Below, piece by piece: positions 1 to 64,000 of a stretch of DNA of 64,000 bases. A model generated the notes under the pieces. That model had not been told where the DNA came from, made no database searches, and saw only the letters and a list, made by a program, of their open reading frames with translations. The DNA comes from Mycobacterium kiyosense. GTDB lineage: Bacteria; Actinomycetota; Actinomycetes; Mycobacteriales; Mycobacteriaceae. Position numbers and translations under genes: made by a program. Each line of letters opens with the position of its first letter. Positions within the stretch are counted from its first letter, which is position 1. The stretch spans positions 3,534,001 to 3,598,000 of the forward strand of contig AP025179.1 in NCBI GenBank assembly GCA_021654635.1, given 5' to 3'.

Positions 1-152
1 AAGCGCATGCGCTCAGAAAATTCATCAGCGAAGCCGTTGTCGCTGCGTGAGGCGACGATGACGTCGTCGCCGTGGTGGTGGAAAGCGCGGGCGATATCCT
101 GACCGATGCCTTTGTTACCGCCGGTAATGACTACTGTTCGTGGGTTAGTCAC
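1..152 (-). CDS. Short-chain dehydrogenase/reductase, N-terminal part only (runs off the left edge)
   Basis: The frame opens with GTG at 152 behind a GAGGGG ribosome-binding site that overlaps the end of the preceding dehydrogenase gene. The first residues read VTNPRTVVITGGNKGIGQDI, the nucleotide-binding TGGxxGIG turn of a classical short-chain dehydrogenase (NAD(P)-dependent oxidoreductase). Only about 50 residues lie in the window, so the catalytic Ser-Tyr-Lys set is not visible and the substrate cannot be guessed. The gap to the upstream dehydrogenase is 8 bases, so the two are probably one transcript. Confidence 0.8.
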   Translation of the reverse strand, partial: MTNPRTVVITGGNKGIGQDIARAFHHHGDDVIVASRSDNGFADEFSERMR

Positions 153-160
153 GAGTCCCC

Positions 161-940
161 TCAAATTGACATGGCGCTAAAACCGCCGTCAACTGCGATC
201 TCTGCGCCGGTGACGAAGCTGGCGGCATCCGACAGCATCCACAGAGACGCTCCGACCAATTCGCTCACTTCTCCGTAGCGGTTCATTGGAGTATGGCCCA
301 AGATCGCTGCTTCCCGTTCGGGAGTAATGAAATTCTTGCGATTCCAGTCGGTGGGAAAGAATCCGGGGCGTAAGGCGTTTACCCGCACTCTCGCTGGAGC
401 CCATTCCCGCGCCAAGTTTTTAGTCAGATTGACAATCCCAGCCTTCGCAACCGAATAGGCGTAGGCCTTCGATAGGGGTGGACCGGCAGACGCAGAAGAT
501 ATGTTCATGATCGCGCCGTATCCGCGATTCACCATGTAACCACCCAGGACTTGGCAACCCAGGAGGGTACCGGTGAGTTGAGTAGCGAGCACTTCATCCC
601 ATTCCTCGACGCTAATATCGAGAAATGGCGTCGGCGAATTTATACCCGCACCGTTGACAGCGATATGAAGGTCACCCCACTTTTCCAGAATTTCATCCAG
701 CGCGGCCTCGAAATCGCTTTTGCTCCGGACATCGACACGCAGCGGGAGGGCTTGCCCGCCGAAGTCGCGGATTTCCGCCGCGACCGCTTCGGATTTCTCG
801 ATTCGCGAATCCAAGATAGCCACCTTGACACCCGCTTTTGCGAGCCCTCTGCTGATCTCGCCAATCAGATGCCCGCCGGCTCCGGTCAGCGCAGCGACTT
901 TATCCTCTAGGTTAAACAGGTTAGTCAGGTAGTTCTCCAT
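161..940 (-). CDS. Short-chain dehydrogenase/reductase (SDR), about 259 aa
   Basis: Cytosolic NAD(P)-dependent oxidoreductase of the classical SDR fold. The cofactor turn is TGAGGHLIG (about residues 19-27), followed by the NGAG segment, the catalytic Ser in NISSASAG, the YSVAK active-site motif and the typical C-terminal TGAEIAVDGG. Length is normal for the family. I start at ATG 940 because AGGAAG sits 7 bases upstream; the frame stays open for 49 more codons, but those residues do not resemble the family. The sequence resembles gluconate or mannonate-type sugar-acid dehydrogenases, but the substrate is inference. It lies directly upstream of a second SDR gene. Confidence 0.85.
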   Translation of the reverse strand: MENYLTNLFNLEDKVAALTGAGGHLIGEISRGLAKAGVKVAILDSRIEKSEAVAAEIRDFGGQALPLRVDVRSKSDFEAALDEILEKWGDLHIAVNGAGINSPTPFLDISVEEWDEVLATQLTGTLLGCQVLGGYMVNRGYGAIMNISSASAGPPLSKAYAYSVAKAGIVNLTKNLAREWAPARVRVNALRPGFFPTDWNRKNFITPEREAAILGHTPMNRYGEVSELVGASLWMLSDAASFVTGAEIAVDGGFSAMSI

Positions 941-1054
941 GCAGCGCTTCCTGTAGTGGGTGGCAGGCCTGGATTTCAGCGCGGCGCCTGCATATTCTGG
1001 CAGAACACTACCCCGCCGCGGATTCGGGTCGACGCCCCGGTCAGACCAATCCGG

Positions 1055-1079
1055 CTCGTCCGGCGCGCCACCGGACGAG
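1055..1079 (-). terminator. Stem-loop downstream of the membrane-protein pseudogene
   Basis: A perfect 9-bp stem (CTCGTCCGG with CCGGACGAG) around a 7-base loop, about 45 bases past the stop codon at 1124. There is no U tract, which is common for mycobacterial stem-loop terminators. It would separate the membrane-protein unit from the SDR pair. Confidence 0.5.
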
Positions 1080-1123
1080 GCCAGCAAGCTCGGGGGCGGG
1101 AAAACGGTGGTGCTTCCGACGGA

Positions 1124-2907
1124 CTACCGGGTTTGGATCAGCAACCATTTATTGTCCCACTTAACGCTGTTGCCAAAGTCGCTCGTATAAACGACTTTCC
1201 ACGCACCATCGTTGATCTTCTGCTCGATCATGTCGTTTAGCAACCGATGCGGCAGTGGGTTGCCATGGTTGTATACCACCTCGTGCAAGCGAAGGATTTT
1301 GAGCTCCCGCTGGAGGAAGATCCACTTCGGCGGCGAATTTCGCAGCTCAGTAATCAAATTTTGAATGGTTTGCTCACAGGATATGTCGAAAAATGTCTGG
1401 ACCGCATTATTCCACGGCGGTATGGCGCAGAAATAGTTTGCATAAGGCAACGGAATGGACAACAGATCATTGTCCGGGCCCTTTTCTTCGATCGTCTCAC
1501 AGACTGGCTTAATCATATGCAATAGCTCGGTGCTGATTACCATTGGGCCATAGTCGGGGTGGTGATACACAGTTCGACCGCTGAACATGGGCTTTTCCGA
1601 ATACGTATGCCAGTGGCAGGGATCATGAAATCGGTAGACAACTGTGGAACAAATCAGCAGAACAGCGGAAGCGTACAGAAATTCTCTTATCCATTGCTTC
1701 TTGACGTGGATGGGCGAGCAAATAGCCAACACTACAATCAACACCGCCACCGGCGAATAAAGGTCAAAATGTGATTCACCTGAGGACATCGATGCCGAAG
1801 CCAATTGTCCGAGCGGTATGAAAATGAGGATCTCGCGGGTATCCCAATCGCGGACGCGGGGCGAGCCCAGTAGCCACAGGATAAACTTCCAACCCACCCA
1901 TAAGCACAGCCCGTATGCCAAAATTACGAGCGGGCTGTAGATAATTACCAATGCAACATTGTCTCTAATTAAAGTCACATACAGTGCGTAAGCCCAGTCG
2001 ATCATCATTGCGAGGCCAACCGCGGCGAAAACGATCCGCTTCCAGCCATGTTTGCGGCCCAGCGGGCGCAGCGCAAAAAACCCAGATTAGCGCAAAAAAA
2101 GGCGCACCCCGCCGCTACTGAGCTCTGAAATCCATGACACAGCCATACAACCCTGCTCCAGGGAAGCCGCAGAGGGTGCAACAAAATGTCCAACGTGCCG
2201 CCTTTATTGCCGGCAGCATTCAGAAGCGTCGACGTGACGTAGTCATGCAAGGAATCCCCGGTAAGGGCCACGACGATCTGGACGGTCAAGCCCGTCGCGA
2301 CGCCGTAGGCGAGTAAGGACAAGAGTTTCCTCGCGGGTGCCAGGCACATGATGCCAAGTACCACAGCAACGATCAGCGCAGCACCGTCGTTGGGCCGGGT
2401 GGTCAGCGCCAGGCCGGATAGCGCGCCAAGTAACGCCACCATACCCTGGGCACGGACGGCGCTCGACGCTTTTTGCAAGGCCAGCAGCGCTAGCAGGGAA
2501 TACAGGACAAAGCAGTCGGCAAGGACGTGGTAGTCGTCGAAGCGGTATGCCTCGAAGGAAACGGTGACAAAGAAAGCGCAGGCGAGCACGATCCCCTTGC
2601 CGGCGTCTGAAAGGCTCGTTCGCCGCATCAGCAAGCGAAGCGCCAGGCAGTACGCCACCAAATGAAGTACCGCCGGGATCTTCGAGACCAGCCATCCCTT
2701 GCCGAGCACGGCCATGAAGGCGCTGGTTTCGAGTACGTAGACCGGCTGCAACACCAGATGCATATCGGAATAGAGGTGTTTGCCGGCGGCAAAAAAAACG
2801 CTGTACCAATACCAAACTCCGTCGCTAGCGGCGTGAGTGTTCGCGATCATGGCGAGCCCGAACAAGACGCAGAAGGCGAAGGAAATATGAACCGTCCCGA
2901 GTTTCAT
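1124..2907 (-). pseudogene. Polytopic membrane protein (GT-C-like), main body; frameshifted and cut off from its N terminus
   Basis: Two overlapping frames form one protein. Frame 1 (2907 to 2005) holds several membrane helices with a TRPNDGAA loop; frame 2 (about 2080 to 1124) holds further helices and a soluble C-terminal domain of about 160 residues. Frame 2 has a stop just upstream of the second T run, so the join must lie after it, most simply at the six-T run at 2075-2080, giving NLGFFALRPLGRKHGW across the joint. The N terminus lies beyond two insertion sequences (4250-4300 and 5569-5682). Joined together, the protein would be about 640 residues. The layout suggests a glycosyltransferase-C type enzyme using a lipid-linked sugar donor, but no diagnostic motif is certain. 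The ATG at 2907 belongs to the end of the insertion sequence. Confidence 0.7.
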
Positions 2908-3818
2908 GCACCCTCGGGGTTCTGTGAGCCGGCCGGTTGGTCGGTCACGAGTTCGGAATAGTAGCGGGCTTCGGCTTCGGCCGGTGGGATGCGCCCGAGG
3001 CGGTGCATGAGGCGCTGCTGGTTGTACCAGGCGACGTAGTCGGCGGTGATGTACTCGACATCGCCCAGGGCGTTCAGCGGGCCGCGGCGAAACGGCGAAT
3101 CCGCCCGGATGCACTCGTTCTTGTAGAGCCCGATGGTGGTCTCGGCCAACGCGTTATCGTAGGCATCGCCGACGCTGCCGACCGAGGGACGTAATCCCGA
3201 AAGAGTCAGTGTCTCACCGAATCTCACACTTGTATATTGACTGCCTGCGTCGCTGTGATGGATGCCGTCCTCGATGGGATGGCCCTGCCGTGCACGCAGT
3301 GCGGCGGCCTGGCGGATCGCCGATTCGACGAAGCGGGTGTGCTTGGAACCCGAGGCTTCCCAGCCCACGATGGCCCCGGCGTAGGCGTCGATGACGAACG
3401 CGACGTAGACGAACATCCCGGTGATGAGCCTGACGTAGGTGAAGTCGGCCACCAGCAGCAGGTTGGGGGCGCCCACGCCGAACTGGCGGTCGACCAGATC
3501 CGGCGGGCGCACCGCATTCGGGTCGGCGACGGTGGTGCGGACCGTCTTGCTCCGCCGAACGCCCTGCCAGCCGTTTTTGCGCATCAGCCGCTCCACGGTG
3601 GACTTGGCCACTGGGATGCCTTCGCGTTGCAGATGGGCCCACATCTTCAACGACCCGTACAGCGACTCCGGCTTGCGGCGGCCGTGTTCGTCGGGCTCGT
3701 AGTAGCCGGCCAGGATCTCGGTGATCGTGGCGTCCCACAGGGCCCGCTTCGACGGCGCCCGCGTGGCCCAGGCGTGGAATGTTCGCGGGGCGATCGGCAC
3801 CCCATGCTCGGTGAGCAC
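2904..3818 (-). CDS. IS3-family transposase OrfB (DDE integrase domain)
   Basis: The rve-type catalytic core carries the DDE triad: Asp in VADFTYV, Asp in HHSDAGSQYTS and Glu in the NALAETTIGLYKNE segment. The N-terminal part contains the HTH_21-like region of IS3 OrfB proteins. Family-like sequence (FIAENRNRFGVAPICRV) starts about 20 codons upstream of the first possible start codon at 3818, in the -1 frame of orfA. The working protein is therefore probably an OrfAB fusion made by -1 frameshifting. The stop codon overlaps the ATG at 2907 as ATGA. Confidence 0.9.
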   Translation of the reverse strand: MLTEHGVPIAPRTFHAWATRAPSKRALWDATITEILAGYYEPDEHGRRKPESLYGSLKMWAHLQREGIPVAKSTVERLMRKNGWQGVRRSKTVRTTVADPNAVRPPDLVDRQFGVGAPNLLLVADFTYVRLITGMFVYVAFVIDAYAGAIVGWEASGSKHTRFVESAIRQAAALRARQGHPIEDGIHHSDAGSQYTSVRFGETLTLSGLRPSVGSVGDAYDNALAETTIGLYKNECIRADSPFRRGPLNALGDVEYITADYVAWYNQQRLMHRLGRIPPAEAEARYYSELVTDQPAGSQNPEGA

Positions 3819-3883
3819 GCGGCAGATCGGAGCGACCCCAAAACGGTTCCTGTTCTCGGCGATGAACTGGCAGACCGTAGCGG

Positions 3884-4198
3884 TCAGCGGCGGTTGCGCG
3901 GGTCGCTCTCCCGCACGAAGAAAGTTGTTGCCGCCTTCAGGATTTCGATCGTCTGCTCCAGCTCAGCGTTACGTCGCTTGAGGGCGCGGATCTCTGCAGC
4001 CGCGGAGCTGGATACACCGTCGCGATCACCTTCGTCGATCTGGTGCTGACGGATCCAGTGACGCAACGTCTCAGCGGTCATCCCCAACCGCTTGGACACC
4101 GCGGTGATCGCTGCCCACTCGCTCGGATAGTCATCGCGATGGTCCAGCACAAGACGAACCGCCTTCGCCCGCGTGTCCCGGTCGTACTTGCTCGGCAT
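3884..4198 (-). CDS. IS3-family transposase OrfA (helix-turn-helix)
   Basis: 104 residues beginning MPSKYDRDTRAKAVRLVL, the helix-turn-helix that recognises the element's ends. A leucine-zipper-like stretch follows (ALKRRNAELEQTIEILKAA), typical of IS3 OrfA. ATG 4198 has GGAAGG upstream; the longer frame from 4234 reaches almost to the inverted repeat and is less likely. The C-terminal residues RESDPRNRR lie in the zone where the ribosome would shift into orfB. Confidence 0.88.
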   Translation of the reverse strand: MPSKYDRDTRAKAVRLVLDHRDDYPSEWAAITAVSKRLGMTAETLRHWIRQHQIDEGDRDGVSSSAAAEIRALKRRNAELEQTIEILKAATTFFVRESDPRNRR

Positions 4199-4249
4199 GA
4201 CATGCACCTTCCCAAGGAAGGAGGTGCGCATCAAACGCGGGATGGTTCA

Positions 4250-4300
4250 AATATTTTGATATAGGTTGCTCTGGTTAGCAATCCGATCAGGCTGTTGCTT
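4250..4300 (-). pseudogene. 51-bp scrap of the interrupted membrane-protein gene between the two insertion sequences
   Basis: This stretch, including one AATA duplication (4250-4253) and one CTT duplication (4298-4300), reads in frame as KQQPDRIANQSNLYQNI. It joins the N-terminal fragment at 5569-5682 to the main body at 2883. Removing both elements and one copy of each target duplication restores an uninterrupted frame, which is direct evidence that both elements landed in the same gene. Confidence 0.8.
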
Positions 4301-4370
4301 GGGTCTGCTGCACGAATAGGTGACATCTGAGTTGGCTTGCCCAGCATGGGCGGGCTGGAAGGATGTCCCC

Positions 4371-4679
4371 ATGGCAAGGCCCTACCCCCGCGAGTTCCGC
4401 GACGACGTCGTCCGGGTCGCTCGCAACCGCGATGACGGTGTAACGATCGAGCAGATCGCCACCGATTTCGGAGTGCACCCGATGACGCTGCAGAAATGGC
4501 TCCGTCAGGCCGACATCGACGAAGGCACCAAGCCCGGCAAGAGCGCCAGCGAGTCCGGTGAGCTGCGCGAAGCCCGACGGCGGATCAAACTGCTAGAGCA
4601 AGAGAACGAGGTGCTGCGCCGGGCCGCAGCGTATTTATCGCAGGCCAATCTGCCGGGAAAAGGGTCTACCCGCTCGTGA
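4371..4679 (+). CDS. IS3-family transposase OrfA of element B
   Basis: 102 residues starting MARPYPREFRDDVV, a helix-turn-helix (GVTIEQIATDFGVHPMTLQKWL) followed by a coiled-coil heptad region (LREARRRIKLLEQENEVLRRAAA). ATG 4371 is chosen because GGAAGG lies 7 bases upstream; a longer frame from 4320 runs into the inverted repeat. Near the end the codons GGA AAA GGG form an A-AAA-G slip site. Shifting by -1 there continues in frame into OrfB as PGKRVYPLVKEL. Confidence 0.88.
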   Translation: MARPYPREFRDDVVRVARNRDDGVTIEQIATDFGVHPMTLQKWLRQADIDEGTKPGKSASESGELREARRRIKLLEQENEVLRRAAAYLSQANLPGKGSTRS

Positions 4680-5533
4680 AAGAGCTCGCCGCCGACGGGA
4701 TCCCCGTCGCGGTGACGTGCCGGGTACTCAAGCTCTCCCGCCAACCGTATTACCGCTGGCTGGCCGACCCCATCACCGAGGCCGAACTCATCGAGGCCTA
4801 CCGCGCCAATGCGCTGTTCGACGCGCACGCAGACGATCCGGAGTTCGGCTACCGCTACCTCGTGGAGGAGGCGCGCGATGCCGGCGAGCCGATGGCCGAG
4901 CGCACCGCATGGCGGATCTGCTCGCAGAATCGACTGTGGAGCGTGTTTGGTAAGAAACGCGGCAAGAACGGCAAAGTCGGGCCGCCGGTGCACGACGATC
5001 TTGTCGAGCGTGACTTCACCGCTGAAGGGCCAAATCAGTTGTGGCTCAGTGACATCACTGAGCACCGCACCGGTGAGGGCAAGCTCTACCTCTGTGCGAT
5101 TAAGGACGTGTTCTCCAACCGGATCGTCGGCTACAGCATCGACTCCCGAATGAAGTCACAACTGGCCATCCGGGCACTACACAGCGCGGTAGCCCGACGC
5201 GGAGATGTCGCGGGGTGCATTCTGCACTCGGATCGCGGATCTCAGTTCCGGTCAAGGAAATTCGTACACGCCTTGAATCAACACGAGATGGTCGGCTCTA
5301 TGGGCCGTGTCGGAGCCGCCGGCGACAACGCCGCCATCGAGAGCTTCTTTAGCCTGCTGCAGAAGAACGTGCTCGACCGCCGCCGCTGGGACACCCGAGA
5401 ACAACTCCGCATCGCGATCGTCACCTGGATCGAGCGCACCTACCACCGGCGCCGCCGCCAGTCCGGCCTCGGGCGGTTGACCCCGATCGAATTCGAAGCA
5501 ATCATGACCACACCGGCCAGTCAGGCCGCGTGA
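4676..5533 (+). CDS. IS3-family transposase OrfB of element B (DDE integrase domain)
   Basis: 285 residues with a complete rve domain: Asp in LSDITEH, Asp in HSDRGSQFRS and Glu in AAIESFFSLLQ. GTG 4676 overlaps the OrfA stop as GTGA, so it may be started by coupling, but the OrfAB fusion through the A-AAA-G site is the usual way IS3 elements make active transposase. Nothing is truncated. Confidence 0.9.
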   Translation: MKELAADGIPVAVTCRVLKLSRQPYYRWLADPITEAELIEAYRANALFDAHADDPEFGYRYLVEEARDAGEPMAERTAWRICSQNRLWSVFGKKRGKNGKVGPPVHDDLVERDFTAEGPNQLWLSDITEHRTGEGKLYLCAIKDVFSNRIVGYSIDSRMKSQLAIRALHSAVARRGDVAGCILHSDRGSQFRSRKFVHALNQHEMVGSMGRVGAAGDNAAIESFFSLLQKNVLDRRRWDTREQLRIAIVTWIERTYHRRRRQSGLGRLTPIEFEAIMTTPASQAA

Positions 5534-5565
5534 CCGAAACTGTCACCTGATCGTGCAGCAGACCC

Positions 5566-5682
5566 CTTGATTGCGGGGACGTCCTCTGTCGCGAGAACAT
5601 CCTCTTCCACGCGGACTGCGTTCTCGAACGGATCTTCGACGGCCGAAATCGGCTCTTCTAATGCCTCTACCCGCTGTTTCAA
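5566..5682 (-). pseudogene. N-terminal fragment of the membrane-protein gene cut by the insertion sequences
   Basis: A frame starts at TTG 5682 behind GGGGGAAAGG. It encodes an acidic leader of about 38 residues (LKQRVEALEEPISAVEDPFE and on) and ends in insertion sequence B. It continues in frame through 4300-4250 and then 2883. This gives the original gene a roughly 55-residue cytoplasmic N terminus ahead of the first membrane helix (FAFCVLFGLAMIA). Nothing resembling a gene lies between 5683 and 5889. Confidence 0.7.
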
Positions 5683-5889
5683 CGCCTTTCCCCCTTACCC
5701 GACAACGCCACTGCCGGGCCGGCGCAGCCCAGCTAGCCGCCTATCCGTCAGCCCAGTGCCGACTTTGCCCACGAGGCTCTGATCAGCTCCGACGACGACG
5801 GCAATTCGGCAACTTCAGGCCCGACGCGCACCATCCGCGAACGACGGGCCTGCGTGCTTGGTCTTCCTATCGCAGGAAAGCTTTCCAGA

Positions 5890-7415
5890 TTAGTTGGCGG
5901 TTGGGAGGAAAACTGACTTATTAGCTTGGAACGCATCCCTGGCTTCGATCGCGTCACCTAGTCGTCGCGTGGCGACACCTGTCAACGAGGTCGGCCGTCG
6001 CGCGTAGGAGACAATCACCACTACACAGATGCCCAGCCACAGGAGCGGTCCAAGAGATACGGTCGTGGAAACAATGGACCTGCCTGTCGTTCCGGTCACC
6101 CCGAATTGTCCCGTTATGTCACCGGCCTGGACTGGCGGGCCGGGCAGTGGGATTTGCGCTATACACAGTGCGACGGCGAGGCTCACACAAGCACCGAGCG
6201 CCCGGCGCGGATCACCGGCGGCCGCGAACTGCTCAAAGATTCCGGTTGAGGGCAGTCCGTCGGGAGCCCGCAGCATCACCGCGGCGACCGGCAGTACGAA
6301 GACAAGGTAGTAGGGCTGGCTCAACGCTGGGGCGAGACTCGCCGCGGCCAATAGCAAAACACCTGCCATCACCGGGGGAATTCGCCGCCCCAGAAACAGA
6401 ACCGAAACGACCACGGCTGCCAGCACGGCGTAGCCCAGAACTGATCGTGGGCCTGCCAGGTAGCCGTCCGGCGGCATCAAGCCCGTCTGAAGCGTCTTGA
6501 GACCGTCGGGCACAAGGAGCAGCGCCTTGCCAAATGACACGTTCGACGTCGCAAGAAGTGCCTTATAGGAGCCGTTACCGTAGGCGAAGCTGTTGTGGAT
6601 CGATTGCGGGATTGTTTGTGGGAAGTTGCGCGACCACAGTAGGTAAGCGGCCAGGTTGGACAGCACGACACCACCCGCCCCGATGGTCCCCACCGCCATT
6701 GACGGGCCGCGAACAGCGCAACGCATAACATCGCGAACTGGGGCTTCACCAGCGCAGCCACGATGACCATCACCGCAACCAGACCCCATCGTCGCCGACA
6801 CAGCGCCACTAAGTAGACCAACATGGCCGGCACTGCGAACCCCGCCGAATTGCCTCGGTCGATCACCATCCAAACCGGAATAGCGGCAACACTGCATGCG
6901 AGGAAAACCACGATCCGCTCAAGACCTCGTGCGCCCCGCGCCGCCCACACCGCCGGGCACAGAGTGGCGATCGTCAGGGCGAGCTGGTAACCGATCAACG
7001 AAAGCCGTTCTGCGCCCAGCCATTTACCCAGAATTCCGAAGATTAGCTGCGGCAGCATTCCAGCCGCGGGATAGTTGTTGTACGCGTACGTCAGGCCCGA
7101 CCGGAGGTGCACGGGATAGCGGTCCCACGGATTGGCCTGCAGCCCTAGGTCCACCACCATCGTGTAGTCGCTGAAGCAATGCCGTCCAACTTTTGTGCTC
7201 CAGTCGAGGTAGCAATCGTCCGGCACGAAAACCAACGACGACATGACGTCGACCGAAAAGTACTGAGTTAGAACGAATCCGAACACAGCCGAAACCGCCG
7301 TCACGACGAGCACGGTGCCGAGCAGAAGAGTCCGCGCCGGTTGGCCGACGATCACCGCCGCATAATGTTTTGCTTTGGACTTCCAAATCCGAAGAAGCTC
7401 TAAGGGCCGAGTCAC
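5890..7415 (-). pseudogene. Polytopic membrane protein (GT-C-like), one frame break
   Basis: Frame 1 (from GTG 7415) has a first helix and an outward loop (YFSVDVMSSLVFVPDDCYLD), then several helices up to ALFAARQWRW. The same protein continues in the -1 frame as GTIGAGGVVLSNLAAYLLWS to the stop at 5890. The break sits at the C run 6688-6691; one extra base would restore about 509 residues. The start overlaps the stop of the upstream membrane gene as GTGA, so the two are translationally coupled. The architecture resembles DUF2029/GT87-type mannosyltransferases of mycobacteria, but I see no decisive motif. It may be intact in reality if the base is a sequencing error. Confidence 0.7.
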
Positions 7416-9082
7416 CCGCGTACTCCCCCGCTCTGGGCTGTCCCCACGCGCTCACACTGCCGGTTCGCCAGCTCAGCGGACGGTGTTGGCGAGGGGGCCG
7501 CAGATTTCGATCCCGTGAAAGTCCCACGTGCCCCAGCGGCGAAGAACAATCCGAGCCCCAATCCCAGCAACACAGGACCGATCAGGAGCATGACGCGTAC
7601 CCCGGAGGTCGTCACGCCGGCGAACTTACCGCGAAGCCACATCCGCTTGTACTCAGCCGCATTGTCTGCGTCGGATGGGCGCAGTTCGGGTGGCAGAATC
7701 GCCCTGATATCAGGATCCCGAAGCTGATCGGCGACCAATCCTGGGTTGGGATGGATGAGATCGAATGAATGTCCTGGGCGCCGTTTCGTTAGGTCGGCCA
7801 CGTTCCCTGTGGCGAAGAACGACTTAATATTTGTGACCTGTTGGGCGGCAGCCCGGCTCCAGTCGATAGCGCCGAGCTCGAATAGGTAGCCGCCCACTGC
7901 GAAGATGAATACAAGGCTGAACACCCACGCCGTAGCATATCTTACCGCATTTGCGCCGAACTTCCCTACACGGCCCCGCTCTGCGAAACAAAAGACCGCA
8001 ATCAGTGCCGCCGGATAAATAAGTAGCAGAATGTCCATGTAACGTGGCGCGATATTTATCCCGCGGCCATAAGCGAGCAGCACAGCCTGAACCGTTACCC
8101 ACACGGTTATTCCCAATACGAGCCATGCTCGGTCCGTCATTGCTAGGCGGCGTGCGGCCACGTACCGGCAGAACCATACCGCTGGGATCAATCCCATGAT
8201 CAGTTCCGCTACGAGGAGCAATAATCCCAGAAAGAAAGTCTTTGGCGTGCTAAGCGCATGGGAATAGGTCGCTGTTGAGAGAGCCATCGCAGCGCACACC
8301 AGCAGGATAGCGGCGAGCCCTGCGTACTCGCGCCCACCGCGCTTTCGAGCACCTACGGACAACTGCACTCCCACTACGGCACCAGCAGCGACAATGCCGC
8401 TCACGCTTGCCGCGAAGGACAGGAACCCGAGAAGTGCGGCAGCCAGACCGCAATACCAACGCAGCGAGAAGGCTCTCGCACTAGCGAACGCCCATAAGGC
8501 CAGTATCCCAAATAGCACCACAAAATATATCTGGGACTGGAAGCCCCAAAGGACGTTTTCGTAGCCTCCCATGCTCGCAAACACAACGGCAACGAAGCCA
8601 ACAAACAAAATTCTGCGCCGCACCGCGACGAGTGGTATTAGCAGTGCTGCGAGCAAGGTGATTGCGGCAGTATGAAGAACTGCATCTAGAATCATTTCGA
8701 GGCGCGGATTCCACTCTCCGGCTAATTCCAAATGCGCGAGCACAAGCAGCCGGGTTAAAAAGATTCGGTGCTCGTTGTGCGGAGCAATCAAGTCAGCAAA
8801 CGAAAGCGTGCCCCTTAGATAGGGCGCGTAGATAATCGCTGCTTCGCCATCCCACTGGTCGACTATAGGCACGGGCGAACCGAGAGATGAGATAACGATT
8901 AATTTTGCGCCCAGGACGAAGCATGCAAGCGCGGCCAGTAATCCGAACCGGGTTGGACGCGGGTCCGCCGCATCCGCCGATTCCGCTCCGGCGTGGTGCT
9001 CATCGCCGAATGAAGTCGGCGCGACTTGCTGCACTTCCGAAAGCTCCTCTGCAGCATCCGGCGTCGAACTCTCACGCTCCAC
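7412..9082 (-). CDS. Large polytopic membrane protein, 556 aa, GT-C-like
   Basis: An N-terminal cytoplasmic segment of about 45 residues precedes ten or more membrane helices and a Pro/Ser-rich C-terminal tail. After helix 1 the loop contains PVPIVDQWDGEA and, further on, APHNEHRIFLTRLL; acidic residues in the first outer loop are typical of GT-C enzymes that use polyprenyl-phosphate sugars. GTG 9082 has AAGGGGG about 10 bases upstream. It is the first gene of a three-gene membrane-protein run read leftwards. I do not recognise a named orthologue; a role in cell-wall or surface glycolipid building is inference. Confidence 0.75.
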   Translation of the reverse strand: MERESSTPDAAEELSEVQQVAPTSFGDEHHAGAESADAADPRPTRFGLLAALACFVLGAKLIVISSLGSPVPIVDQWDGEAAIIYAPYLRGTLSFADLIAPHNEHRIFLTRLLVLAHLELAGEWNPRLEMILDAVLHTAAITLLAALLIPLVAVRRRILFVGFVAVVFASMGGYENVLWGFQSQIYFVVLFGILALWAFASARAFSLRWYCGLAAALLGFLSFAASVSGIVAAGAVVGVQLSVGARKRGGREYAGLAAILLVCAAMALSTATYSHALSTPKTFFLGLLLLVAELIMGLIPAVWFCRYVAARRLAMTDRAWLVLGITVWVTVQAVLLAYGRGINIAPRYMDILLLIYPAALIAVFCFAERGRVGKFGANAVRYATAWVFSLVFIFAVGGYLFELGAIDWSRAAAQQVTNIKSFFATGNVADLTKRRPGHSFDLIHPNPGLVADQLRDPDIRAILPPELRPSDADNAAEYKRMWLRGKFAGVTTSGVRVMLLIGPVLLGLGLGLFFAAGARGTFTGSKSAAPSPTPSAELANRQCERVGTAQSGGVRG

Positions 9083-9399
9083 CGCGCTATGCCCCCTTAG
9101 CCACCACCTGCCTTACACCCGGTTGCTTCTTCTGTGCAGCACAGCGCTTCTCAATCAGTCGAGGCGAGATTAGTCGCCCACATCCATCCGGGTGCCGCGA
9201 CCAAGCGTACGAGATTCGTCTCGCCGTTGGCGGCAAATCACTCGCCTGGTCGAAGGATCGCCCGCGCGACCAACACCATGCGCAACCGAGACTGGCCCGA
9301 GGCGCGCCCATTCGTGGAAGCTGGTAGCGGGCGTCGTCGCCCACTACCAGGTCACCATCAAAGTTGGCTTCCGCCGAGAAGATTGGTAGTCCGCGGGAC
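9083..9399. other. Intergenic stretch without a gene (317 bp)
   Basis: Lies between the stop of lipL and the start of the membrane-protein operon. Only overlapping low-quality frames are present. It should contain the promoter of the leftward membrane-protein genes, but I cannot point to a convincing -10/-35 pair. It marks the border between the accessory block on the left and the M. tuberculosis-like order on the right. Confidence 0.5.
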
Positions 9400-10686
9400 T
9401 TATCCCGCAGCGGCCCCCGGCTCAAAATACGGCGCCCCAAGTCCGTGCACCGGCCGGTACCCACGCTTACGCGCCTTGGCCGCAGCCTGGCGCGCCAGCT
9501 TGTAGAGCCCGACGAAGGCGGCGTGATCGGTCAGCACCAGCGGCGTGAGCAGGCGGTTGTGCACCACCCCGATCGCCAACCCAGTCTCCGGGTCACTCCA
9601 GCCGACCGAACCGCCCAGGCCCACGTGGCCGAACCCGGGCATCACATTGCCGAACGGCAGCGCGTGATAGCCCAGGTGGAACGCCATCGGCATGAAGATG
9701 TTGTGGTCACGCGCCATGACGCGTTCACCGGTCAGGCCCGCGACCAATCGTCGGGACAGGAACCGGGTGCCGTCGACCTCTCCCCCGTTGGCGATCGCGC
9801 CGTACATCCGGGCCAGCGCGCGGGCCGTCACCACGCCGTTGGCCGCCGGGATCTCGGCGTCCAGCATGGCGTTGTCACCCTGCACCGCGGCAATGACTCC
9901 CGGGAAGTACATGGAGCGATACCCACCGGAGAAATTGTTGGCGACTTTCTGCACCGCATAGGTGAACAGCGGATTGGCCGCGATGTCCTGCGGCATGATG
10001 ATCTCGGCCACCTTGGTGGGCGACTCGGCCGGCGGCCGGCCCAGGTGGAAGCCGTCGGAGTTCAGCGGTTCGGCGAGTTCCTCGCGGAACAGCACCCGCA
10101 TGTCCTTGCCGGTGACCGCCCGGGCCAGTCCCGACATCAGCCAGCCGAACGTCAGCGCATGATAGGCGGGCTTGCCGAGTAGACGACCCGGGGAGGCTGC
10201 CGCCAGCCGCTCTTCCATCGCGACGTGGTTGAGCACGGTCACCTGGTCGGCGCCGCGCAGCCCGGACAGGCCCGCGGTGTGCTTCATCACCTCGCGGACG
10301 GTCATGTTCGCCTTGCCGTTGGCGCCGAAGGCGTGCCAGTACTCGGCGACCGGGGCGTCGTAGTCGATCAGACCGCGGTCGGCCAGCCGGTGGATCACCG
10401 TGGCGGCCATGCCTTTGGTCGCCGAGAACACCATCGGGGCGGTGTTCTCCGTCCACGGCACCTGCCCGTCCCGGTCCGCCCAGCCCTTCCAGACGTCCAC
10501 GACCGGCTGTCCGTCCAGATAGACCGACAAAGCCCCGCCGCCGAAGCGGTGGTAGGGGAACATGCTGGAGAAAAAACGAACGACGCAACTGAATTGCGAG
10601 TCCGCGGCGCCGAACACACCATGCCCTGCGTCGGGGGCATCGTGAGGAGGAACAGCGCGGCGATCGACTCCGATGTCTACCGTCAC
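9400..10686 (-). CDS. lipL: LipL-type esterase/beta-lactamase-fold protein (Rv1497 homologue)
   Basis: 428 residues, close to the M. tuberculosis protein in length and sequence. The serine-beta-lactamase fold carries the SxxK motif SATK at residues 88-91 (nucleophile Ser88, general base Lys91). The C-terminal HVGLGGSVGWSDP segment replaces the KTG box. The family hydrolyses short-chain esters and some members cleave beta-lactams; it is cell-envelope associated. The start is GTG 10686, matching the homologue's N terminus (VDIGVDRRAV). It lies 63 bases downstream of meaB on the same strand. Confidence 0.93.
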   Translation of the reverse strand: MTVDIGVDRRAVPPHDAPDAGHGVFGAADSQFSCVVRFFSSMFPYHRFGGGALSVYLDGQPVVDVWKGWADRDGQVPWTENTAPMVFSATKGMAATVIHRLADRGLIDYDAPVAEYWHAFGANGKANMTVREVMKHTAGLSGLRGADQVTVLNHVAMEERLAAASPGRLLGKPAYHALTFGWLMSGLARAVTGKDMRVLFREELAEPLNSDGFHLGRPPAESPTKVAEIIMPQDIAANPLFTYAVQKVANNFSGGYRSMYFPGVIAAVQGDNAMLDAEIPAANGVVTARALARMYGAIANGGEVDGTRFLSRRLVAGLTGERVMARDHNIFMPMAFHLGYHALPFGNVMPGFGHVGLGGSVGWSDPETGLAIGVVHNRLLTPLVLTDHAAFVGLYKLARQAAAKARKRGYRPVHGLGAPYFEPGAAAG

Positions 10687-10749
10687 AGATCGAATTTACT
10701 TCAACGGTCTAAGCGCTCACCGGCAAACCCCGACATATTTACCGATCTG

Positions 10750-11719
10750 TTAAGTCGTCGCGATCTCAAGTATTTGCTGGGCGGCTAGGGCCGGGGTCAG
10801 CTCGCCCTCACGCACCTGACGCTCGACGTCCCGGCGGGCCTTGCGGACCTGCGGGTTGGACATCAACCGGTCCAGCACCGCGTCACGCACCATCTGCCAG
10901 GTCCAGTCGACCTGCTGATCGTGGCGGCGCGCCTCGAACTGCCCGGCCTCGGTGAGCACCTTGCGGTGCTTCTCGATCGTCTCCCACAGTTCGGTCAAGC
11001 CGGTCCCCTCGACCGCGCTCATCGTCAAAACCGGTGGCCGCCAAAGTGTTTCGCGTGGATAGATCAGCCGCAACGCCCCGGACAGCTCGCGGGCGGCCAG
11101 CTTGGCGTCCTTGAGGTGCGCCCCGTCGGCCTTATTGACCACCACGATGTCGGCCAGCTCCAGCACGCCCTTCTTGATGCCCTGCAACTGATCCCCGGTG
11201 CGCGCCAGGGTCAGCAGCACGAACGTGTCGACCATGTTGGCCACCGACACCTCGGACTGCCCCACCCCCACCGTTTCGATCAGGATCACGTCGAAGCCCG
11301 CGGCCTCCAACAGCACAACGGTCTCCCGAGTGGCCTTTGCTACACCCCCCAAGGTCCCCGACGTGGGGGACGGCCGGATGTAGGCGTCGGGGTGCGTGGC
11401 CAGCTTCGCCATCCGGGTCTTGTCGCCCAGGATCGAGCCACCGGTACGCGTCGAGGACGGGTCGACCGCCAGCACGGCCAGCTTGTGCCCCTGCTCGATC
11501 ACGTGTATACCCAGGGCTTCGATGGTGGTGGACTTGCCCACCCCGGCACCCCGGTGATGCCCACCCGGTGAGCGCCCCCGCATCGGGCAGCAGCTCCAAC
11601 AGCAGCTGTTGCGCCTGCTCCCGGTGGTCGGCGCGGGTGGACTCGAGCAGGGTGATGGCCCGCGGCAGCGCGGCGCGGTCGCCGCTGCGGATGGCGTCGG
11701 CCAGGTCCTGGACCTTCAT
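10750..11719 (-). CDS. meaB: MeaB/ArgK-type GTPase, chaperone of methylmalonyl-CoA mutase (Rv1496 homologue); two apparent single-base deletions
   Basis: G3E-family P-loop GTPase that protects and reloads MutAB. Three frames must be joined: the N terminus [13 protein letters not shown] (from ATG 11719), a short middle [11 protein letters not shown], and [10 protein letters not shown] onward to the stop at 10750. Adding one base in the C run 11575-11579 and one in 11541-11544 yields [19 protein letters not shown], the family's Walker A. Other motifs are [15 protein letters not shown] and VVNKADG. Two breaks 30 bases apart in the key motif of an otherwise perfect gene suggest sequence error. 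In M. tuberculosis mazEF6 separates meaB and mutB; here a repeat occupies the gap. Confidence 0.85.
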
Positions 11720-11741
11720 GCCGACTCACTGCCCAGGAATC

Positions 11742-11800
11742 GACTCTGCGCCGGCGGCGCAGTTGTTCGAGTAAGGCGCGCCCTCAGCGCAGAGTCAACG
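11742..11800 (+). repeat. Family B hairpin repeat, copy 1 (meaB-mutB gap)
   Basis: GACTCTGCG pairs perfectly with CGCAGAGTC and, inside it, GGCGC pairs with GCGCC, forming a two-part stem about 55 bases long. The final arm continues AACG as in the iterons of the other copies at 57498 and 58533. The loop sequence differs between copies while the stems are kept, which points to selection on structure. Confidence 0.7.
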
Positions 11801-11830
11801 CTCAAGGGGCAACAAGTACGGCCCAGCACG

Positions 11831-14083
<2,253 letters not shown>

Positions 14084-14084
14084 G

Positions 14085-15944
14085 CTAGGCCCCCAATCGA
14101 GTCAGTAGATCCGAAAGCACTTGCACTGCATTGATTTTCATGGTCAAGAAGTCGTCGGGCCGGTTTTCGGCGTCGGCCACGGCCTGCTCGGGCCCGGCCA
14201 GGTAGACCCGCTCGAGACCCGCGGCGCGGGCGGCGGCCACCACCTCGGAGGCTTCGTCGGCGTAGCGCTTGTCGGTGCCGCAGATCACCGCGACCTTCAG
14301 CGAATCAGCCGATCGGACCGCCTGGGCGACACCCGCGGCGTCGACGGTGCCCGGGTTGACCGCCTCGATGCCACCGGAGGCCAACAGGTTGGACGCGAAC
14401 GTGGTGCGGATGTTGTGCTCGGCCAGCGGGCCCAGCGGCAACAACAGCACCTGCGGTCGCACCTGGTGCTCGGCGAAATAGACATCCGAGCGATCCCGCA
14501 GCGCCTCGAACTCGGCCGCGTACCGGATGACGTGCCCGGCGCGGCCCATCGAATCACCTTGCGGCAGCGGCGCTTCCCCCAGGTTGGGGAACTCGTTGAC
14601 GCCGGTGATGGCGATGCGGCGATGTGCGATGTCGTCGGCGCGTCTGGCCGCCAGCTCGTCCAGCTGGGCTTTGAGGTAGTCGCGGGCCTCGGCGAATCCG
14701 CCGTGCGACTCGATGGACTGGAAGTGCTGCCAGGCCTGTTCGGCCAGCTGCTTGGTGAGGTCTTCGACGAACCACGATCCGCCGGCAGGATCGAGCACCC
14801 GGCCGACATGCGACTCCTCGAGCAGCAGCAGCTGGGTGTTGCGGGCGATGCGGCGCGCGAAGCTGGTGGCCGTGCCCGGCCAGCCGCCGGGGATCGCCAC
14901 GTCGAACGCGTACACCAGCACGGTATCGGCGCCGCCCACCCCGGCGCCGAACGCCGCCAGCGTGGTGCGCAGCATGTTCACCCACGGGTCGCGCTGGGTC
15001 ATCATCGGCAGCGACGTCTCGGCGTGCACGACGGCGGCGCCGCCGTCGGGGTCGCCGGCCACCTCGGCAACACGCGCCCACAGCTGCCGCACGGCGCGCA
15101 TCTTGGCCAGCGTCATGAACTGGTCGTCGTCGGCGGAAAGCCGGAAACTGATCTGCCGCAACGCATCCGACACCGACAGCCCGGATTCGGTGAGCAGCCG
15201 CAGGTAGGCCACCCCCGCGGCGATGGTGGCCGCAAGCTCCCAGGCGGCGGTGGCGCCCAAGTTGTTGAAGGCAGGCCCGTCGACGGTGATCGCGCGCACC
15301 CCGTGTTTGCCGGCAGCGCGTCCAGCAACCGCGATCACCTCTTCGACGCTCGGGGCGTCGCGGTCGCTGAGCACCGCCGTCAGGGGGTCGGCACCCAGGT
15401 CCACCGACACCGTCGCGCGCTGGTCCTCCGCCACGGCGTCCACCAGGGTCAGCATCGCCTCGGCGGTGGCAACGTACTCGGCGCCGGCGTCCAGGATCAC
15501 CGGCACCATGCTCAGGTACACGCCGTCCAGCAGCGTCCCGAGGTCGGCGGACGCCACCCCGGACTCCCCCACCCGGATCAGCAGCGCGCTGACCCCGTCG
15601 CCGAGGGCGGCCAGCAGCGCCGAGTTTGCCTCCCCGGCGGCCAGGCCCGGCAGCGGGAACGCCTCGGCGACCTTCCAGCCGGACTTGACGTCGCGCGTCG
15701 GGTCGCCGCCCCGCAGGAACGGCCAGTGGCCGGGCAGCGGCGGCTCGGGCAATCCGTCGAACACCGTGTAGAGCGGGTGGATGACGAACCCGTCATAGGT
15801 CGGCGTATCCAGCCGGTGCTCGGGTTCCTCGCCCAACTCGGCCGGGTCGGTTCGGGTGCTCTTGGCCAGCACTCCGGCGACCGCACTGCGCCAACGACCG
15901 CGGACCTCCTCGAGGTCCGCCAGCTCGGGTACGTCAATGGACAC
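14085..15944 (-). CDS. mutA: Methylmalonyl-CoA mutase, small subunit MutA (Rv1492)
   Basis: 619 residues, non-catalytic partner of MutB in the alpha-beta heterodimer. It has the same TIM-barrel and Rossmann-like layout but lacks a DxHxxG cobalamin motif, as is usual for the small subunit. I place the start at GTG 15944 ([18 protein letters not shown]) because AGGAG lies 7 bases upstream and the homologue begins there; the frame remains open for 15 more codons. It is the first gene of mutA-mutB, divergent from the TVP38-type gene, with 169 bases for promoters between them. Confidence 0.95.
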
Positions 15945-16113
15945 CGACGGCTCCTGTTTTCCCAGTTGTCGGGGGTAGGTGACTTGCAAATCAGGCTAAA
16001 TGATCGGCGTCGCAAAACAGCAATCGCATCGGGTCCGGCCCGCCCGCGTTGTGATGCGAAACGCCAGCCGAAGGCAACTCGGTATTCACCCGCGCCCCGT
16101 ACCCTTGGCAACC

Positions 16114-16866
16114 GTGACCTCCCCCGCGATCAGCAAAACCACCGATACCGTGCGCGGCATCGGGTCGGCGCTGCGCGGCGCGCTGCGGCAGGCGTCGCGG
16201 CCCCGACTGGTGTTCACCGTGGCGGGAATCACAATCCTGGTGGCCGTCGCGCTGCTGGTTCCGCTGCCGACGGCGCTCGAGATGCGCGACTGGGCACGCT
16301 CGGTAGGGCCGTGGTTCCCGCTGGCGTTCTGGCTGGTCCACGCCGTCGTCACGGTGCCGCCCTTCCCGCGCACCGCGTTCACCATCGCCGCCGGGCTGCT
16401 GTTCGGGCCGGTGATCGGAGTGGCGATCGCGGTGTCGGCCAGCACGGCCAGCGCGGTGTTGGCATTGCTGCTGGTGCGCGCCACCGGGTGGCGCCTGCAT
16501 CGCCTGGATCGCCGGCGCGTGGTGGCGCGCCTGGACGAGCGGCTGCGTGAGCGCGGCTGGCTGGCCATCCTGTCGCTGCGGTTCATCCCCGCGGTGCCGT
16601 TCGCGGCGATCAACTACGCCGCCGGAGCTTCGGCGGTGCGGGTGGCGCCCTACCTGGCCGCCACCATCGTCGGCCTGCTGCCCGGCACCGCCGCGGTGGT
16701 GATTCTGGGCAACGCGTTCGCCGGCGACGGCAATCCGCTGCTGGTGCTGGTGTCGGTGTGTACCGGCGCGCTGGGGTTGTGCGGGCTGATCTATGAGGTC
16801 CGTAAGTACCGGCAGCATCATGCGGCTCAGCACGCCGTCGAACGCGAGCCCGTCCGCTCGGTTTGA
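16114..16866 (+). CDS. TVP38/TMEM64-family membrane protein (Rv1491c homologue)
   Basis: 250 residues with about five membrane helices and the SNARE-associated/DedA-like VTT domain: the re-entrant segment FPRTAFTIAAGLLFGP and the later RFIPAVPFAAINYAAG are the family signature. GTG 16114 is preferred because it gives the homologue's N terminus. The exact role in mycobacteria is unknown; related proteins move or scramble lipids. It is divergent from mutA, as in M. tuberculosis. Confidence 0.9.
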   Translation: MTSPAISKTTDTVRGIGSALRGALRQASRPRLVFTVAGITILVAVALLVPLPTALEMRDWARSVGPWFPLAFWLVHAVVTVPPFPRTAFTIAAGLLFGPVIGVAIAVSASTASAVLALLLVRATGWRLHRLDRRRVVARLDERLRERGWLAILSLRFIPAVPFAAINYAAGASAVRVAPYLAATIVGLLPGTAAVVILGNAFAGDGNPLLVLVSVCTGALGLCGLIYEVRKYRQHHAAQHAVEREPVRSV

Positions 16867-16898
16867 ACGGGCCTGCCGTTCCCTGAAGGATCGACCTC

Positions 16899-17798
16899 AT
16901 GGTCGGTGCGTTCGCCCACATGACGCCGCAGGCGTCGCTGCGCGCCATCCTGCTCGGCGCCGGCGCACTGGTGTGTCTGGTGGTGGCGTCCTGGCCTCTA
17001 ACCGCCAACCGGCACGACGCCGACCAGCGCACCTACAGCTGGCGGCTTTCGGTCGTCGCGCTGCTCAGTGCGGCAGCGTTTGTGGCCGCGATCCTCTTAC
17101 CCGACCACCGCGCGCCGTCACCGCCGCGGGACGACCCGGCGATCGCCTTCCCCGTCCCGCTGCCCGCGGCGACCGGCATCGGCCCGGGCACCGCCATCGC
17201 CGTCCGCTTCGCCGACGGCACCGGCGGAATGACTTGCACCGCAGGGTTTTTGGTGCGCGAACAGAGCGGGCAGACCGGGGTGCTCACTGCCGGGCACTGC
17301 AACAAGCCCGGCGAAGCGAGCAGGGTGACCATCAACTCCGCCACCAAGTCCTACGTGACCGTGGGCACCTTCGACCAGACCGTCAGCGAAGGAACCCACG
17401 GCGAACAACACGACATCGGACTGATCACACTCGACGCCGACCAGATCCCGCAGACGCCGGCGATCATGGCATCGATGCCGGTGGCGCGCGTCGCGGAGAA
17501 CCTGCAGATCGGCCAGCAGCTGCGCAAGTTCGGCATGAAGACCGGCCGGGTGGAATGCGGGCAGATCACCGACGTCACCGACAGCAAGGTGGTGTTCCTG
17601 GCGGCCAGCCAGTGCGGCGACTCCGGCGGCCCGGTCTACCTGATCCAGCGCGACGGCGCCGTCGCCGTCGGGATCCACATCCGCGGCGGACGTCAAAATG
17701 ACCCCAACCCCAGCTGTTCGACGCCGGCCACGTTCTCGGTGGCCGAGCTGTTACGGCCGTGGCTGGATCAGTGGGGCCTGGACGTCGTCACGAGTTGA
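16899..17798 (+). CDS. Membrane-anchored trypsin-like serine protease
   Basis: 299 residues. Two membrane helices (about 15-33 and 50-67) precede a chymotrypsin-fold domain that would face the periplasm. The triad is complete: His133 in TAGHC, Asp172 in HDIGLI and Ser242 in GDSGGPV, with paired cysteines 113/134 and 220/239 likely forming disulfides. ATG 16899 has AAGGA about 9 bases upstream. It follows the TVP38 gene by 32 bases on the same strand and meets the sensor kinase gene head-on. I know no counterpart at this place in M. tuberculosis; the substrate is unknown. Confidence 0.85.
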   Translation: MVGAFAHMTPQASLRAILLGAGALVCLVVASWPLTANRHDADQRTYSWRLSVVALLSAAAFVAAILLPDHRAPSPPRDDPAIAFPVPLPAATGIGPGTAIAVRFADGTGGMTCTAGFLVREQSGQTGVLTAGHCNKPGEASRVTINSATKSYVTVGTFDQTVSEGTHGEQHDIGLITLDADQIPQTPAIMASMPVARVAENLQIGQQLRKFGMKTGRVECGQITDVTDSKVVFLAASQCGDSGGPVYLIQRDGAVAVGIHIRGGRQNDPNPSCSTPATFSVAELLRPWLDQWGLDVVTS

Positions 17799-17837
17799 CT
17801 CGGCTCCGCTGAGCGCTCCGATTTTCGAGGGGTGCGA

Positions 17838-19321
17838 TCACCTTCGCGGCGGCAGCTCCAGGCTCAGCCGGAACCGCGCGCCGCCGTCGTGCGGCACGCA
17901 CACCAAATCGCCGCCATGCGCGCGGGCCAGCGCCCGGGCGATCGACAGCCCCAGTCCGGCGCCGCCGTGGTCGCGGGCCCGGTCTGCGTCCAGACGCACC
18001 AATCGTTCGAAGATGCGGCGGCGCTCGTCGTCGGGGACGCCCGGACCGGTGTCGGTGACGGTGACGACGGCCGCGCTGTCCGCACTCAGGTCGACGGTGA
18101 TCGATCCGCCCGGCGGGGTGTGCCGGCGGGCGTTCTCCAGCAGGTTGGACAGGATCTGCGCGATGCGGGTCGGATCGGCCTCGACGTTCAGCGTCGCCAA
18201 ACCGGTGCGCACGATGGAGAGCTGCGGGGCCAGCATCGTCGCTCGCTGCACCTCGGCGTCGACGATGGCGCCCAGGTCGGTGTCCTGCCGGTCCAGCACC
18301 AGCCCGGCGTCGATGCGGCTCAGGTCGAGCATGTCGGCGACCAGCCGCCCGGCCCGCCGCGCATCGGACTGCAGCAGGCTGGCCCGCCGACGCTGCGCGT
18401 CCTCGACGTCGCTCTGGTGGGCCGCCAGTTGTTCGGCGGCGGCCTGGATGCCTGCGATCGGGGTACGCAACTCGTGCGCGGCGTCGGCGAGGAACTGGCG
18501 GGTCGCCGCTTCGGCGCGCTGCGCGGTGTCGGCGGCCTGTCGGGCCCGCAGCTCGGAGTCCTCCAGCGCGTCCAACATCCCATCGAAAGCGGTTGCCGCA
18601 CGGCCTAATTCGGTATTGGCCCGGGAGGGTCGGAGGCGCCGGCCGCGGTCGCCGGTGGAGATGTCCCTGGCCAGTGCGGTGAGTCGCTCCAACGGGCGCA
18701 GCGCGGCCCGGCTGATCGCGACCAGCAGCACCGCGGCCAGCAGCAGTGTCGCCAGGCCGGCGCCGAACATGATCTGCCGGAGCTGACGGGTGACCTGCGT
18801 GGTCTGGGTGGTGTCGGCGACCAGGATCAGCCGGGCGCCGTCGGGCAGCGGGTGCACGACGACGGTCGCGGTGGCGTCGCGCGGGGTGGGCGGCGGGGCG
18901 GCAGCCCCGACGGCGGCGGCGGCAGGTTCGACGGGAGCGGCGGCAGGTTCGACGGCAGCGGCCCGTGCGGATGGCCCGGCGGTGGTGGCGGAAACGGCGG
19001 CGGGACCGTGGAGCCCGCTTTGGTGTCGGGGCTGATGCCGGGATCGCCGTAGGTGACGCCGTCGGCCATCACCACCAGCGCACGCACGCTGCCGCCGTTG
19101 AGCTGGGCGGCTAGCAGGTCGGGCGGCGTGCCGGCGGCCACCAGCGCATCGGCACGCGACGTCGCGGCCAGCAACCGGTCGTGCAGGTTGCGTTCGGCCT
19201 GAGTGCGGAGCATGAAGTCGACCGTGCCGCCCAGCACCCCCAACAGCACCGCCAGTAGCGCCACCACCAGCACAATCACCCGCCGCTGCAGCGACGGTGT
19301 CGCGGTGACCGGATCCGTCAC
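17838..19321 (-). CDS. Sensor histidine kinase of an OmpR-type two-component system; one apparent indel
   Basis: Starts at GTG 19321, overlapping the response-regulator stop as GTGA. Order of parts: helix (VIVLVVALLAVLLGVLGGTV), an outer sensor domain with a Pro-rich stretch (PPPFPPPPPGHPHG), a second helix, a HAMP linker, the H-box AAHELRTP, the N-box NLLENARRHTPPGG, and the G-boxes DTGPGVPD and GGAGLGL. The frame changes in the Pro-rich stretch near 18890-18910 (for example a missing base in the C run 18905-18908), giving about 494 residues when corrected. The signal is unknown. It sits beside a protease and a Gly/Pro-rich membrane protein. Confidence 0.85.
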
Positions 19322-20046
19322 GATCGCGGCGGCTGCAGCCGGTAACCGATACCGCGAACCGTGTGCAGGATCCGCGGCCCGTGCGCTTCCAGCTTGCGCC
19401 GCAACCCGCTGACATGCACCTGCACCAGGTTGGGGTCGTAGGCGTCGTATCCCCATACCGCGCTGAGGATCTGGGTGGCGCTGACGATCCGGCCGCGCTG
19501 TTCGACCAGGAATTCCAGCAGCCGCAATTCGGTGGCGGTCAGGTCCAGCGGATGCCCGGCGCGCGCCGCTACCCCGGCGTCGACGTCGAGCAACAGGTCG
19601 CCGAACTGCACCACCTTGGGCAGCCGCCCCCGTCGGCGCAGCACCGCACCGACCCGCGACACGAGTTCGGCGAGCTCGAACGGCTTGACCACGTAGTCGT
19701 CGGCGCCGCCGTCCAGGCCACGTAGCCGGTCGGGCAGGCCGTCACGGGCGGTGATCATCACGATGCCGACGTCGCCCCACTGGCGGACGACGTCGATCAG
19801 CTCGAAGCCGTCCCGGCCCGGCAGCATCACGTCGAGCACCACCAGGTCAGGCCGCAGCCCCTCCAGTGCTTCTTCCAATCCTGTTCCGTCACAACGGGAA
19901 TCGGTGTGATAGCCGACGTCGGCCAGCGCCTCGGTGACCATTTCGCGGATCGTCTCGGAGTCCTCGACCACCAGCACCCGGGGTGTGCCGACGCTGAACT
20001 GATCGGTCGCCTTGCCGGTGCGGTCCGCTCGAGTCATAACCCCCAT
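19318..20046 (-). CDS. OmpR/PhoB-family response regulator
   Basis: 242 residues: a receiver domain with the acidic pair in VVEDSETIREM, the phospho-acceptor Asp in DLVVLDVMLPG, the TAR switch and Lys in VVKPF, then a winged-helix DNA-binding domain (ATELRLLEFLVEQ, VQVHVSGLRRKLE). Start ATG 20046; ATG 20037 is equally possible. It is cotranscribed with the downstream kinase through a 4-base overlap. A direct hexamer repeat spaced 11 bases lies in the upstream divergent promoter region, consistent with self-regulation and control of the divergent gene. Confidence 0.92.
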   Translation of the reverse strand: MGVMTRADRTGKATDQFSVGTPRVLVVEDSETIREMVTEALADVGYHTDSRCDGTGLEEALEGLRPDLVVLDVMLPGRDGFELIDVVRQWGDVGIVMITARDGLPDRLRGLDGGADDYVVKPFELAELVSRVGAVLRRRGRLPKVVQFGDLLLDVDAGVAARAGHPLDLTATELRLLEFLVEQRGRIVSATQILSAVWGYDAYDPNLVQVHVSGLRRKLEAHGPRILHTVRGIGYRLQPPRS

Positions 20047-20098
20047 TGTTCATACTCGGCGCGCCGACTGGCCCCGCGCCGCGACTCAACGACCCATT

Positions 20099-20115
20099 CT
20101 TCAGCTTTGCTTCAA
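20099..20115. promoter_or_regulatory. Candidate response-regulator site: direct repeat CTTCAG-n5-CTTCAA
   Basis: Two hexamers 11 bases apart (20099 and 20110), the spacing used by OmpR-family dimers, in the region shared by the response-regulator gene and the divergent membrane-protein gene. The repeat is seen; binding is inferred. Confidence 0.45.
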
Positions 20116-20167
20116 GTTCGGCTCCTACCGTCGCGATCACCACACATTCGGATGAAAGAGGAGTCAC

Positions 20168-20693
20168 ATGACCTCCGACGACCACGCGTCCGCTGCCGAC
20201 CCGGCAGCCGTCGCACCCGCACCCGCCGCAGTTGCACCCGCAGCCCCGGCGGCTCCCCGGCGCCTGTCGCCCCAGCGGCCGAACAGCGCCGCTACTCGAC
20301 CCGCATCGTGCTCGGCGCGGGCCTGCTGGGCGGCTTCATCGGGTCGCTGTTCACCGCAGGCGCCGCCGTGCTGTTCATGGCCTTCGGGGCGCCCCCGCCG
20401 CCGCCGGGACCGGGCTTCGGGCCGCCGGGAGCAGCGCAGTTCGGCCATCACGGCTTCGGCGGCCCGGGCGGGCCAGGCGGGCCGATGATGGCCGGACCGC
20501 ACGGCCCGATGGGGCCCGGTGGCCCCGGCATGATGCCCCCGCCGCCGTTCCCGGGCGGGCCTCCCCCGATGGGCGGCCCCGGTGGCCCCGGCGGGCCTGG
20601 TGGACCCGGTGGACCTGGCCAATCCGGCCAGCAACCCCCGGACCGGCCTCACCGTCGACCGGGCCCAGCCCGTCGGCGACGCCCCCACGGTAA
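20168..20693 (+). CDS. Small Gly/Pro-rich single-pass membrane protein; two apparent indels
   Basis: ATG 20168 has AGAGGAG upstream. An Ala/Pro-rich cytoplasmic start (MTSDDHASAADPAAV) leads, after a frame change at the C run 20255-20258, into one membrane helix (IVLGAGLLGGFIGSLFTAGA) and a long outer tail rich in Gly, Pro, Met and His. The last frame is uncertain: a further base in the five-C run near 20636 gives an ending PSTGPSPSATPPR at 20693; without it the frame runs to 20781. It diverges from the two-component system and shares its promoter region, so it is the best candidate target. Function unknown. Confidence 0.5.
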
Positions 20694-20749
20694 GCCGGCC
20701 GGCCGAGCGGTCCTGGCGGTGAAATCCCGCCGGACCGCTCGAACGTCGG

Positions 20750-21115
20750 CTAGCCAGCCGGGTCGGCGTCCGGGCCCTTGACCGTCATCGCCGCGAACAA
20801 CGCCAGGAACGTCGCGGCCGGAAGCGTGTTGGCGATCGTGTCGCGCACCCGGACGTGCGCGCCGACGGCCAGGATGAAATACAGCGTCAGCATCGCCGTT
20901 GTCAGCCGCGCCAACCCCGGAAACCGGGTCACCGAGGCCAGACCCACCGCTGCGGCGGTCTTCACCACCGGAAATATCGGCCGGATGCTCTCCGGGCACT
21001 CGACGGTGTCCAGGGCCTTCTTGACCGGCGGGGCTTCGACGGCACACAGCACCGCGTCGACGGCGTGGAAGGCGGCCAGACCGGCATAGGTTTTCGGGGA
21101 AGTCAGAGCGCTCAT
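20750..21115 (-). CDS. DoxX-like small membrane protein, 121 aa
   Basis: Four predicted helices and the general layout of DoxX-like proteins, with motifs such as FHAVDAVLCAV and TAMLTLYFILAVGAHVRVRD. ATG 21115 lies 9 bases after the stop of the stomatin-like gene, so it is probably the last gene of that leftward unit. The gene end overlaps the less certain tail of the convergent Gly/Pro-rich frame. Family members are membrane proteins of poorly known redox or quinone-linked roles. Confidence 0.75.
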   Translation of the reverse strand: MSALTSPKTYAGLAAFHAVDAVLCAVEAPPVKKALDTVECPESIRPIFPVVKTAAAVGLASVTRFPGLARLTTAMLTLYFILAVGAHVRVRDTIANTLPAATFLALFAAMTVKGPDADPAG

Positions 21116-21124
21116 TGCTCGATC

Positions 21125-22258
21125 CTATTGACCAAGCTCGGGCGGCATACCCACCGGATTGCGGGCCACGTTGCCGGGGAGGGCGTCGGTGCTGGTTCTC
21201 GCTTGGGAAATCGCCGGCCCGGTGTCAGTGGTGAACCAGTCGGCGACCTCGTCGTCGGCATCGTCGGCCGGCGCCGGGGTGTCGTCGGGGGGCGACGGTT
21301 CGAACCGGAACACCCCGTCCTCGCCCTGCTTGCCGAGCAAGCGGGTGAACCCTGCAGCGCGGCGTTGAAATCGCTGGGCACAACCCACACCTTGTTGGCG
21401 TCGCCGCGCGCCATCTCCGGCAGCGTCTGCAGATACTGGTAGGCCAGCATCTCCGGCGTCGGGCGGCCCGCCTTGATGGCGGCGAACGTCTTCTCGATCG
21501 CCTTGGCCTGCCCTTGGGCCCGCAGATACGCGGCGGCGCGCTCACCCTGGGCCCGCAGCACCCGGGACTGCCGGTCTGCCTCGGCGGCCAGAATGGCGGC
21601 CTGCTTAGCGCCCTCGGCGGCCAGGATCTGCGATTGCTTCTGTCCCTCGGCCTGCATGATCGCCGCCTGCCGGGTGCCCTCGGCCGTCAGGATCATCGCC
21701 CGCTTCTCCCGGTCGGCCTTCATCTGCTTTTCCATCGAGGCCTGGATGGACGGCGGCGGGTCGATGCTGCGCAACTCCACCCGGGCGACCCGCAGGCCCC
21801 AGCGTCCGGTCGCCTCGTCGAGCACGCCGCGCAGCTGGGCGTTGATCTGGTCGCGGGACGTCAGCGTCTGTTCCAGGGTCATGCCGCCGACGACGTTGCG
21901 CAGCGTGGTGGTGGTGAGCTGCTCCACGCCGACGATGTAGTTACTGATCTCGTACACCGCCGCCTGCGGGACGGTGACCTGAAAGTAGACGACGGTGTCG
22001 ATGTTCAGCGTCAGGTTGTCCTCGGTGATGACGGGCTGCGGCGGGAAGGACACCACCCGCTCCCGCAGGTCCACCCGGGCCCGGATGCGGTCGATGAACG
22101 GCACCAACAGCGAGCTGCCCGCTGACCGTGCGGCTGTACCGCCCCAGCCGCTCGATCACGGCGGCTTCGGCCTGCGGTATCAGGGCCACCGATTTGGCCA
22201 CGATCACGATGGTGAACGCGACCAATACGAGGAGGAACACCAGAACTGCCAGACCCAT
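21125..22258 (-). CDS. SPFH/stomatin-like membrane protease-regulator family protein (Rv1488 homologue); two apparent single-base deletions
   Basis: An N-terminal helix (MGLAVLVFLLVLVAF from ATG 22258), then the SPFH/band-7 domain and a long alanine-rich coiled coil (KADREKRAMILTAEGTRQAA). Three frames must be joined. A base is missing near 22117 (GQL to LLVPFIDRIRARVDL) and one T is missing at 21348-21349, after which the family ending GFTRLLGKQGEDGVFRFEP resumes and stops at 21125. The corrected length is about 378 residues. Such proteins form membrane microdomain scaffolds and pair with NfeD proteins, here the gene just upstream. AAGGAAG precedes the start. Confidence 0.88.
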
Positions 22259-22272
22259 GGGACTTCCTTCCG

Positions 22273-22707
22273 CTACGCGTTCTTGAAGACCACTGCAGTG
22301 GCGCCGTCGATGTGCACGACGGTGACCGACTGACCCGGCTCGTAGACGTCGCCGTCGTTGAGTGGACGCGCCGTCCAGACCTGACCGTCGAGCTTGACCT
22401 GGCCGTTGTCGTGCGCGACCCGGTCGAGCACCACCGCGTTCTTGCCCTCCAACGCCTTGACCCCCATCACCGGGGTCTTGGCGGGCGTCAACCGCCGCCG
22501 CAGGGTCGGCCGGACCGTGGCCAACAGCAGCACCGAGACGACCAGGAACACCAGCCCGTCGGCCCACAGCGGCCAGTCCGTCAGCCAACTGGCCGTTGCC
22601 GCGGCCAACGCACCGCCGCCGAGCATCAGCAGAAACATGTCGCCGGTGAGGGCTTCGGCACCGACGAGAACCAACGCTCCGATTAGCCAGACCAGCGCGA
22701 CGGGCAT
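22273..22707 (-). CDS. NfeD-like membrane protein (Rv1487 homologue)
   Basis: 144 residues, the same length as the M. tuberculosis protein when started at ATG 22707 ([16 protein letters not shown]). Three helices are followed by a C-terminal OB-fold domain ([21 protein letters not shown], then [10 protein letters not shown]). It is the partner of the SPFH gene 14 bases downstream; the two form a conserved membrane-quality-control pair. The longer frame from 22812 crosses the start of the divergent Rv1486c gene and is less likely. Confidence 0.92.
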
Positions 22708-22774
22708 GGGCACAGAATACGCGCGGTCCCCGACAAACCACCTCAACGGCGGCGAGCCACTACACTGCGAGACC

Positions 22775-23683
22775 ATGTGGTGCCCGAGTGTCTCGCTGTC
22801 GATGTGGGCCAATGCCTGGCTCGCCGGAAAGGCCGCGCCCGACGACGTCCTCGACGCGTTATCCCTTTGGGCGCCAAGGCAATCCGTTGCCGCCTACGAT
22901 GCGGTTGCCGCGGGTCACACCGGATTACCGTGGCCGGACGTGAGCGACGCCGGGACGGTGTGTCTGCTGCAGACGCTGCGTGGGGCGGTCGGGCGCTCGC
23001 CGGCGCCGTCGTCGTCGTCGCTGCGCGGCACCATCAACGTGGTGCTACCGGTGCCCGGTGACGTGCGCGGCCTTTTTGCCGGGACACAGTTTGCCAGCGA
23101 CGCACTGACCGCCGGCGAGGCGGTGATCATCAGCCATCCGGGCGACCCGAACACCGCGATCGGCCTGGTCCCTGACTTCACCTACAGCGACATCGACGAC
23201 GACACCGACAGCGGCGAACCCGAACTGCTTGCGCTGACCTGGATGGTGTACTCGCTGCCCGGGCCGCCGGCGTACGACTGCCACGACCTCGGCGGCGCCG
23301 AATACGCGCTGCGGTCGGCGGTCCGGTCGGCCGCCGACGCGTTGAGCGCGATGGGTCTGGGATCTGCCAGCGGCGTGGAGAATCCACGCGGACTCGTCGA
23401 GCAGATGCTGGAATCGGCACGGCAACACCGGGTTCCGGATCACGCGCCCACCCGGGCCCTGCGGGTGCTGGAGAATGCCGCGCACGTCGATGCGATCATC
23501 GCGGTCAGCGCCGGATCGAGCCGGCCGTCGGACCGGGTGACCGCCGCACCGGAATTGGCTGGGATGCAATCGTCTTCGGCGGGACGGATCGCGACCGACG
23601 CGCTGCGGCCGCTGACCGCAGTGGTGCGCTCGGCGCGCATGGCCGCAGTCGACGCGATCCTGGCGTCCGCCTGGACCGACTAG
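22775..23683 (+). CDS. Conserved mycobacterial protein (Rv1486c homologue)
   Basis: 302 residues, no recognised catalytic motif. The N terminus [18 protein letters not shown] and the segments [18 protein letters not shown] and [14 protein letters not shown] are shared with the M. tuberculosis protein, which is known only as a conserved hypothetical. It is divergent from the NfeD/SPFH pair and convergent with hemH. Its last 50 bases, including the stop, are contained in a 61-bp tandem duplication. Confidence 0.88.
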
Positions 23684-23750
23684 CCCGATCTCGGCGCGCA
23701 TGGCCGCAGTCGACGCGATCCTGGCGTCCGCCTGGACCGACTAGCCCGAT
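23629..23750. repeat. Perfect 61-bp tandem duplication at the Rv1486c/hemH junction
   Basis: Bases 23629-23689 and 23690-23750 are identical. The unit holds the end of Rv1486c and the palindromic CTAG that gives both convergent genes their TAG stop. Without the duplication the two genes would overlap by four bases; with it the stops are 60 bases apart and neither protein changes. Confidence 0.95.
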
Positions 23751-24745
23751 CTCGACGCGCAGTGCGGCGGACGGCACGGTGCGCCGTTGCCGCTGCCCAG
23801 GCAACCCTGGACCGGATCGGAGCCGGTGACCCGGGAGGGTCGCCTACCCTCGCGCAGTTCGTCGATCAAATCGATTGCCAGCGCAGCGAATCGGGGGTCG
23901 GCGTTGGGGGTCGCGGCTCTGGCGAACTGCACGCCCAGCGCCTCGGCCTGTAGCCGCAGCTCATGGTCGAGGTCCCACACCACCTCGATGTGGTCGGCGA
24001 CAAAGCCGATGGGACAGACGATTACGGACTCGACACCTTGCTGGTGCAGCGCTGTCAAGTGGTCACCGACGTCGGGTTCGAGCCACGGGACCTGCGGCGG
24101 TCCCGAGCGCGACTGCCACACCAGGTCGTAGTCCTCGTAACCCGCTCGGGTCGCGACAAGCCTTGCGGCATAAGCAACTTGACGGCTGTACAAGTTGGGT
24201 CCGCAGCATTGGTCGGCGGCAATCGGAATGGAGTGGGCGGTGAAGACCAGGCGCCCGCGGGGCAGTTTTTCTGCAGCATTCGTCACGGCTTCGGTGAACA
24301 TCTCGACGAACAGCGGATGGTCGAAGTAAGTACGCAGCTTGACCAGTACTGGCGCTTGGTCACCGGCCGCCCCGCGCGCCCTGGCGATATCCTCGACGTA
24401 CTGCGTGCAACTGGAATAGCCGCTCCAGGCTGAGGTGGTGAATACCGCGGCGCGACGAATACCGTTGTCGCGCATCTCTTTTACCGTATCTTCGACATAG
24501 GGCGCCCAGTTGCGGTTCCCGAAGTACACGGGTAGGTCCTGGACGGCCCGCAGCTGCTCGATCAGCGCGCGGTTGATGCCGTTGATCGGTGAGACACCAC
24601 CGAAATGCAGATAGTGCTCGGCGACGTCGTCGAGCCGCTCGGGCGGCACGTTGCGGCCCCGGGTGACGTTCTCCAGGAACGGTCGAACCTGCTCCGGGCC
24701 CTCCGGCCCGCCGAACGAGAGCAGCAGGACAGCGTCGAAATCCAT
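23741..24745 (-). CDS. hemH: Ferrochelatase (hemZ/hemH, Rv1485; coproporphyrin ferrochelatase type)
   Basis: 334 residues. Inserts iron into the porphyrin in heme synthesis; actinobacterial members act on coproporphyrin III (CpfC). Seen: the N-terminal [19 protein letters not shown], the family motif [15 protein letters not shown], the conserved His in FTAHSIP, and the metal-side segment [19 protein letters not shown]. The [2Fe-2S] cysteines of actinobacterial enzymes are present (Cys in YSSC and three in [15 protein letters not shown]). It follows inhA by 6 bases, the conserved fabG1-inhA-hemZ order. Confidence 0.95.
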
Positions 24746-24751
24746 TGCGCC

Positions 24752-25576
<825 letters not shown>

Positions 25577-25579
25577 CTA

Positions 25580-26385
<806 letters not shown>

Positions 26386-26407
26386 CGGCAGAGTCAAAGA
26401 GCGGAGG

Positions 26408-27415
26408 CTAGGTGGGCAGCCGGCGGTTGATCAGCAGCGCCGCCAGCGCGGCAACGGCCAGCACCAGCGCCCCCAGCCGCAACCAGCCCACACTCGCATC
26501 GCCCTTGATGGTTTCGTAGCCGATCTGCTGCTGCAGCGACGCGTATACCGCCTTCAATTCAGCCAGCGTGGCCGCGTTGTAGGCGTTTCCGCCGGAAAGC
26601 TGCGCCACCTTCTTCAACGTCTCGTCGTCCACCGGCACCGGCTGGCGCTGGTCGTTGATTTCGACGAAGCCGTACGGGGTGCCGAAGGAGATCGTCGAGA
26701 TGGGCACGCCCTGGTCCTTGGCGGTGCGCGCGGCCGTATAGGCGCCCTTGGGGTTGTCGGGATTGGTCGGCATCGTCTCCTTGCCGTCGGAGAACAGCAC
26801 GATCCGCGCCGGCGGCGGCGTGTCCCCGCCGCCGATCACCGCACCGACGGTCGCGATCGCCTGCAGCGCGGTGAAGATCGCCTCGCCGGTGGCGGTGCGG
26901 TCGGCGAACTGCAGTTTGTCCAGCGCGGCCTTGGTCGCGTCGCGGTTGGTGGTCGGCGACACCAGCACGGTCGCCGTGCCCGCGTAGGCGATCAAACCGA
27001 GGTTGATGCCGGGGGTCAGCTCACCGGCGAACTGCTTGGCCGCCTCCTGCGCCGCGACCATCCGGTTCGGTTCGACGTCGGTGGCGCGCATCGACTGCGA
27101 CACGTCGATCACCAGCATCACCACCGCGCGGTTCCGCGGAATCCGGACATCGTTGGTGGGCCCGGCCATGGCCACCGTCAGCAGCACCAGCGAGCACACC
27201 AGCAGGATGGCCGGTACGTGGCGCCACTTCGAAGGCCGTTTGGGCGCAACGCTTTCCAGCAACTCCATATTGGCGAACCGCAACATGCGCCGCTGCCGCG
27301 CCAGCTGCAGCACCACGTACAGCGCGACCAACGCGGCAATGACCAACAGGAACAGGAAGAACCACGAGTGTTCGAAGCCGGACAGCGTCATCGGCCCGAG
27401 CAAGGGCAACGTCAT
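26408..27415 (-). CDS. VWA-domain membrane protein (Rv1481 homologue)
   Basis: 335 residues, the same length as the M. tuberculosis protein when started at ATG 27415 ([14 protein letters not shown]). Two N-terminal helices, a von Willebrand A domain with the metal-site motif DVSQS and later FSDGKE, and a C-terminal helix before NRRLPT. Part of the MoxR-DUF58-VWA module, in which a MoxR AAA+ ATPase, a DUF58 adaptor and VWA proteins work together, probably on envelope or protein-complex maturation. It sits upstream of fabG1 with 78 bases between. Confidence 0.93.
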
Positions 27416-27443
27416 AACAGACCCGTCGTTGGTTGTAGGCCGG

Positions 27444-28409
27444 TCACCGGCGCCCCGCCATAGCCCCGCGCCGGCGGTTGGAAACGAAACGCACGATGTC
27501 GCCAATCCAGTCCCGGTCGGTGCGAAGCGTCATGACCGGGGCACCGCAACCGCGAATCGTGCGGGCTACGTCGGCGCGGTGCGCGGCCGCGGCCCGGGCG
27601 AAATCGGTCTGCAGCTGGCTGTCGATGGTGAATTCACGAACCGCCCCGGACTCGGCGTCCTGCAGGACCACATCGCCGATGTCGGGCAACTCCACGTCGC
27701 GGGGGTCGAGTACCTCGATGGCCAGCACCTCGTGGCGCGCCGCGATGGCCCGCAGCGGACGCATCCAGTTGATCGGCCCCAGGAAGTCGCTGATGATCAC
27801 CGCCATCCCGCGGCGCCGCTCCGGCCGGCGCAACGCGTCGATGGTCGCGGCCAGGTCCCCGCGTACCCCGACCGGCGCCTTCGGCGTGGTCGCGATGGTG
27901 CGTAGCAGCGTGTGGACGTGCTCGCGCCCGGATCGGGCCGGCACCCGAATCGTGTTGGCGCCGTTGGAAATCAGCGCGCCAAGGCGGTTACCGCCGCCGA
28001 CGTTCAAGTAACAGATGGCCGCCGCGGCCGCCACCGCAAGATCGCGCTTCTCACACGTCGAGGTGCCGAAGTCCAGGCTGGCCGACATGTCGACCACCAG
28101 CCAGGTCTCCAGCTCCCGGTCGGCGATCATCTGCCGCACGTGCGGGTGGGTGGTGCGCGCGGTGACCGCCCAGTCCATCCGGCGCACGTCGTCACCGGGC
28201 TGGTAGATCCGCGACTCCCCCGGTTCGCTGCCCGGACCGGGGATCAAGCCCAGGTGATCGCCGTGCAGAATGCCGTCCAGCTTGCGGCTCACCGTCAACT
28301 CGAGGGTGCGCAGCGCGGCCGACAACTTCGGGTCGTCGATGGTGCCGCGCATCATCGACGGCGGATGACGAACCGCGGACTTACCCGCGGCGGGATTCGG
28401 GTCGGTCAC
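27444..28409 (-). CDS. DUF58-domain protein (Rv1480 homologue)
   Basis: 321 residues with the DUF58 core: [19 protein letters not shown] motif (seen as [20 protein letters not shown]), the degenerate VWA metal site [10 protein letters not shown] and a SDFLGP segment. GTG 28409 overlaps the moxR1 stop by four bases, so translation is coupled to the ATPase gene. The protein is taken to be the adaptor of MoxR1; a direct activity is not known. Confidence 0.92.
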
Positions 28410-29524
28410 CGACCGCCAGCCGCCACGGTGGCACCCTGCATCACCGGACCAACCGAATGCCCTTGCTGCGGAACGGCATTGACCTGTGGCAGCGCAACAG
28501 TCTGCAGCACCCGGCTGATCACGGTCTCCGAGGTGATCTCGTCGGCCAGCGCGTCGTAGGTGAGCACCAACCGGTGCCGCAGCACGTCGGGAATCACGTC
28601 GATGATGTCCTGGGGGATCACGTAGTCACGCCCACGCACCAGAGCCAGCGCCCGCGACGCGGCGATGATGCCCAGCGAGGCACGCGGCGATGCGCCGAAT
28701 GCGATCCAGGTCTTGACGTCGTTCATCCCCAACTGCTCGGGGTGACGCGTCGCCATCACCACGCGCACCACGTAATCGACCAGCGCGTGGTGCACGAAGC
28801 TGTTGGACGCCACCCCCTGCAGGCGCAGCAGGTCGCCGGTGCCCAGAATCTGCTTGGGCTGCGGCGGGGTGACACCCATCCGGTAGATGATCTCGCGTTC
28901 CTCTTCCGGCGACGGGTAGCCGACGTTGATCTTGAACAGGAAGCGGTCGCGCTGCGCCTCGGGCAGCGGGTAGACGCCTTCCTGTTCGATCGGGTTCTGC
29001 GTCGCCATCACCAGGAACGGATTGGGCAGCGGGAAAGTCTTGCCGCCGATGGACACGTGGCGTTCGGCCATCACCTCGAGCAGCGCCGACTGCACCTTGG
29101 CCGGTGCGCGGTTGATCTCGTCGGCGAGCAGGAAGTTGACCACCACCGGGCCGAGTTCGGTGTCGAACTCCTCCTTGCCCTGCCGGTAGATGCGGGTACC
29201 GACGATGTCGGTGGGCACCAGGTCAGGGGTGAACTGGATACGCGCGAACGAGCCGCCGACCACCTTGGCGAAGGTCTCCACCGCCAGCGTCTTGGCGACA
29301 CCGGGGACACCTTCCAGCAGTACGTGCCCCTTGGCGAGCAGGCCGACCAGCATCCGTTCGACCAACTGGTCCTGGCCGACGATGATGCGTTTGACCTCGA
29401 AGATCGCTCGCTCCAGGGTGTGCACCTCGGCGGCCAACCCGTCGGCGCCGCCCGCGGGCGCCTCCTGGGTGGGAGGGGCCGAGTGCGCACCCTGCCCCGG
29501 GTAACCGCCACCTGCTGTTGTCAT
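28406..29524 (-). CDS. moxR1: MoxR-family AAA+ ATPase MoxR1 (Rv1479)
   Basis: 372 residues from ATG 29524, which has GGAGGG 7 bases upstream. The AAA+ core shows Walker A GVPGVAKTL, Walker B FLLADEINRAP, sensor 1 in MATQNPIEQEG and the LPEAQRDRFLFK arginine-finger segment. It is the first gene of moxR1-DUF58-VWA. In M. tuberculosis MoxR1 is reported to help fold or activate other proteins, including the neighbouring peptidoglycan hydrolases; that link is literature knowledge, not shown here. Confidence 0.95.
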   Translation of the reverse strand: MTTAGGGYPGQGAHSAPPTQEAPAGGADGLAAEVHTLERAIFEVKRIIVGQDQLVERMLVGLLAKGHVLLEGVPGVAKTLAVETFAKVVGGSFARIQFTPDLVPTDIVGTRIYRQGKEEFDTELGPVVVNFLLADEINRAPAKVQSALLEVMAERHVSIGGKTFPLPNPFLVMATQNPIEQEGVYPLPEAQRDRFLFKINVGYPSPEEEREIIYRMGVTPPQPKQILGTGDLLRLQGVASNSFVHHALVDYVVRVVMATRHPEQLGMNDVKTWIAFGASPRASLGIIAASRALALVRGRDYVIPQDIIDVIPDVLRHRLVLTYDALADEITSETVISRVLQTVALPQVNAVPQQGHSVGPVMQGATVAAGGR

Positions 29525-29676
29525 TAATAACCCTCCGCAGCTCATTCGGACACGACTTGCTGTCACGACCAATGTCGTCGGGCAGCTTCGTGCCCGCGTT
29601 CAACTATTCCAGGCGTCCCGGAATCCGTCGACGTCGCCGAATCGCTGGCGGGCGGCCTGCGCCCCCGGTATCCGGC

Positions 29677-30393
29677 TCAGTACTCGATGATCCTAGTCAG
29701 ATAGGGCGTCATGCCGGGCTTGCGCACCGGGCTGATGGTGACTTTGCCGGCCAGGCTGGAGGCTTCCAGCATCTGCCCGTTGCCCAGATACATAGTGACG
29801 TGCTGCCTGCCGTTGGGGCCGTAGAAGATGAGGTCGCCGCGCCGGGCCTGGTCCTGCGGGATATGGCGGCCCGCGTTGTACTGGTCGCCGGAGAACCGCG
29901 GGATCAACACGCCGACGCCGGCGAATGCGTAGCGCATCAGTCCCGAGCAGTCGAAACCGGTGATGTTGGCACCGTCCTCGACGCCTTTGCTCGGCCCGTC
30001 CAGCGAGCCGCCACCCCAGGAGTAAGGAACACCCATCTGCGATCCGGCCCGCTTGATCACGTACTCGATGGCCTGTCGGCCATTTGCTCGCGGGATGCGA
30101 CTGCCGGTGGTGTTGTTGGCCGCGGGGGTGGCCCCGCCCAGGTTGATGCCCAGCCCGCTGAGGAACTGCTGGCCCAGGTTCAGCGTGGTCTGGGTGGCCT
30201 GCGCGGTGGCCTGCAGCGAGGCGTTGGCCACCGCCAGCGGATCACCGGGGGCGCCGGCGCTGATGGCGGCGGGCAGGGTGGGATCCCACTCCCCCGGTTC
30301 GGCCGCGGCGGGAGCGGCCACAGCGATCAACAGCCCGGACACCAGTGTGGTGATCCAGGCCAGACCGATCAGTCGAAATCTGTTGTGCCGCAT
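29677..30393 (-). CDS. ripB: Peptidoglycan endopeptidase RipB, NlpC/P60 (Rv1478)
   Basis: 238 residues: signal peptide (LIGLAWITTLVSGLLIAVAAPAAA), a short linker and a C-terminal NlpC/P60 domain with the catalytic Cys in GFDCSGL and His in QHVTMYLG. It cuts the D-glutamyl-meso-DAP bond in peptide stems during cell separation. It lacks the N-terminal coiled-coil autoinhibitory domain of RipA. ATG 30393 is 9 bases after the ripA stop, so the two are one transcript. Confidence 0.95.
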   Translation of the reverse strand: MRHNRFRLIGLAWITTLVSGLLIAVAAPAAAEPGEWDPTLPAAISAGAPGDPLAVANASLQATAQATQTTLNLGQQFLSGLGINLGGATPAANNTTGSRIPRANGRQAIEYVIKRAGSQMGVPYSWGGGSLDGPSKGVEDGANITGFDCSGLMRYAFAGVGVLIPRFSGDQYNAGRHIPQDQARRGDLIFYGPNGRQHVTMYLGNGQMLEASSLAGKVTISPVRKPGMTPYLTRIIEY

Positions 30394-30402
30394 AGAACCT
30401 CG

Positions 30403-31830
30403 TTAATACTCGATGTAGCGGACCACGAAGGGCGTCATGCCGCTGGTGCGCACGGGCGCTGTGCGTACCTTCAAACCGATGTCGGGCGCCTCGAGCATCT
30501 GCCCGTCGCCGAGGTAGATCGTCACGTGCTGGCTGCCGCCCGGGCCGTAGAAGATGACGTCGCCGCGGCGCATCTGGGACGTCGGGATCTTGCGGCCGAG
30601 GTTGTACTGCGAGCCCGAGTAGTGCGGCAACTTGATGCCCACCCCGGCGAAGGAGTACAGCACCAAGCCCGAACAGTCGAACCCGGTGATGTTTGCTCCG
30701 GAGTCGATGCCGTGGCTGGGTCCGGCCGCGGTGCCGCCGCCCCAGGAGTAGGGCACGCCGATCTGCGACATGCCGCGGCGGATCACGTACTCGGAGGCTT
30801 GGCGGCCGTAGACCCGCGGGATGCGGCCCGACGTCGATGCGGTCGGGGCGTTGGTGATTCCGGTGTCGGTGGGCTTGAGGATGCCCAGTTGCTGCAGGAA
30901 GTTGCGCCCCATCTGGGCGGTGACCTGCGCCGAGGTCGCCGAGTAGCCGAGCACCTGGTTGACCACCGCGATCGGGTCGCCCTGGATGTTGGCGCTGGGG
31001 ATCTGCGGCAGCGTGGGGTCCCAGCCGTCCCAACGACGGCCACCGTTGGGGCTGGTCGCGCTGTCCCACATTCCCGGCGGCGGCGTGCCCTGCCCGCCGG
31101 ACTGGGTCCAGACCACGAACCTGGCTTGCTGCAGCCGGGCTTCGGCCTCGTCGCGCTCCGCAGCGAGACGATTGACCTCGTCACGCTGTTCGTCGAACTT
31201 GCGGGTGGTCTCGGCCAGCGCCGCCGCCGCCGCGTCCTGGCTGCCCTTGGCGTCGGCAGCGGCCTTGTCGGCCTTCTGCTTGGCCAGTCGGGCCGCCGAC
31301 TCCTTGTTCACCTGCTCGGTACGCGCCCGCTGCAGCTTGGCCATCACCGTTTGCGCGCTGGTCGCGACGGCGCGGGCGTCGGTCGCCGCGGCGATCATGT
31401 CCTCCGGGCTGCGCGCCATCAGATAGCCACCGGAGGGGCCTCTCATGTACGTGGCCACCGCGAAGGTGTTGAACCGCTGTTGGGCCGTGGCGATGGCCGC
31501 GTTGGCGTCCTTGACCGCCTGCTGACTGGCCTCCAGTTCGTGCCCGGCCGCGTCGGCGTGTTCGCGTGCCTCCTCGACCGCTACCAGCGCCTTGTTGACG
31601 TTCTCCTGCTCCTGCTCGACAGCGGAACTCAGATCCTCGAGACGCTGGTTGGCCTTGGCGACGTTGGCGATCAGCACCGCAATGGAGTCCTTGGCAGGCT
31701 CGGCATTCGCCACTCCCCCGGCCAGCTCCGGGGTGCAGAGCAACAACGCCACACTCAGCACCGCCGGAACCGCTGGGCGCACCAGCCGGGCGGCGGCCTG
31801 AGAGGCAGAGCCGTGGCGTGTCCGTCTCAT
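30403..31830 (-). CDS. ripA: Peptidoglycan endopeptidase RipA (Rv1477)
   Basis: 475 residues. A signal peptide ending in NAEPAKDS is followed by a long helical coiled-coil domain (about 45-240, with ANQRLEDLSSAVEQEQENV), a Pro/Gly linker, and an NlpC/P60 domain whose catalytic Cys lies in GFDCSGLVLYSF and His in QHVTIYLG. RipA splits daughter-cell peptidoglycan with RpfB and is kept inactive by its N-terminal part until cleaved. A GTCACA-n5-GTAACA direct repeat, the MtrA-type box, lies about 215 bases upstream. Confidence 0.97.
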   Translation of the reverse strand: MRRTRHGSASQAAARLVRPAVPAVLSVALLLCTPELAGGVANAEPAKDSIAVLIANVAKANQRLEDLSSAVEQEQENVNKALVAVEEAREHADAAGHELEASQQAVKDANAAIATAQQRFNTFAVATYMRGPSGGYLMARSPEDMIAAATDARAVATSAQTVMAKLQRARTEQVNKESAARLAKQKADKAAADAKGSQDAAAAALAETTRKFDEQRDEVNRLAAERDEAEARLQQARFVVWTQSGGQGTPPPGMWDSATSPNGGRRWDGWDPTLPQIPSANIQGDPIAVVNQVLGYSATSAQVTAQMGRNFLQQLGILKPTDTGITNAPTASTSGRIPRVYGRQASEYVIRRGMSQIGVPYSWGGGTAAGPSHGIDSGANITGFDCSGLVLYSFAGVGIKLPHYSGSQYNLGRKIPTSQMRRGDVIFYGPGGSQHVTIYLGDGQMLEAPDIGLKVRTAPVRTSGMTPFVVRYIEY

Positions 31831-32042
31831 ACGACTTGGATCTCCTATGGCTTAAATCGGACGGACGGCGCTTGTTTCCGCTGAAAGCGCCAATAGCATC
31901 AGAAGCATCATTCGCACCGTACGTCACACTCGTCGCTAAAGAAACGCAAGTCACAAATCGCACTCTGGAAGTGCGTTTACTGTGACCGAACAGTGATCTG
32001 AATGGTTTGCCAACAGCAGCGGTCGAAATGCCGCCGCGTGGC

Positions 32043-32059
32043 TGTTACAGGGTTGTGAC
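32043..32059 (-). promoter_or_regulatory. Candidate MtrA box upstream of ripA
   Basis: On the minus strand GTCACA-ACCCT-GTAACA, two direct hexamers with an 11-base period, fits the motif known for the response regulator MtrA, which controls rip genes in mycobacteria. It lies between the Rv1476 stop (32073) and ripA. A further GTCACA half-site is at 31981-31986. Confidence 0.55.
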
Positions 32060-32072
32060 CTGTGTGGATCGA

Positions 32073-32642
32073 CTACGCGTCTTTGCTGGACGCCGTCTCA
32101 GCGTTAGCTTGCAAGGTTGCTGGCTGCCTGTTGCGCAGCTGCAGGAAGCGGGTACCGGCGGCGGCCGCAAACACCCCGATCAGCAAAGCAATGGTGAGCG
32201 CGGTCCAGGGGAACTCAGGGGTCTCGAGTTCGTGCAGAAAATTCTGTGCGGACTGCACCGGATTACCCGTCTTGGAATGGTCCTCGCCGGCCTCAAGGGT
32301 CACGCGCGGGAAACGCGCGCTGTAGCTGCCCACGTAGCTGGGACTGAGCACCAGCACGGTGGAGTCCGGGTAGTCGGCGCCGACGACGGTCGCGATGTCG
32401 CGCAGCGCGGTGTCGTGCGGCGGGTTGTGGTCGAGCAGGACGATCTTGAGCGTGATGCCGTCGCCGCGGGCGTGGTTGACCACGTCGAGCAGGCCCGGCT
32501 CCGGGCCCGGCGGGGCGGCCACGCCGTCGACCGCGACCTGAGCCTTGACTGCGGCGATGTCGACGTCGACCGGGATGTACTCGGGCAGGAACGGGATCGT
32601 CTGCGGCAACGGCAGTTCGCCGAAAACTTCGCGTCCGGTCAT
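32073..32642 (-). CDS. Membrane protein with an outer alpha/beta domain (Rv1476 homologue)
   Basis: 189 residues: an N-terminal soluble domain (PEYIPVDVDIAAVKAQVAVD, IVLLDHNPPHDTALRDIATV) and a C-terminal helix (WTALTIALLIGVFAAAAGTRF) with a short cytoplasmic tail. Conserved in mycobacteria beside ripA; function unknown. ATG 32642. It heads a possible Rv1476-ripA-ripB unit, although the MtrA-type box lies after it. Upstream is a 975-bp repeat-rich gap. Confidence 0.88.
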   Translation of the reverse strand: MTGREVFGELPLPQTIPFLPEYIPVDVDIAAVKAQVAVDGVAAPPGPEPGLLDVVNHARGDGITLKIVLLDHNPPHDTALRDIATVVGADYPDSTVLVLSPSYVGSYSARFPRVTLEAGEDHSKTGNPVQSAQNFLHELETPEFPWTALTIALLIGVFAAAAGTRFLQLRNRQPATLQANAETASSKDA

Positions 32643-33617
32643 GGGCTCGCTCCTCCCGTGGTGCTAGGAGCACCGTACCCGGGCTGTGTTGGTCGCGGCC
32701 CGCGGTGGTTGGCGTCCGCCCGGGGGTGAAGTTTGTTCGCGTCGGGATCCAATGCCGCCGCGGCTGGGGCGCTCGGCATGGTTGGGGCGTCAAGCGTGAA
32801 GCTGGGGCGTCGAGTGTGAAGCTGTGGCGTCGAGCGTGAAGCTGTGGCGTCGAGCGTGAAGCCGTGGCGGGAATTTCGCGGAATCTCCGCCCTGGCTTCA
32901 CTTCCAACGCCCGCCGCGGCTGGGGCGCTCGGCATGGTTGGAGCGTCAAGCACCGCCGGCCGCCGCGTGCGAAGGAACGGCCGTCGAGTGTGAAGCTGGG
33001 GCGTCGAGCGTGAAGTTATGGCGTCGAGTGTGAAGCTGGGGCGTCGAGCGTGAAGTTATGGCGTCGAGTGTGAAGCTGTGGCGTCGAGTGTGAAGCTGTG
33101 GCGGGAATTTCGCGGAATCTCCGCCCTGGCTTCACTTCCAACGCCCAGACTTCACTTCCAACGCCCAGACTTCACACCCAACGCCCGCCGCGGCTGGGGC
33201 GCTCGGCACGGTTGGAGCGTCAAGCACCGCCGGCCGCCGCGTGCGAAGGAACGGCCGTCGAGTGTGAAGCTGGGGCGTCGAGCGTGAAGTTATGGCGTCG
33301 AGTGTGAAGCTGAGGCGTCGAGCGTAAAGCCGTGGCGTCGAGTGTGAAGCTGTGGCGTCGAGGGTGGAGCTGTGGCGGGAATTTCGCGGAATCTCCGCCC
33401 TGGCTTCACTTCCAACGCCCAGACTTCACACCCAACGCCCAACCTCAAAGCAAGCGTTTCGCCAACCTCACGAGATAGGGGTTTCGCCGCGCCCGCGACC
33501 GGACAAGACTGGCAAGCGAAGGGTGCCGCACATTGCAGGACAAGCGTACTGTTAAACTGGCATCGCACCGTCGACACGGCCCGTCGGCGGCGAAGAACTC
33601 AATCCACGGGAGTTGAT
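32643..33617. repeat. Repeat-rich non-coding gap (family A iterons and hairpins) between Rv1476 and acn
   Basis: No gene is visible. From about 32785 to 33448 there are three cassettes. Each has tandem 20-base units (consensus GCGTCGAGTGTGAAGCTGTG), then a hairpin whose arms are GTGAAGC(C/T)GTGGCGGGA and TCCGCCCTGGCTTCAC around ATTTCGCGGAAT, then units resembling the reverse complement (CTTCACTTCCAACGCCCAGA). The hairpins are at 32856-32901, 33090-33135 and 33364-33409 (the last with a weaker left arm). A further direct repeat of about 85 bases links the cassettes (32911-33000 and 33186-33270). The promoters of acn and Rv1476 must lie at the two edges. Confidence 0.85.
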
Positions 33618-36437
<2,820 letters not shown>

Positions 36438-36464
36438 CGGGCGCCCGACGAGCCGGCCACACCC

Positions 36465-37046
36465 GTGCCAAAGGTCAGCGAGGACCATCTGGAGGCCCGA
36501 CGCCGTCAGATCCTCGACGGTGCACGTCGCTGCTTCGCCGAATACGGCTACGAACAGGCGACCGTGCGCCGACTGGAAAAAGAGATCGGGTTATCCCGCG
36601 GCGCGATCTTCCACCACTACCGGGACAAGGATGCGTTGTTCTTCGCGCTCGCGCAGGAGGACACCCAACGCATGGCGGAGGTCACGTCGCGCTCCGGCCT
36701 GATTCAGGTGATGCGCGAAATGCTGGCGTCGCCAGAGGAATTCGACTGGCTGGCCACCAGGCAGGAGATCGCCCGCAAGCTGCGCCACGATCCGGAGTTC
36801 AGCCGCGGCTGGGCCGAGCGGTCCGCGGAGCTGGCGGCGGCCACCACCGAGCGGTTGCGGCGCCAGAAGCAGGCCGGCCGGATACGCGACGACGTGCCGG
36901 CCGACGTGCTGCACTGTTATTTGGATCTGGTGCTCGACGGGCTGGTGAGCCGACTGGCATCGGGCGAGGATCCGCAGCGGCTGGCCGCGGTGCTGGACTT
37001 GGTGGAAAACTCGGTCCGAGCACCCGCCCCTTCCTCGCGGGTGTGA
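36465..37046 (+). CDS. TetR-family regulator next to aconitase (Rv1474c homologue, AcnR-like)
   Basis: 193 residues: N-terminal TetR helix-turn-helix (ILDGARRCFAEYGYEQATVRRLEKEIGLSRGAIFHHYRDKD split over residues 16-56) and a helical ligand domain. GTG 36465 lies 27 bases after the acn stop, so it is cotranscribed. In related actinobacteria the gene at this place represses acn, and that is the likely role here; the ligand is not known. Confidence 0.9.
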   Translation: MPKVSEDHLEARRRQILDGARRCFAEYGYEQATVRRLEKEIGLSRGAIFHHYRDKDALFFALAQEDTQRMAEVTSRSGLIQVMREMLASPEEFDWLATRQEIARKLRHDPEFSRGWAERSAELAAATTERLRRQKQAGRIRDDVPADVLHCYLDLVLDGLVSRLASGEDPQRLAAVLDLVENSVRAPAPSSRV

Positions 37047-37102
37047 CCTGAGCGGCCGAATTCGCGGTGCGGTGACGGCACAGCGGGGATAGCCGGAAGG
37101 CC

Positions 37103-37306
37103 TCAAGGTAACGCGCGTGAGGCGCGGGAACGGTGGTTGGGGCCACCGCGGCTTCGCATCGTGGTGCCCGACTCGAGCAGCATGCTGTGCACCGACCCGT
37201 AGGACCGCCCGGTGGAGGCCGCCAGATTGCGAATGCTGGCGCCTCTCTCGTAGGCGCTACGCAGCTCGCGCAACAACTGTTCGCGGGTCTCCGTTGACTT
37301 CCGCAT
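37103..37306 (-). CDS. Small helix-turn-helix protein (Rv1473A homologue)
   Basis: 67 residues, MRKSTETREQLLRELRSAYE followed by RGASIRNLAASTGRSYGSVH, a compact helix-turn-helix resembling the actinobacterial Lsr2-type or WhiA-like small regulators only in fold. A basic tail (RSRGGPNHRSRASRALP) follows. ATG 37306; the open frame extends upstream into the ABC-F gene but that part is a shadow. It sits downstream of the ABC-F gene on the same strand. Predicted DNA-binding regulator, target unknown. Confidence 0.8.
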   Translation of the reverse strand: MRKSTETREQLLRELRSAYERGASIRNLAASTGRSYGSVHSMLLESGTTMRSRGGPNHRSRASRALP

Positions 37307-37368
37307 GGCACATAGCGTAGGAACCCCGACTGCAAACGGAAAGGTTTTGCCGAAACGGACCCCTTGGA

Positions 37369-38997
37369 TCAGGCGAGCTCGATCAGGTCGCGATACTCCT
37401 CGGACCAGAAGTCCTCGGTGCCGTCGGGCAACAGCAACACCCGTTGCGGATCGAGGGCCTCGGCCGCGCCGGGATCGTGGGTCACCAACACCACCGAACC
37501 CTGATAACTGCGCAACGCGTCGAGGACCTGCTCGCGCGACGCCGGGTCGAGGTTGTTGGTGGGCTCGTCGAGCAGCAACACGTTGGCCGTCGAGGCCACC
37601 AGGCCGGCCAACGCCAGCCGGGTCTTCTCGCCACCGGACAGCGTGCCGGCCGGCTGCTCGAGTTGCGGGCCGCTGAACATGAACGCGCCGAGCAGACCCC
37701 GCAGCTCCTGCTCGCCCGATTCCGGTGCGGCATGGCGGATGTTCTGCCAGACGGTCGCGTCGTTGTCCAGGGTGTCGTGCTCCTGGGCGAAATAGCCGAT
37801 ACGCAAACCGTGTCCCGGTTCCAGGCCACCGGTGTCGGGCGTCTCGATGCCGGCCAGCAACCGCAGCAGGGTGGTTTTGCCGGCACCGTTGAGACCGAGC
37901 ACGACCACGCGTGAGCCGCGGTCGATGGCCAGATCCAGACCGGTGAAGACCTCGAGCGAGCCGTAAGTCTTGCTCAGCCCCTTGACCACCAGCGGGACGC
38001 GGCCGCACGGGGCCGGGGTGGGGAACTTGATGCGGGCCACCTTGTCGGCGACGCGCTCGTCGTCCAGGGCAGCCATCATCCGATCCGCACGACGCAACAT
38101 GTTCTGCGCCGCAACGGCTTTGGTCGCCTTGGCACCCAGTTTGGCGGCCTGGTTGCGCAGCGCGGTGGCCTTGCGTTCGGCGTTGGCGCGTTCCCGGCGG
38201 CGACGCTGCTCGTCGGTTGCGCGGGCGTCAAGGTACTTCTGCCAACCCATGTTGTAGACGTCGACCTCGCCGCGCACCGCGTCGAGGAACCAGACCTTGT
38301 TGACGACGTCGGCGAGCAAGTCGACGTTGTGGCTGATGATGATCAGCCCGCCGTTGTGGGAGCGCAGGAAATCCCGAAGCCAGCCAACCGAATCCGCGTC
38401 CAGGTGATTGGTCGGCTCGTCGAGCAACAACGTCGTGGACGAGCCCGCGCCGCTGTCGGACGCGGCGAACAGGATGCGGGCGAGCTCCACCCGGCGCCGC
38501 TGGCCGCCGGACAACGTGCGCAACTTCTGCGTCAAAACGCGTTCGGGCAGGCCGAGACTCGCGCAGATGCGGCCCGCCTCGCTTTCGGCGCCGTACCCGC
38601 CGAGGGCGACGAAACGCTCCTCGAGCTGGCCGTAACGCCGAATGGCGCGGTCGCGCGCGGCGTCGTCGGCAACCTCGGCCATCAACGCCTGCTGCTTCTC
38701 CAAATCGGTGAGCAGCACATCCAGACCGCGGGCCGACAACACTCGGTCGCGTGCCAGCACGTCCAGGTCGCCCTCTTTGGGATCCTGCGGCAGGTAACCG
38801 ATCTCACCCTTGCGGCTGACCGAACCCGCGTAGGGCTGGCCCTCCCCCGCCAGGATCCGCATGGTGGTCGTCTTGCCCGCGCCGTTGCGCCCTACCAGAC
38901 CGATGCGGTCGCCGGGCTGCACCCGCAGATCGGGGCCGTCGGGCGAGAGCAGGATGCGCGCACCAGCGCGGACCTCGAGGTCCGTTGCCGTGATCAC
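37369..38997 (-). CDS. ABC-F family ATPase (Rv1473 homologue)
   Basis: 542 residues, the length of the M. tuberculosis protein. Two ABC domains in one chain with no membrane part: Walker A GRNGAGKTT and GLNGAGKTT, signature LSGGQRRRVELA and LSGGEKTRLALA, Walker B TLLLDEPTNHLD and VLLLDEPTNNLD, and a charged linker helix (QRRRRERANAERKATALRNQ). ABC-F proteins act on the ribosome, as translation factors or in protection from macrolide-type drugs. Whether this one gives resistance cannot be told. It follows echA12 after 16 bases. Confidence 0.93.
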   Translation of the reverse strand: MITATDLEVRAGARILLSPDGPDLRVQPGDRIGLVGRNGAGKTTTMRILAGEGQPYAGSVSRKGEIGYLPQDPKEGDLDVLARDRVLSARGLDVLLTDLEKQQALMAEVADDAARDRAIRRYGQLEERFVALGGYGAESEAGRICASLGLPERVLTQKLRTLSGGQRRRVELARILFAASDSGAGSSTTLLLDEPTNHLDADSVGWLRDFLRSHNGGLIIISHNVDLLADVVNKVWFLDAVRGEVDVYNMGWQKYLDARATDEQRRRRERANAERKATALRNQAAKLGAKATKAVAAQNMLRRADRMMAALDDERVADKVARIKFPTPAPCGRVPLVVKGLSKTYGSLEVFTGLDLAIDRGSRVVVLGLNGAGKTTLLRLLAGIETPDTGGLEPGHGLRIGYFAQEHDTLDNDATVWQNIRHAAPESGEQELRGLLGAFMFSGPQLEQPAGTLSGGEKTRLALAGLVASTANVLLLDEPTNNLDPASREQVLDALRSYQGSVVLVTHDPGAAEALDPQRVLLLPDGTEDFWSEEYRDLIELA

Positions 38998-39013
38998 ATC
39001 TGCTCCTTAGCTG

Positions 39014-39823
39014 TCATTTGTCGTCGGTGAACACCGCCGGCCGTCTCTCCGCGCGTGCGGCAACCGCTTCTTCGAAGTTGGAGGTGAGCAGGCGGACGAA
39101 TAGCTGTCCCAGGCCCTCGGCCTGCATGTGCCCCTCAAGACTACCGGCGTCCAGTCCAGTCCACAGTGTGCGTTTGGTCAACTCGAGGCCGGGCCGGGAG
39201 AACGCGGCCATGCGCGCGGCGATCGCGTAGCAGGTGTCCAGCAGCTGCGAGTCGGGCACCTGGCAGGACACCAACCCGATCCGCTCGGCCTCCTCGGCGC
39301 TGACGTCGCGACCGGTCAGCATGATCTCGAACGCCCGCGACGCCCCGATCGCCCTGGGCAGCAGGTAGCTCAGGCCCAGTTCGCTGGCGGTCAGACCGTT
39401 ATTGATGCCGGCGGCCCGGAAGTATGCGCTGGTAGCGGCCACCCGAATATCCGCGGCCAGGGCCAGACACAGTCCGCCGCCGATCGCGGCGCCATTGACC
39501 GCGGCGATCACCGGCTGGTGCAGCCGTCGCAGCTTGAGGATGACCTCGTCGAGGACCTCCATGGACCGCAGCGCGTACGTCGGCCGGGTCAGACCATCGA
39601 CGTTGGGAACGCTGCCCGCGGACTTGTGGTCGGCGCCCGAGGAGAACCCGCGGCCGGCGCCGGTGAGCACCACTACCCGCACCGAGTTGTCGTAGCCGAC
39701 CTCGTCGAGGACATCCCGCAACGGCACCATGACGTCGAACGCCATCGAGTTCATCCGCTCGGGACGGTTCAGGGTGATCAGGGCGATCTCGGGGCGCGGG
39801 TGTTCCAGCAGGACCAAATTCAC
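39014..39823 (-). CDS. echA12: Enoyl-CoA hydratase/isomerase family protein EchA12 (Rv1472)
   Basis: 269 residues of the crotonase fold. The oxyanion-hole segments are GRGFSSGADHKS and NGAAIGGGLCLALAADIR; the second position that carries a catalytic Glu in classical hydratases reads TASELGLSYLL. It probably acts on fatty acyl-CoA esters; in M. tuberculosis it is described as membrane-lipid associated. It shares the leftward unit with the ABC-F gene and lies downstream of the thioredoxin genes (147-base gap). Confidence 0.9.
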   Translation of the reverse strand: MNLVLLEHPRPEIALITLNRPERMNSMAFDVMVPLRDVLDEVGYDNSVRVVVLTGAGRGFSSGADHKSAGSVPNVDGLTRPTYALRSMEVLDEVILKLRRLHQPVIAAVNGAAIGGGLCLALAADIRVAATSAYFRAAGINNGLTASELGLSYLLPRAIGASRAFEIMLTGRDVSAEEAERIGLVSCQVPDSQLLDTCYAIAARMAAFSRPGLELTKRTLWTGLDAGSLEGHMQAEGLGQLFVRLLTSNFEEAVAARAERRPAVFTDDK

Positions 39824-39970
39824 CCGTGAACGGTATCGCAGCAGCGACGTGACCTCGCGAACCTCACCGCACCGCGAAATCCGGCGCTCGAAATCTCGGC
39901 CGGGTCACACTCGCGAGAGCGCGCCGGGGAGGGCGCGGAGGGAACGAGGCACGGCGTGCAGGGCCGGACC

Positions 39971-40315
39971 TCAGACCTCGGTCACCTCTGGCTCCTGGTA
40001 GTCCTTGAGCTGCTGAACCAGCTCGTCCAGCGCGGCCGGAGGCAACGCACCGGCCTGATTGAACAGCAGCTTGCCGTTCTTGAACGCCATCAGGGTGGGG
40101 ATGGACCGAATCTGGGCGGCCGCGGCCAGCTCCTGCTCGGCCTCGGTGTCCACCTTGGCGAACACCACCTCGGGGTGCTTCTCCGAGGCCGCCTTGAACG
40201 TCGGCGCGAAGGCCCGGCACGGGCCGCACCAGGACGCCCAGAAGTCGACGAGGACGATGTCGTTGCCGTTGATGGTGTCGTTGAACTGCGCGGCGGTGAG
40301 GTCTTGGGTAGTCAC
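39971..40315 (-). CDS. trxB1: Thioredoxin TrxB1 (Rv1471)
   Basis: 114 residues with the classical active site WASWCGPCRAF and the cis-Pro segment IRSIPTLMAFKNG. Cytosolic disulfide reductase fed by thioredoxin reductase. GTG 40315 begins TTQDLTAAQF as in the homologue; the longer frame from 40606 is a shadow of trxA. Ends in an acidic tail (EPEVTEV). It follows trxA by 41 bases. Confidence 0.92.
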   Translation of the reverse strand: MTTQDLTAAQFNDTINGNDIVLVDFWASWCGPCRAFAPTFKAASEKHPEVVFAKVDTEAEQELAAAAQIRSIPTLMAFKNGKLLFNQAGALPPAALDELVQQLKDYQEPEVTEV

Positions 40316-40356
40316 GTCTGCGGTAACGCCTCGGGCGGAATGGTTGTTCCCGACGG

Positions 40357-40710
40357 TTACAGCAAACGGGGCGTCGAGGTCCGGTGGGCCCGGAGTTGGC
40401 TGACCAGATCGGCCATCACCGCGGGGTTGGCGATACCCGCCTGCTTGAACACCAGCCGGCCATTCTTGAACGCCATCAGTGTCGGCAACAGCTTGACACC
40501 GACGGCCTGAACCAGTTCCTTCTCGGTTTCGAAGTTCACTTTTCCGTGCACGATGTCCGGGCAGCTCGCCGCCGACGTCTCGTAGTTCGGCGCGAACACC
40601 TCGCACGGTGCACAGTTGGGCGCCCAGAAGTAGACCAGGACGTGGTCGTTGCCCTTGACCGCCTGCCCGAAGTCGACGGCGGTGAGGTCTCGCGTCGCTG
40701 TTGCTGCCAT
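40357..40710 (-). CDS. trxA: Thioredoxin-like protein TrxA (Rv1470) with a CAPC active site
   Basis: 117 residues of thioredoxin fold. The active site reads FWAPNCAPCEVFAPN, so Trp before the first Cys is Asn and Gly-Pro is Ala-Pro; the cis-Pro KLLPTLMAF is kept. This should change redox potential and partner choice relative to TrxB1. ATG 40710. It lies directly after ctpD (17-base gap), as in M. tuberculosis, which suggests a shared metal/redox role. Confidence 0.9.
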   Translation of the reverse strand: MAATATRDLTAVDFGQAVKGNDHVLVYFWAPNCAPCEVFAPNYETSAASCPDIVHGKVNFETEKELVQAVGVKLLPTLMAFKNGRLVFKQAGIANPAVMADLVSQLRAHRTSTPRLL

Positions 40711-40727
40711 TTGGCGTCGAGCGTACG

Positions 40728-42714
40728 TCAGCGCGACGCCGCGGCGCGCCACGATCGGTTGGTCAGCAGCCGCAGCCCGTTGAGGGCGACCAGCAGCGTG
40801 GATCCTTCGTGGCCGGCCACCCCGAGCGGCAACGGCAACTGCCCGAACAAATCCCACACCACCAGCACCGCAAGGAAACTTCCGGCGATCGCGAGGTTGG
40901 CCATCACCACCCGGCGTGCCTGCCGAGCCAACCCGATGACGGTCGGGATGGTGTGCAACTCGTCGTGCACGGTGACCCCGTCGGCGGTCTGCAGGGTGAG
41001 GTCGGCGCCGGCGCCCATGGCCACCGAGGCGCAGGCGGCGGCCATCGCGGGTGCGTCGTTGACGCCGTCTCCGACGACGAGCACGCGGTGCCCGGCGGAC
41101 TGCAGCGCCTGCACAGCTTCGACTTTCTGCTCGGGCAGCAGTGCCGCATGCACCTCGCGGATCCCGACGTCGCGAGCGACCCGACCGGCCGCCGGGGCGT
41201 TGTCACCGGTCAGCAACACCGGCGACGACGAGGTCAATGCGGTCAGCGCAGCCACGGACTCCGCGGCGTCGGCGCGGATCTGGTCGGTCAGTCCGAGGAC
41301 GCCGACGGCGGCCCCGTTCACCGAGACGATCGCGGCGGTGGCACCGGACTGCACAATCGGCCCCAACTGGTCCGGCGGCGTGCCGCGAAAACTGTGCGGA
41401 CTGCACACCTCCACGAAGTCACTGCCCACCTCGGCGCGCACGCCGCGCCCCGGCAGTGCCTGGAAATCCTCGGCCGGCGGGACGGCAAGACCGCGCCGCC
41501 GGGCTTCGTCGACAATGGCACGGCCCAGCGGATGCTCGCTGAATTGCTCTGCGGCAGCGGCTAATTGGAGCACCTTGGACTCGTCGAACGGCCGCAGCGG
41601 CTCGACGATGGCGAGTCGCGGCACGCCCGCGGTCAGCGTGCCGGTCTTGTCCAACGCGACCACGCTGACGTCGGCCAGATGTTCGACGACGACCGCGGAC
41701 TTGAGCAGCACCCCGTGCCGGCCGGCGTTGGCGACCGCCGCCAACAACGGCGGCATGGTGGCCAGCACCACCGCACACGGCGACGCGACGATCATAAATG
41801 TCATGGCGCGCAACAGAACTGGGCGTAGCGGCGAGCCCCCGAGCAACGGAATCGAGATCAGCGCAAGCGTGGCCACCACCACCCCGACCGAGTAACGCTG
41901 CTCGATTTTCTCGATGAACAGTTGGGTTTTCGCCTTGGTCGCCGAGGCCGCCGAGACCATTTCGACGATGCGGGCGACCACGCTTTGCGACGGGTCACGG
42001 GTGACGACCACGCGCAGCACACCCGACCCGTTGACCGAGCCGGCGAACACGTCGTCGCCGGCGGCCCGCAACACCGGAACCGACTCGCCGGTGATGGAGC
42101 ACTGATCGACCTCGGAGCGACCCGACAGCACCGCGCCGTCGGCCGGGATGCGCTCTCCCGGCCGCACCACAACACGGTCACCGACCACCAGTTCAGCTGC
42201 CGGCAGTACCCGCTCGTTGCCGGCGCCGTCGATTACGACGCCGGACACCCCCGTCGTAATCGACGGCGGTGTCCGGCGTCAGGTCGAGCAAGCCCTTGAC
42301 CGAGTCGGCGGTGTGCCGGGTGGCGACGTCGTCGAGGGCACCGGAGGTCGCGAAGATCACGATCAGCAGTGCGCCGTCGAAGACCTGTCCGATCGCCACC
42401 GCACCGACCGCGGCGACGACCATCAGCAGATCCACGTCGAGCGCCTTGTTGCGCAACGCCTGCGCGCCGGCCCACGCCGAACCCCAGCCGCCGGCCAGAT
42501 AACAAGCCAGGTACAGCGACCACCAGATGTCCTGTGGCGCACCGCTTAGCTGTGCCACCAGGCCCGCCGCGAACAGCGACAGCGCCGCCGCCGCCCAGCG
42601 CACGGAGGTGACCGACCACAGCGCCGCGTGACAACTCTGCGGACGGACGGAGGACGCCGGCCCGCCGGCCGGATCGGCCGCTGCGAGGGTCGCTTCGCAA
42701 GTGGTCACGGTCAT
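40728..42714 (-). CDS. ctpD: P1B-type metal-transporting ATPase CtpD (Rv1469); one apparent extra base
   Basis: About 661 residues after correction. Order: N-terminal segment and paired helices, actuator domain with TGES, ion-channel motif SPC (MIVASPCAVVLA), phosphorylation site DKTGTLT, nucleotide-binding HP (SEHPLG) and hinge GDGVNDAP. In mycobacteria CtpD is reported to export Fe(II)/Co(II) from the cytosol. The frame breaks in the C run 42248-42252, inside a strong palindrome; with four Cs the sequence reads through. ATG 42714. It is first in ctpD-trxA-trxB1 and divergent from PE_PGRS across a 283-bp gap in which I see no other gene. Confidence 0.9.
42241..42276. repeat. Near-perfect 36-bp palindrome inside ctpD
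   Basis: Arms 42241-42256 and 42261-42276 (CCGGACACC..CCGTCG with its reverse complement) match at 15 of 16 positions around a TAAT loop. The 15 bases just before it (CCGTCGATTACGACG) are also the reverse complement of part of the palindrome, so the site holds an inverted duplication. It encodes an insertion of about ten residues (YDGGVSGVVIDG) ahead of the actuator domain. Confidence 0.75.
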
Positions 42715-42997
42715 TGCGGCGGCCTCGCAGAGGGAGAAGAGTTCGTCAGGATGTTCCGAGTCTATTGACGCAGGTCTGGCCGGAGGTCTCGGTTCGATTG
42801 CGGTATGTCGCCGAATTGACTTATGGGACAAGGCATACCGCGATGGCGCCGCTGTCCGTCGACACCCACCGCGCACCCTGCCGGCCGCCGCCGCGACGGC
42901 CCGTGTGGCCGCCGAAAAAAAAACCTGGTCGGGAATGGATTCAACGGCCTCGATTAGCGTTACGATTCGTTGATCGCCGAGGCTGCGGAGGTCCGAC

Positions 42998-43960
42998 ATG
43001 TCATACGTCGCCGTCAACATCGATCTGCTTTCCGGAGCCGCCGGCAACCTGGTCAACATCGGATCGGCCATCAACCAAGCCAACTCCGCGGCGGCGGCGC
43101 AGACCACCGGCGTGCTGGCGGCCGGCGCCGACGAGGTGTCGCGGGCCGTTGCAGCGGTGTTCGGCTCGCACGCCCAGGGCTATCAGGCGCTCAGCGCACA
43201 GGCGACCGCGTTTCACGACCAGTTCGTGGCGACCTTGGCCGGCGGCGCGAACGCATACGCCGCCGCTGAGGCCGCCGCGGCCAATCCATTGGAAGGGATC
43301 CTGGACCTGATCAACGCGCCCAGCCGGGCGCTGTTCAACCGCCCGTTGATCGGCGACGGCCGCGCCGGTGCGCCCGGCTTGCCCGGAGAGGACGGCGGAA
43401 TCCTGTTCGGCAACGGCGGTCCCGGCGGCGCAGGCGCAGCAGCGGGTCAGGTGGGCGGCCGCGGCGGGGCCGGCGGATTTCTGTTCGGTAATGGTGGTCC
43501 CGGGGGTGCGGGAGGCGGCGGCCTCGGCGGCGGCGGCGGAGCGGGCGGCTCGGCAGTGCTGATCGGCAACGGCGGCAACGGCGGCATCAGTCCAACCGGT
43601 ATGTCGTCTGGCGGTGCCGGCGGCAACGGCGGGCTCCTATTGGGCAACGGCGGCAGCGGCGGAACAGGCTTCTTCGGCGGCGGCGACGGCGGTCGAGCAT
43701 TCCTACTTGGCAATGGCGGCGCGGGCGGGTCCACCTTCTCCGGCGATAGGGCCGGCAACGGTGGCATCGGCGGGTTCCTGTTCGGCGACGGAGGCAGCGG
43801 CGGTAACGGCGGCTCCAACGGCGACGGCGGCAACGGCGGTGACGCGGTGTTGTTCGGTAACGGCGGCCCCGGCGGTAACGGCGGTATAGGCGGCACCGAC
43901 GGGCTCGGCGGCAGGGGCGGATTGCTGTTCGGCCAACGGGGCGCCAACGGCGCTGTCTGA
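42998..43960 (+). CDS. PE_PGRS family protein (position of PE_PGRS29, Rv1468c)
   Basis: 320 residues: a PE domain of about 100 residues ([20 protein letters not shown]) with the alternating Ala/Gly helices, the linker [18 protein letters not shown], and about 190 residues of Gly-Gly-X repeats ([17 protein letters not shown]). Exported to the outer surface by a type VII (ESX-5) route in relatives. ATG 42998 has GGAGG 6 bases upstream. The repeat part is GC-rich and prone to length change. Confidence 0.93.
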
Positions 43961-44058
43961 GTTTCGCGGCACAGCAGGCCGGTCGCCACTTACGCTTGCG
44001 TACGTTTTCCGGCGTCATCCACACTTAGCCCCACCGGCCTGAGTGGAAGGGAACCACC

Positions 44059-45888
44059 GTGGGGCACTACATCGCCAACGTCCGCGACCTCGAGTTCAAC
44101 CTCTTCGAAGTGCTCGATATCGGCGCGGTACTGGGCGCCGGCCGCTACGCCGACCTCGACATCGACACCGCGCACACCATCCTGGCCGAGGCCGCGCGAC
44201 TGGCCGAGGGGCCGCTTGCCGAAACCTTCGCCTTCGCCGATCGGCACCCGCCGGTGTTCGACCCGGCCGCGCACCGCATCAGCATCCCACCGGAAGTGGT
44301 CAAGACACTGCAGGCGATCAAAGACGCCGAGTGGTGGCGCCTGGGGCTCGACGAGCAGATCGGCGGCATGGCCGCGCCGCCGCCGCTCACCTGGGCCGTC
44401 AACGAGATGATCTACTGCGCCAACCCGTCGGTGTCCTTCCTGAACTTCGGCCCGGTACTGTCCCAACCCCTGTTCGAAGAAGGCAATGAAGAGCAAAAGC
44501 GTTGGGCTGCAATGGGAATCGAGCGAGGCTGGCAGGCCACCATGGTGCTCACCGAGCCTGACGCCGGCTCCGACGTCGGTGCCGGACGCACCAAGGCGAT
44601 CGAACAACCGGACGGCACCTGGCACATCGAGGGTGTCAAGCGATTCATTTCCGGCGGCGACGTCGGCGATACCGCCGAGAACATCTTCCATCTGGTACTG
44701 GCCCGGCCCGAAGGCGCCGGCCCCGGCACCAAAGGGCTGAGCCTGTTCTACGTGCCCGAGTTCCTTTTCGACCCCGACACCGGCGAACTCGGTGCCCGCA
44801 ACGGCGTTTTCGTCACCAACCTGGAACACAAGATGGGGCTCAAGACCTCGCCCACCTGCGAGCTGACGTTCGGCGCCACCGACGTACCGGCCGTCGGATA
44901 TCTGGTCGGTGGCGTGCACAACGGGATCGCCCAGATGTTCACCGTGATCGAGCACGCCCGCATGACCATCGGCGTCAAGTCTTCTGGCACCTTGTCCACC
45001 GGGTACCTCAACGCGCTGGCGTATGCCAAGGAGCGGGTGCAGGGCGCCGATCTGACCCAGATGACCGACAAGACCGCGCCGCGGGTGACGATCATGCACC
45101 ACCCCGACGTGCGCCGCAGCCTGATGACCCAGAAGGCGTACGCCGAAGGCCTGCGCGCACTGTATCTCTATGCCGCTGCGCATCAGGATGATGCTGTCGC
45201 ACAACATGTTTCGGGCGCAGATCCGGACATGGCGCACCGCATCGACGACCTGCTGCTGCCAATCGTCAAAGGTGTGGGTTCCGAGCGCGCCTACGAGGTG
45301 CTCACCGAATCCCTGCAGACACTTGGGGGTTCGGGATTCCTGCAGGACTACCCGATCGAGCAGTACATCCGCGACGCCAAGATCGACTCGCTCTACGAAG
45401 GCACCACCGCCATCCAGGCGATGGACTTCTTCTTCCGCAAGATCGTGCGCGACCACGGCCAGGCCCTGCAGCATGTGACGGCGCAGATCAACAAGACCTT
45501 GGAAAACGTCGACGAGTCACTCAAGGATCAGGCCGAACTGGTGCAGGCCGCACTCGAGGACGTCACCGCCATGACGACCGCGCTGATGGGCTATCTGATG
45601 TCGGCAGCCCAGAACCCGACCGACATCTACAAAGTCGGCCTGGGATCGGTGCGCTATCTGCTCGCCGTCGGCGACCTGATCATCGGCTGGCGGCTGCTGG
45701 TCCAGGCGGGCGTGGCCCAGACGGCGCTGCACGGCGATGTGTCGGACAGCGACCGCGCGTTCTACCGCGGCAAGATCGCGGTGTCGGGCTTCTTCGCCAA
45801 GAACATGCTGCCCAAGCTGGCCGGGCTGCGCAGCGTCATCGAGCACACCGACGACGACATCATGCGCCTCCCCGAAGACGCCTTCTGA
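44059..45888 (+). CDS. fadE15: Acyl-CoA dehydrogenase FadE15 (Rv1467c)
   Basis: 609 residues, the long acyl-CoA dehydrogenase type with a C-terminal extension of about 130 residues. Oxidises acyl-CoA to enoyl-CoA with FAD. Seen: FAD/substrate segment [19 protein letters not shown], the [20 protein letters not shown] stretch and the catalytic Glu in [16 protein letters not shown] 44059 follows AGGGAA. Substrate chain length is unknown. Confidence 0.93.
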
Positions 45889-45961
45889 CCAGCACACAGA
45901 TATCGCACAGCTTGACCAGGTAAACCCATTCGTCAGAACCACCGACGATTTGGGAGGACCG

Positions 45962-46726
45962 TTGTTAACCACTCGATTCGCGCTCGTTGCGATTGCCGGA
46001 GCCGCCGCGCTGTCCGCGGCCGCGTGTAGCTCGTCCAACACCTCGAGCCCGAGCACCACGCCGAGCACCGTAGTTGCCTCACCGACGACCGCGCCCTCGT
46101 CGGCAGCACCCAAAGGCGAGACACAGGTGCGCGGACTGATCGCCTCGGTCTCCGGAAACGCCGCCCAGGTCACTCAGCAAAGCGGAACCACCACAGTCGA
46201 TTTCACCGATTCGACGAAAGTCACCGAGGTCACCCCTGGCGCGTTGACCGACGTCACCGCGGGCAGTTGCATCACCGCACGGTCCAAGGAGGACACGCAG
46301 CCCGGCAGCCCGATCACCGCGGCGTCGGTACGCGTCAGCCCCGCCGAAAACGGCAAATGCCCGGAGGGCAAGCAGGCCCCCACTCCGTCGTCGACGCCGT
46401 CGGGGACGCCGTCGGAGACACCATCCGGAACGCCGACGACGACGACCGGCCCCGGGAAGAAACCGGCAGTCCAGGGATCGGTGGCGTCCGTCGCGGGCAA
46501 CACCATCACGGTGAATACCGCTTCGGGGTCTCAGACCGTGACGGTCACGGACAAGACGAAATACACCAAGGAGACCGCAGCCAACTCGCAGGCCATCAGT
46601 GCGGGCAAGTGCCTGACCGCGCGCGGCAGCGAGAACAACGGCGCGCTGCAGGCCACCTCGATCAGCCTGCAGCCTGCCGAAAAGGGCAAGTGCAATGAAG
46701 GTGGCGGCGAACCCCACCACCGCTGA
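45962..46726 (+). CDS. Secreted lipoprotein with two DUF5666-like repeats
   Basis: 254 residues from TTG 45962, chosen because GGGAGG lies 5-6 bases upstream and the frame opens directly with a lipoprotein signal (LTTRFALVAIAGAAALSAAAC, the Cys being the lipid-modified residue). A Ser/Thr/Pro-rich linker leads to two copies of a roughly 75-residue module (VRGLIASVSGNAAQVTQ and VQGSVASVAGNTITVNT), each ending in AENGKC or AEKGKC. Between them is a Pro/Thr/Ser spacer. No enzyme motif is seen. It lies between fadE15 and the convergent suf operon. Confidence 0.8.
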   Translation: MLTTRFALVAIAGAAALSAAACSSSNTSSPSTTPSTVVASPTTAPSSAAPKGETQVRGLIASVSGNAAQVTQQSGTTTVDFTDSTKVTEVTPGALTDVTAGSCITARSKEDTQPGSPITAASVRVSPAENGKCPEGKQAPTPSSTPSGTPSETPSGTPTTTTGPGKKPAVQGSVASVAGNTITVNTASGSQTVTVTDKTKYTKETAANSQAISAGKCLTARGSENNGALQATSISLQPAEKGKCNEGGGEPHHR

Positions 46727-46735
46727 GCCCGGACG

Positions 46736-47104
46736 TCAGACGGTGAAGCCCAGGGCCCGGAGTTGTTCGCGGCCGTCCTCGGTGATCTTGTCCGGACCCC
46801 AGGGCGGGTTCCACACCCAGTTGATCCTGATCTCGTCGACCAAGCCGCTGCCGACCAGCGCCGAGCGGGACTGATCCTCGATGACATCGGTCAGCGGGCA
46901 GGCCGCCGACGTCAAGGTCATGTCGACCAGGGCGACGGTGCCCTCCTCGCCCTCTTCCAGATTCAGGCCGTAGACCAAGCCGAGGTCGACGACGTTGATC
47001 CCCAGTTCGGGGTCGACGACGTCGCGCATCGCCTCCTCGATATCGGCGAGCAGTTCCTCGTCCGGGGCGCTGTTCTCGCTACCGGGCAGCGCGGTTTCGC
47101 TCAT
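46736..47104 (-). CDS. sufT: SufT/DUF59 (MIP18) Fe-S assembly factor (Rv1466)
   Basis: 122 residues of the MIP18 family (VVDPELGINVVDLGLVYGL, with the Cys in TLTSAACPLTD that binds or passes on the cluster). Helps deliver Fe-S clusters to target proteins. ATG 47104 overlaps the sufU stop as ATGA, last gene of the suf operon. The longer open frame upstream is inside sufU. Confidence 0.92.
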   Translation of the reverse strand: MSETALPGSENSAPDEELLADIEEAMRDVVDPELGINVVDLGLVYGLNLEEGEEGTVALVDMTLTSAACPLTDVIEDQSRSALVGSGLVDEIRINWVWNPPWGPDKITEDGREQLRALGFTV

Positions 47105-47562
47105 CTGTCGACCTCCTCGAAGGCTGCGTGGGCCTGCGCCAGTGCATCTTTGAACGCCATCCAGCCGAGCAGTGCACATTTGACCCGCGCCGGATACTTG
47201 GCCACTCCTGCAAACGCTACTCCGTCGCCCAGCACGTCCTCGTCACCCTGCACGTTGCCGCGCGACGACACCATCTCGGTGAAGGCGTCGACGGTCTGCA
47301 GCGCCTGCGGCACGCTCAGGCCGATCACCTGATCGGTCAGCACGGATGTCGCCGCCTGACTGATCGAACAACCCTGCCCGTCGTAGGAGATGTCGGCGAC
47401 GGTCTCGCCGTCCTCGGACAGCGCCACCCGCAGCGTCACCTCGTCACCGCACACCGGGTTGACGTGAAACACCTGCGCGCCGAACGGTTCCCGCAGCCCA
47501 CGGTGGTGCGGGTGCTTGTAATGGTCCAGAATCACGTCCTGGTACATCTGCTCGAGACGCAA
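47101..47562 (-). CDS. sufU: SufU-type Fe-S scaffold/zinc sulfur-transfer protein (Rv1465)
   Basis: 153 residues. Accepts persulfide sulfur from SufS; the zinc/active Cys residues are in NPVCGDEV, DGQGCSIS and RVKCALLGW. The start is odd: TTG 47562 gives LRLEQMYQDV, but the M. tuberculosis protein has two more residues, which here would need CTG 47568 overlapping the sufS stop as CTGA where relatives have GTGA. I give the TTG as the safe start. Confidence 0.9.
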   Translation of the reverse strand: MRLEQMYQDVILDHYKHPHHRGLREPFGAQVFHVNPVCGDEVTLRVALSEDGETVADISYDGQGCSISQAATSVLTDQVIGLSVPQALQTVDAFTEMVSSRGNVQGDEDVLGDGVAFAGVAKYPARVKCALLGWMAFKDALAQAHAAFEEVDR

Positions 47563-47564
47563 AG

Positions 47565-49569
<2,005 letters not shown>

Positions 49570-49573
<4 letters not shown>

Positions 49574-50724
49574 GAAATTTCTGTCTTTTCCGTTATTTCC
49601 AGTTCGTGTTCGATGGCTGCGGTCAGGCGCTCGCGAATCTCGGGCACCGCGATCTTGGCGATGATCTCGCCGAAGAAGCCGCGGATCACCAGACGGCGGG
49701 CCTGCTCTTCCGGAATGCCGCGGGAGCGCAGGTAAAACAGCTGCTCGTCGTCGAAACGGCCGGTGGCGCTGGCATGTCCGGCGCCGGCGATCTCACCGGT
49801 CTCGATCTCCAGGTTGGGCACCGAGTCGGCGCGGGCGCCGTCGGTGAGGACCAGGTTGCGGTTCATCTCGAAGGTGTCGGTGCCGGTGGCCTCGGCGCGG
49901 ATCAGCACGTCGCCGATCCAGACGGTGTGCGCGTCGGGCAGCTTGGACGACGGATCGCCCTGCAACGCACCCTTGTACAGCACGTTGGACCGGCAGTGCG
50001 GCTGGGCGTGGTCGACCAGCAGCCGCGACTCGAGGTGTTGGCCGTCGTCGGCGAAGTACAGGCCCAACAGATCGACATCCCCGCCGGGTCCGGCGAAGCG
50101 GGCGGTGGCCGACATCCGTACCACCTCGCCCCCCAGCGTGACGGTGGTGTGTTTGAGCACCGCGTCCTTGCCGAGCCGGCCGTGGTGCGCGCTGACGTGC
50201 ACGGTGTCGTCGGCCCAGTCGGCAATCCAGATGACGGTGAGCCGGGCGGCGTCGCCGACGACGAACTCGACGTTGTCGGCGTAGGTTCCGCTGCCCCGAT
50301 GATCGATGACGACGACGGCCTCGCCGAGTTCCTCGACCCGGATCTGCAGGTGCCCGTAGGCGGTGGCGCCGGCGCCGGGACCTTCGACGGTGACATTGAT
50401 CGGTTCGGCGATCTGGGTGTCACGGCCGACGGTCACCAGTGTCGCGGAGTTGAACGACGAGAATGCCTGTGCCGCAACCCGATCAGCGGGCACCCCACCC
50501 TGACCGAGCCGCTCGTCGCCGCGGCGCACCTGCTCGGTGGTTACGCCGTCGTGCGTGGCGACGGTGATCTTGGCGCTACCGGTGGCGTGGGCCGAGCCGT
50601 CGTGCAGGCCGCGCAACCGCTTGAGCGGGGTGAACCGCCACAGTTCGTCGCGGCCGTGCGGCACCTCGAACGCGTCAACGTCGAAGGAGGAGAACAACTC
50701 CCCCTTGTTCAACGTCGCGGTCAT
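49570..50724 (-). CDS. sufD: Fe-S assembly scaffold subunit SufD (Rv1462)
   Basis: 384 residues with the right-handed beta-helix core of the SufB/SufD family and the C-terminal DEQLFYLRSRGIPEEQARRL motif. Paired with SufB on SufC2. ATG 50724 overlaps the sufB stop by four bases. No intein here. Confidence 0.95.
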
Positions 50725-53231
50725 CCGACCGAGCCCTCCATCTGCAACTCGATCAGCCGGTTGAGCTCCAGCGCGTACTCCATCGGCAGTTCCTTGGCGA
50801 TCGGCTCGACGAATCCGCGCACCACCATCGCCATCGCCTCGTCCTCGGTCATGCCGCGGCTCATCAGGTAGAACAGCTGGTTCTCACTGACCTTGGAGAC
50901 GGTGGCCTCATGGCCCATCGTGACGTCGTCCTCGCGGATGTCGACGTAGGGGTAGGTGTCGCTGCGGCTGATCGTATCGACCAGCAGCGCATCACATTTC
51001 ACGCTCGACTTGGAGCCGTGCGCGCCCTTGTTGACCTGAACCAGGCCGCGGTAGGAGGTGCGGCCACCGCCGCGGGCCACCGACTTGGACACGATGTTGC
51101 TCGACGTGTTGGGCGCCAGGTGCAGCATCTTGGCGCCGGTGTCCTGGTGCTGGTCTTCGCCGGCGAACGCGATCGAGAGCACCTCACCCTTGGCGTGCTC
51201 GCCGGTCATCCAGACCGCCGGGTACTTCATGGTGACCTTGGAGCCGATGTTGCCGTCGACCCACTCCATGGTGGCGCCCGCCTCGGCCCGAGCACGCTTG
51301 GTGACCAGGTTGTAGACGTTGTTCGACCAGTTCTGGATGGTCGTGTAACGAACGCGCGCATGTGGTTTCACAATGATCTCGACGACAGCCGAGTGCAACG
51401 AATCCGATTTGTAGATCGGAGCGGTGCAGTTGTGCACGGCGAAGCCGTAAGCGAGGTAACTATCCGGAGCCTCGACATCGAGGTTATATACCGGCTCATG
51501 CGCCTCGCGCACCGAGCGCTTCTTGATCGGCACCGCAAAGTAGTCGCCGCAGTCGCGAGCCTGTTTCGGACCACGCCCACCCTCGGTCCACTGGACCTGA
51601 TAAATGTCCTTGCGCATCACGTCACGACCCAAGATCGCGCCGGGTCCGGCAGGCCTACGCAGCTCGACGGTCGCGTAGTGGCCCAGCCGCGCCAGAATCG
51701 ACTGCAGCTGGAACGCCCATACGCGCGAGGTCGTGTGGACCCGCTTCCAGAGCGCACCGCCGCGTTCGATGGTGTTGCCGTCGCCGTTGACGTAGGCGTC
51801 GACCAACTCACGCAGGAATGCCTCGTCTTGCCGCATCAGCGTGTCGGACAGCTTCTTGCTGGCAGAACCAGATCCGACGTGGTGCCGCATGGCGGCGTAG
51901 CCGGCCTTGGTGTACACGGTCACCCGCGCGGAATGCTTGTCCTCCTCGATGAGGACCGAACCGGGTGTCTCGTACAGCGACTTACACGCCTGCCGGACCT
52001 CTTCGACGTACTCGAATTCCTTGCTGTGGAACGAGAAAATCAGCGATTCGCAGTTGTTGGTGAGGCACGCATGACCCTCTGCGAGGTAATAGCCGGCCAA
52101 CCGCGCGAACTCCAGCGGCAGCACCGTCGGGTGCGGAATCGGCTTCGGCTTCGGGTAGATCAGGAAATCACCTTCGGCCACATCCTTGGCCGCGATCCAA
52201 CGAGGCTCGGCGGCACGCAGTTTGGCGCTATTGACCTCCGCCTTCCACCCGTTGCGCTCCTTGCGCATGACACGCACCTCGTCGCGCGGGACGACCAGCA
52301 GGGGATGCTCTGCGGTGACCGAGAACTTGTTGGCCGGCGACATCGGCGTGAAGCTGAACAGTTCGCCATTGAGGTCGCGCACCTGCACCGCGGTCACCCG
52401 ATGCGGCCGTCCATCGTGGCCCATCACCTGGTCACCAACGCGGATTGCCTCGATAGGCCGCAAGTCTCCGTCAGCGGTCGTGATCAGCTCACCGGCCGGC
52501 AGGCAGCCCTCGATGTAGTGAACGTAGGAGTCTTCGTCGGCGATGATCAGTGTGCGCTCGAACTGACCCATGTTCTCGGTGTTGATCCGGAAGTAGGCCT
52601 GCAACGGGATGTCCACGTGGACGCCCGGTGGGACATATATAAACGAACCACCACTCCAAACAGCGGTATTCAGTGCAGAAAACTTATTATCGCCCGCTGG
52701 AATTACGGTCCCGAAATATTTCTGGAAAATATCGGGGTGCTCCCGCAAACCAGTATCAGTATCTAAGAAGATGACTCCCTGAGCCTCCAAGTCCTCTCTG
52801 ATCTGGTGGTAAACCACTTCGGATTCATATTGTGCCGCTACTCCAGCAACTAATCTTTGCTTTTCTGCCTCAGGAATTCCCAAGCGGTCATACGTATTCT
52901 TAATATCCTCGGGCAACTCTTCCCAACTCGCCGCCTGCTTTTCGGTGGACCGCACGAAGTACTTGATGTTGTCGAAGTCGATGCCCTCGAGGTTGGACCC
53001 CCAGTTCGGCATCGGCTTCTTGTCGAAGATGCCCAGTGCCTTCAGCCGGATATTCAACATCCACTCGGGCTCGTTCTTCTTCGCCGAGATGTCGCGCACC
53101 ACCGCTTCGGACAATCCGCGCTGCGCGCTGGCGCCCGCGACGTCAGAGTCGGCCCAGCCGTAGCCGTACCTACCCAGGGCGTCGATCGTCTGCTCCTGGG
53201 TCAACGGTTCCTTGGCGGCTTCGAGGGTCAT
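50721..53231 (-). CDS. sufB: Fe-S assembly scaffold SufB with intein (Rv1461)
   Basis: 836 codons; removal of the intein leaves a 477-residue SufB. N-extein residues 1-242 end YIEG; the C-extein starts with Cys602 (CTAPIYKSDS). The core beta-helix and the C-terminal ENQLFYLMSRGMTEDEAMAM motif are intact. SufB is the scaffold where the nascent cluster sits, and splicing is needed for a working protein, so the intein can tie Fe-S assembly to splicing conditions. The start ATG 53231 overlaps the sufR stop by four bases. Confidence 0.97.
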   Translation of the reverse strand: MTLEAAKEPLTQEQTIDALGRYGYGWADSDVAGASAQRGLSEAVVRDISAKKNEPEWMLNIRLKALGIFDKKPMPNWGSNLEGIDFDNIKYFVRSTEKQAASWEELPEDIKNTYDRLGIPEAEKQRLVAGVAAQYESEVVYHQIREDLEAQGVIFLDTDTGLREHPDIFQKYFGTVIPAGDNKFSALNTAVWSGGSFIYVPPGVHVDIPLQAYFRINTENMGQFERTLIIADEDSYVHYIEGCLPAGELITTADGDLRPIEAIRVGDQVMGHDGRPHRVTAVQVRDLNGELFSFTPMSPANKFSVTAEHPLLVVPRDEVRVMRKERNGWKAEVNSAKLRAAEPRWIAAKDVAEGDFLIYPKPKPIPHPTVLPLEFARLAGYYLAEGHACLTNNCESLIFSFHSKEFEYVEEVRQACKSLYETPGSVLIEEDKHSARVTVYTKAGYAAMRHHVGSGSASKKLSDTLMRQDEAFLRELVDAYVNGDGNTIERGGALWKRVHTTSRVWAFQLQSILARLGHYATVELRRPAGPGAILGRDVMRKDIYQVQWTEGGRGPKQARDCGDYFAVPIKKRSVREAHEPVYNLDVEAPDSYLAYGFAVHNCTAPIYKSDSLHSAVVEIIVKPHARVRYTTIQNWSNNVYNLVTKRARAEAGATMEWVDGNIGSKVTMKYPAVWMTGEHAKGEVLSIAFAGEDQHQDTGAKMLHLAPNTSSNIVSKSVARGGGRTSYRGLVQVNKGAHGSKSSVKCDALLVDTISRSDTYPYVDIREDDVTMGHEATVSKVSENQLFYLMSRGMTEDEAMAMVVRGFVEPIAKELPMEYALELNRLIELQMEGSVG
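51429..52505 (-). mobile_element. SufB intein with LAGLIDADG-type homing endonuclease, 359 aa
   Basis: Residues 243-601 of the SufB precursor. It starts with Cys243 (CLPAGELITTADG), has block B with His in AEHPLLVV, two DOD endonuclease motifs (LAGYYLAEG and LVDAYVNGDG), and ends in AYGFAVHN before Cys+1. Length and position equal the M. tuberculosis SufB intein. All splicing residues are present, so it should splice; whether the endonuclease is active is not visible. Confidence 0.93.
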
Positions 53232-53983
53232 GACGAGACTCCTTCGTTGCTAGTGGCGGGGCGCGGGCTGGGCGCCTTCGAATTGGGGACGGTGAGTGGT
53301 ACGTGGGTGGTGCAGGCGCAATCGCCGTTGACGATCGTCGCCAACAACTGCACGTGGGTGCCGAGCACCTCGGACATCGCCTGCTGCTCGGCGTCGCAAA
53401 GTTCCGGGAATTCTTCGGCCACGTGCGACACCGGGCAGTGATGCTGGCAGATTTGCACACCGTGGATCGGCCCGCCCACCCGGGTGGTGGTGGCGACGTA
53501 GCCGGCCTTGGTCAGCGCCTGCGCAACGCGCTCGGCGGCCGCTTCGACAGCGGCGTCGTCGGGCCCCTCGGCGGGCGCGATGTCGGAGAGGATCGCGTCG
53601 ATGCGGCGCCGCGCGAACGTTTTCACCGCGTCGTCCCCACCGATCTCGCGCAGTTGTCGTATTGCGGCAGAAGCCAAGTCGTCGTAGGAGTGATCCAACT
53701 TGGCCCGTCCGCCGGCGGTCAGCCGGTAACGCTTTGCCGGGCGGCCCCGCCCTACCTGTTGCCAGGACGCGGCGGCCACCGACTCGGCATCGCCCGCGTC
53801 GATCAGTGCGTCGAGGTGACGGCGCACCCCGGCCGCCGACAGACCCAGCCGCTCGCTGATTTCGGTGGCGGTAATGGATCCCGATTCCAGCAGCAGGCGC
53901 ACGATCGCGCGACGGGTGTGACCCTCCGACCCGACAGCCCCGGCTGCGGGCACGGCAGCATCCAGCTCGGATTGGATTTTCAC
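53228..53983 (-). CDS. sufR: SufR-type Fe-S sensing repressor of the suf operon (Rv1460)
   Basis: 251 residues: N-terminal winged helix of DeoR/ArsR type (RAIVRLLLESGSITATEISE then RLGLSAAGVRRHLDALIDAG) and a C-terminal domain with clustered cysteines (ICQHHCP, PELC, DCAC) that bind an Fe-S cluster. It represses suf when clusters are plentiful. GTG 53983 (KIQSELDAAV) is likely; the frame stays open upstream into the intergenic region. First gene of the operon, divergent from mptB. Confidence 0.93.
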   Translation of the reverse strand: MKIQSELDAAVPAAGAVGSEGHTRRAIVRLLLESGSITATEISERLGLSAAGVRRHLDALIDAGDAESVAAASWQQVGRGRPAKRYRLTAGGRAKLDHSYDDLASAAIRQLREIGGDDAVKTFARRRIDAILSDIAPAEGPDDAAVEAAAERVAQALTKAGYVATTTRVGGPIHGVQICQHHCPVSHVAEEFPELCDAEQQAMSEVLGTHVQLLATIVNGDCACTTHVPLTVPNSKAPSPRPATSNEGVSS

Positions 53984-53984
53984 A

Positions 53985-53994
53985 ACACCAGTGT
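53985..53994. promoter_or_regulatory. Candidate SufR operator (ACAC-CA-GTGT)
   Basis: A short palindrome directly before the sufR start codon in the 98-bp region between sufR and mptB. SufR proteins bind palindromes near their own start. The repeat is seen; its use is inferred. Confidence 0.35.
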
Positions 53995-54081
53995 GTCGCA
54001 ATTCGGGCAACCCGTCCAGCAAGGGTGCCCTTACGTGACGAGGCCAACAACGCTGTCTGAGCGTGCCAGTACGCTGCTCTG

Positions 54082-55782
54082 ATGGCAGCCCGCCACCACA
54101 CCCTGAGCTCGTCGATCGCCGCATTGCACGGCGACGAGCAGACGGTGGGCAAACCCCTCAACGCCACCGAGCTTGCCGCACTCAAACACACCCGGTTATT
54201 CGGGGCGACCGGCACCGTCCTGATGGCCATCGGCGCCCTGGGTGCCGGCGCGCGGCCGGTCGTCCAGGACCCCACCTTCGGGGTGCGGCTGCTGAACCTG
54301 CCGTCCCGGATCCAGACGGTGGCCCTGACCATGACCACCACCGGCGCGGTGATGATGGCGCTGGCCTGGCTGATGCTGGGCCGGTTCGTGTCGGGCAAGC
54401 GGCGGATGTCCCGCGGCGAGCTGGACCGCACCCTGGTGCTGTGGATGCTGCCGCTGCTCATCGCCCCGCCGATGTACAGCAAGGACGTCTACTCCTACCT
54501 GGCGCAGAGCCAGATCTCGCTGGAAGGACTCGACCCCTACCGGGTCGGACCCGCCTCCGGCCTGGGCCTGGGCCACGTCTTCACCCTGTCGGTGCCCAGC
54601 CTGTGGCGCGAGACACCCGCGCCCTACGGCCCGCTGTTTCTGTGGATCGGACGCGGCATCTCGGCGCTGACCGGGGAGAACATCGTCGCCGCCGTGCTCT
54701 GCCACCGGCTGGTGGTGCTGTTCGGGGTGGCGCTGATCGTCTGGGCGACGCCGCGGCTGGCCCGGCGCTGCGGCGTGGCCGAGGTCAGCGCGCTGTGGTT
54801 GGGCGCAGCCAACCCGCTGCTGTTCATGCACTTGGTCGCCGGCATCCACAACGAGGCGCTGATGCTGGGACTGATGCTGACCGGCGCCGAATTCGCGCTC
54901 CGCGGCATCGATTCGAAGGAATCCCTCAAACCGCATTCGTGGCGGATCGGCCCGGACTGGGAACCACTGGGCATGCTGCTGGCCGGCTCCGTCTTGATCG
55001 TGCTGTCGTCACAGGTCAAGCTGCCGTCGTTGCTGGCTTTGGGGTTCGTCACGGGCGCGCTGGCCTACCGGCTCGGCGGCACCATCAAGGCCCTGATGCT
55101 GTCCGGCGCGGCCATGGCGGGCCTGGCGCTGGCCGTGATGGGCATCGTCGGCTGGGCCAGCGGCCTGGGATTCGGCTGGATCTACACACTGGGCACCGCC
55201 AACGTGGTGCGCAGCTGGATGTCGCCGCCCACCCTGCTGGCGCTGGGCACCGGGCAGGTGGGCATTCTGCTGGGCCTGGGCGATCACACCACCGCGATTC
55301 TGTCGCTGACCCGTGCCATCGGCGTGCTGATCATCATGGTGATGGTCTGCTGGCTGTTGCTGGCCGTCTTCCGCGGCCGGCTGCATCCGATCGGCGGCCT
55401 GGGCGTGGCACTGGGCCTGACCGTGCTGCTGTTCCCGGTCGTGCAGCCCTGGTATCTGCTCTGGGCCATCATCCCGCTGGCAGCCTGGGCCACCCGCACC
55501 GGATTCCGGGCCGCCGCCATCGTCATCACCCTGATCGTCGGCATCTTCGGACCCACCGCCAACGGTGACCGCTTCGCGCTCTTCCAGATCGTCGATGCCA
55601 CACTGGCCAGCGCATTCATCGTGGTGGCGCTGATTTCGGTGACCTACCACCGGCTGCCGTGGCGCCCACTTCCCGAAGAAGAGGAGGGACCGCGGCCGGC
55701 TGAGACGCCCATCACAGCGGCCGCGCAGGAACCGACCCAGCGGACGACCACCACCCCGGACGCCTACGCTGATTCCACGTGA
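54082..55782 (+). CDS. mptB: Alpha-(1->6)-mannosyltransferase MptB (Rv1459c)
   Basis: 566 residues with about 13 membrane helices, GT-C superfamily (GT87-like). Starts the alpha-1,6 mannan core of lipomannan/lipoarabinomannan using decaprenyl-phospho-mannose. The outer loop after helix 2-3 carries the conserved acidic pair MYSKDVYSYLAQSQ, and the segments GLDPYRVGPASGLGLGH and PSLWRETPAPYGPLFLW match the homologue. The central loop is shorter than in M. tuberculosis (566 versus 591 residues). ATG 54082. The ABC gene starts inside its stop (GTGA). Confidence 0.95.
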   Translation: MAARHHTLSSSIAALHGDEQTVGKPLNATELAALKHTRLFGATGTVLMAIGALGAGARPVVQDPTFGVRLLNLPSRIQTVALTMTTTGAVMMALAWLMLGRFVSGKRRMSRGELDRTLVLWMLPLLIAPPMYSKDVYSYLAQSQISLEGLDPYRVGPASGLGLGHVFTLSVPSLWRETPAPYGPLFLWIGRGISALTGENIVAAVLCHRLVVLFGVALIVWATPRLARRCGVAEVSALWLGAANPLLFMHLVAGIHNEALMLGLMLTGAEFALRGIDSKESLKPHSWRIGPDWEPLGMLLAGSVLIVLSSQVKLPSLLALGFVTGALAYRLGGTIKALMLSGAAMAGLALAVMGIVGWASGLGFGWIYTLGTANVVRSWMSPPTLLALGTGQVGILLGLGDHTTAILSLTRAIGVLIIMVMVCWLLLAVFRGRLHPIGGLGVALGLTVLLFPVVQPWYLLWAIIPLAAWATRTGFRAAAIVITLIVGIFGPTANGDRFALFQIVDATLASAFIVVALISVTYHRLPWRPLPEEEEGPRPAETPITAAAQEPTQRTTTTPDAYADST

Positions 55783-56720
55783 GCCCCGTCCCCCAGCACC
55801 GCGAAATCGTGGTTCGGCTTCGTGGGCTGCGCAAGCAGTACGGGTCCGTCACGGCAGTTTCCGATCTCGATCTCGAAGTGCACGCCGCCGAGGTGTTCGC
55901 CCTACTGGGCCCCAATGGCGCAGGTAAGACCACCACCATCGAGATGTGCGAGGGATTCGTCCGCCCCGACGCCGGCAGCGTCGAGGTGCTCGGCCTGGAC
56001 CCGATCGCCGACAACGCGCGACTGCGGCCCCGCATCGGGGTGATGCTGCAGGGCGGCGGCGGCTACCCGGCCGCGCGCGCCGGCGAAATGCTGCACCTGG
56101 TGGCCTCCTACGCCGCCGACCCACTGGATCCCGCCTGGCTGCTCGACACGCTGGGCCTGACCGACGCCGCCCGTACCACCTATCGACGGCTCTCCGGCGG
56201 CCAGCAGCAGCGGCTGGCGCTGGCATGCGCCCTGGTCGGGCGCCCCGAGCTGGTGTTTCTCGACGAGCCCACCGCCGGGATGGACGCCCACGCCCGGGTG
56301 CTGGTGTGGGAGCTGATCGACGCGCTGCGCCGCGACGGCGTCACCGTGGTGCTCACCACGCATCACCTCAAGGAGGCCGAGGAACTCGCCGACCGCCTGG
56401 TCATCATCGACCACGGGACGACGGTCGCCGCGGGCAAACCCGCCGATCTGATGCGCAGCGGCGCCAAAGGCCAGTTGCGGTTCAGCGCACCCCCGCGCCT
56501 GGACCTGTCGCTGCTGAGCGCCGCGCTGCCGGAGGGCTACATTGCCACCGAACTGACGCCCGGCGAGTACCTGGTCGAAGGCGAAGTGGGACCCCAGGTG
56601 CTCGCCACGGTCACGGCGTGGTGCGCACAGATCGACGTACTCGCCACCGACATGCGCGTCGAGCAGCGCAGTCTCGAGGACGTCTTCCTCGAACTCACCG
56701 GCAGGAAGCTGCGGCAATGA
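55779..56720 (+). CDS. ABC exporter ATP-binding protein (Rv1458c homologue)
   Basis: 313 residues: Walker A GPNGAGKTT, Q-loop, signature LSGGQQQRLALA, Walker B LVFLDEPTAGMD, switch His in LTTHHLKEAEELAD, and a C-terminal domain (FLELTGRKLRQ) typical of drug- or lipid-type exporters. GTG 55779 overlaps mptB. With the permease it forms an export system of unknown substrate, perhaps lipid related given mptB. Confidence 0.93.
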   Translation: MSPVPQHREIVVRLRGLRKQYGSVTAVSDLDLEVHAAEVFALLGPNGAGKTTTIEMCEGFVRPDAGSVEVLGLDPIADNARLRPRIGVMLQGGGGYPAARAGEMLHLVASYAADPLDPAWLLDTLGLTDAARTTYRRLSGGQQQRLALACALVGRPELVFLDEPTAGMDAHARVLVWELIDALRRDGVTVVLTTHHLKEAEELADRLVIIDHGTTVAAGKPADLMRSGAKGQLRFSAPPRLDLSLLSAALPEGYIATELTPGEYLVEGEVGPQVLATVTAWCAQIDVLATDMRVEQRSLEDVFLELTGRKLRQ

Positions 56721-57490
56721 GCGACCTGTTCCCGCCCGGCACTTTCGCTCCGGACCCGCGCCCCAGCGCGGTGCCGACGATGCTGGCCGCCCAGTTCAAC
56801 CTCGAAGCAAAGCTGCTGCTGCGCAACGGCGAGCAGCTGCTGCTGACCATGTTCATCCCGATCACGCTGCTGGTCGGGCTCAGCCTGCTACCGTTCGGGT
56901 CGTTCCGTGAGCCCCGCGCCGCGGTGTTCACTCCCGCGATCATGGCGTTGGCCGTCATCTCCACCGCGTTCACTGGGCAGGCCATCGCGGTCGCTTTCGA
57001 CCGCCGCTACGGCGCATTGAAGCGGCTTGGAGCCACCCCGCTACCGGTCTGGGGCATCATCGCCGGCAAGTCGCTGGCCGTGATCTTCACCGTCTTTCTG
57101 CAGTCAATCATCCTGGGCGGCATAGGTTTTGCGTTGGGATGGCGGCCGGGTTTGGCGGCCCTGGCCTTGGGTGCGCTGGTGATCGCGCTGGGTACCGCGG
57201 GGTTCGCCGCGCTGGGCCTGCTGCTCGGCGGCACCTTGAAAGCCGAGGTGGTGCTGGCCCTGGCCAACCTGTTGTGGTTCGTCTTCGCCGGGTTGGGCGC
57301 ACTGACGCTGGAGAGCGGCATGATTCCGACGGCGGTCAAGTGGGCGGCCCGGTTGACGCCGTCCGGGGCGCTCACCGAGGCGCTGACCCAAGCTATGGCG
57401 CTGCGGGTGGATTGGTTCGGGATCGCTGTTCTTGCGGGCTGGGGGGCGCTGGCGGCCCTGGCGGCGCGACGCTGGTTCCGCTTCACCTGA
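56717..57490 (+). CDS. ABC-2 type permease (Rv1457c homologue)
   Basis: 257 residues with six helices, the ABC-2 permease pattern (FDRRYGALKRLGATPLPVWG at the cytoplasmic coupling region). ATG 56717 overlaps the ATPase stop by four bases. Partner of the preceding ATPase. A family B hairpin-iteron repeat begins 8 bases after its stop. Confidence 0.93.
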   Translation: MSDLFPPGTFAPDPRPSAVPTMLAAQFNLEAKLLLRNGEQLLLTMFIPITLLVGLSLLPFGSFREPRAAVFTPAIMALAVISTAFTGQAIAVAFDRRYGALKRLGATPLPVWGIIAGKSLAVIFTVFLQSIILGGIGFALGWRPGLAALALGALVIALGTAGFAALGLLLGGTLKAEVVLALANLLWFVFAGLGALTLESGMIPTAVKWAARLTPSGALTEALTQAMALRVDWFGIAVLAGWGALAALAARRWFRFT

Positions 57491-57497
57491 CTTGCGC

Positions 57498-57634
57498 GAT
57501 TCACTCTGCGGCCAGGGCGCGGAAGTGCGAGTGGCATGCGCCGTGAACGCAGGGTCAACGGTCGTCAGCGCAGAGTCAACGGGTCGTCAGCGCAGAGTCA
57601 ACGCGTCGTCCGCGCAGAGTCAACGGGGCGTCAG
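57498..57634 (+). repeat. Family B hairpin plus four iterons, copy 2
   Basis: CACTCTGCG ... GGGCGC ... GCGCC ... CGCAGGGTC forms the two-part stem. Then CGCAGAGTCAACG-type iterons begin at 57548, 57569, 57591 and 57613 (period 21-22). The last iteron contains the stop codon of the nuclease-like gene on the other strand. No terminator U tract is seen. Confidence 0.8.
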
Positions 57635-58483
57635 CGAGTCCCAGGCGCGCTGAACCCGTCGAACGATGTCGGCCGGGTGCTGGCGCGCCACCACCCTGAC
57701 CACGGTCCAGCCCACTCGGTCGAGATATTCCTGGCGCTCGACATCCCACGCGTACTGGGCGGGGTCGGTCCAATGCTGGTCGCCGTCGTATTCAGCGGCC
57801 AACATGATGTCCTCCCAACCCATGTCGAGGAAATAGCGGGGAAAGCCGTCGGGGCCCGGTACGGGTATCTGAGTCCGCGGCCGCGGGAAACCCGCCTCGA
57901 TCAACAACAGCCGCAGCCAGGTCTCCTTCGGCGACTGGGCGCCACCGTCAACCAGCGCCAGTACTTCCTGCAATCGACACAGCCCTCGGGCGCGCCGGTG
58001 GTTGCCGGCCAACGCCGCCACGTCACGGACCCTGAAACCGGTGGCAGCGGCAAGCGCATCGAGTTGGGCGACTGCGCGACCGAGCGTGCCGCGTCGGCCG
58101 AGGTCGAATGCGGTGCGCTCCGGTGTTGTGACGGGTAAACCATCCAGCCGTTCGTATTCGCCGTCGACCAGCAGGTCAGCTCTGGTCACCACACGTGGTG
58201 GGGTTCTCGCGTTGCGCCAGATCAACTCGATCGGCGCCGCCGGATCGACCCACTTGGCCCCATGCATCGCCGAAGCGGCAAGGCCGGCTATCACCGCTTC
58301 TCGACGTGACCACAGCCAGGCGGCTGCTGTGCGCTGCCGCAGCGACGGCTCAACCCACTTGTCCAGGTAGACGTTCGGCATTATGGCGCGGTAGTACCTG
58401 CGCAGCTGGTAGCGGTTGAGGTCGCCGCGGGCCAACGCCTCACTGCCGATGAACGGTTGCTGCCCAAAGCTCACCGCGCGCAT
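57620..58483 (-). CDS. DUF559-type nuclease-like protein with AbiEi-like N terminus, 287 aa
   Basis: The N-terminal half resembles the AbiEi-type winged-helix region common in mycobacteria (AAAWLWSRREAVIAGLAASA, MHGAKWVD). The C-terminal half has a restriction-endonuclease-like fold with the acidic positions in LDMGWEDIMLAAEYDGDQHW, the PD-(D/E)XK pattern of DUF559/Vsr-like proteins. ATG 58483 is preferred; the frame continues into the upstream repeat, which is unlikely to be coding. The stop overlaps a repeat. It separates homologues (Rv1457c and ctaA) that are neighbours in M. tuberculosis. Function unknown. Confidence 0.75.
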   Translation of the reverse strand: MRAVSFGQQPFIGSEALARGDLNRYQLRRYYRAIMPNVYLDKWVEPSLRQRTAAAWLWSRREAVIAGLAASAMHGAKWVDPAAPIELIWRNARTPPRVVTRADLLVDGEYERLDGLPVTTPERTAFDLGRRGTLGRAVAQLDALAAATGFRVRDVAALAGNHRRARGLCRLQEVLALVDGGAQSPKETWLRLLLIEAGFPRPRTQIPVPGPDGFPRYFLDMGWEDIMLAAEYDGDQHWTDPAQYAWDVERQEYLDRVGWTVVRVVARQHPADIVRRVQRAWDSLTPR

Positions 58484-58532
58484 GTTGGCAGCCGAGAGCG
58501 TCCCCGGCCAGTCAGCCCGCAACCCGTTCGTC

Positions 58533-58632
58533 GACTCTGCGGCTATGGCGCAGAAGTGCGAGTGGCGTGCGCCCTGCACGCAGAGTCAACGTGCAACCGC
58601 GCAGAATCAACGCGCAACCGCGCAGAGTCAAT
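58533..58632 (+). repeat. Family B hairpin plus three iterons, copy 3
   Basis: GACTCTGCG pairs with CGCAGAGTC (9 of 9) and GGCGCA with TGCGCC (6 of 6), followed by iterons at 58579, 58600 and 58621 (period 21). Same direction as copy 2, so the two copies are direct repeats around the nuclease-like gene. It lies about 50 bases upstream of both ctaA and that gene's start. Confidence 0.8.
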
Positions 58633-58683
58633 GGGCAAAACGGTTGTCGCTACGATCGGGCGGTGGCCGTCGGACGAGCGTTG

Positions 58684-59621
58684 ATGCGTGCGGTGGACCT
58701 ACTCCCCGACCCCAGCCTGCGCGTCCAGCGGGTCCTGGCCGCTGCCGTCATCCTCACCCAGGGCGGTATCGCCGTCACCGGGGCCATCGTGCGCGTCACC
58801 GCCTCCGGGTTGGGCTGCCCGACCTGGCCGCAGTGCTTTCCGGGCAGCTTCACCCCCGTCGCGGTCGCCGAGGTGCCGCGCATCCATCAGGCGGTCGAGT
58901 TCGGCAACCGGATGATCACCTTCGCCGTCGTGATCACCGCGGCACTGGCGGTGCTGGCCCTGACGCGGGGCCCGGCGGCGCCGCGAAGTGCTGGTCTATG
59001 CGTGGCTGATGCCGGCGTCCACGGTGGTACAAGCGGTCATCGGCGGCATCACGGTGCGGACCGGGTTGCTCTGGTGGACGGTGGCCATCCACCTGCTGAC
59101 GTCGATGAGCATGGTGTGGCTGTCGGTGCTGCTCTACGTCAAGGTGGGCGAGCCCGACGACGGGGTGGCCGAACAGCGGGTCGCCACACCGCTGCGATTG
59201 CTCACCGCGCTCAGCGCGCTGAATCTGGCCGCGGTGCTGGTGACCGGCACCCTGGTCACCGCCGCCGGCCCGCACGCCGGCGACAAAAAGCCCCAGCCGC
59301 ACCGTGCCGCGGCTGACGATCGAGATCACCACCCTGGTGCACGCGCACTCGTCGCTGCTGGTGTCCTACCTGTCGCTGCTGGTGGGCTTGGGATTCGGCC
59401 TGGTCGCGGTGCACGCCGCGCCCGCCGTCACGCGACGCCTCGCGGTGTTGGTGGCGCTGGTCTTCGCACAGGCTGCCGTGGGCACCGCGCAGTTCTATAC
59501 CGGGGTGCCCGCCGCCCTGGTCGCGATCCACGTGGCCGGCGCAGCGGCCTGCACGGCGGCCACCGCGGCGCTATGGGCGTCGATGCGAGAACGGGCCCAG
59601 CCCGAGGCGCTCCAGGGCTGA
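58684..59621 (+). CDS. ctaA: Heme A synthase CtaA/Cox15 (Rv1456c); two apparent indels
   Basis: About 312 residues in eight helices; oxidises heme O to heme A for cytochrome aa3. Motifs: VRVTASGLGCPTWPQC, the heme-ligand His in RIHQAVEFGNR and in HLLTSMSMVWL, and LVHAHSSLLVSYLSLL. Three frames must be joined: an extra base near 58984 (then VLVYAWLMPASTVVQAVIGG) and one extra A in the five-A run 59284-59288 (AGDKSPSRTVPRLTIEITTL). Both lie in short runs. ATG 58684. The 3' end overlaps the convergent ATP-grasp gene by about 50 bases. Confidence 0.88.
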
Positions 59622-60389
59622 CTCCACGGCCAGCGCGAACTGACGCTGGGCCAGTCCGCGTGTCTCGACATCCAGCCGCAGCCAGCCCAGCGACGGGTCG
59701 ATCAGACCCAGGCCCAGTACCCGGTTCCCGACCAGATGCACCCGCGCATACAACAATTCGCCTGGTGCAGTGGCCAGCGCAGCGGCACCGGCATCCCACA
59801 GCTCGAAGTCCGCTTCGCCTTGGTGCAGCGCGTCGCCCACGGTGACGAACGCGTGCGACGGTTTCCCGCCCAGAAACACCAGCACCGTCTCTGGCGCCGC
59901 CGGAGCCGACTGCACCCACACATCCGTGTCGCACTGGTCGACATAGGCCTGCACCGCGGACGGATCGCTGAACCGCCGCGTCCCGGTCCCCACCGCCGGG
60001 CCGACGAAGTAGTGGTCACCTTGAGCGAGCCGGACAGCCTCGCCGTGCGCGTAGCGCACGCCCGGCACGACCGGCACATCGCGTTCGGTCAGCCTGCCCA
60101 GATAGCGGCGGTTGCTGTTCCAGGCGACGACGGCCGGCGGGTTCAGCAGATTCGGCACGGCTCGCGTCCAGGCCAGGAACTCGTCGAGACGCCGGACGTA
60201 GTCCCGGGCCGCGCGCAGGATCACCAGGTCCGCCGCGGAGGTATCCGGGTGGTCCCAGGGCAGCCAGCGCGCGTGCAGACCGCGAATGCGCAAGGCGCCC
60301 ACCAGCCCGGCGTCGTCACCTGCGGCGTCCTGCGATTCCCCCGTCAACACGATGCGCGGGTGGAAGGTATCCGGTCGGGCTAGCTTCAT
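59571..60389 (-). CDS. ATP-grasp family protein (Rv1455 homologue)
   Basis: 272 residues from ATG 60389 (MKLARPDTFHPRIVLTGES). The N-terminal pre-ATP-grasp fold (DLVILRAARDYVRRLDEFLAW, AVVAWNSNRRYLGRL) and the later YFVGPAVGTGTRRF and YARVHLVGNRVLGLGLIDPS match RimK/glutathione-synthetase-like ATP-grasp enzymes, which join a carboxylate to an amine or thiol. The substrate is unknown. Divergent from qor with only 19 bases between the start codons, so their promoters overlap. Confidence 0.8.
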   Translation of the reverse strand: MKLARPDTFHPRIVLTGESQDAAGDDAGLVGALRIRGLHARWLPWDHPDTSAADLVILRAARDYVRRLDEFLAWTRAVPNLLNPPAVVAWNSNRRYLGRLTERDVPVVPGVRYAHGEAVRLAQGDHYFVGPAVGTGTRRFSDPSAVQAYVDQCDTDVWVQSAPAAPETVLVFLGGKPSHAFVTVGDALHQGEADFELWDAGAAALATAPGELLYARVHLVGNRVLGLGLIDPSLGWLRLDVETRGLAQRQFALAVESALERLGLGPFSHRRP

Positions 60390-60408
60390 GCCCGGGCATG
60401 ATAGCGAC

Positions 60409-61383
60409 ATGCATGCGATCGAAGTCAGCGCAACCGGCGGCCCCGAAGTCCTGAACTACACCGAGTTGCCGCAGCCCGACCCCGGGCCCGGCGAGGTGTT
60501 GATCAAAGCGGAGGCCATCGGCGTCAACTTCATCGACACCTATTTCCGCACCGGGCAGTACCCGCGGCCGCTGCCCTTCGTGCTCGGCTCGGAGGTGTGC
60601 GGCACGGTCGTTGCCGCCGGCTCCGAGGTCGAGGACCTCGCCGTGGGCGACCGGGTGGTCAGTGCCGCCGCCAACGGCGGTTACGCCGAATTCTGCACTG
60701 CCCCAGCATTTTTGACGACGAATGTGCCCGACGGCATCAGCTCCGAGGTGGCCGCGTCGGCGCTGTTGAAAGGGCTGACCGCGCAGTACTTGCTCACCTC
60801 GGTGTACCCGGTGCAGGCCGGGGACAGCGTGCTGGTGCACGCCGGCGCCGGCGGCGTGGGCCTGATCCTGACCCAGTGGGCCACCCACCTTGGGGCGCGG
60901 GTGATCACGACGGTCTCTACGCCGGACAAGGAACGACTGTCGCGCCAGGCGGGCGCCGTCGAGGTGCTCCCCTACCCGGACGACGCGGATCGATTCGGGC
61001 ACCGGGTGCGCGAGCTCACCGACGGCGTCGGGGTGGCCGTGGTGTACGACGGCGTGGGCGCGACGACGTTCGACGCCAGCCTGGCCAGCCTGGCGGTGCG
61101 CGGCACGCTGGCCCTGTTCGGCGCCGCCAGCGGACCCGTCCCCCCGTTCGACCCGCAGCGCCTGAACTACGCCGGGTCGGTGTACCTCACCCGGCCGTCG
61201 TTGGCCCATTTCACCCGCACCGCACAGGAGTTCAGCTGGCGAGCCGACGAATTGTTCGGCGTGATCGCCAGCGACGCAGTGCAAGTCGCGGTCGGTGGCA
61301 GCTATCCGCTGGCTGAGGCCGCGCGCGCCCACACCGACTTGGAGGGCCGCAAAACCAGCGGTTCGATCGTGCTGCTCCCTTAG
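60409..61383 (+). CDS. qor: NADPH:quinone reductase, zinc-independent MDR family (Rv1454c)
   Basis: 324 residues. N-terminal GroES-like domain and Rossmann domain with the NADPH loop VHAGAGGVGLILTQWA; the YDGVGATTFDASL segment is typical of QOR. No structural-zinc cysteines. ATG 60409. The stop overlaps the convergent PPE gene stop by two bases. Confidence 0.94.
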   Translation: MHAIEVSATGGPEVLNYTELPQPDPGPGEVLIKAEAIGVNFIDTYFRTGQYPRPLPFVLGSEVCGTVVAAGSEVEDLAVGDRVVSAAANGGYAEFCTAPAFLTTNVPDGISSEVAASALLKGLTAQYLLTSVYPVQAGDSVLVHAGAGGVGLILTQWATHLGARVITTVSTPDKERLSRQAGAVEVLPYPDDADRFGHRVRELTDGVGVAVVYDGVGATTFDASLASLAVRGTLALFGAASGPVPPFDPQRLNYAGSVYLTRPSLAHFTRTAQEFSWRADELFGVIASDAVQVAVGGSYPLAEAARAHTDLEGRKTSGSIVLLP

Positions 61384-62919
61384 CTTCCGGTATCCCCGGC
61401 GGAGGGCAGCAACGGCAGACTCGGGCCGCCACCGTACGGGTCGCCGGCCAGTGTGGTCAGGCCGGCCGGCCGAACCGGCTGCCTGGTCGACGTCGCGGTG
61501 CAACCCAGCGGGCCGGCAGACCGGTCGGATGCTTGCGGCCCTTCGTCGAAATCGGTTGTCATGTAAACGTATTCATCGGCATAGCCGTGCTGCTGCTTGT
61601 ACTGCCGGCGCCGGTTGCGCGCTTTGCGGCGGCCGGCGGTTGCGGCGGCCGCCGCCACACCGTCGGGTTCGGGCGTCTTGGCGCGTGACGACGCGCCGCC
61701 GGTGCCGCGATGCACGGGGCCGGAGCCGACGCCGGGACCGCCGCCGACCGCGTAGGGAACGAATGTATGACCGGCCGGGACGGACGGCGCGGCGGACGGC
61801 GGAGGCGAACTGACCGTGCTCACCGTCGTGACCGGGGCCGGAGCCGACGCGCTCGGCGGCACCGACCCGACCTGCGCGACGCCAATCGTCGAGGCGGGCA
61901 CGGCAGTGGCCGCGCCCACCACCGGAGCCGGCACCGGCCCGACCGCCTCGGCAGAGGGCAGCGTGGCCATCCCGGCCACCGCCGCCACACTGGCTGCGGC
62001 GGCGGGCAGCGTCGGCAGGGTCGACCCCAGCGGAGAAGACGCGATCACCACCGCCAGCGCCGGATGGACTGTCAGGTAGGCGGTCAGCAGCTGCGCCGGC
62101 GTGATCCCGGCGAGGGACTGCAGGACAGATATCGGATTGGTCAGCAACAAGCTGGATCCAATCCTGCAAGCTCCCGGCGTCGTCGCCGAAGAGCAGTAGC
62201 CGGGAGATCCAAAACCCCTGCTGAAGTGGGCTGGTGTAGGAGGCGTACGGGATGCCGTTGAGGGTGCCGGCGGTGGGGTCCCAATCCATCCCGATCAGTC
62301 GCAGCACGGACTGGACGAGCTGCTGCGGGCCCTGCCGGCTCTCATACGGCGGGTCCGACGACGCTGCGGTCGATGCTGCAGAATTGAAAATCTGCGGCAC
62401 CGCAGCGTCGTCCGGACTCGCCGTCAGCGCGCCGCGCGAAAGCGCCTCGTACGCCGACATGATGGTGGCGGCCTGAACCCACATGCGTACGTAGTCGGCT
62501 TCGTTGAGGGCAATCGGAATGGTGTTGATGCCAAAGAAATTCGTGGCTGTGAGGATCGCGTGCGCGGCGTGATTGGCCGCCAGTTCGGGCAGTGTCGGCA
62601 TGCCCGCCAGCGCGGCGGTGTAGGCGCTGGCCACTGCTTCGTGCTGGGCGGCCCTGGCTGCGCTGGCGACGGCTGCCGAGGTCAACCACTCCAGGTAGGG
62701 TGCGTGCGCCGTCACATACGCCTCGGAGCTGGGCCCCTGCCAGGTTCCGGCGTGTACCGACGCCAACAGCGCACCGAGTTCTTCACCGGCTGAGGCGTAT
62801 TCGGCGCTCAGCGAGGCCCACGCCGCCGCCGCTGCCAGCAAGGGACCGGGGCCCGGCCCGCTGCTCAGCAACGCCGAATGTACCTCTGGAGGCGAAGCCA
62901 TCCAGAAGATGGTGGCCAT
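61380..62919 (-). CDS. PPE family protein; one apparent extra base
   Basis: About 512 residues. The first 180 are a PPE domain ([19 protein letters not shown], the WxG in [28 protein letters not shown]). The C-terminal part is Ala/Pro-rich and ends in a basic patch [18 protein letters not shown]. The frame changes at the AA pair 62149-62150 of the + strand; removing one base gives [23 protein letters not shown] 62919 gives [11 protein letters not shown]; an in-frame ATG at 62901 is possible. No PE partner is adjacent, but a 26-codon frame lies just upstream. Confidence 0.85.
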
Positions 62920-62922
62920 CGG

Positions 62923-63003
62923 TCAGCCGCAGACCGGATGCCCTGCCTGGGTCGTGGCGGCGCAGTACGTGCCCGGATCCATCCAACCGGCATCGAACGT
63001 CAT
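62923..63003 (-). CDS. 26-residue reading frame upstream of the PPE gene
   Basis: ATG 63003 has GGAAGGGG about 8 bases upstream, a better ribosome site than the PPE gene itself. The product reads MTFDAGWMDPGTYC then AATTQAGHPVCG, with two cysteines, and ends 3 bases before the PPE ATG. It could be a small protein or a leader whose translation feeds the PPE gene. I do not recognise a family. Confidence 0.5.
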   Translation of the reverse strand: MTFDAGWMDPGTYCAATTQAGHPVCG

Positions 63004-63177
63004 GCCAGACACCCCTTCCACGGCGGGTACCGGATGAGCCAATATCGCTACGAAGGGTAGCGCAAATCGGCACAGGCCGCCGCCTTAACGCCGATCTCTG
63101 TTTGTCGTGTTCGTATCGCCCGAATTGCCCGGTTCGGCAGGCGAATTGGCGTCCCCGGGGCATCACTCGGGCGGCGA

Positions 63178-63813
63178 CTATGTTCGCCGGGCGAGTTCCA
63201 GCGCCGCCGCGACGACGGGCTTGGCCCACTTCGGTGTCGCAGCCAAATCAGCGGGCCCGGCGATGCGGCCATGCTCCATGTGCAGCACCAGGATCGGTTG
63301 CGGCACCTGCCCGGTCGCGGGGTCGGCGGTCACCGAGTTGTCGTAGACCCGTAGCTCGCTCAGCACGGGCAGCAATGTCACGAGGTTGATCAGGCTGTGC
63401 CGGTAACGGCGACGGATATCGGCTTCCGGGATGTCGTGCCCGCCGGCACGAACCCGCTGGCGCACCCGGTCGATGTGCGCCTCGGCACTGTTGAGCCCTA
63501 CGTAGAAGACGTGGATCTCGGCGCCACGCCCGGCGGCGTCGGCCAACAGCCGCGGCATCGTGGTGCCGCCGAGTGTGGTCTCGAACGTGAAATCCAGACC
63601 TCGCTCGATGGCCAGTTCCAGCATCCGTCGGCCCTGTTGCCAGGCGGCGGCGTTAGCCGCGGTCTGACCCATCCCGGGATTGGCAGCCTTGATCTCCCGC
63701 GCCGCCTCGTCCGGGTTGTAGTACTGGCCGCCCTTGTCCCGGATCGTGGCGCCGACGATGCTGCTCTTGCCGGCGCCGTTGACGCCTGCCAGCACATTGA
63801 TCCGCTGCGTCAA
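63178..63813 (-). CDS. Zeta-toxin-like P-loop kinase
   Basis: 211 residues. Walker A GVNGAGKSSIVG at the N terminus, an FTFETTLGGTTM stretch like the substrate/lid Thr region of zeta kinases, and arginines in the RVRAGGHDIPEADIRRRYR lid. Zeta toxins phosphorylate UDP-N-acetyl sugars; other members are phosphotransferases of unknown substrate. TTG 63813 overlaps the stop of the upstream gene as TTGA, so translation is coupled. This is the last gene of its unit; 117 bases without a clear gene separate it from the PPE leader. Confidence 0.8.
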   Translation of the reverse strand: MTQRINVLAGVNGAGKSSIVGATIRDKGGQYYNPDEAAREIKAANPGMGQTAANAAAWQQGRRMLELAIERGLDFTFETTLGGTTMPRLLADAAGRGAEIHVFYVGLNSAEAHIDRVRQRVRAGGHDIPEADIRRRYRHSLINLVTLLPVLSELRVYDNSVTADPATGQVPQPILVLHMEHGRIAGPADLAATPKWAKPVVAAALELARRT

Positions 63814-64000
63814 CGTGCGCGCGCGGCGCGTGCCACCTTCACCGCAGCGGCACCCATCTCCGCCGGGGTGGCGTCGAACGCGGCGGCGACACCGGCTTTG
63901 GCTTCCGGAGTCTGCATGGCGGCCAGCAGCTCGTCGAAGCGATCGCTGAGGTCGTCGAGCGCGGGCGCCGCCGGCGCGGTCAGCGCTTCGAATTCGGCGT
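63810..64000 (-). CDS. Partner gene of the zeta-like toxin (C-terminal part; runs off the right edge)
   Basis: About 62 residues visible (AEFEALTAPAAPALDDLSDR then FDELLAAMQTPEAKAGVAAA, ending KVARAARAR). No stop interrupts the frame to the edge of the window. The helical, Ala-rich composition and the 4-base overlap with the toxin are typical of an antitoxin, but the N-terminal domain needed to decide lies outside the window. Confidence 0.55.
   Translation of the reverse strand, partial: AEFEALTAPAAPALDDLSDRFDELLAAMQTPEAKAGVAAAFDATPAEMGAAAVKVARAARAR

Follow-up and report, generated by a model that had tools for sequence, protein, structure and literature searches.

The closest described systems are the REPIN/RAYT pairs of Pseudomonas and enterobacteria, in which a short palindromic repeat is found together with a RAYT enzyme. 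In the passages of the two papers on which this account draws, inverted arms surround a short and diverse spacer, a distinct repeat type lies beside each enzyme gene, and the enzyme gene itself is vertically inherited (PMC3116915, PMC8049555). The same passages describe ordered tandem clusters that include the flanking DNA, the largest with four REPINs and over 700 bp, and REPIN copies that are more numerous where the genome holds the enzyme (PMC3116915, PMC8049555). The array analysed here, which lies between the Rv1476 and acn orthologues of Mycobacterium kiyosense, resembles that account in multiple ways: its palindrome is an inverted doublet, has dispersed extragenic copies, forms tandem clusters and is present in more copies where the enzyme occurs, and each palindrome type flanks its own enzyme gene, though here at some loci only (19 of 50). 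It differs from what those passages describe in that the arms are amplified as 20-bp units and that the host genus is Mycobacterium. It also differs in its enzyme: RAYT is an IS200-type Y1 transposase, whereas the protein here combines parts that match AbiEi and DUF559/MTES_1575 models and is unrelated to RAYT by the models tried, so that membership in REPIN/RAYT fails. The geometry of the palindrome, its dispersal, its flanking of nuclease genes, the division of types by paralog and the phyletic correlation are observed; that the array is a tandemly amplified REPIN-like palindrome tied to a non-RAYT nuclease that cuts and copies it is a reading to which we give an even chance.

Several mycobacterial elements also invite comparison with the palindrome, which is called family A here. 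The tuberculosis rho-independent terminator, or TRIT, of the RNIE paper is reportedly a structured element located close to the ends of M. tuberculosis genes, and it is likened to family A by description only, not by sequence. The TRIT model is also named in another paper (PMC3526491). The Myt-1 stem-loop family of M. tuberculosis, in the excerpt that informs this comparison, is structured, 72 bp long and has 75 members, and was counted among families not described before (PMC2267715). It too is likened to family A by description, which makes their identity a guess, and the same excerpt describes no nuclease link (PMC2267715). A resemblance in sequence is seen to the Mycobacterium sRNA Ms_IGR-8 (Rfam RF02470), which has the same stem and the CGAGUGUGAAGC arm. 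Its best match in the M. kiyosense genome scores 40.2 bits, below the gathering threshold of 44, which places family A near a described sRNA family; Ms_IGR-8 differs in being listed as an sRNA and not as a dispersed array or the partner of a nuclease.

The window, meaning the whole 64,000-nt stretch that was analysed (contig AP025179.1, positions 3,534,001 to 3,598,000), belongs to a genome of 6.35 Mb in one contig; the genome of M. tuberculosis is smaller, at 4.4 Mb. Rv names are used for M. kiyosense genes by orthology only, that of Rv1476 being taken from the initial annotation. The array is bounded by the Rv1476 orthologue (32073-32642, minus strand, 189 aa) and the acn (aconitase) orthologue (33618-36437, plus strand; the GTG start at 33618 was picked by eye). 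Judged by its Rv1476 protein, the genome has its closest named relatives in the M. gordonae/M. asiaticum group, at 79-83% identity among records from which very near ones were possibly excluded. A TTGCAGGACAAGCGTACTGTTAAA block at 33533-33556 (plus strand), a putative acn promoter, recurs in each of the 29 relatives compared, never with more than 3 substitutions. Between the genes are three cassettes (32786-33439), each with 20-bp units to the left of a 26-bp dyad centre and their reverse complements to the right of it. TRF places forward-sense 20-bp arrays of the window at 32786-32869, 32982-33103 and 33256-33377 and opposite-sense arrays at 33122-33186 and 33396-33441, with super-periods of 234 and 274 bp. 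The left units point inwards and those beyond the centre have the opposite sense, the left/right numbers being 4/1, 6/3 and 6/2. Cassette 1 has four left units of GGCGTCRAGYGTGAAGCYGK type (32786-32865, plus strand), a centre of the form GGCGG-N16-CCGCC (32866-32891) and one right, reverse-complement unit (32892-32911, minus strand); cassette 2 has six left units (32980-33099, plus strand), its centre at 33100-33125 and three right units (33126-33185, minus strand); cassette 3 has six left units (33254-33373, plus strand), its centre at 33374-33399 and two right units (33400-33439, minus strand). All three centres share the GGCGG-N16-CCGCC form and are of the GGCGGGAATTTCGCGGAATCTCCGCC kind. 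The DNA joining the cassettes is near-identical (274-nt copies, n=2, 95% alike): the inter-cassette spacer at 32912-32979, which lies within the 274-bp super-repeat, recurs at 33186-33253, and a 41-bp piece of it is found again at 32755-32795. TRF, unit counts and centre positions thus confirm the three cassettes of arm-derived 20-base units around a dyad that the initial annotation had drawn, and the gene strands confirm its divergent neighbours. In that its units abut head to tail with no spacers between them, the array is unlike CRISPR.

The array does not stand alone: family A proves to be a genus-wide intergenic family. In the M. kiyosense genome the 20-bp unit pattern with at most 1 mismatch has 157 matches, which are clustered; reversed, the pattern has 32. 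At 11 loci of this genome, 23 cassettes cut out by their unit positions align gap-free across 106 columns. The centre, at 26 bp, and the step that leads from the last unit on the left to the first on the right, at 50 bp, are therefore constant, and this constancy makes an assembly artefact unlikely. Invariant letters recur at 10-bp steps (G1 G2, G11 G13 and G21-24, mirrored) with fixed spacing, and the family as a whole has constant arm letters and an 18-nt variable centre, an inverted doublet as in REPIN. A genome-wide search with a model built from 14 M. kiyosense cassettes found at least 27 cassettes at 15 loci (E<=2e-4, 150 of 4086 candidates scored). The same model has matches (E<=0.01) in 147 of 198 genomes of the genus, with 26 candidates scored per genome. 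A 14-letter architecture pattern occurs in 78 of 118 genus genomes (560 matches against 28 reversed), and M. kiyosense itself has 28 matches against 0. Outside Mycobacterium matches are few and weak (best E 2.3e-5): a family-level sample gave 16 matching genomes out of 151, nine in the genus and seven outside it, spread over four genera. Cassettes contain a mean of 7.7 units in M. kiyosense (23 cassettes) versus 3.9 elsewhere (81 copies), and extra 20-bp units are carried by this genome and some others.

The candidate enzyme is a member of a nuclease family whose N-terminus is AbiEi-like and whose C-terminus is REase-like, of the DUF559/MTES_1575 kind. One paralog of 284 aa with this composition is encoded in the window (57620-58474, minus strand). 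The family is like AbiE (the AbiEi antitoxin) and DUF559/Vsr-like nucleases in its model matches and unlike them in having both parts in one chain. AbiEi models match the N-terminus in six out of six cases, the best E for each protein lying between 4.1e-8 and 1.6e-13, and the Pfam MTES_1575/DUF559 matches of the C-terminus are mostly below or near the curated cut-offs: the window paralog scores 22.2 bits for DUF559, over the cut-off of 20.6, and 34.3 for MTES_1575, under 38.2, and another paralog (L040) falls below both. Seven palindrome-flanked proteins match MTES_1575/DUF559 in Pfam, some of them also AbiEi_1, and none of the seven matches a Y1 (RAYT) model. The REase-like residues E184, D217, E228, H234, D244 and R247 are invariant in 19 aligned copies; across 51 aligned rows E228 is kept in 90% and each of the other five in at least 96%, a pattern of conservation that would fit a catalytic role. 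The family has matches in 118 of 118 genus genomes (1 to 17 each, some of them gene pieces). A single-sequence structure prediction was poor (mean pLDDT 42), and all matches from a profile search against solved structures were weak, the best being to the TALE repeat protein 2ypf (E 5.4e-4, read as chance) and to the endonuclease-like protein 3hrl (E 0.034). A phage or plasmid origin was considered and rejected, with no phage match, five weak plasmid matches and no confirmed viral-contig relative. Mobility of the nuclease gene itself is likewise unsupported because the genes within each clade are syntenic orthologues, except for the B pair. A literature search, mainly of open-access papers, found no report linking DUF559 to palindromes.

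Palindromes and nuclease genes are found side by side from either starting point. A nuclease gene adjoins 8 of the 85 top-model-match loci of other genomes, and also the M. kiyosense array at 752 kb, where the A1 nuclease has the array only on its 3′ side. Conversely, 9 of 30 nuclease loci from 10 genomes have a copy that matches at least 13 of 14 core letters, in four of them (L189, L191, L193 and L202) on both sides of the gene; the background for such copies is 0 in 60 kb of the window and 2 in 158 kb of other loci (L080-L108). At one locus (L192) no family-A copy was found within 1.5 kb of the nuclease. Palindromes also occur upstream of several nuclease starts (ORFs ended at the first stop). 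In a family-free test, both flanks share a repeat with a score of at least 16 at 19 of 50 nuclease loci versus 0 of 177 control genes, none of which scored above 13 (Fisher p 1.4e-14); the 50 loci are not independent, since A1 loci are orthologous to one another. Scores fall below 16 at 31 of the 50 loci and below 14 at 27. The 50 were drawn from 53 loci (L186, L225 and L231 were omitted, and L225 appears in the tree as an artefact of a wrong reading frame); nuclease loci are the best matches of the search, 23 of them mostly A1 orthologues. The 19 loci with both flanks alike fall in 8 clades of the nuclease tree, and in a flank-repeat test 17 of 30 nuclease loci exceed the 99% quantile of 295 random windows. 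Copy number follows the enzyme as well: the median is 9 family-A copies in 34 genomes with an A1-like nuclease versus 1 in 84 without (p 2.8e-12, a value that ignores kinship among genomes). An A1-like nuclease was defined, across the 118 genomes, as a best E<=1e-98 to the M. kiyosense A1 nuclease, a cut-off chosen after the values had been seen. There are exceptions in both directions: one genome (G047) has an A1-like nuclease and 0 copies, and 12 without one hold 6 or more copies, among them G104, in which an A2-clade nuclease has family-A palindromes on both sides. The presence of palindromes on both sides of nuclease genes suggests, short of proof, that the two function together.

The pairing appears to be specific to the paralog. 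In a tree of 52 nuclease proteins there are clades whose flanks carry different palindromes: a flank repeat is common to 3 of 191 pairs between non-A1 clades and to 19 of 19 pairs within them, and within clade A1 it is common to 267 of 435 pairs. Apart from the B pair, within-clade loci are syntenic, so clade-specific palindromes are largely a matter of common descent (18 of the 19 pairs may be). Family A adjoins the nuclease paralog at 752 kb, and a second family, B, brackets the paralog in the window. One family-B palindrome lies on the 3′ side of that gene (57504-57554), with arm units of 21-22 bp that continue to 57636 and reach just into the 3′ end of the gene as called; another lies on the 5′ side (58535-58585), with arm units to 58638, and palindromes and arm units together span 57473-58640. 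A solo copy at 11744-11794, about 46 kb from the nuclease, sits between the end of the minus-strand ORF 11831-14083 and the start of another minus-strand ORF, 11132-11719. The three window copies share one 51-nt geometry, and the same 51-nt palindrome occurs next to a B-clade nuclease in a second genome, although the two loci have no neighbours in common within 1.45 kb. The loose family-B pattern picked up unrelated matches of different length in the loci as well, and 1 match in reversed sequence. The initial annotation had held that families A and B have the same layout, arm-derived units around a central stem, and unrelated sequences. The sequences do differ, and the shared layout is borne out; it has a reason in that both families flank paralogs of one nuclease family.

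The acn-Rv1476 spacer itself has varied between species. The intergenic length is 158-375 bp in 29 named relatives versus 975 here, and two anchors within it stand 38-42 bp apart in 4 species and 115-255 bp apart in 10, compared with 824 bp here (the anchors failed or fell elsewhere in the other 15 relatives). Matches of the spacer to nuclease flanks were compared with reversed controls, which score 12-15 (12 controls). Above that level the window and L104 match clade A1 (21), three of five M. asiaticum loci match clade H (17-18; the other two do not rise above it), M. angelicum matches clade K (19) and L101 clade D (16). Only the window and L104, L100, L084, L085, L088 and L101 exceed the reversed control at acn-Rv1476. 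The A1 likeness of L086, L089, L090, L093 and L097 is not above it, and at M. kansasii-complex loci and in M. simiae an A1 likeness is visible, at a level not above control. As clade matches differ by species, one spacer has held different palindromes in different lineages, and its history looks insertion-like from these comparisons. An CGCGACACATA-type palindrome is seen at acn-Rv1476 in M. szulgai, M. angelicum and L101 and an GTCACGCTGGCGTGAC-type palindrome in M. asiaticum.

A mechanism like that of REPINs could underlie this distribution. The array would be a local amplification of a palindrome with two inverted arms and, between them, a short variable centre; copies of this palindrome are scattered between genes in Mycobacterium. 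Most likely the N-terminal part of the nuclease would recognise the palindrome arms, the nuclease part would then cut at the palindrome, and repair or replication would copy it into further intergenic regions; local tandem duplication is the most likely origin both of the 20-bp units and of the 234-274-bp cassette repeats. The acn-Rv1476 copy would occupy a spacer that holds different palindromes by species. Binding, cutting and copying, as well as any effects on acn or Rv1476, are inferences. A broader proposal is put forward tentatively, at a little less than an even chance: mycobacteria would possess RAYT-independent systems in which each of several AbiEi-like/DUF559 nuclease paralogs is paired with a dispersed REPIN-like palindrome of its own. 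These pairs would have produced much of what the genus has in structured repeats between genes, such as Ms_IGR-8-like and Myt-like hairpins, and single sites like acn-Rv1476 would be recolonised repeatedly by palindromes from different pairs. If the pairing is functional, it would account for the origin of a large and so far unexplained class of intergenic hairpins in mycobacteria, set a second enzyme type, unrelated to the first, beside that of the REPIN/RAYT pairs, and suggest a testable role for a nuclease family that matches every genus genome examined (118 of 118).

The main rival is that the palindrome is a host-selected RNA hairpin at gene ends, acting as a bidirectional terminator or as a 3′-end barrier against exonucleases in the manner of Ms_IGR-8, Myt or TRIT, with the nuclease link secondary. 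As a replacement for the nuclease reading we consider it rather unlikely, but the two may both be true. A bias towards gene ends speaks for it: among 83 copies in other genomes the neighbouring genes are convergent for 35, tandem for 38 and divergent for 6, with 4 copies inside an ORF call, whereas in a small background sample of gene pairs with a gap of at least 60 (n=48) the numbers are 7, 24 and 17 (4/15/4 in the window and 3/9/13 in flanks). The 11 M. kiyosense loci inspected are all intergenic (7 have convergent neighbours, 1 has tandem ones and 3, among them the array in the window, have divergent ones). The divergent-promoter setting mentioned in the initial annotation is thus untypical of family A, and a copy between the divergent Rv1476 and acn genes, like the copies upstream of nuclease genes, is not what a gene-end hairpin would predict. 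The near match to Ms_IGR-8 also favours such a hairpin. The array is like a canonical intrinsic terminator in having a stable GC-rich hairpin; against this, no T run follows either arm in the window by eye, leaving the stems without a U-tract. The cassettes do fold better than dinucleotide shuffles (z -2.4, -5.0 and -3.7 for whole cassettes 1-3; z -2.97, -2.45 and -2.36 for the 85-86 nt around each centre), but pairing between the arms of 14 M. kiyosense copies is lower than with shuffled partners (66.9% versus 72.0%), for which reason hairpin selection as the sole reading in this genome was rejected. Covariation was redone on copies found by the 14-letter pattern because model-found copies may be biased by that model. 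The resulting 71 copies (26 of 26 from G017, 25 from G099 and 20 of 22 from G057, two near-duplicates being omitted; the 20 copies of G115 were left out), with shuffles kept inside each genome, covary at columns 15/52 (z 5.8) and at 14/53, 25/42, 27/40 and 33/34 (z 2.4-2.8). Swapping whole right arms gives z 2.1 jointly for columns 14-20 (the spacer block) and only -1.4 for the A-tract block. On the other side, columns 16-20/47-51 show no one-by-one covariation in the 71 copies, and columns 28/39 and 29/38 avoid pairing (z -2.7 and -3.5; -5.5 and -4.1 in 81 model-found copies, which are the 85 loci from other genomes minus 2 without a match and 2 scoring below 40), so that A is mostly opposite A and T opposite T. 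Left and right unit numbers are correlated in other genomes (rho 0.46, p 2e-5), which speaks for the gene-end hairpin, and uncorrelated in M. kiyosense (rho -0.33, p 0.12), which speaks against it. The large hairpins of the initial annotation are thus supported by folding and some covarying columns, and not by arm pairing in this genome or by the columns that avoid pairing: the hairpin as such seems only partly conserved, and a structural role is possible, though not one that accounts for the whole pattern.

Two further readings involve no copying enzyme. In one, the arms would be bound by the AbiEi-like protein, or else by gyrase or a nucleoid protein, with a role in autoregulation or in organising the chromosome, which would suit the invariant letters at 10-bp steps with fixed spacing, the AbiEi matches of all six N-termini and the palindromes upstream of several nuclease starts. 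Binding alone does not explain why copy number follows the nuclease or why acn-Rv1476 holds lineage-specific palindromes, and as a full account it is improbable. Even less probable, to the point of being hard to credit, is functionless growth of a neutral tandem repeat or an assembly artefact: unit numbers do vary among cassettes, and both unit and cassette repeats look like slippage, but the constant 26-bp centre and 50-bp step at 11 loci, the genus-wide presence and the flanking of one gene family are all against it. Columns 28-29 and 38-39 hold same-strand A or T runs about 10 bp apart in the centre; that such phased A-tracts serve gyrase wrapping is only an idea.

Other repeats were seen along the way. 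Two M. kiyosense loci, L018 and L022 (3992727 and 5626338), are sub-threshold Ms_IGR-8 matches of a GTAACG/CGTTAC arm type, which resembles the flank of the nuclease at L212. The window also contains a 61-bp tandem duplication (23629-23761, 98% matches) and, at 43788-43902, a GGC-rich tandem repeat of 9/18/27 bp, which we take to be PGRS-like.
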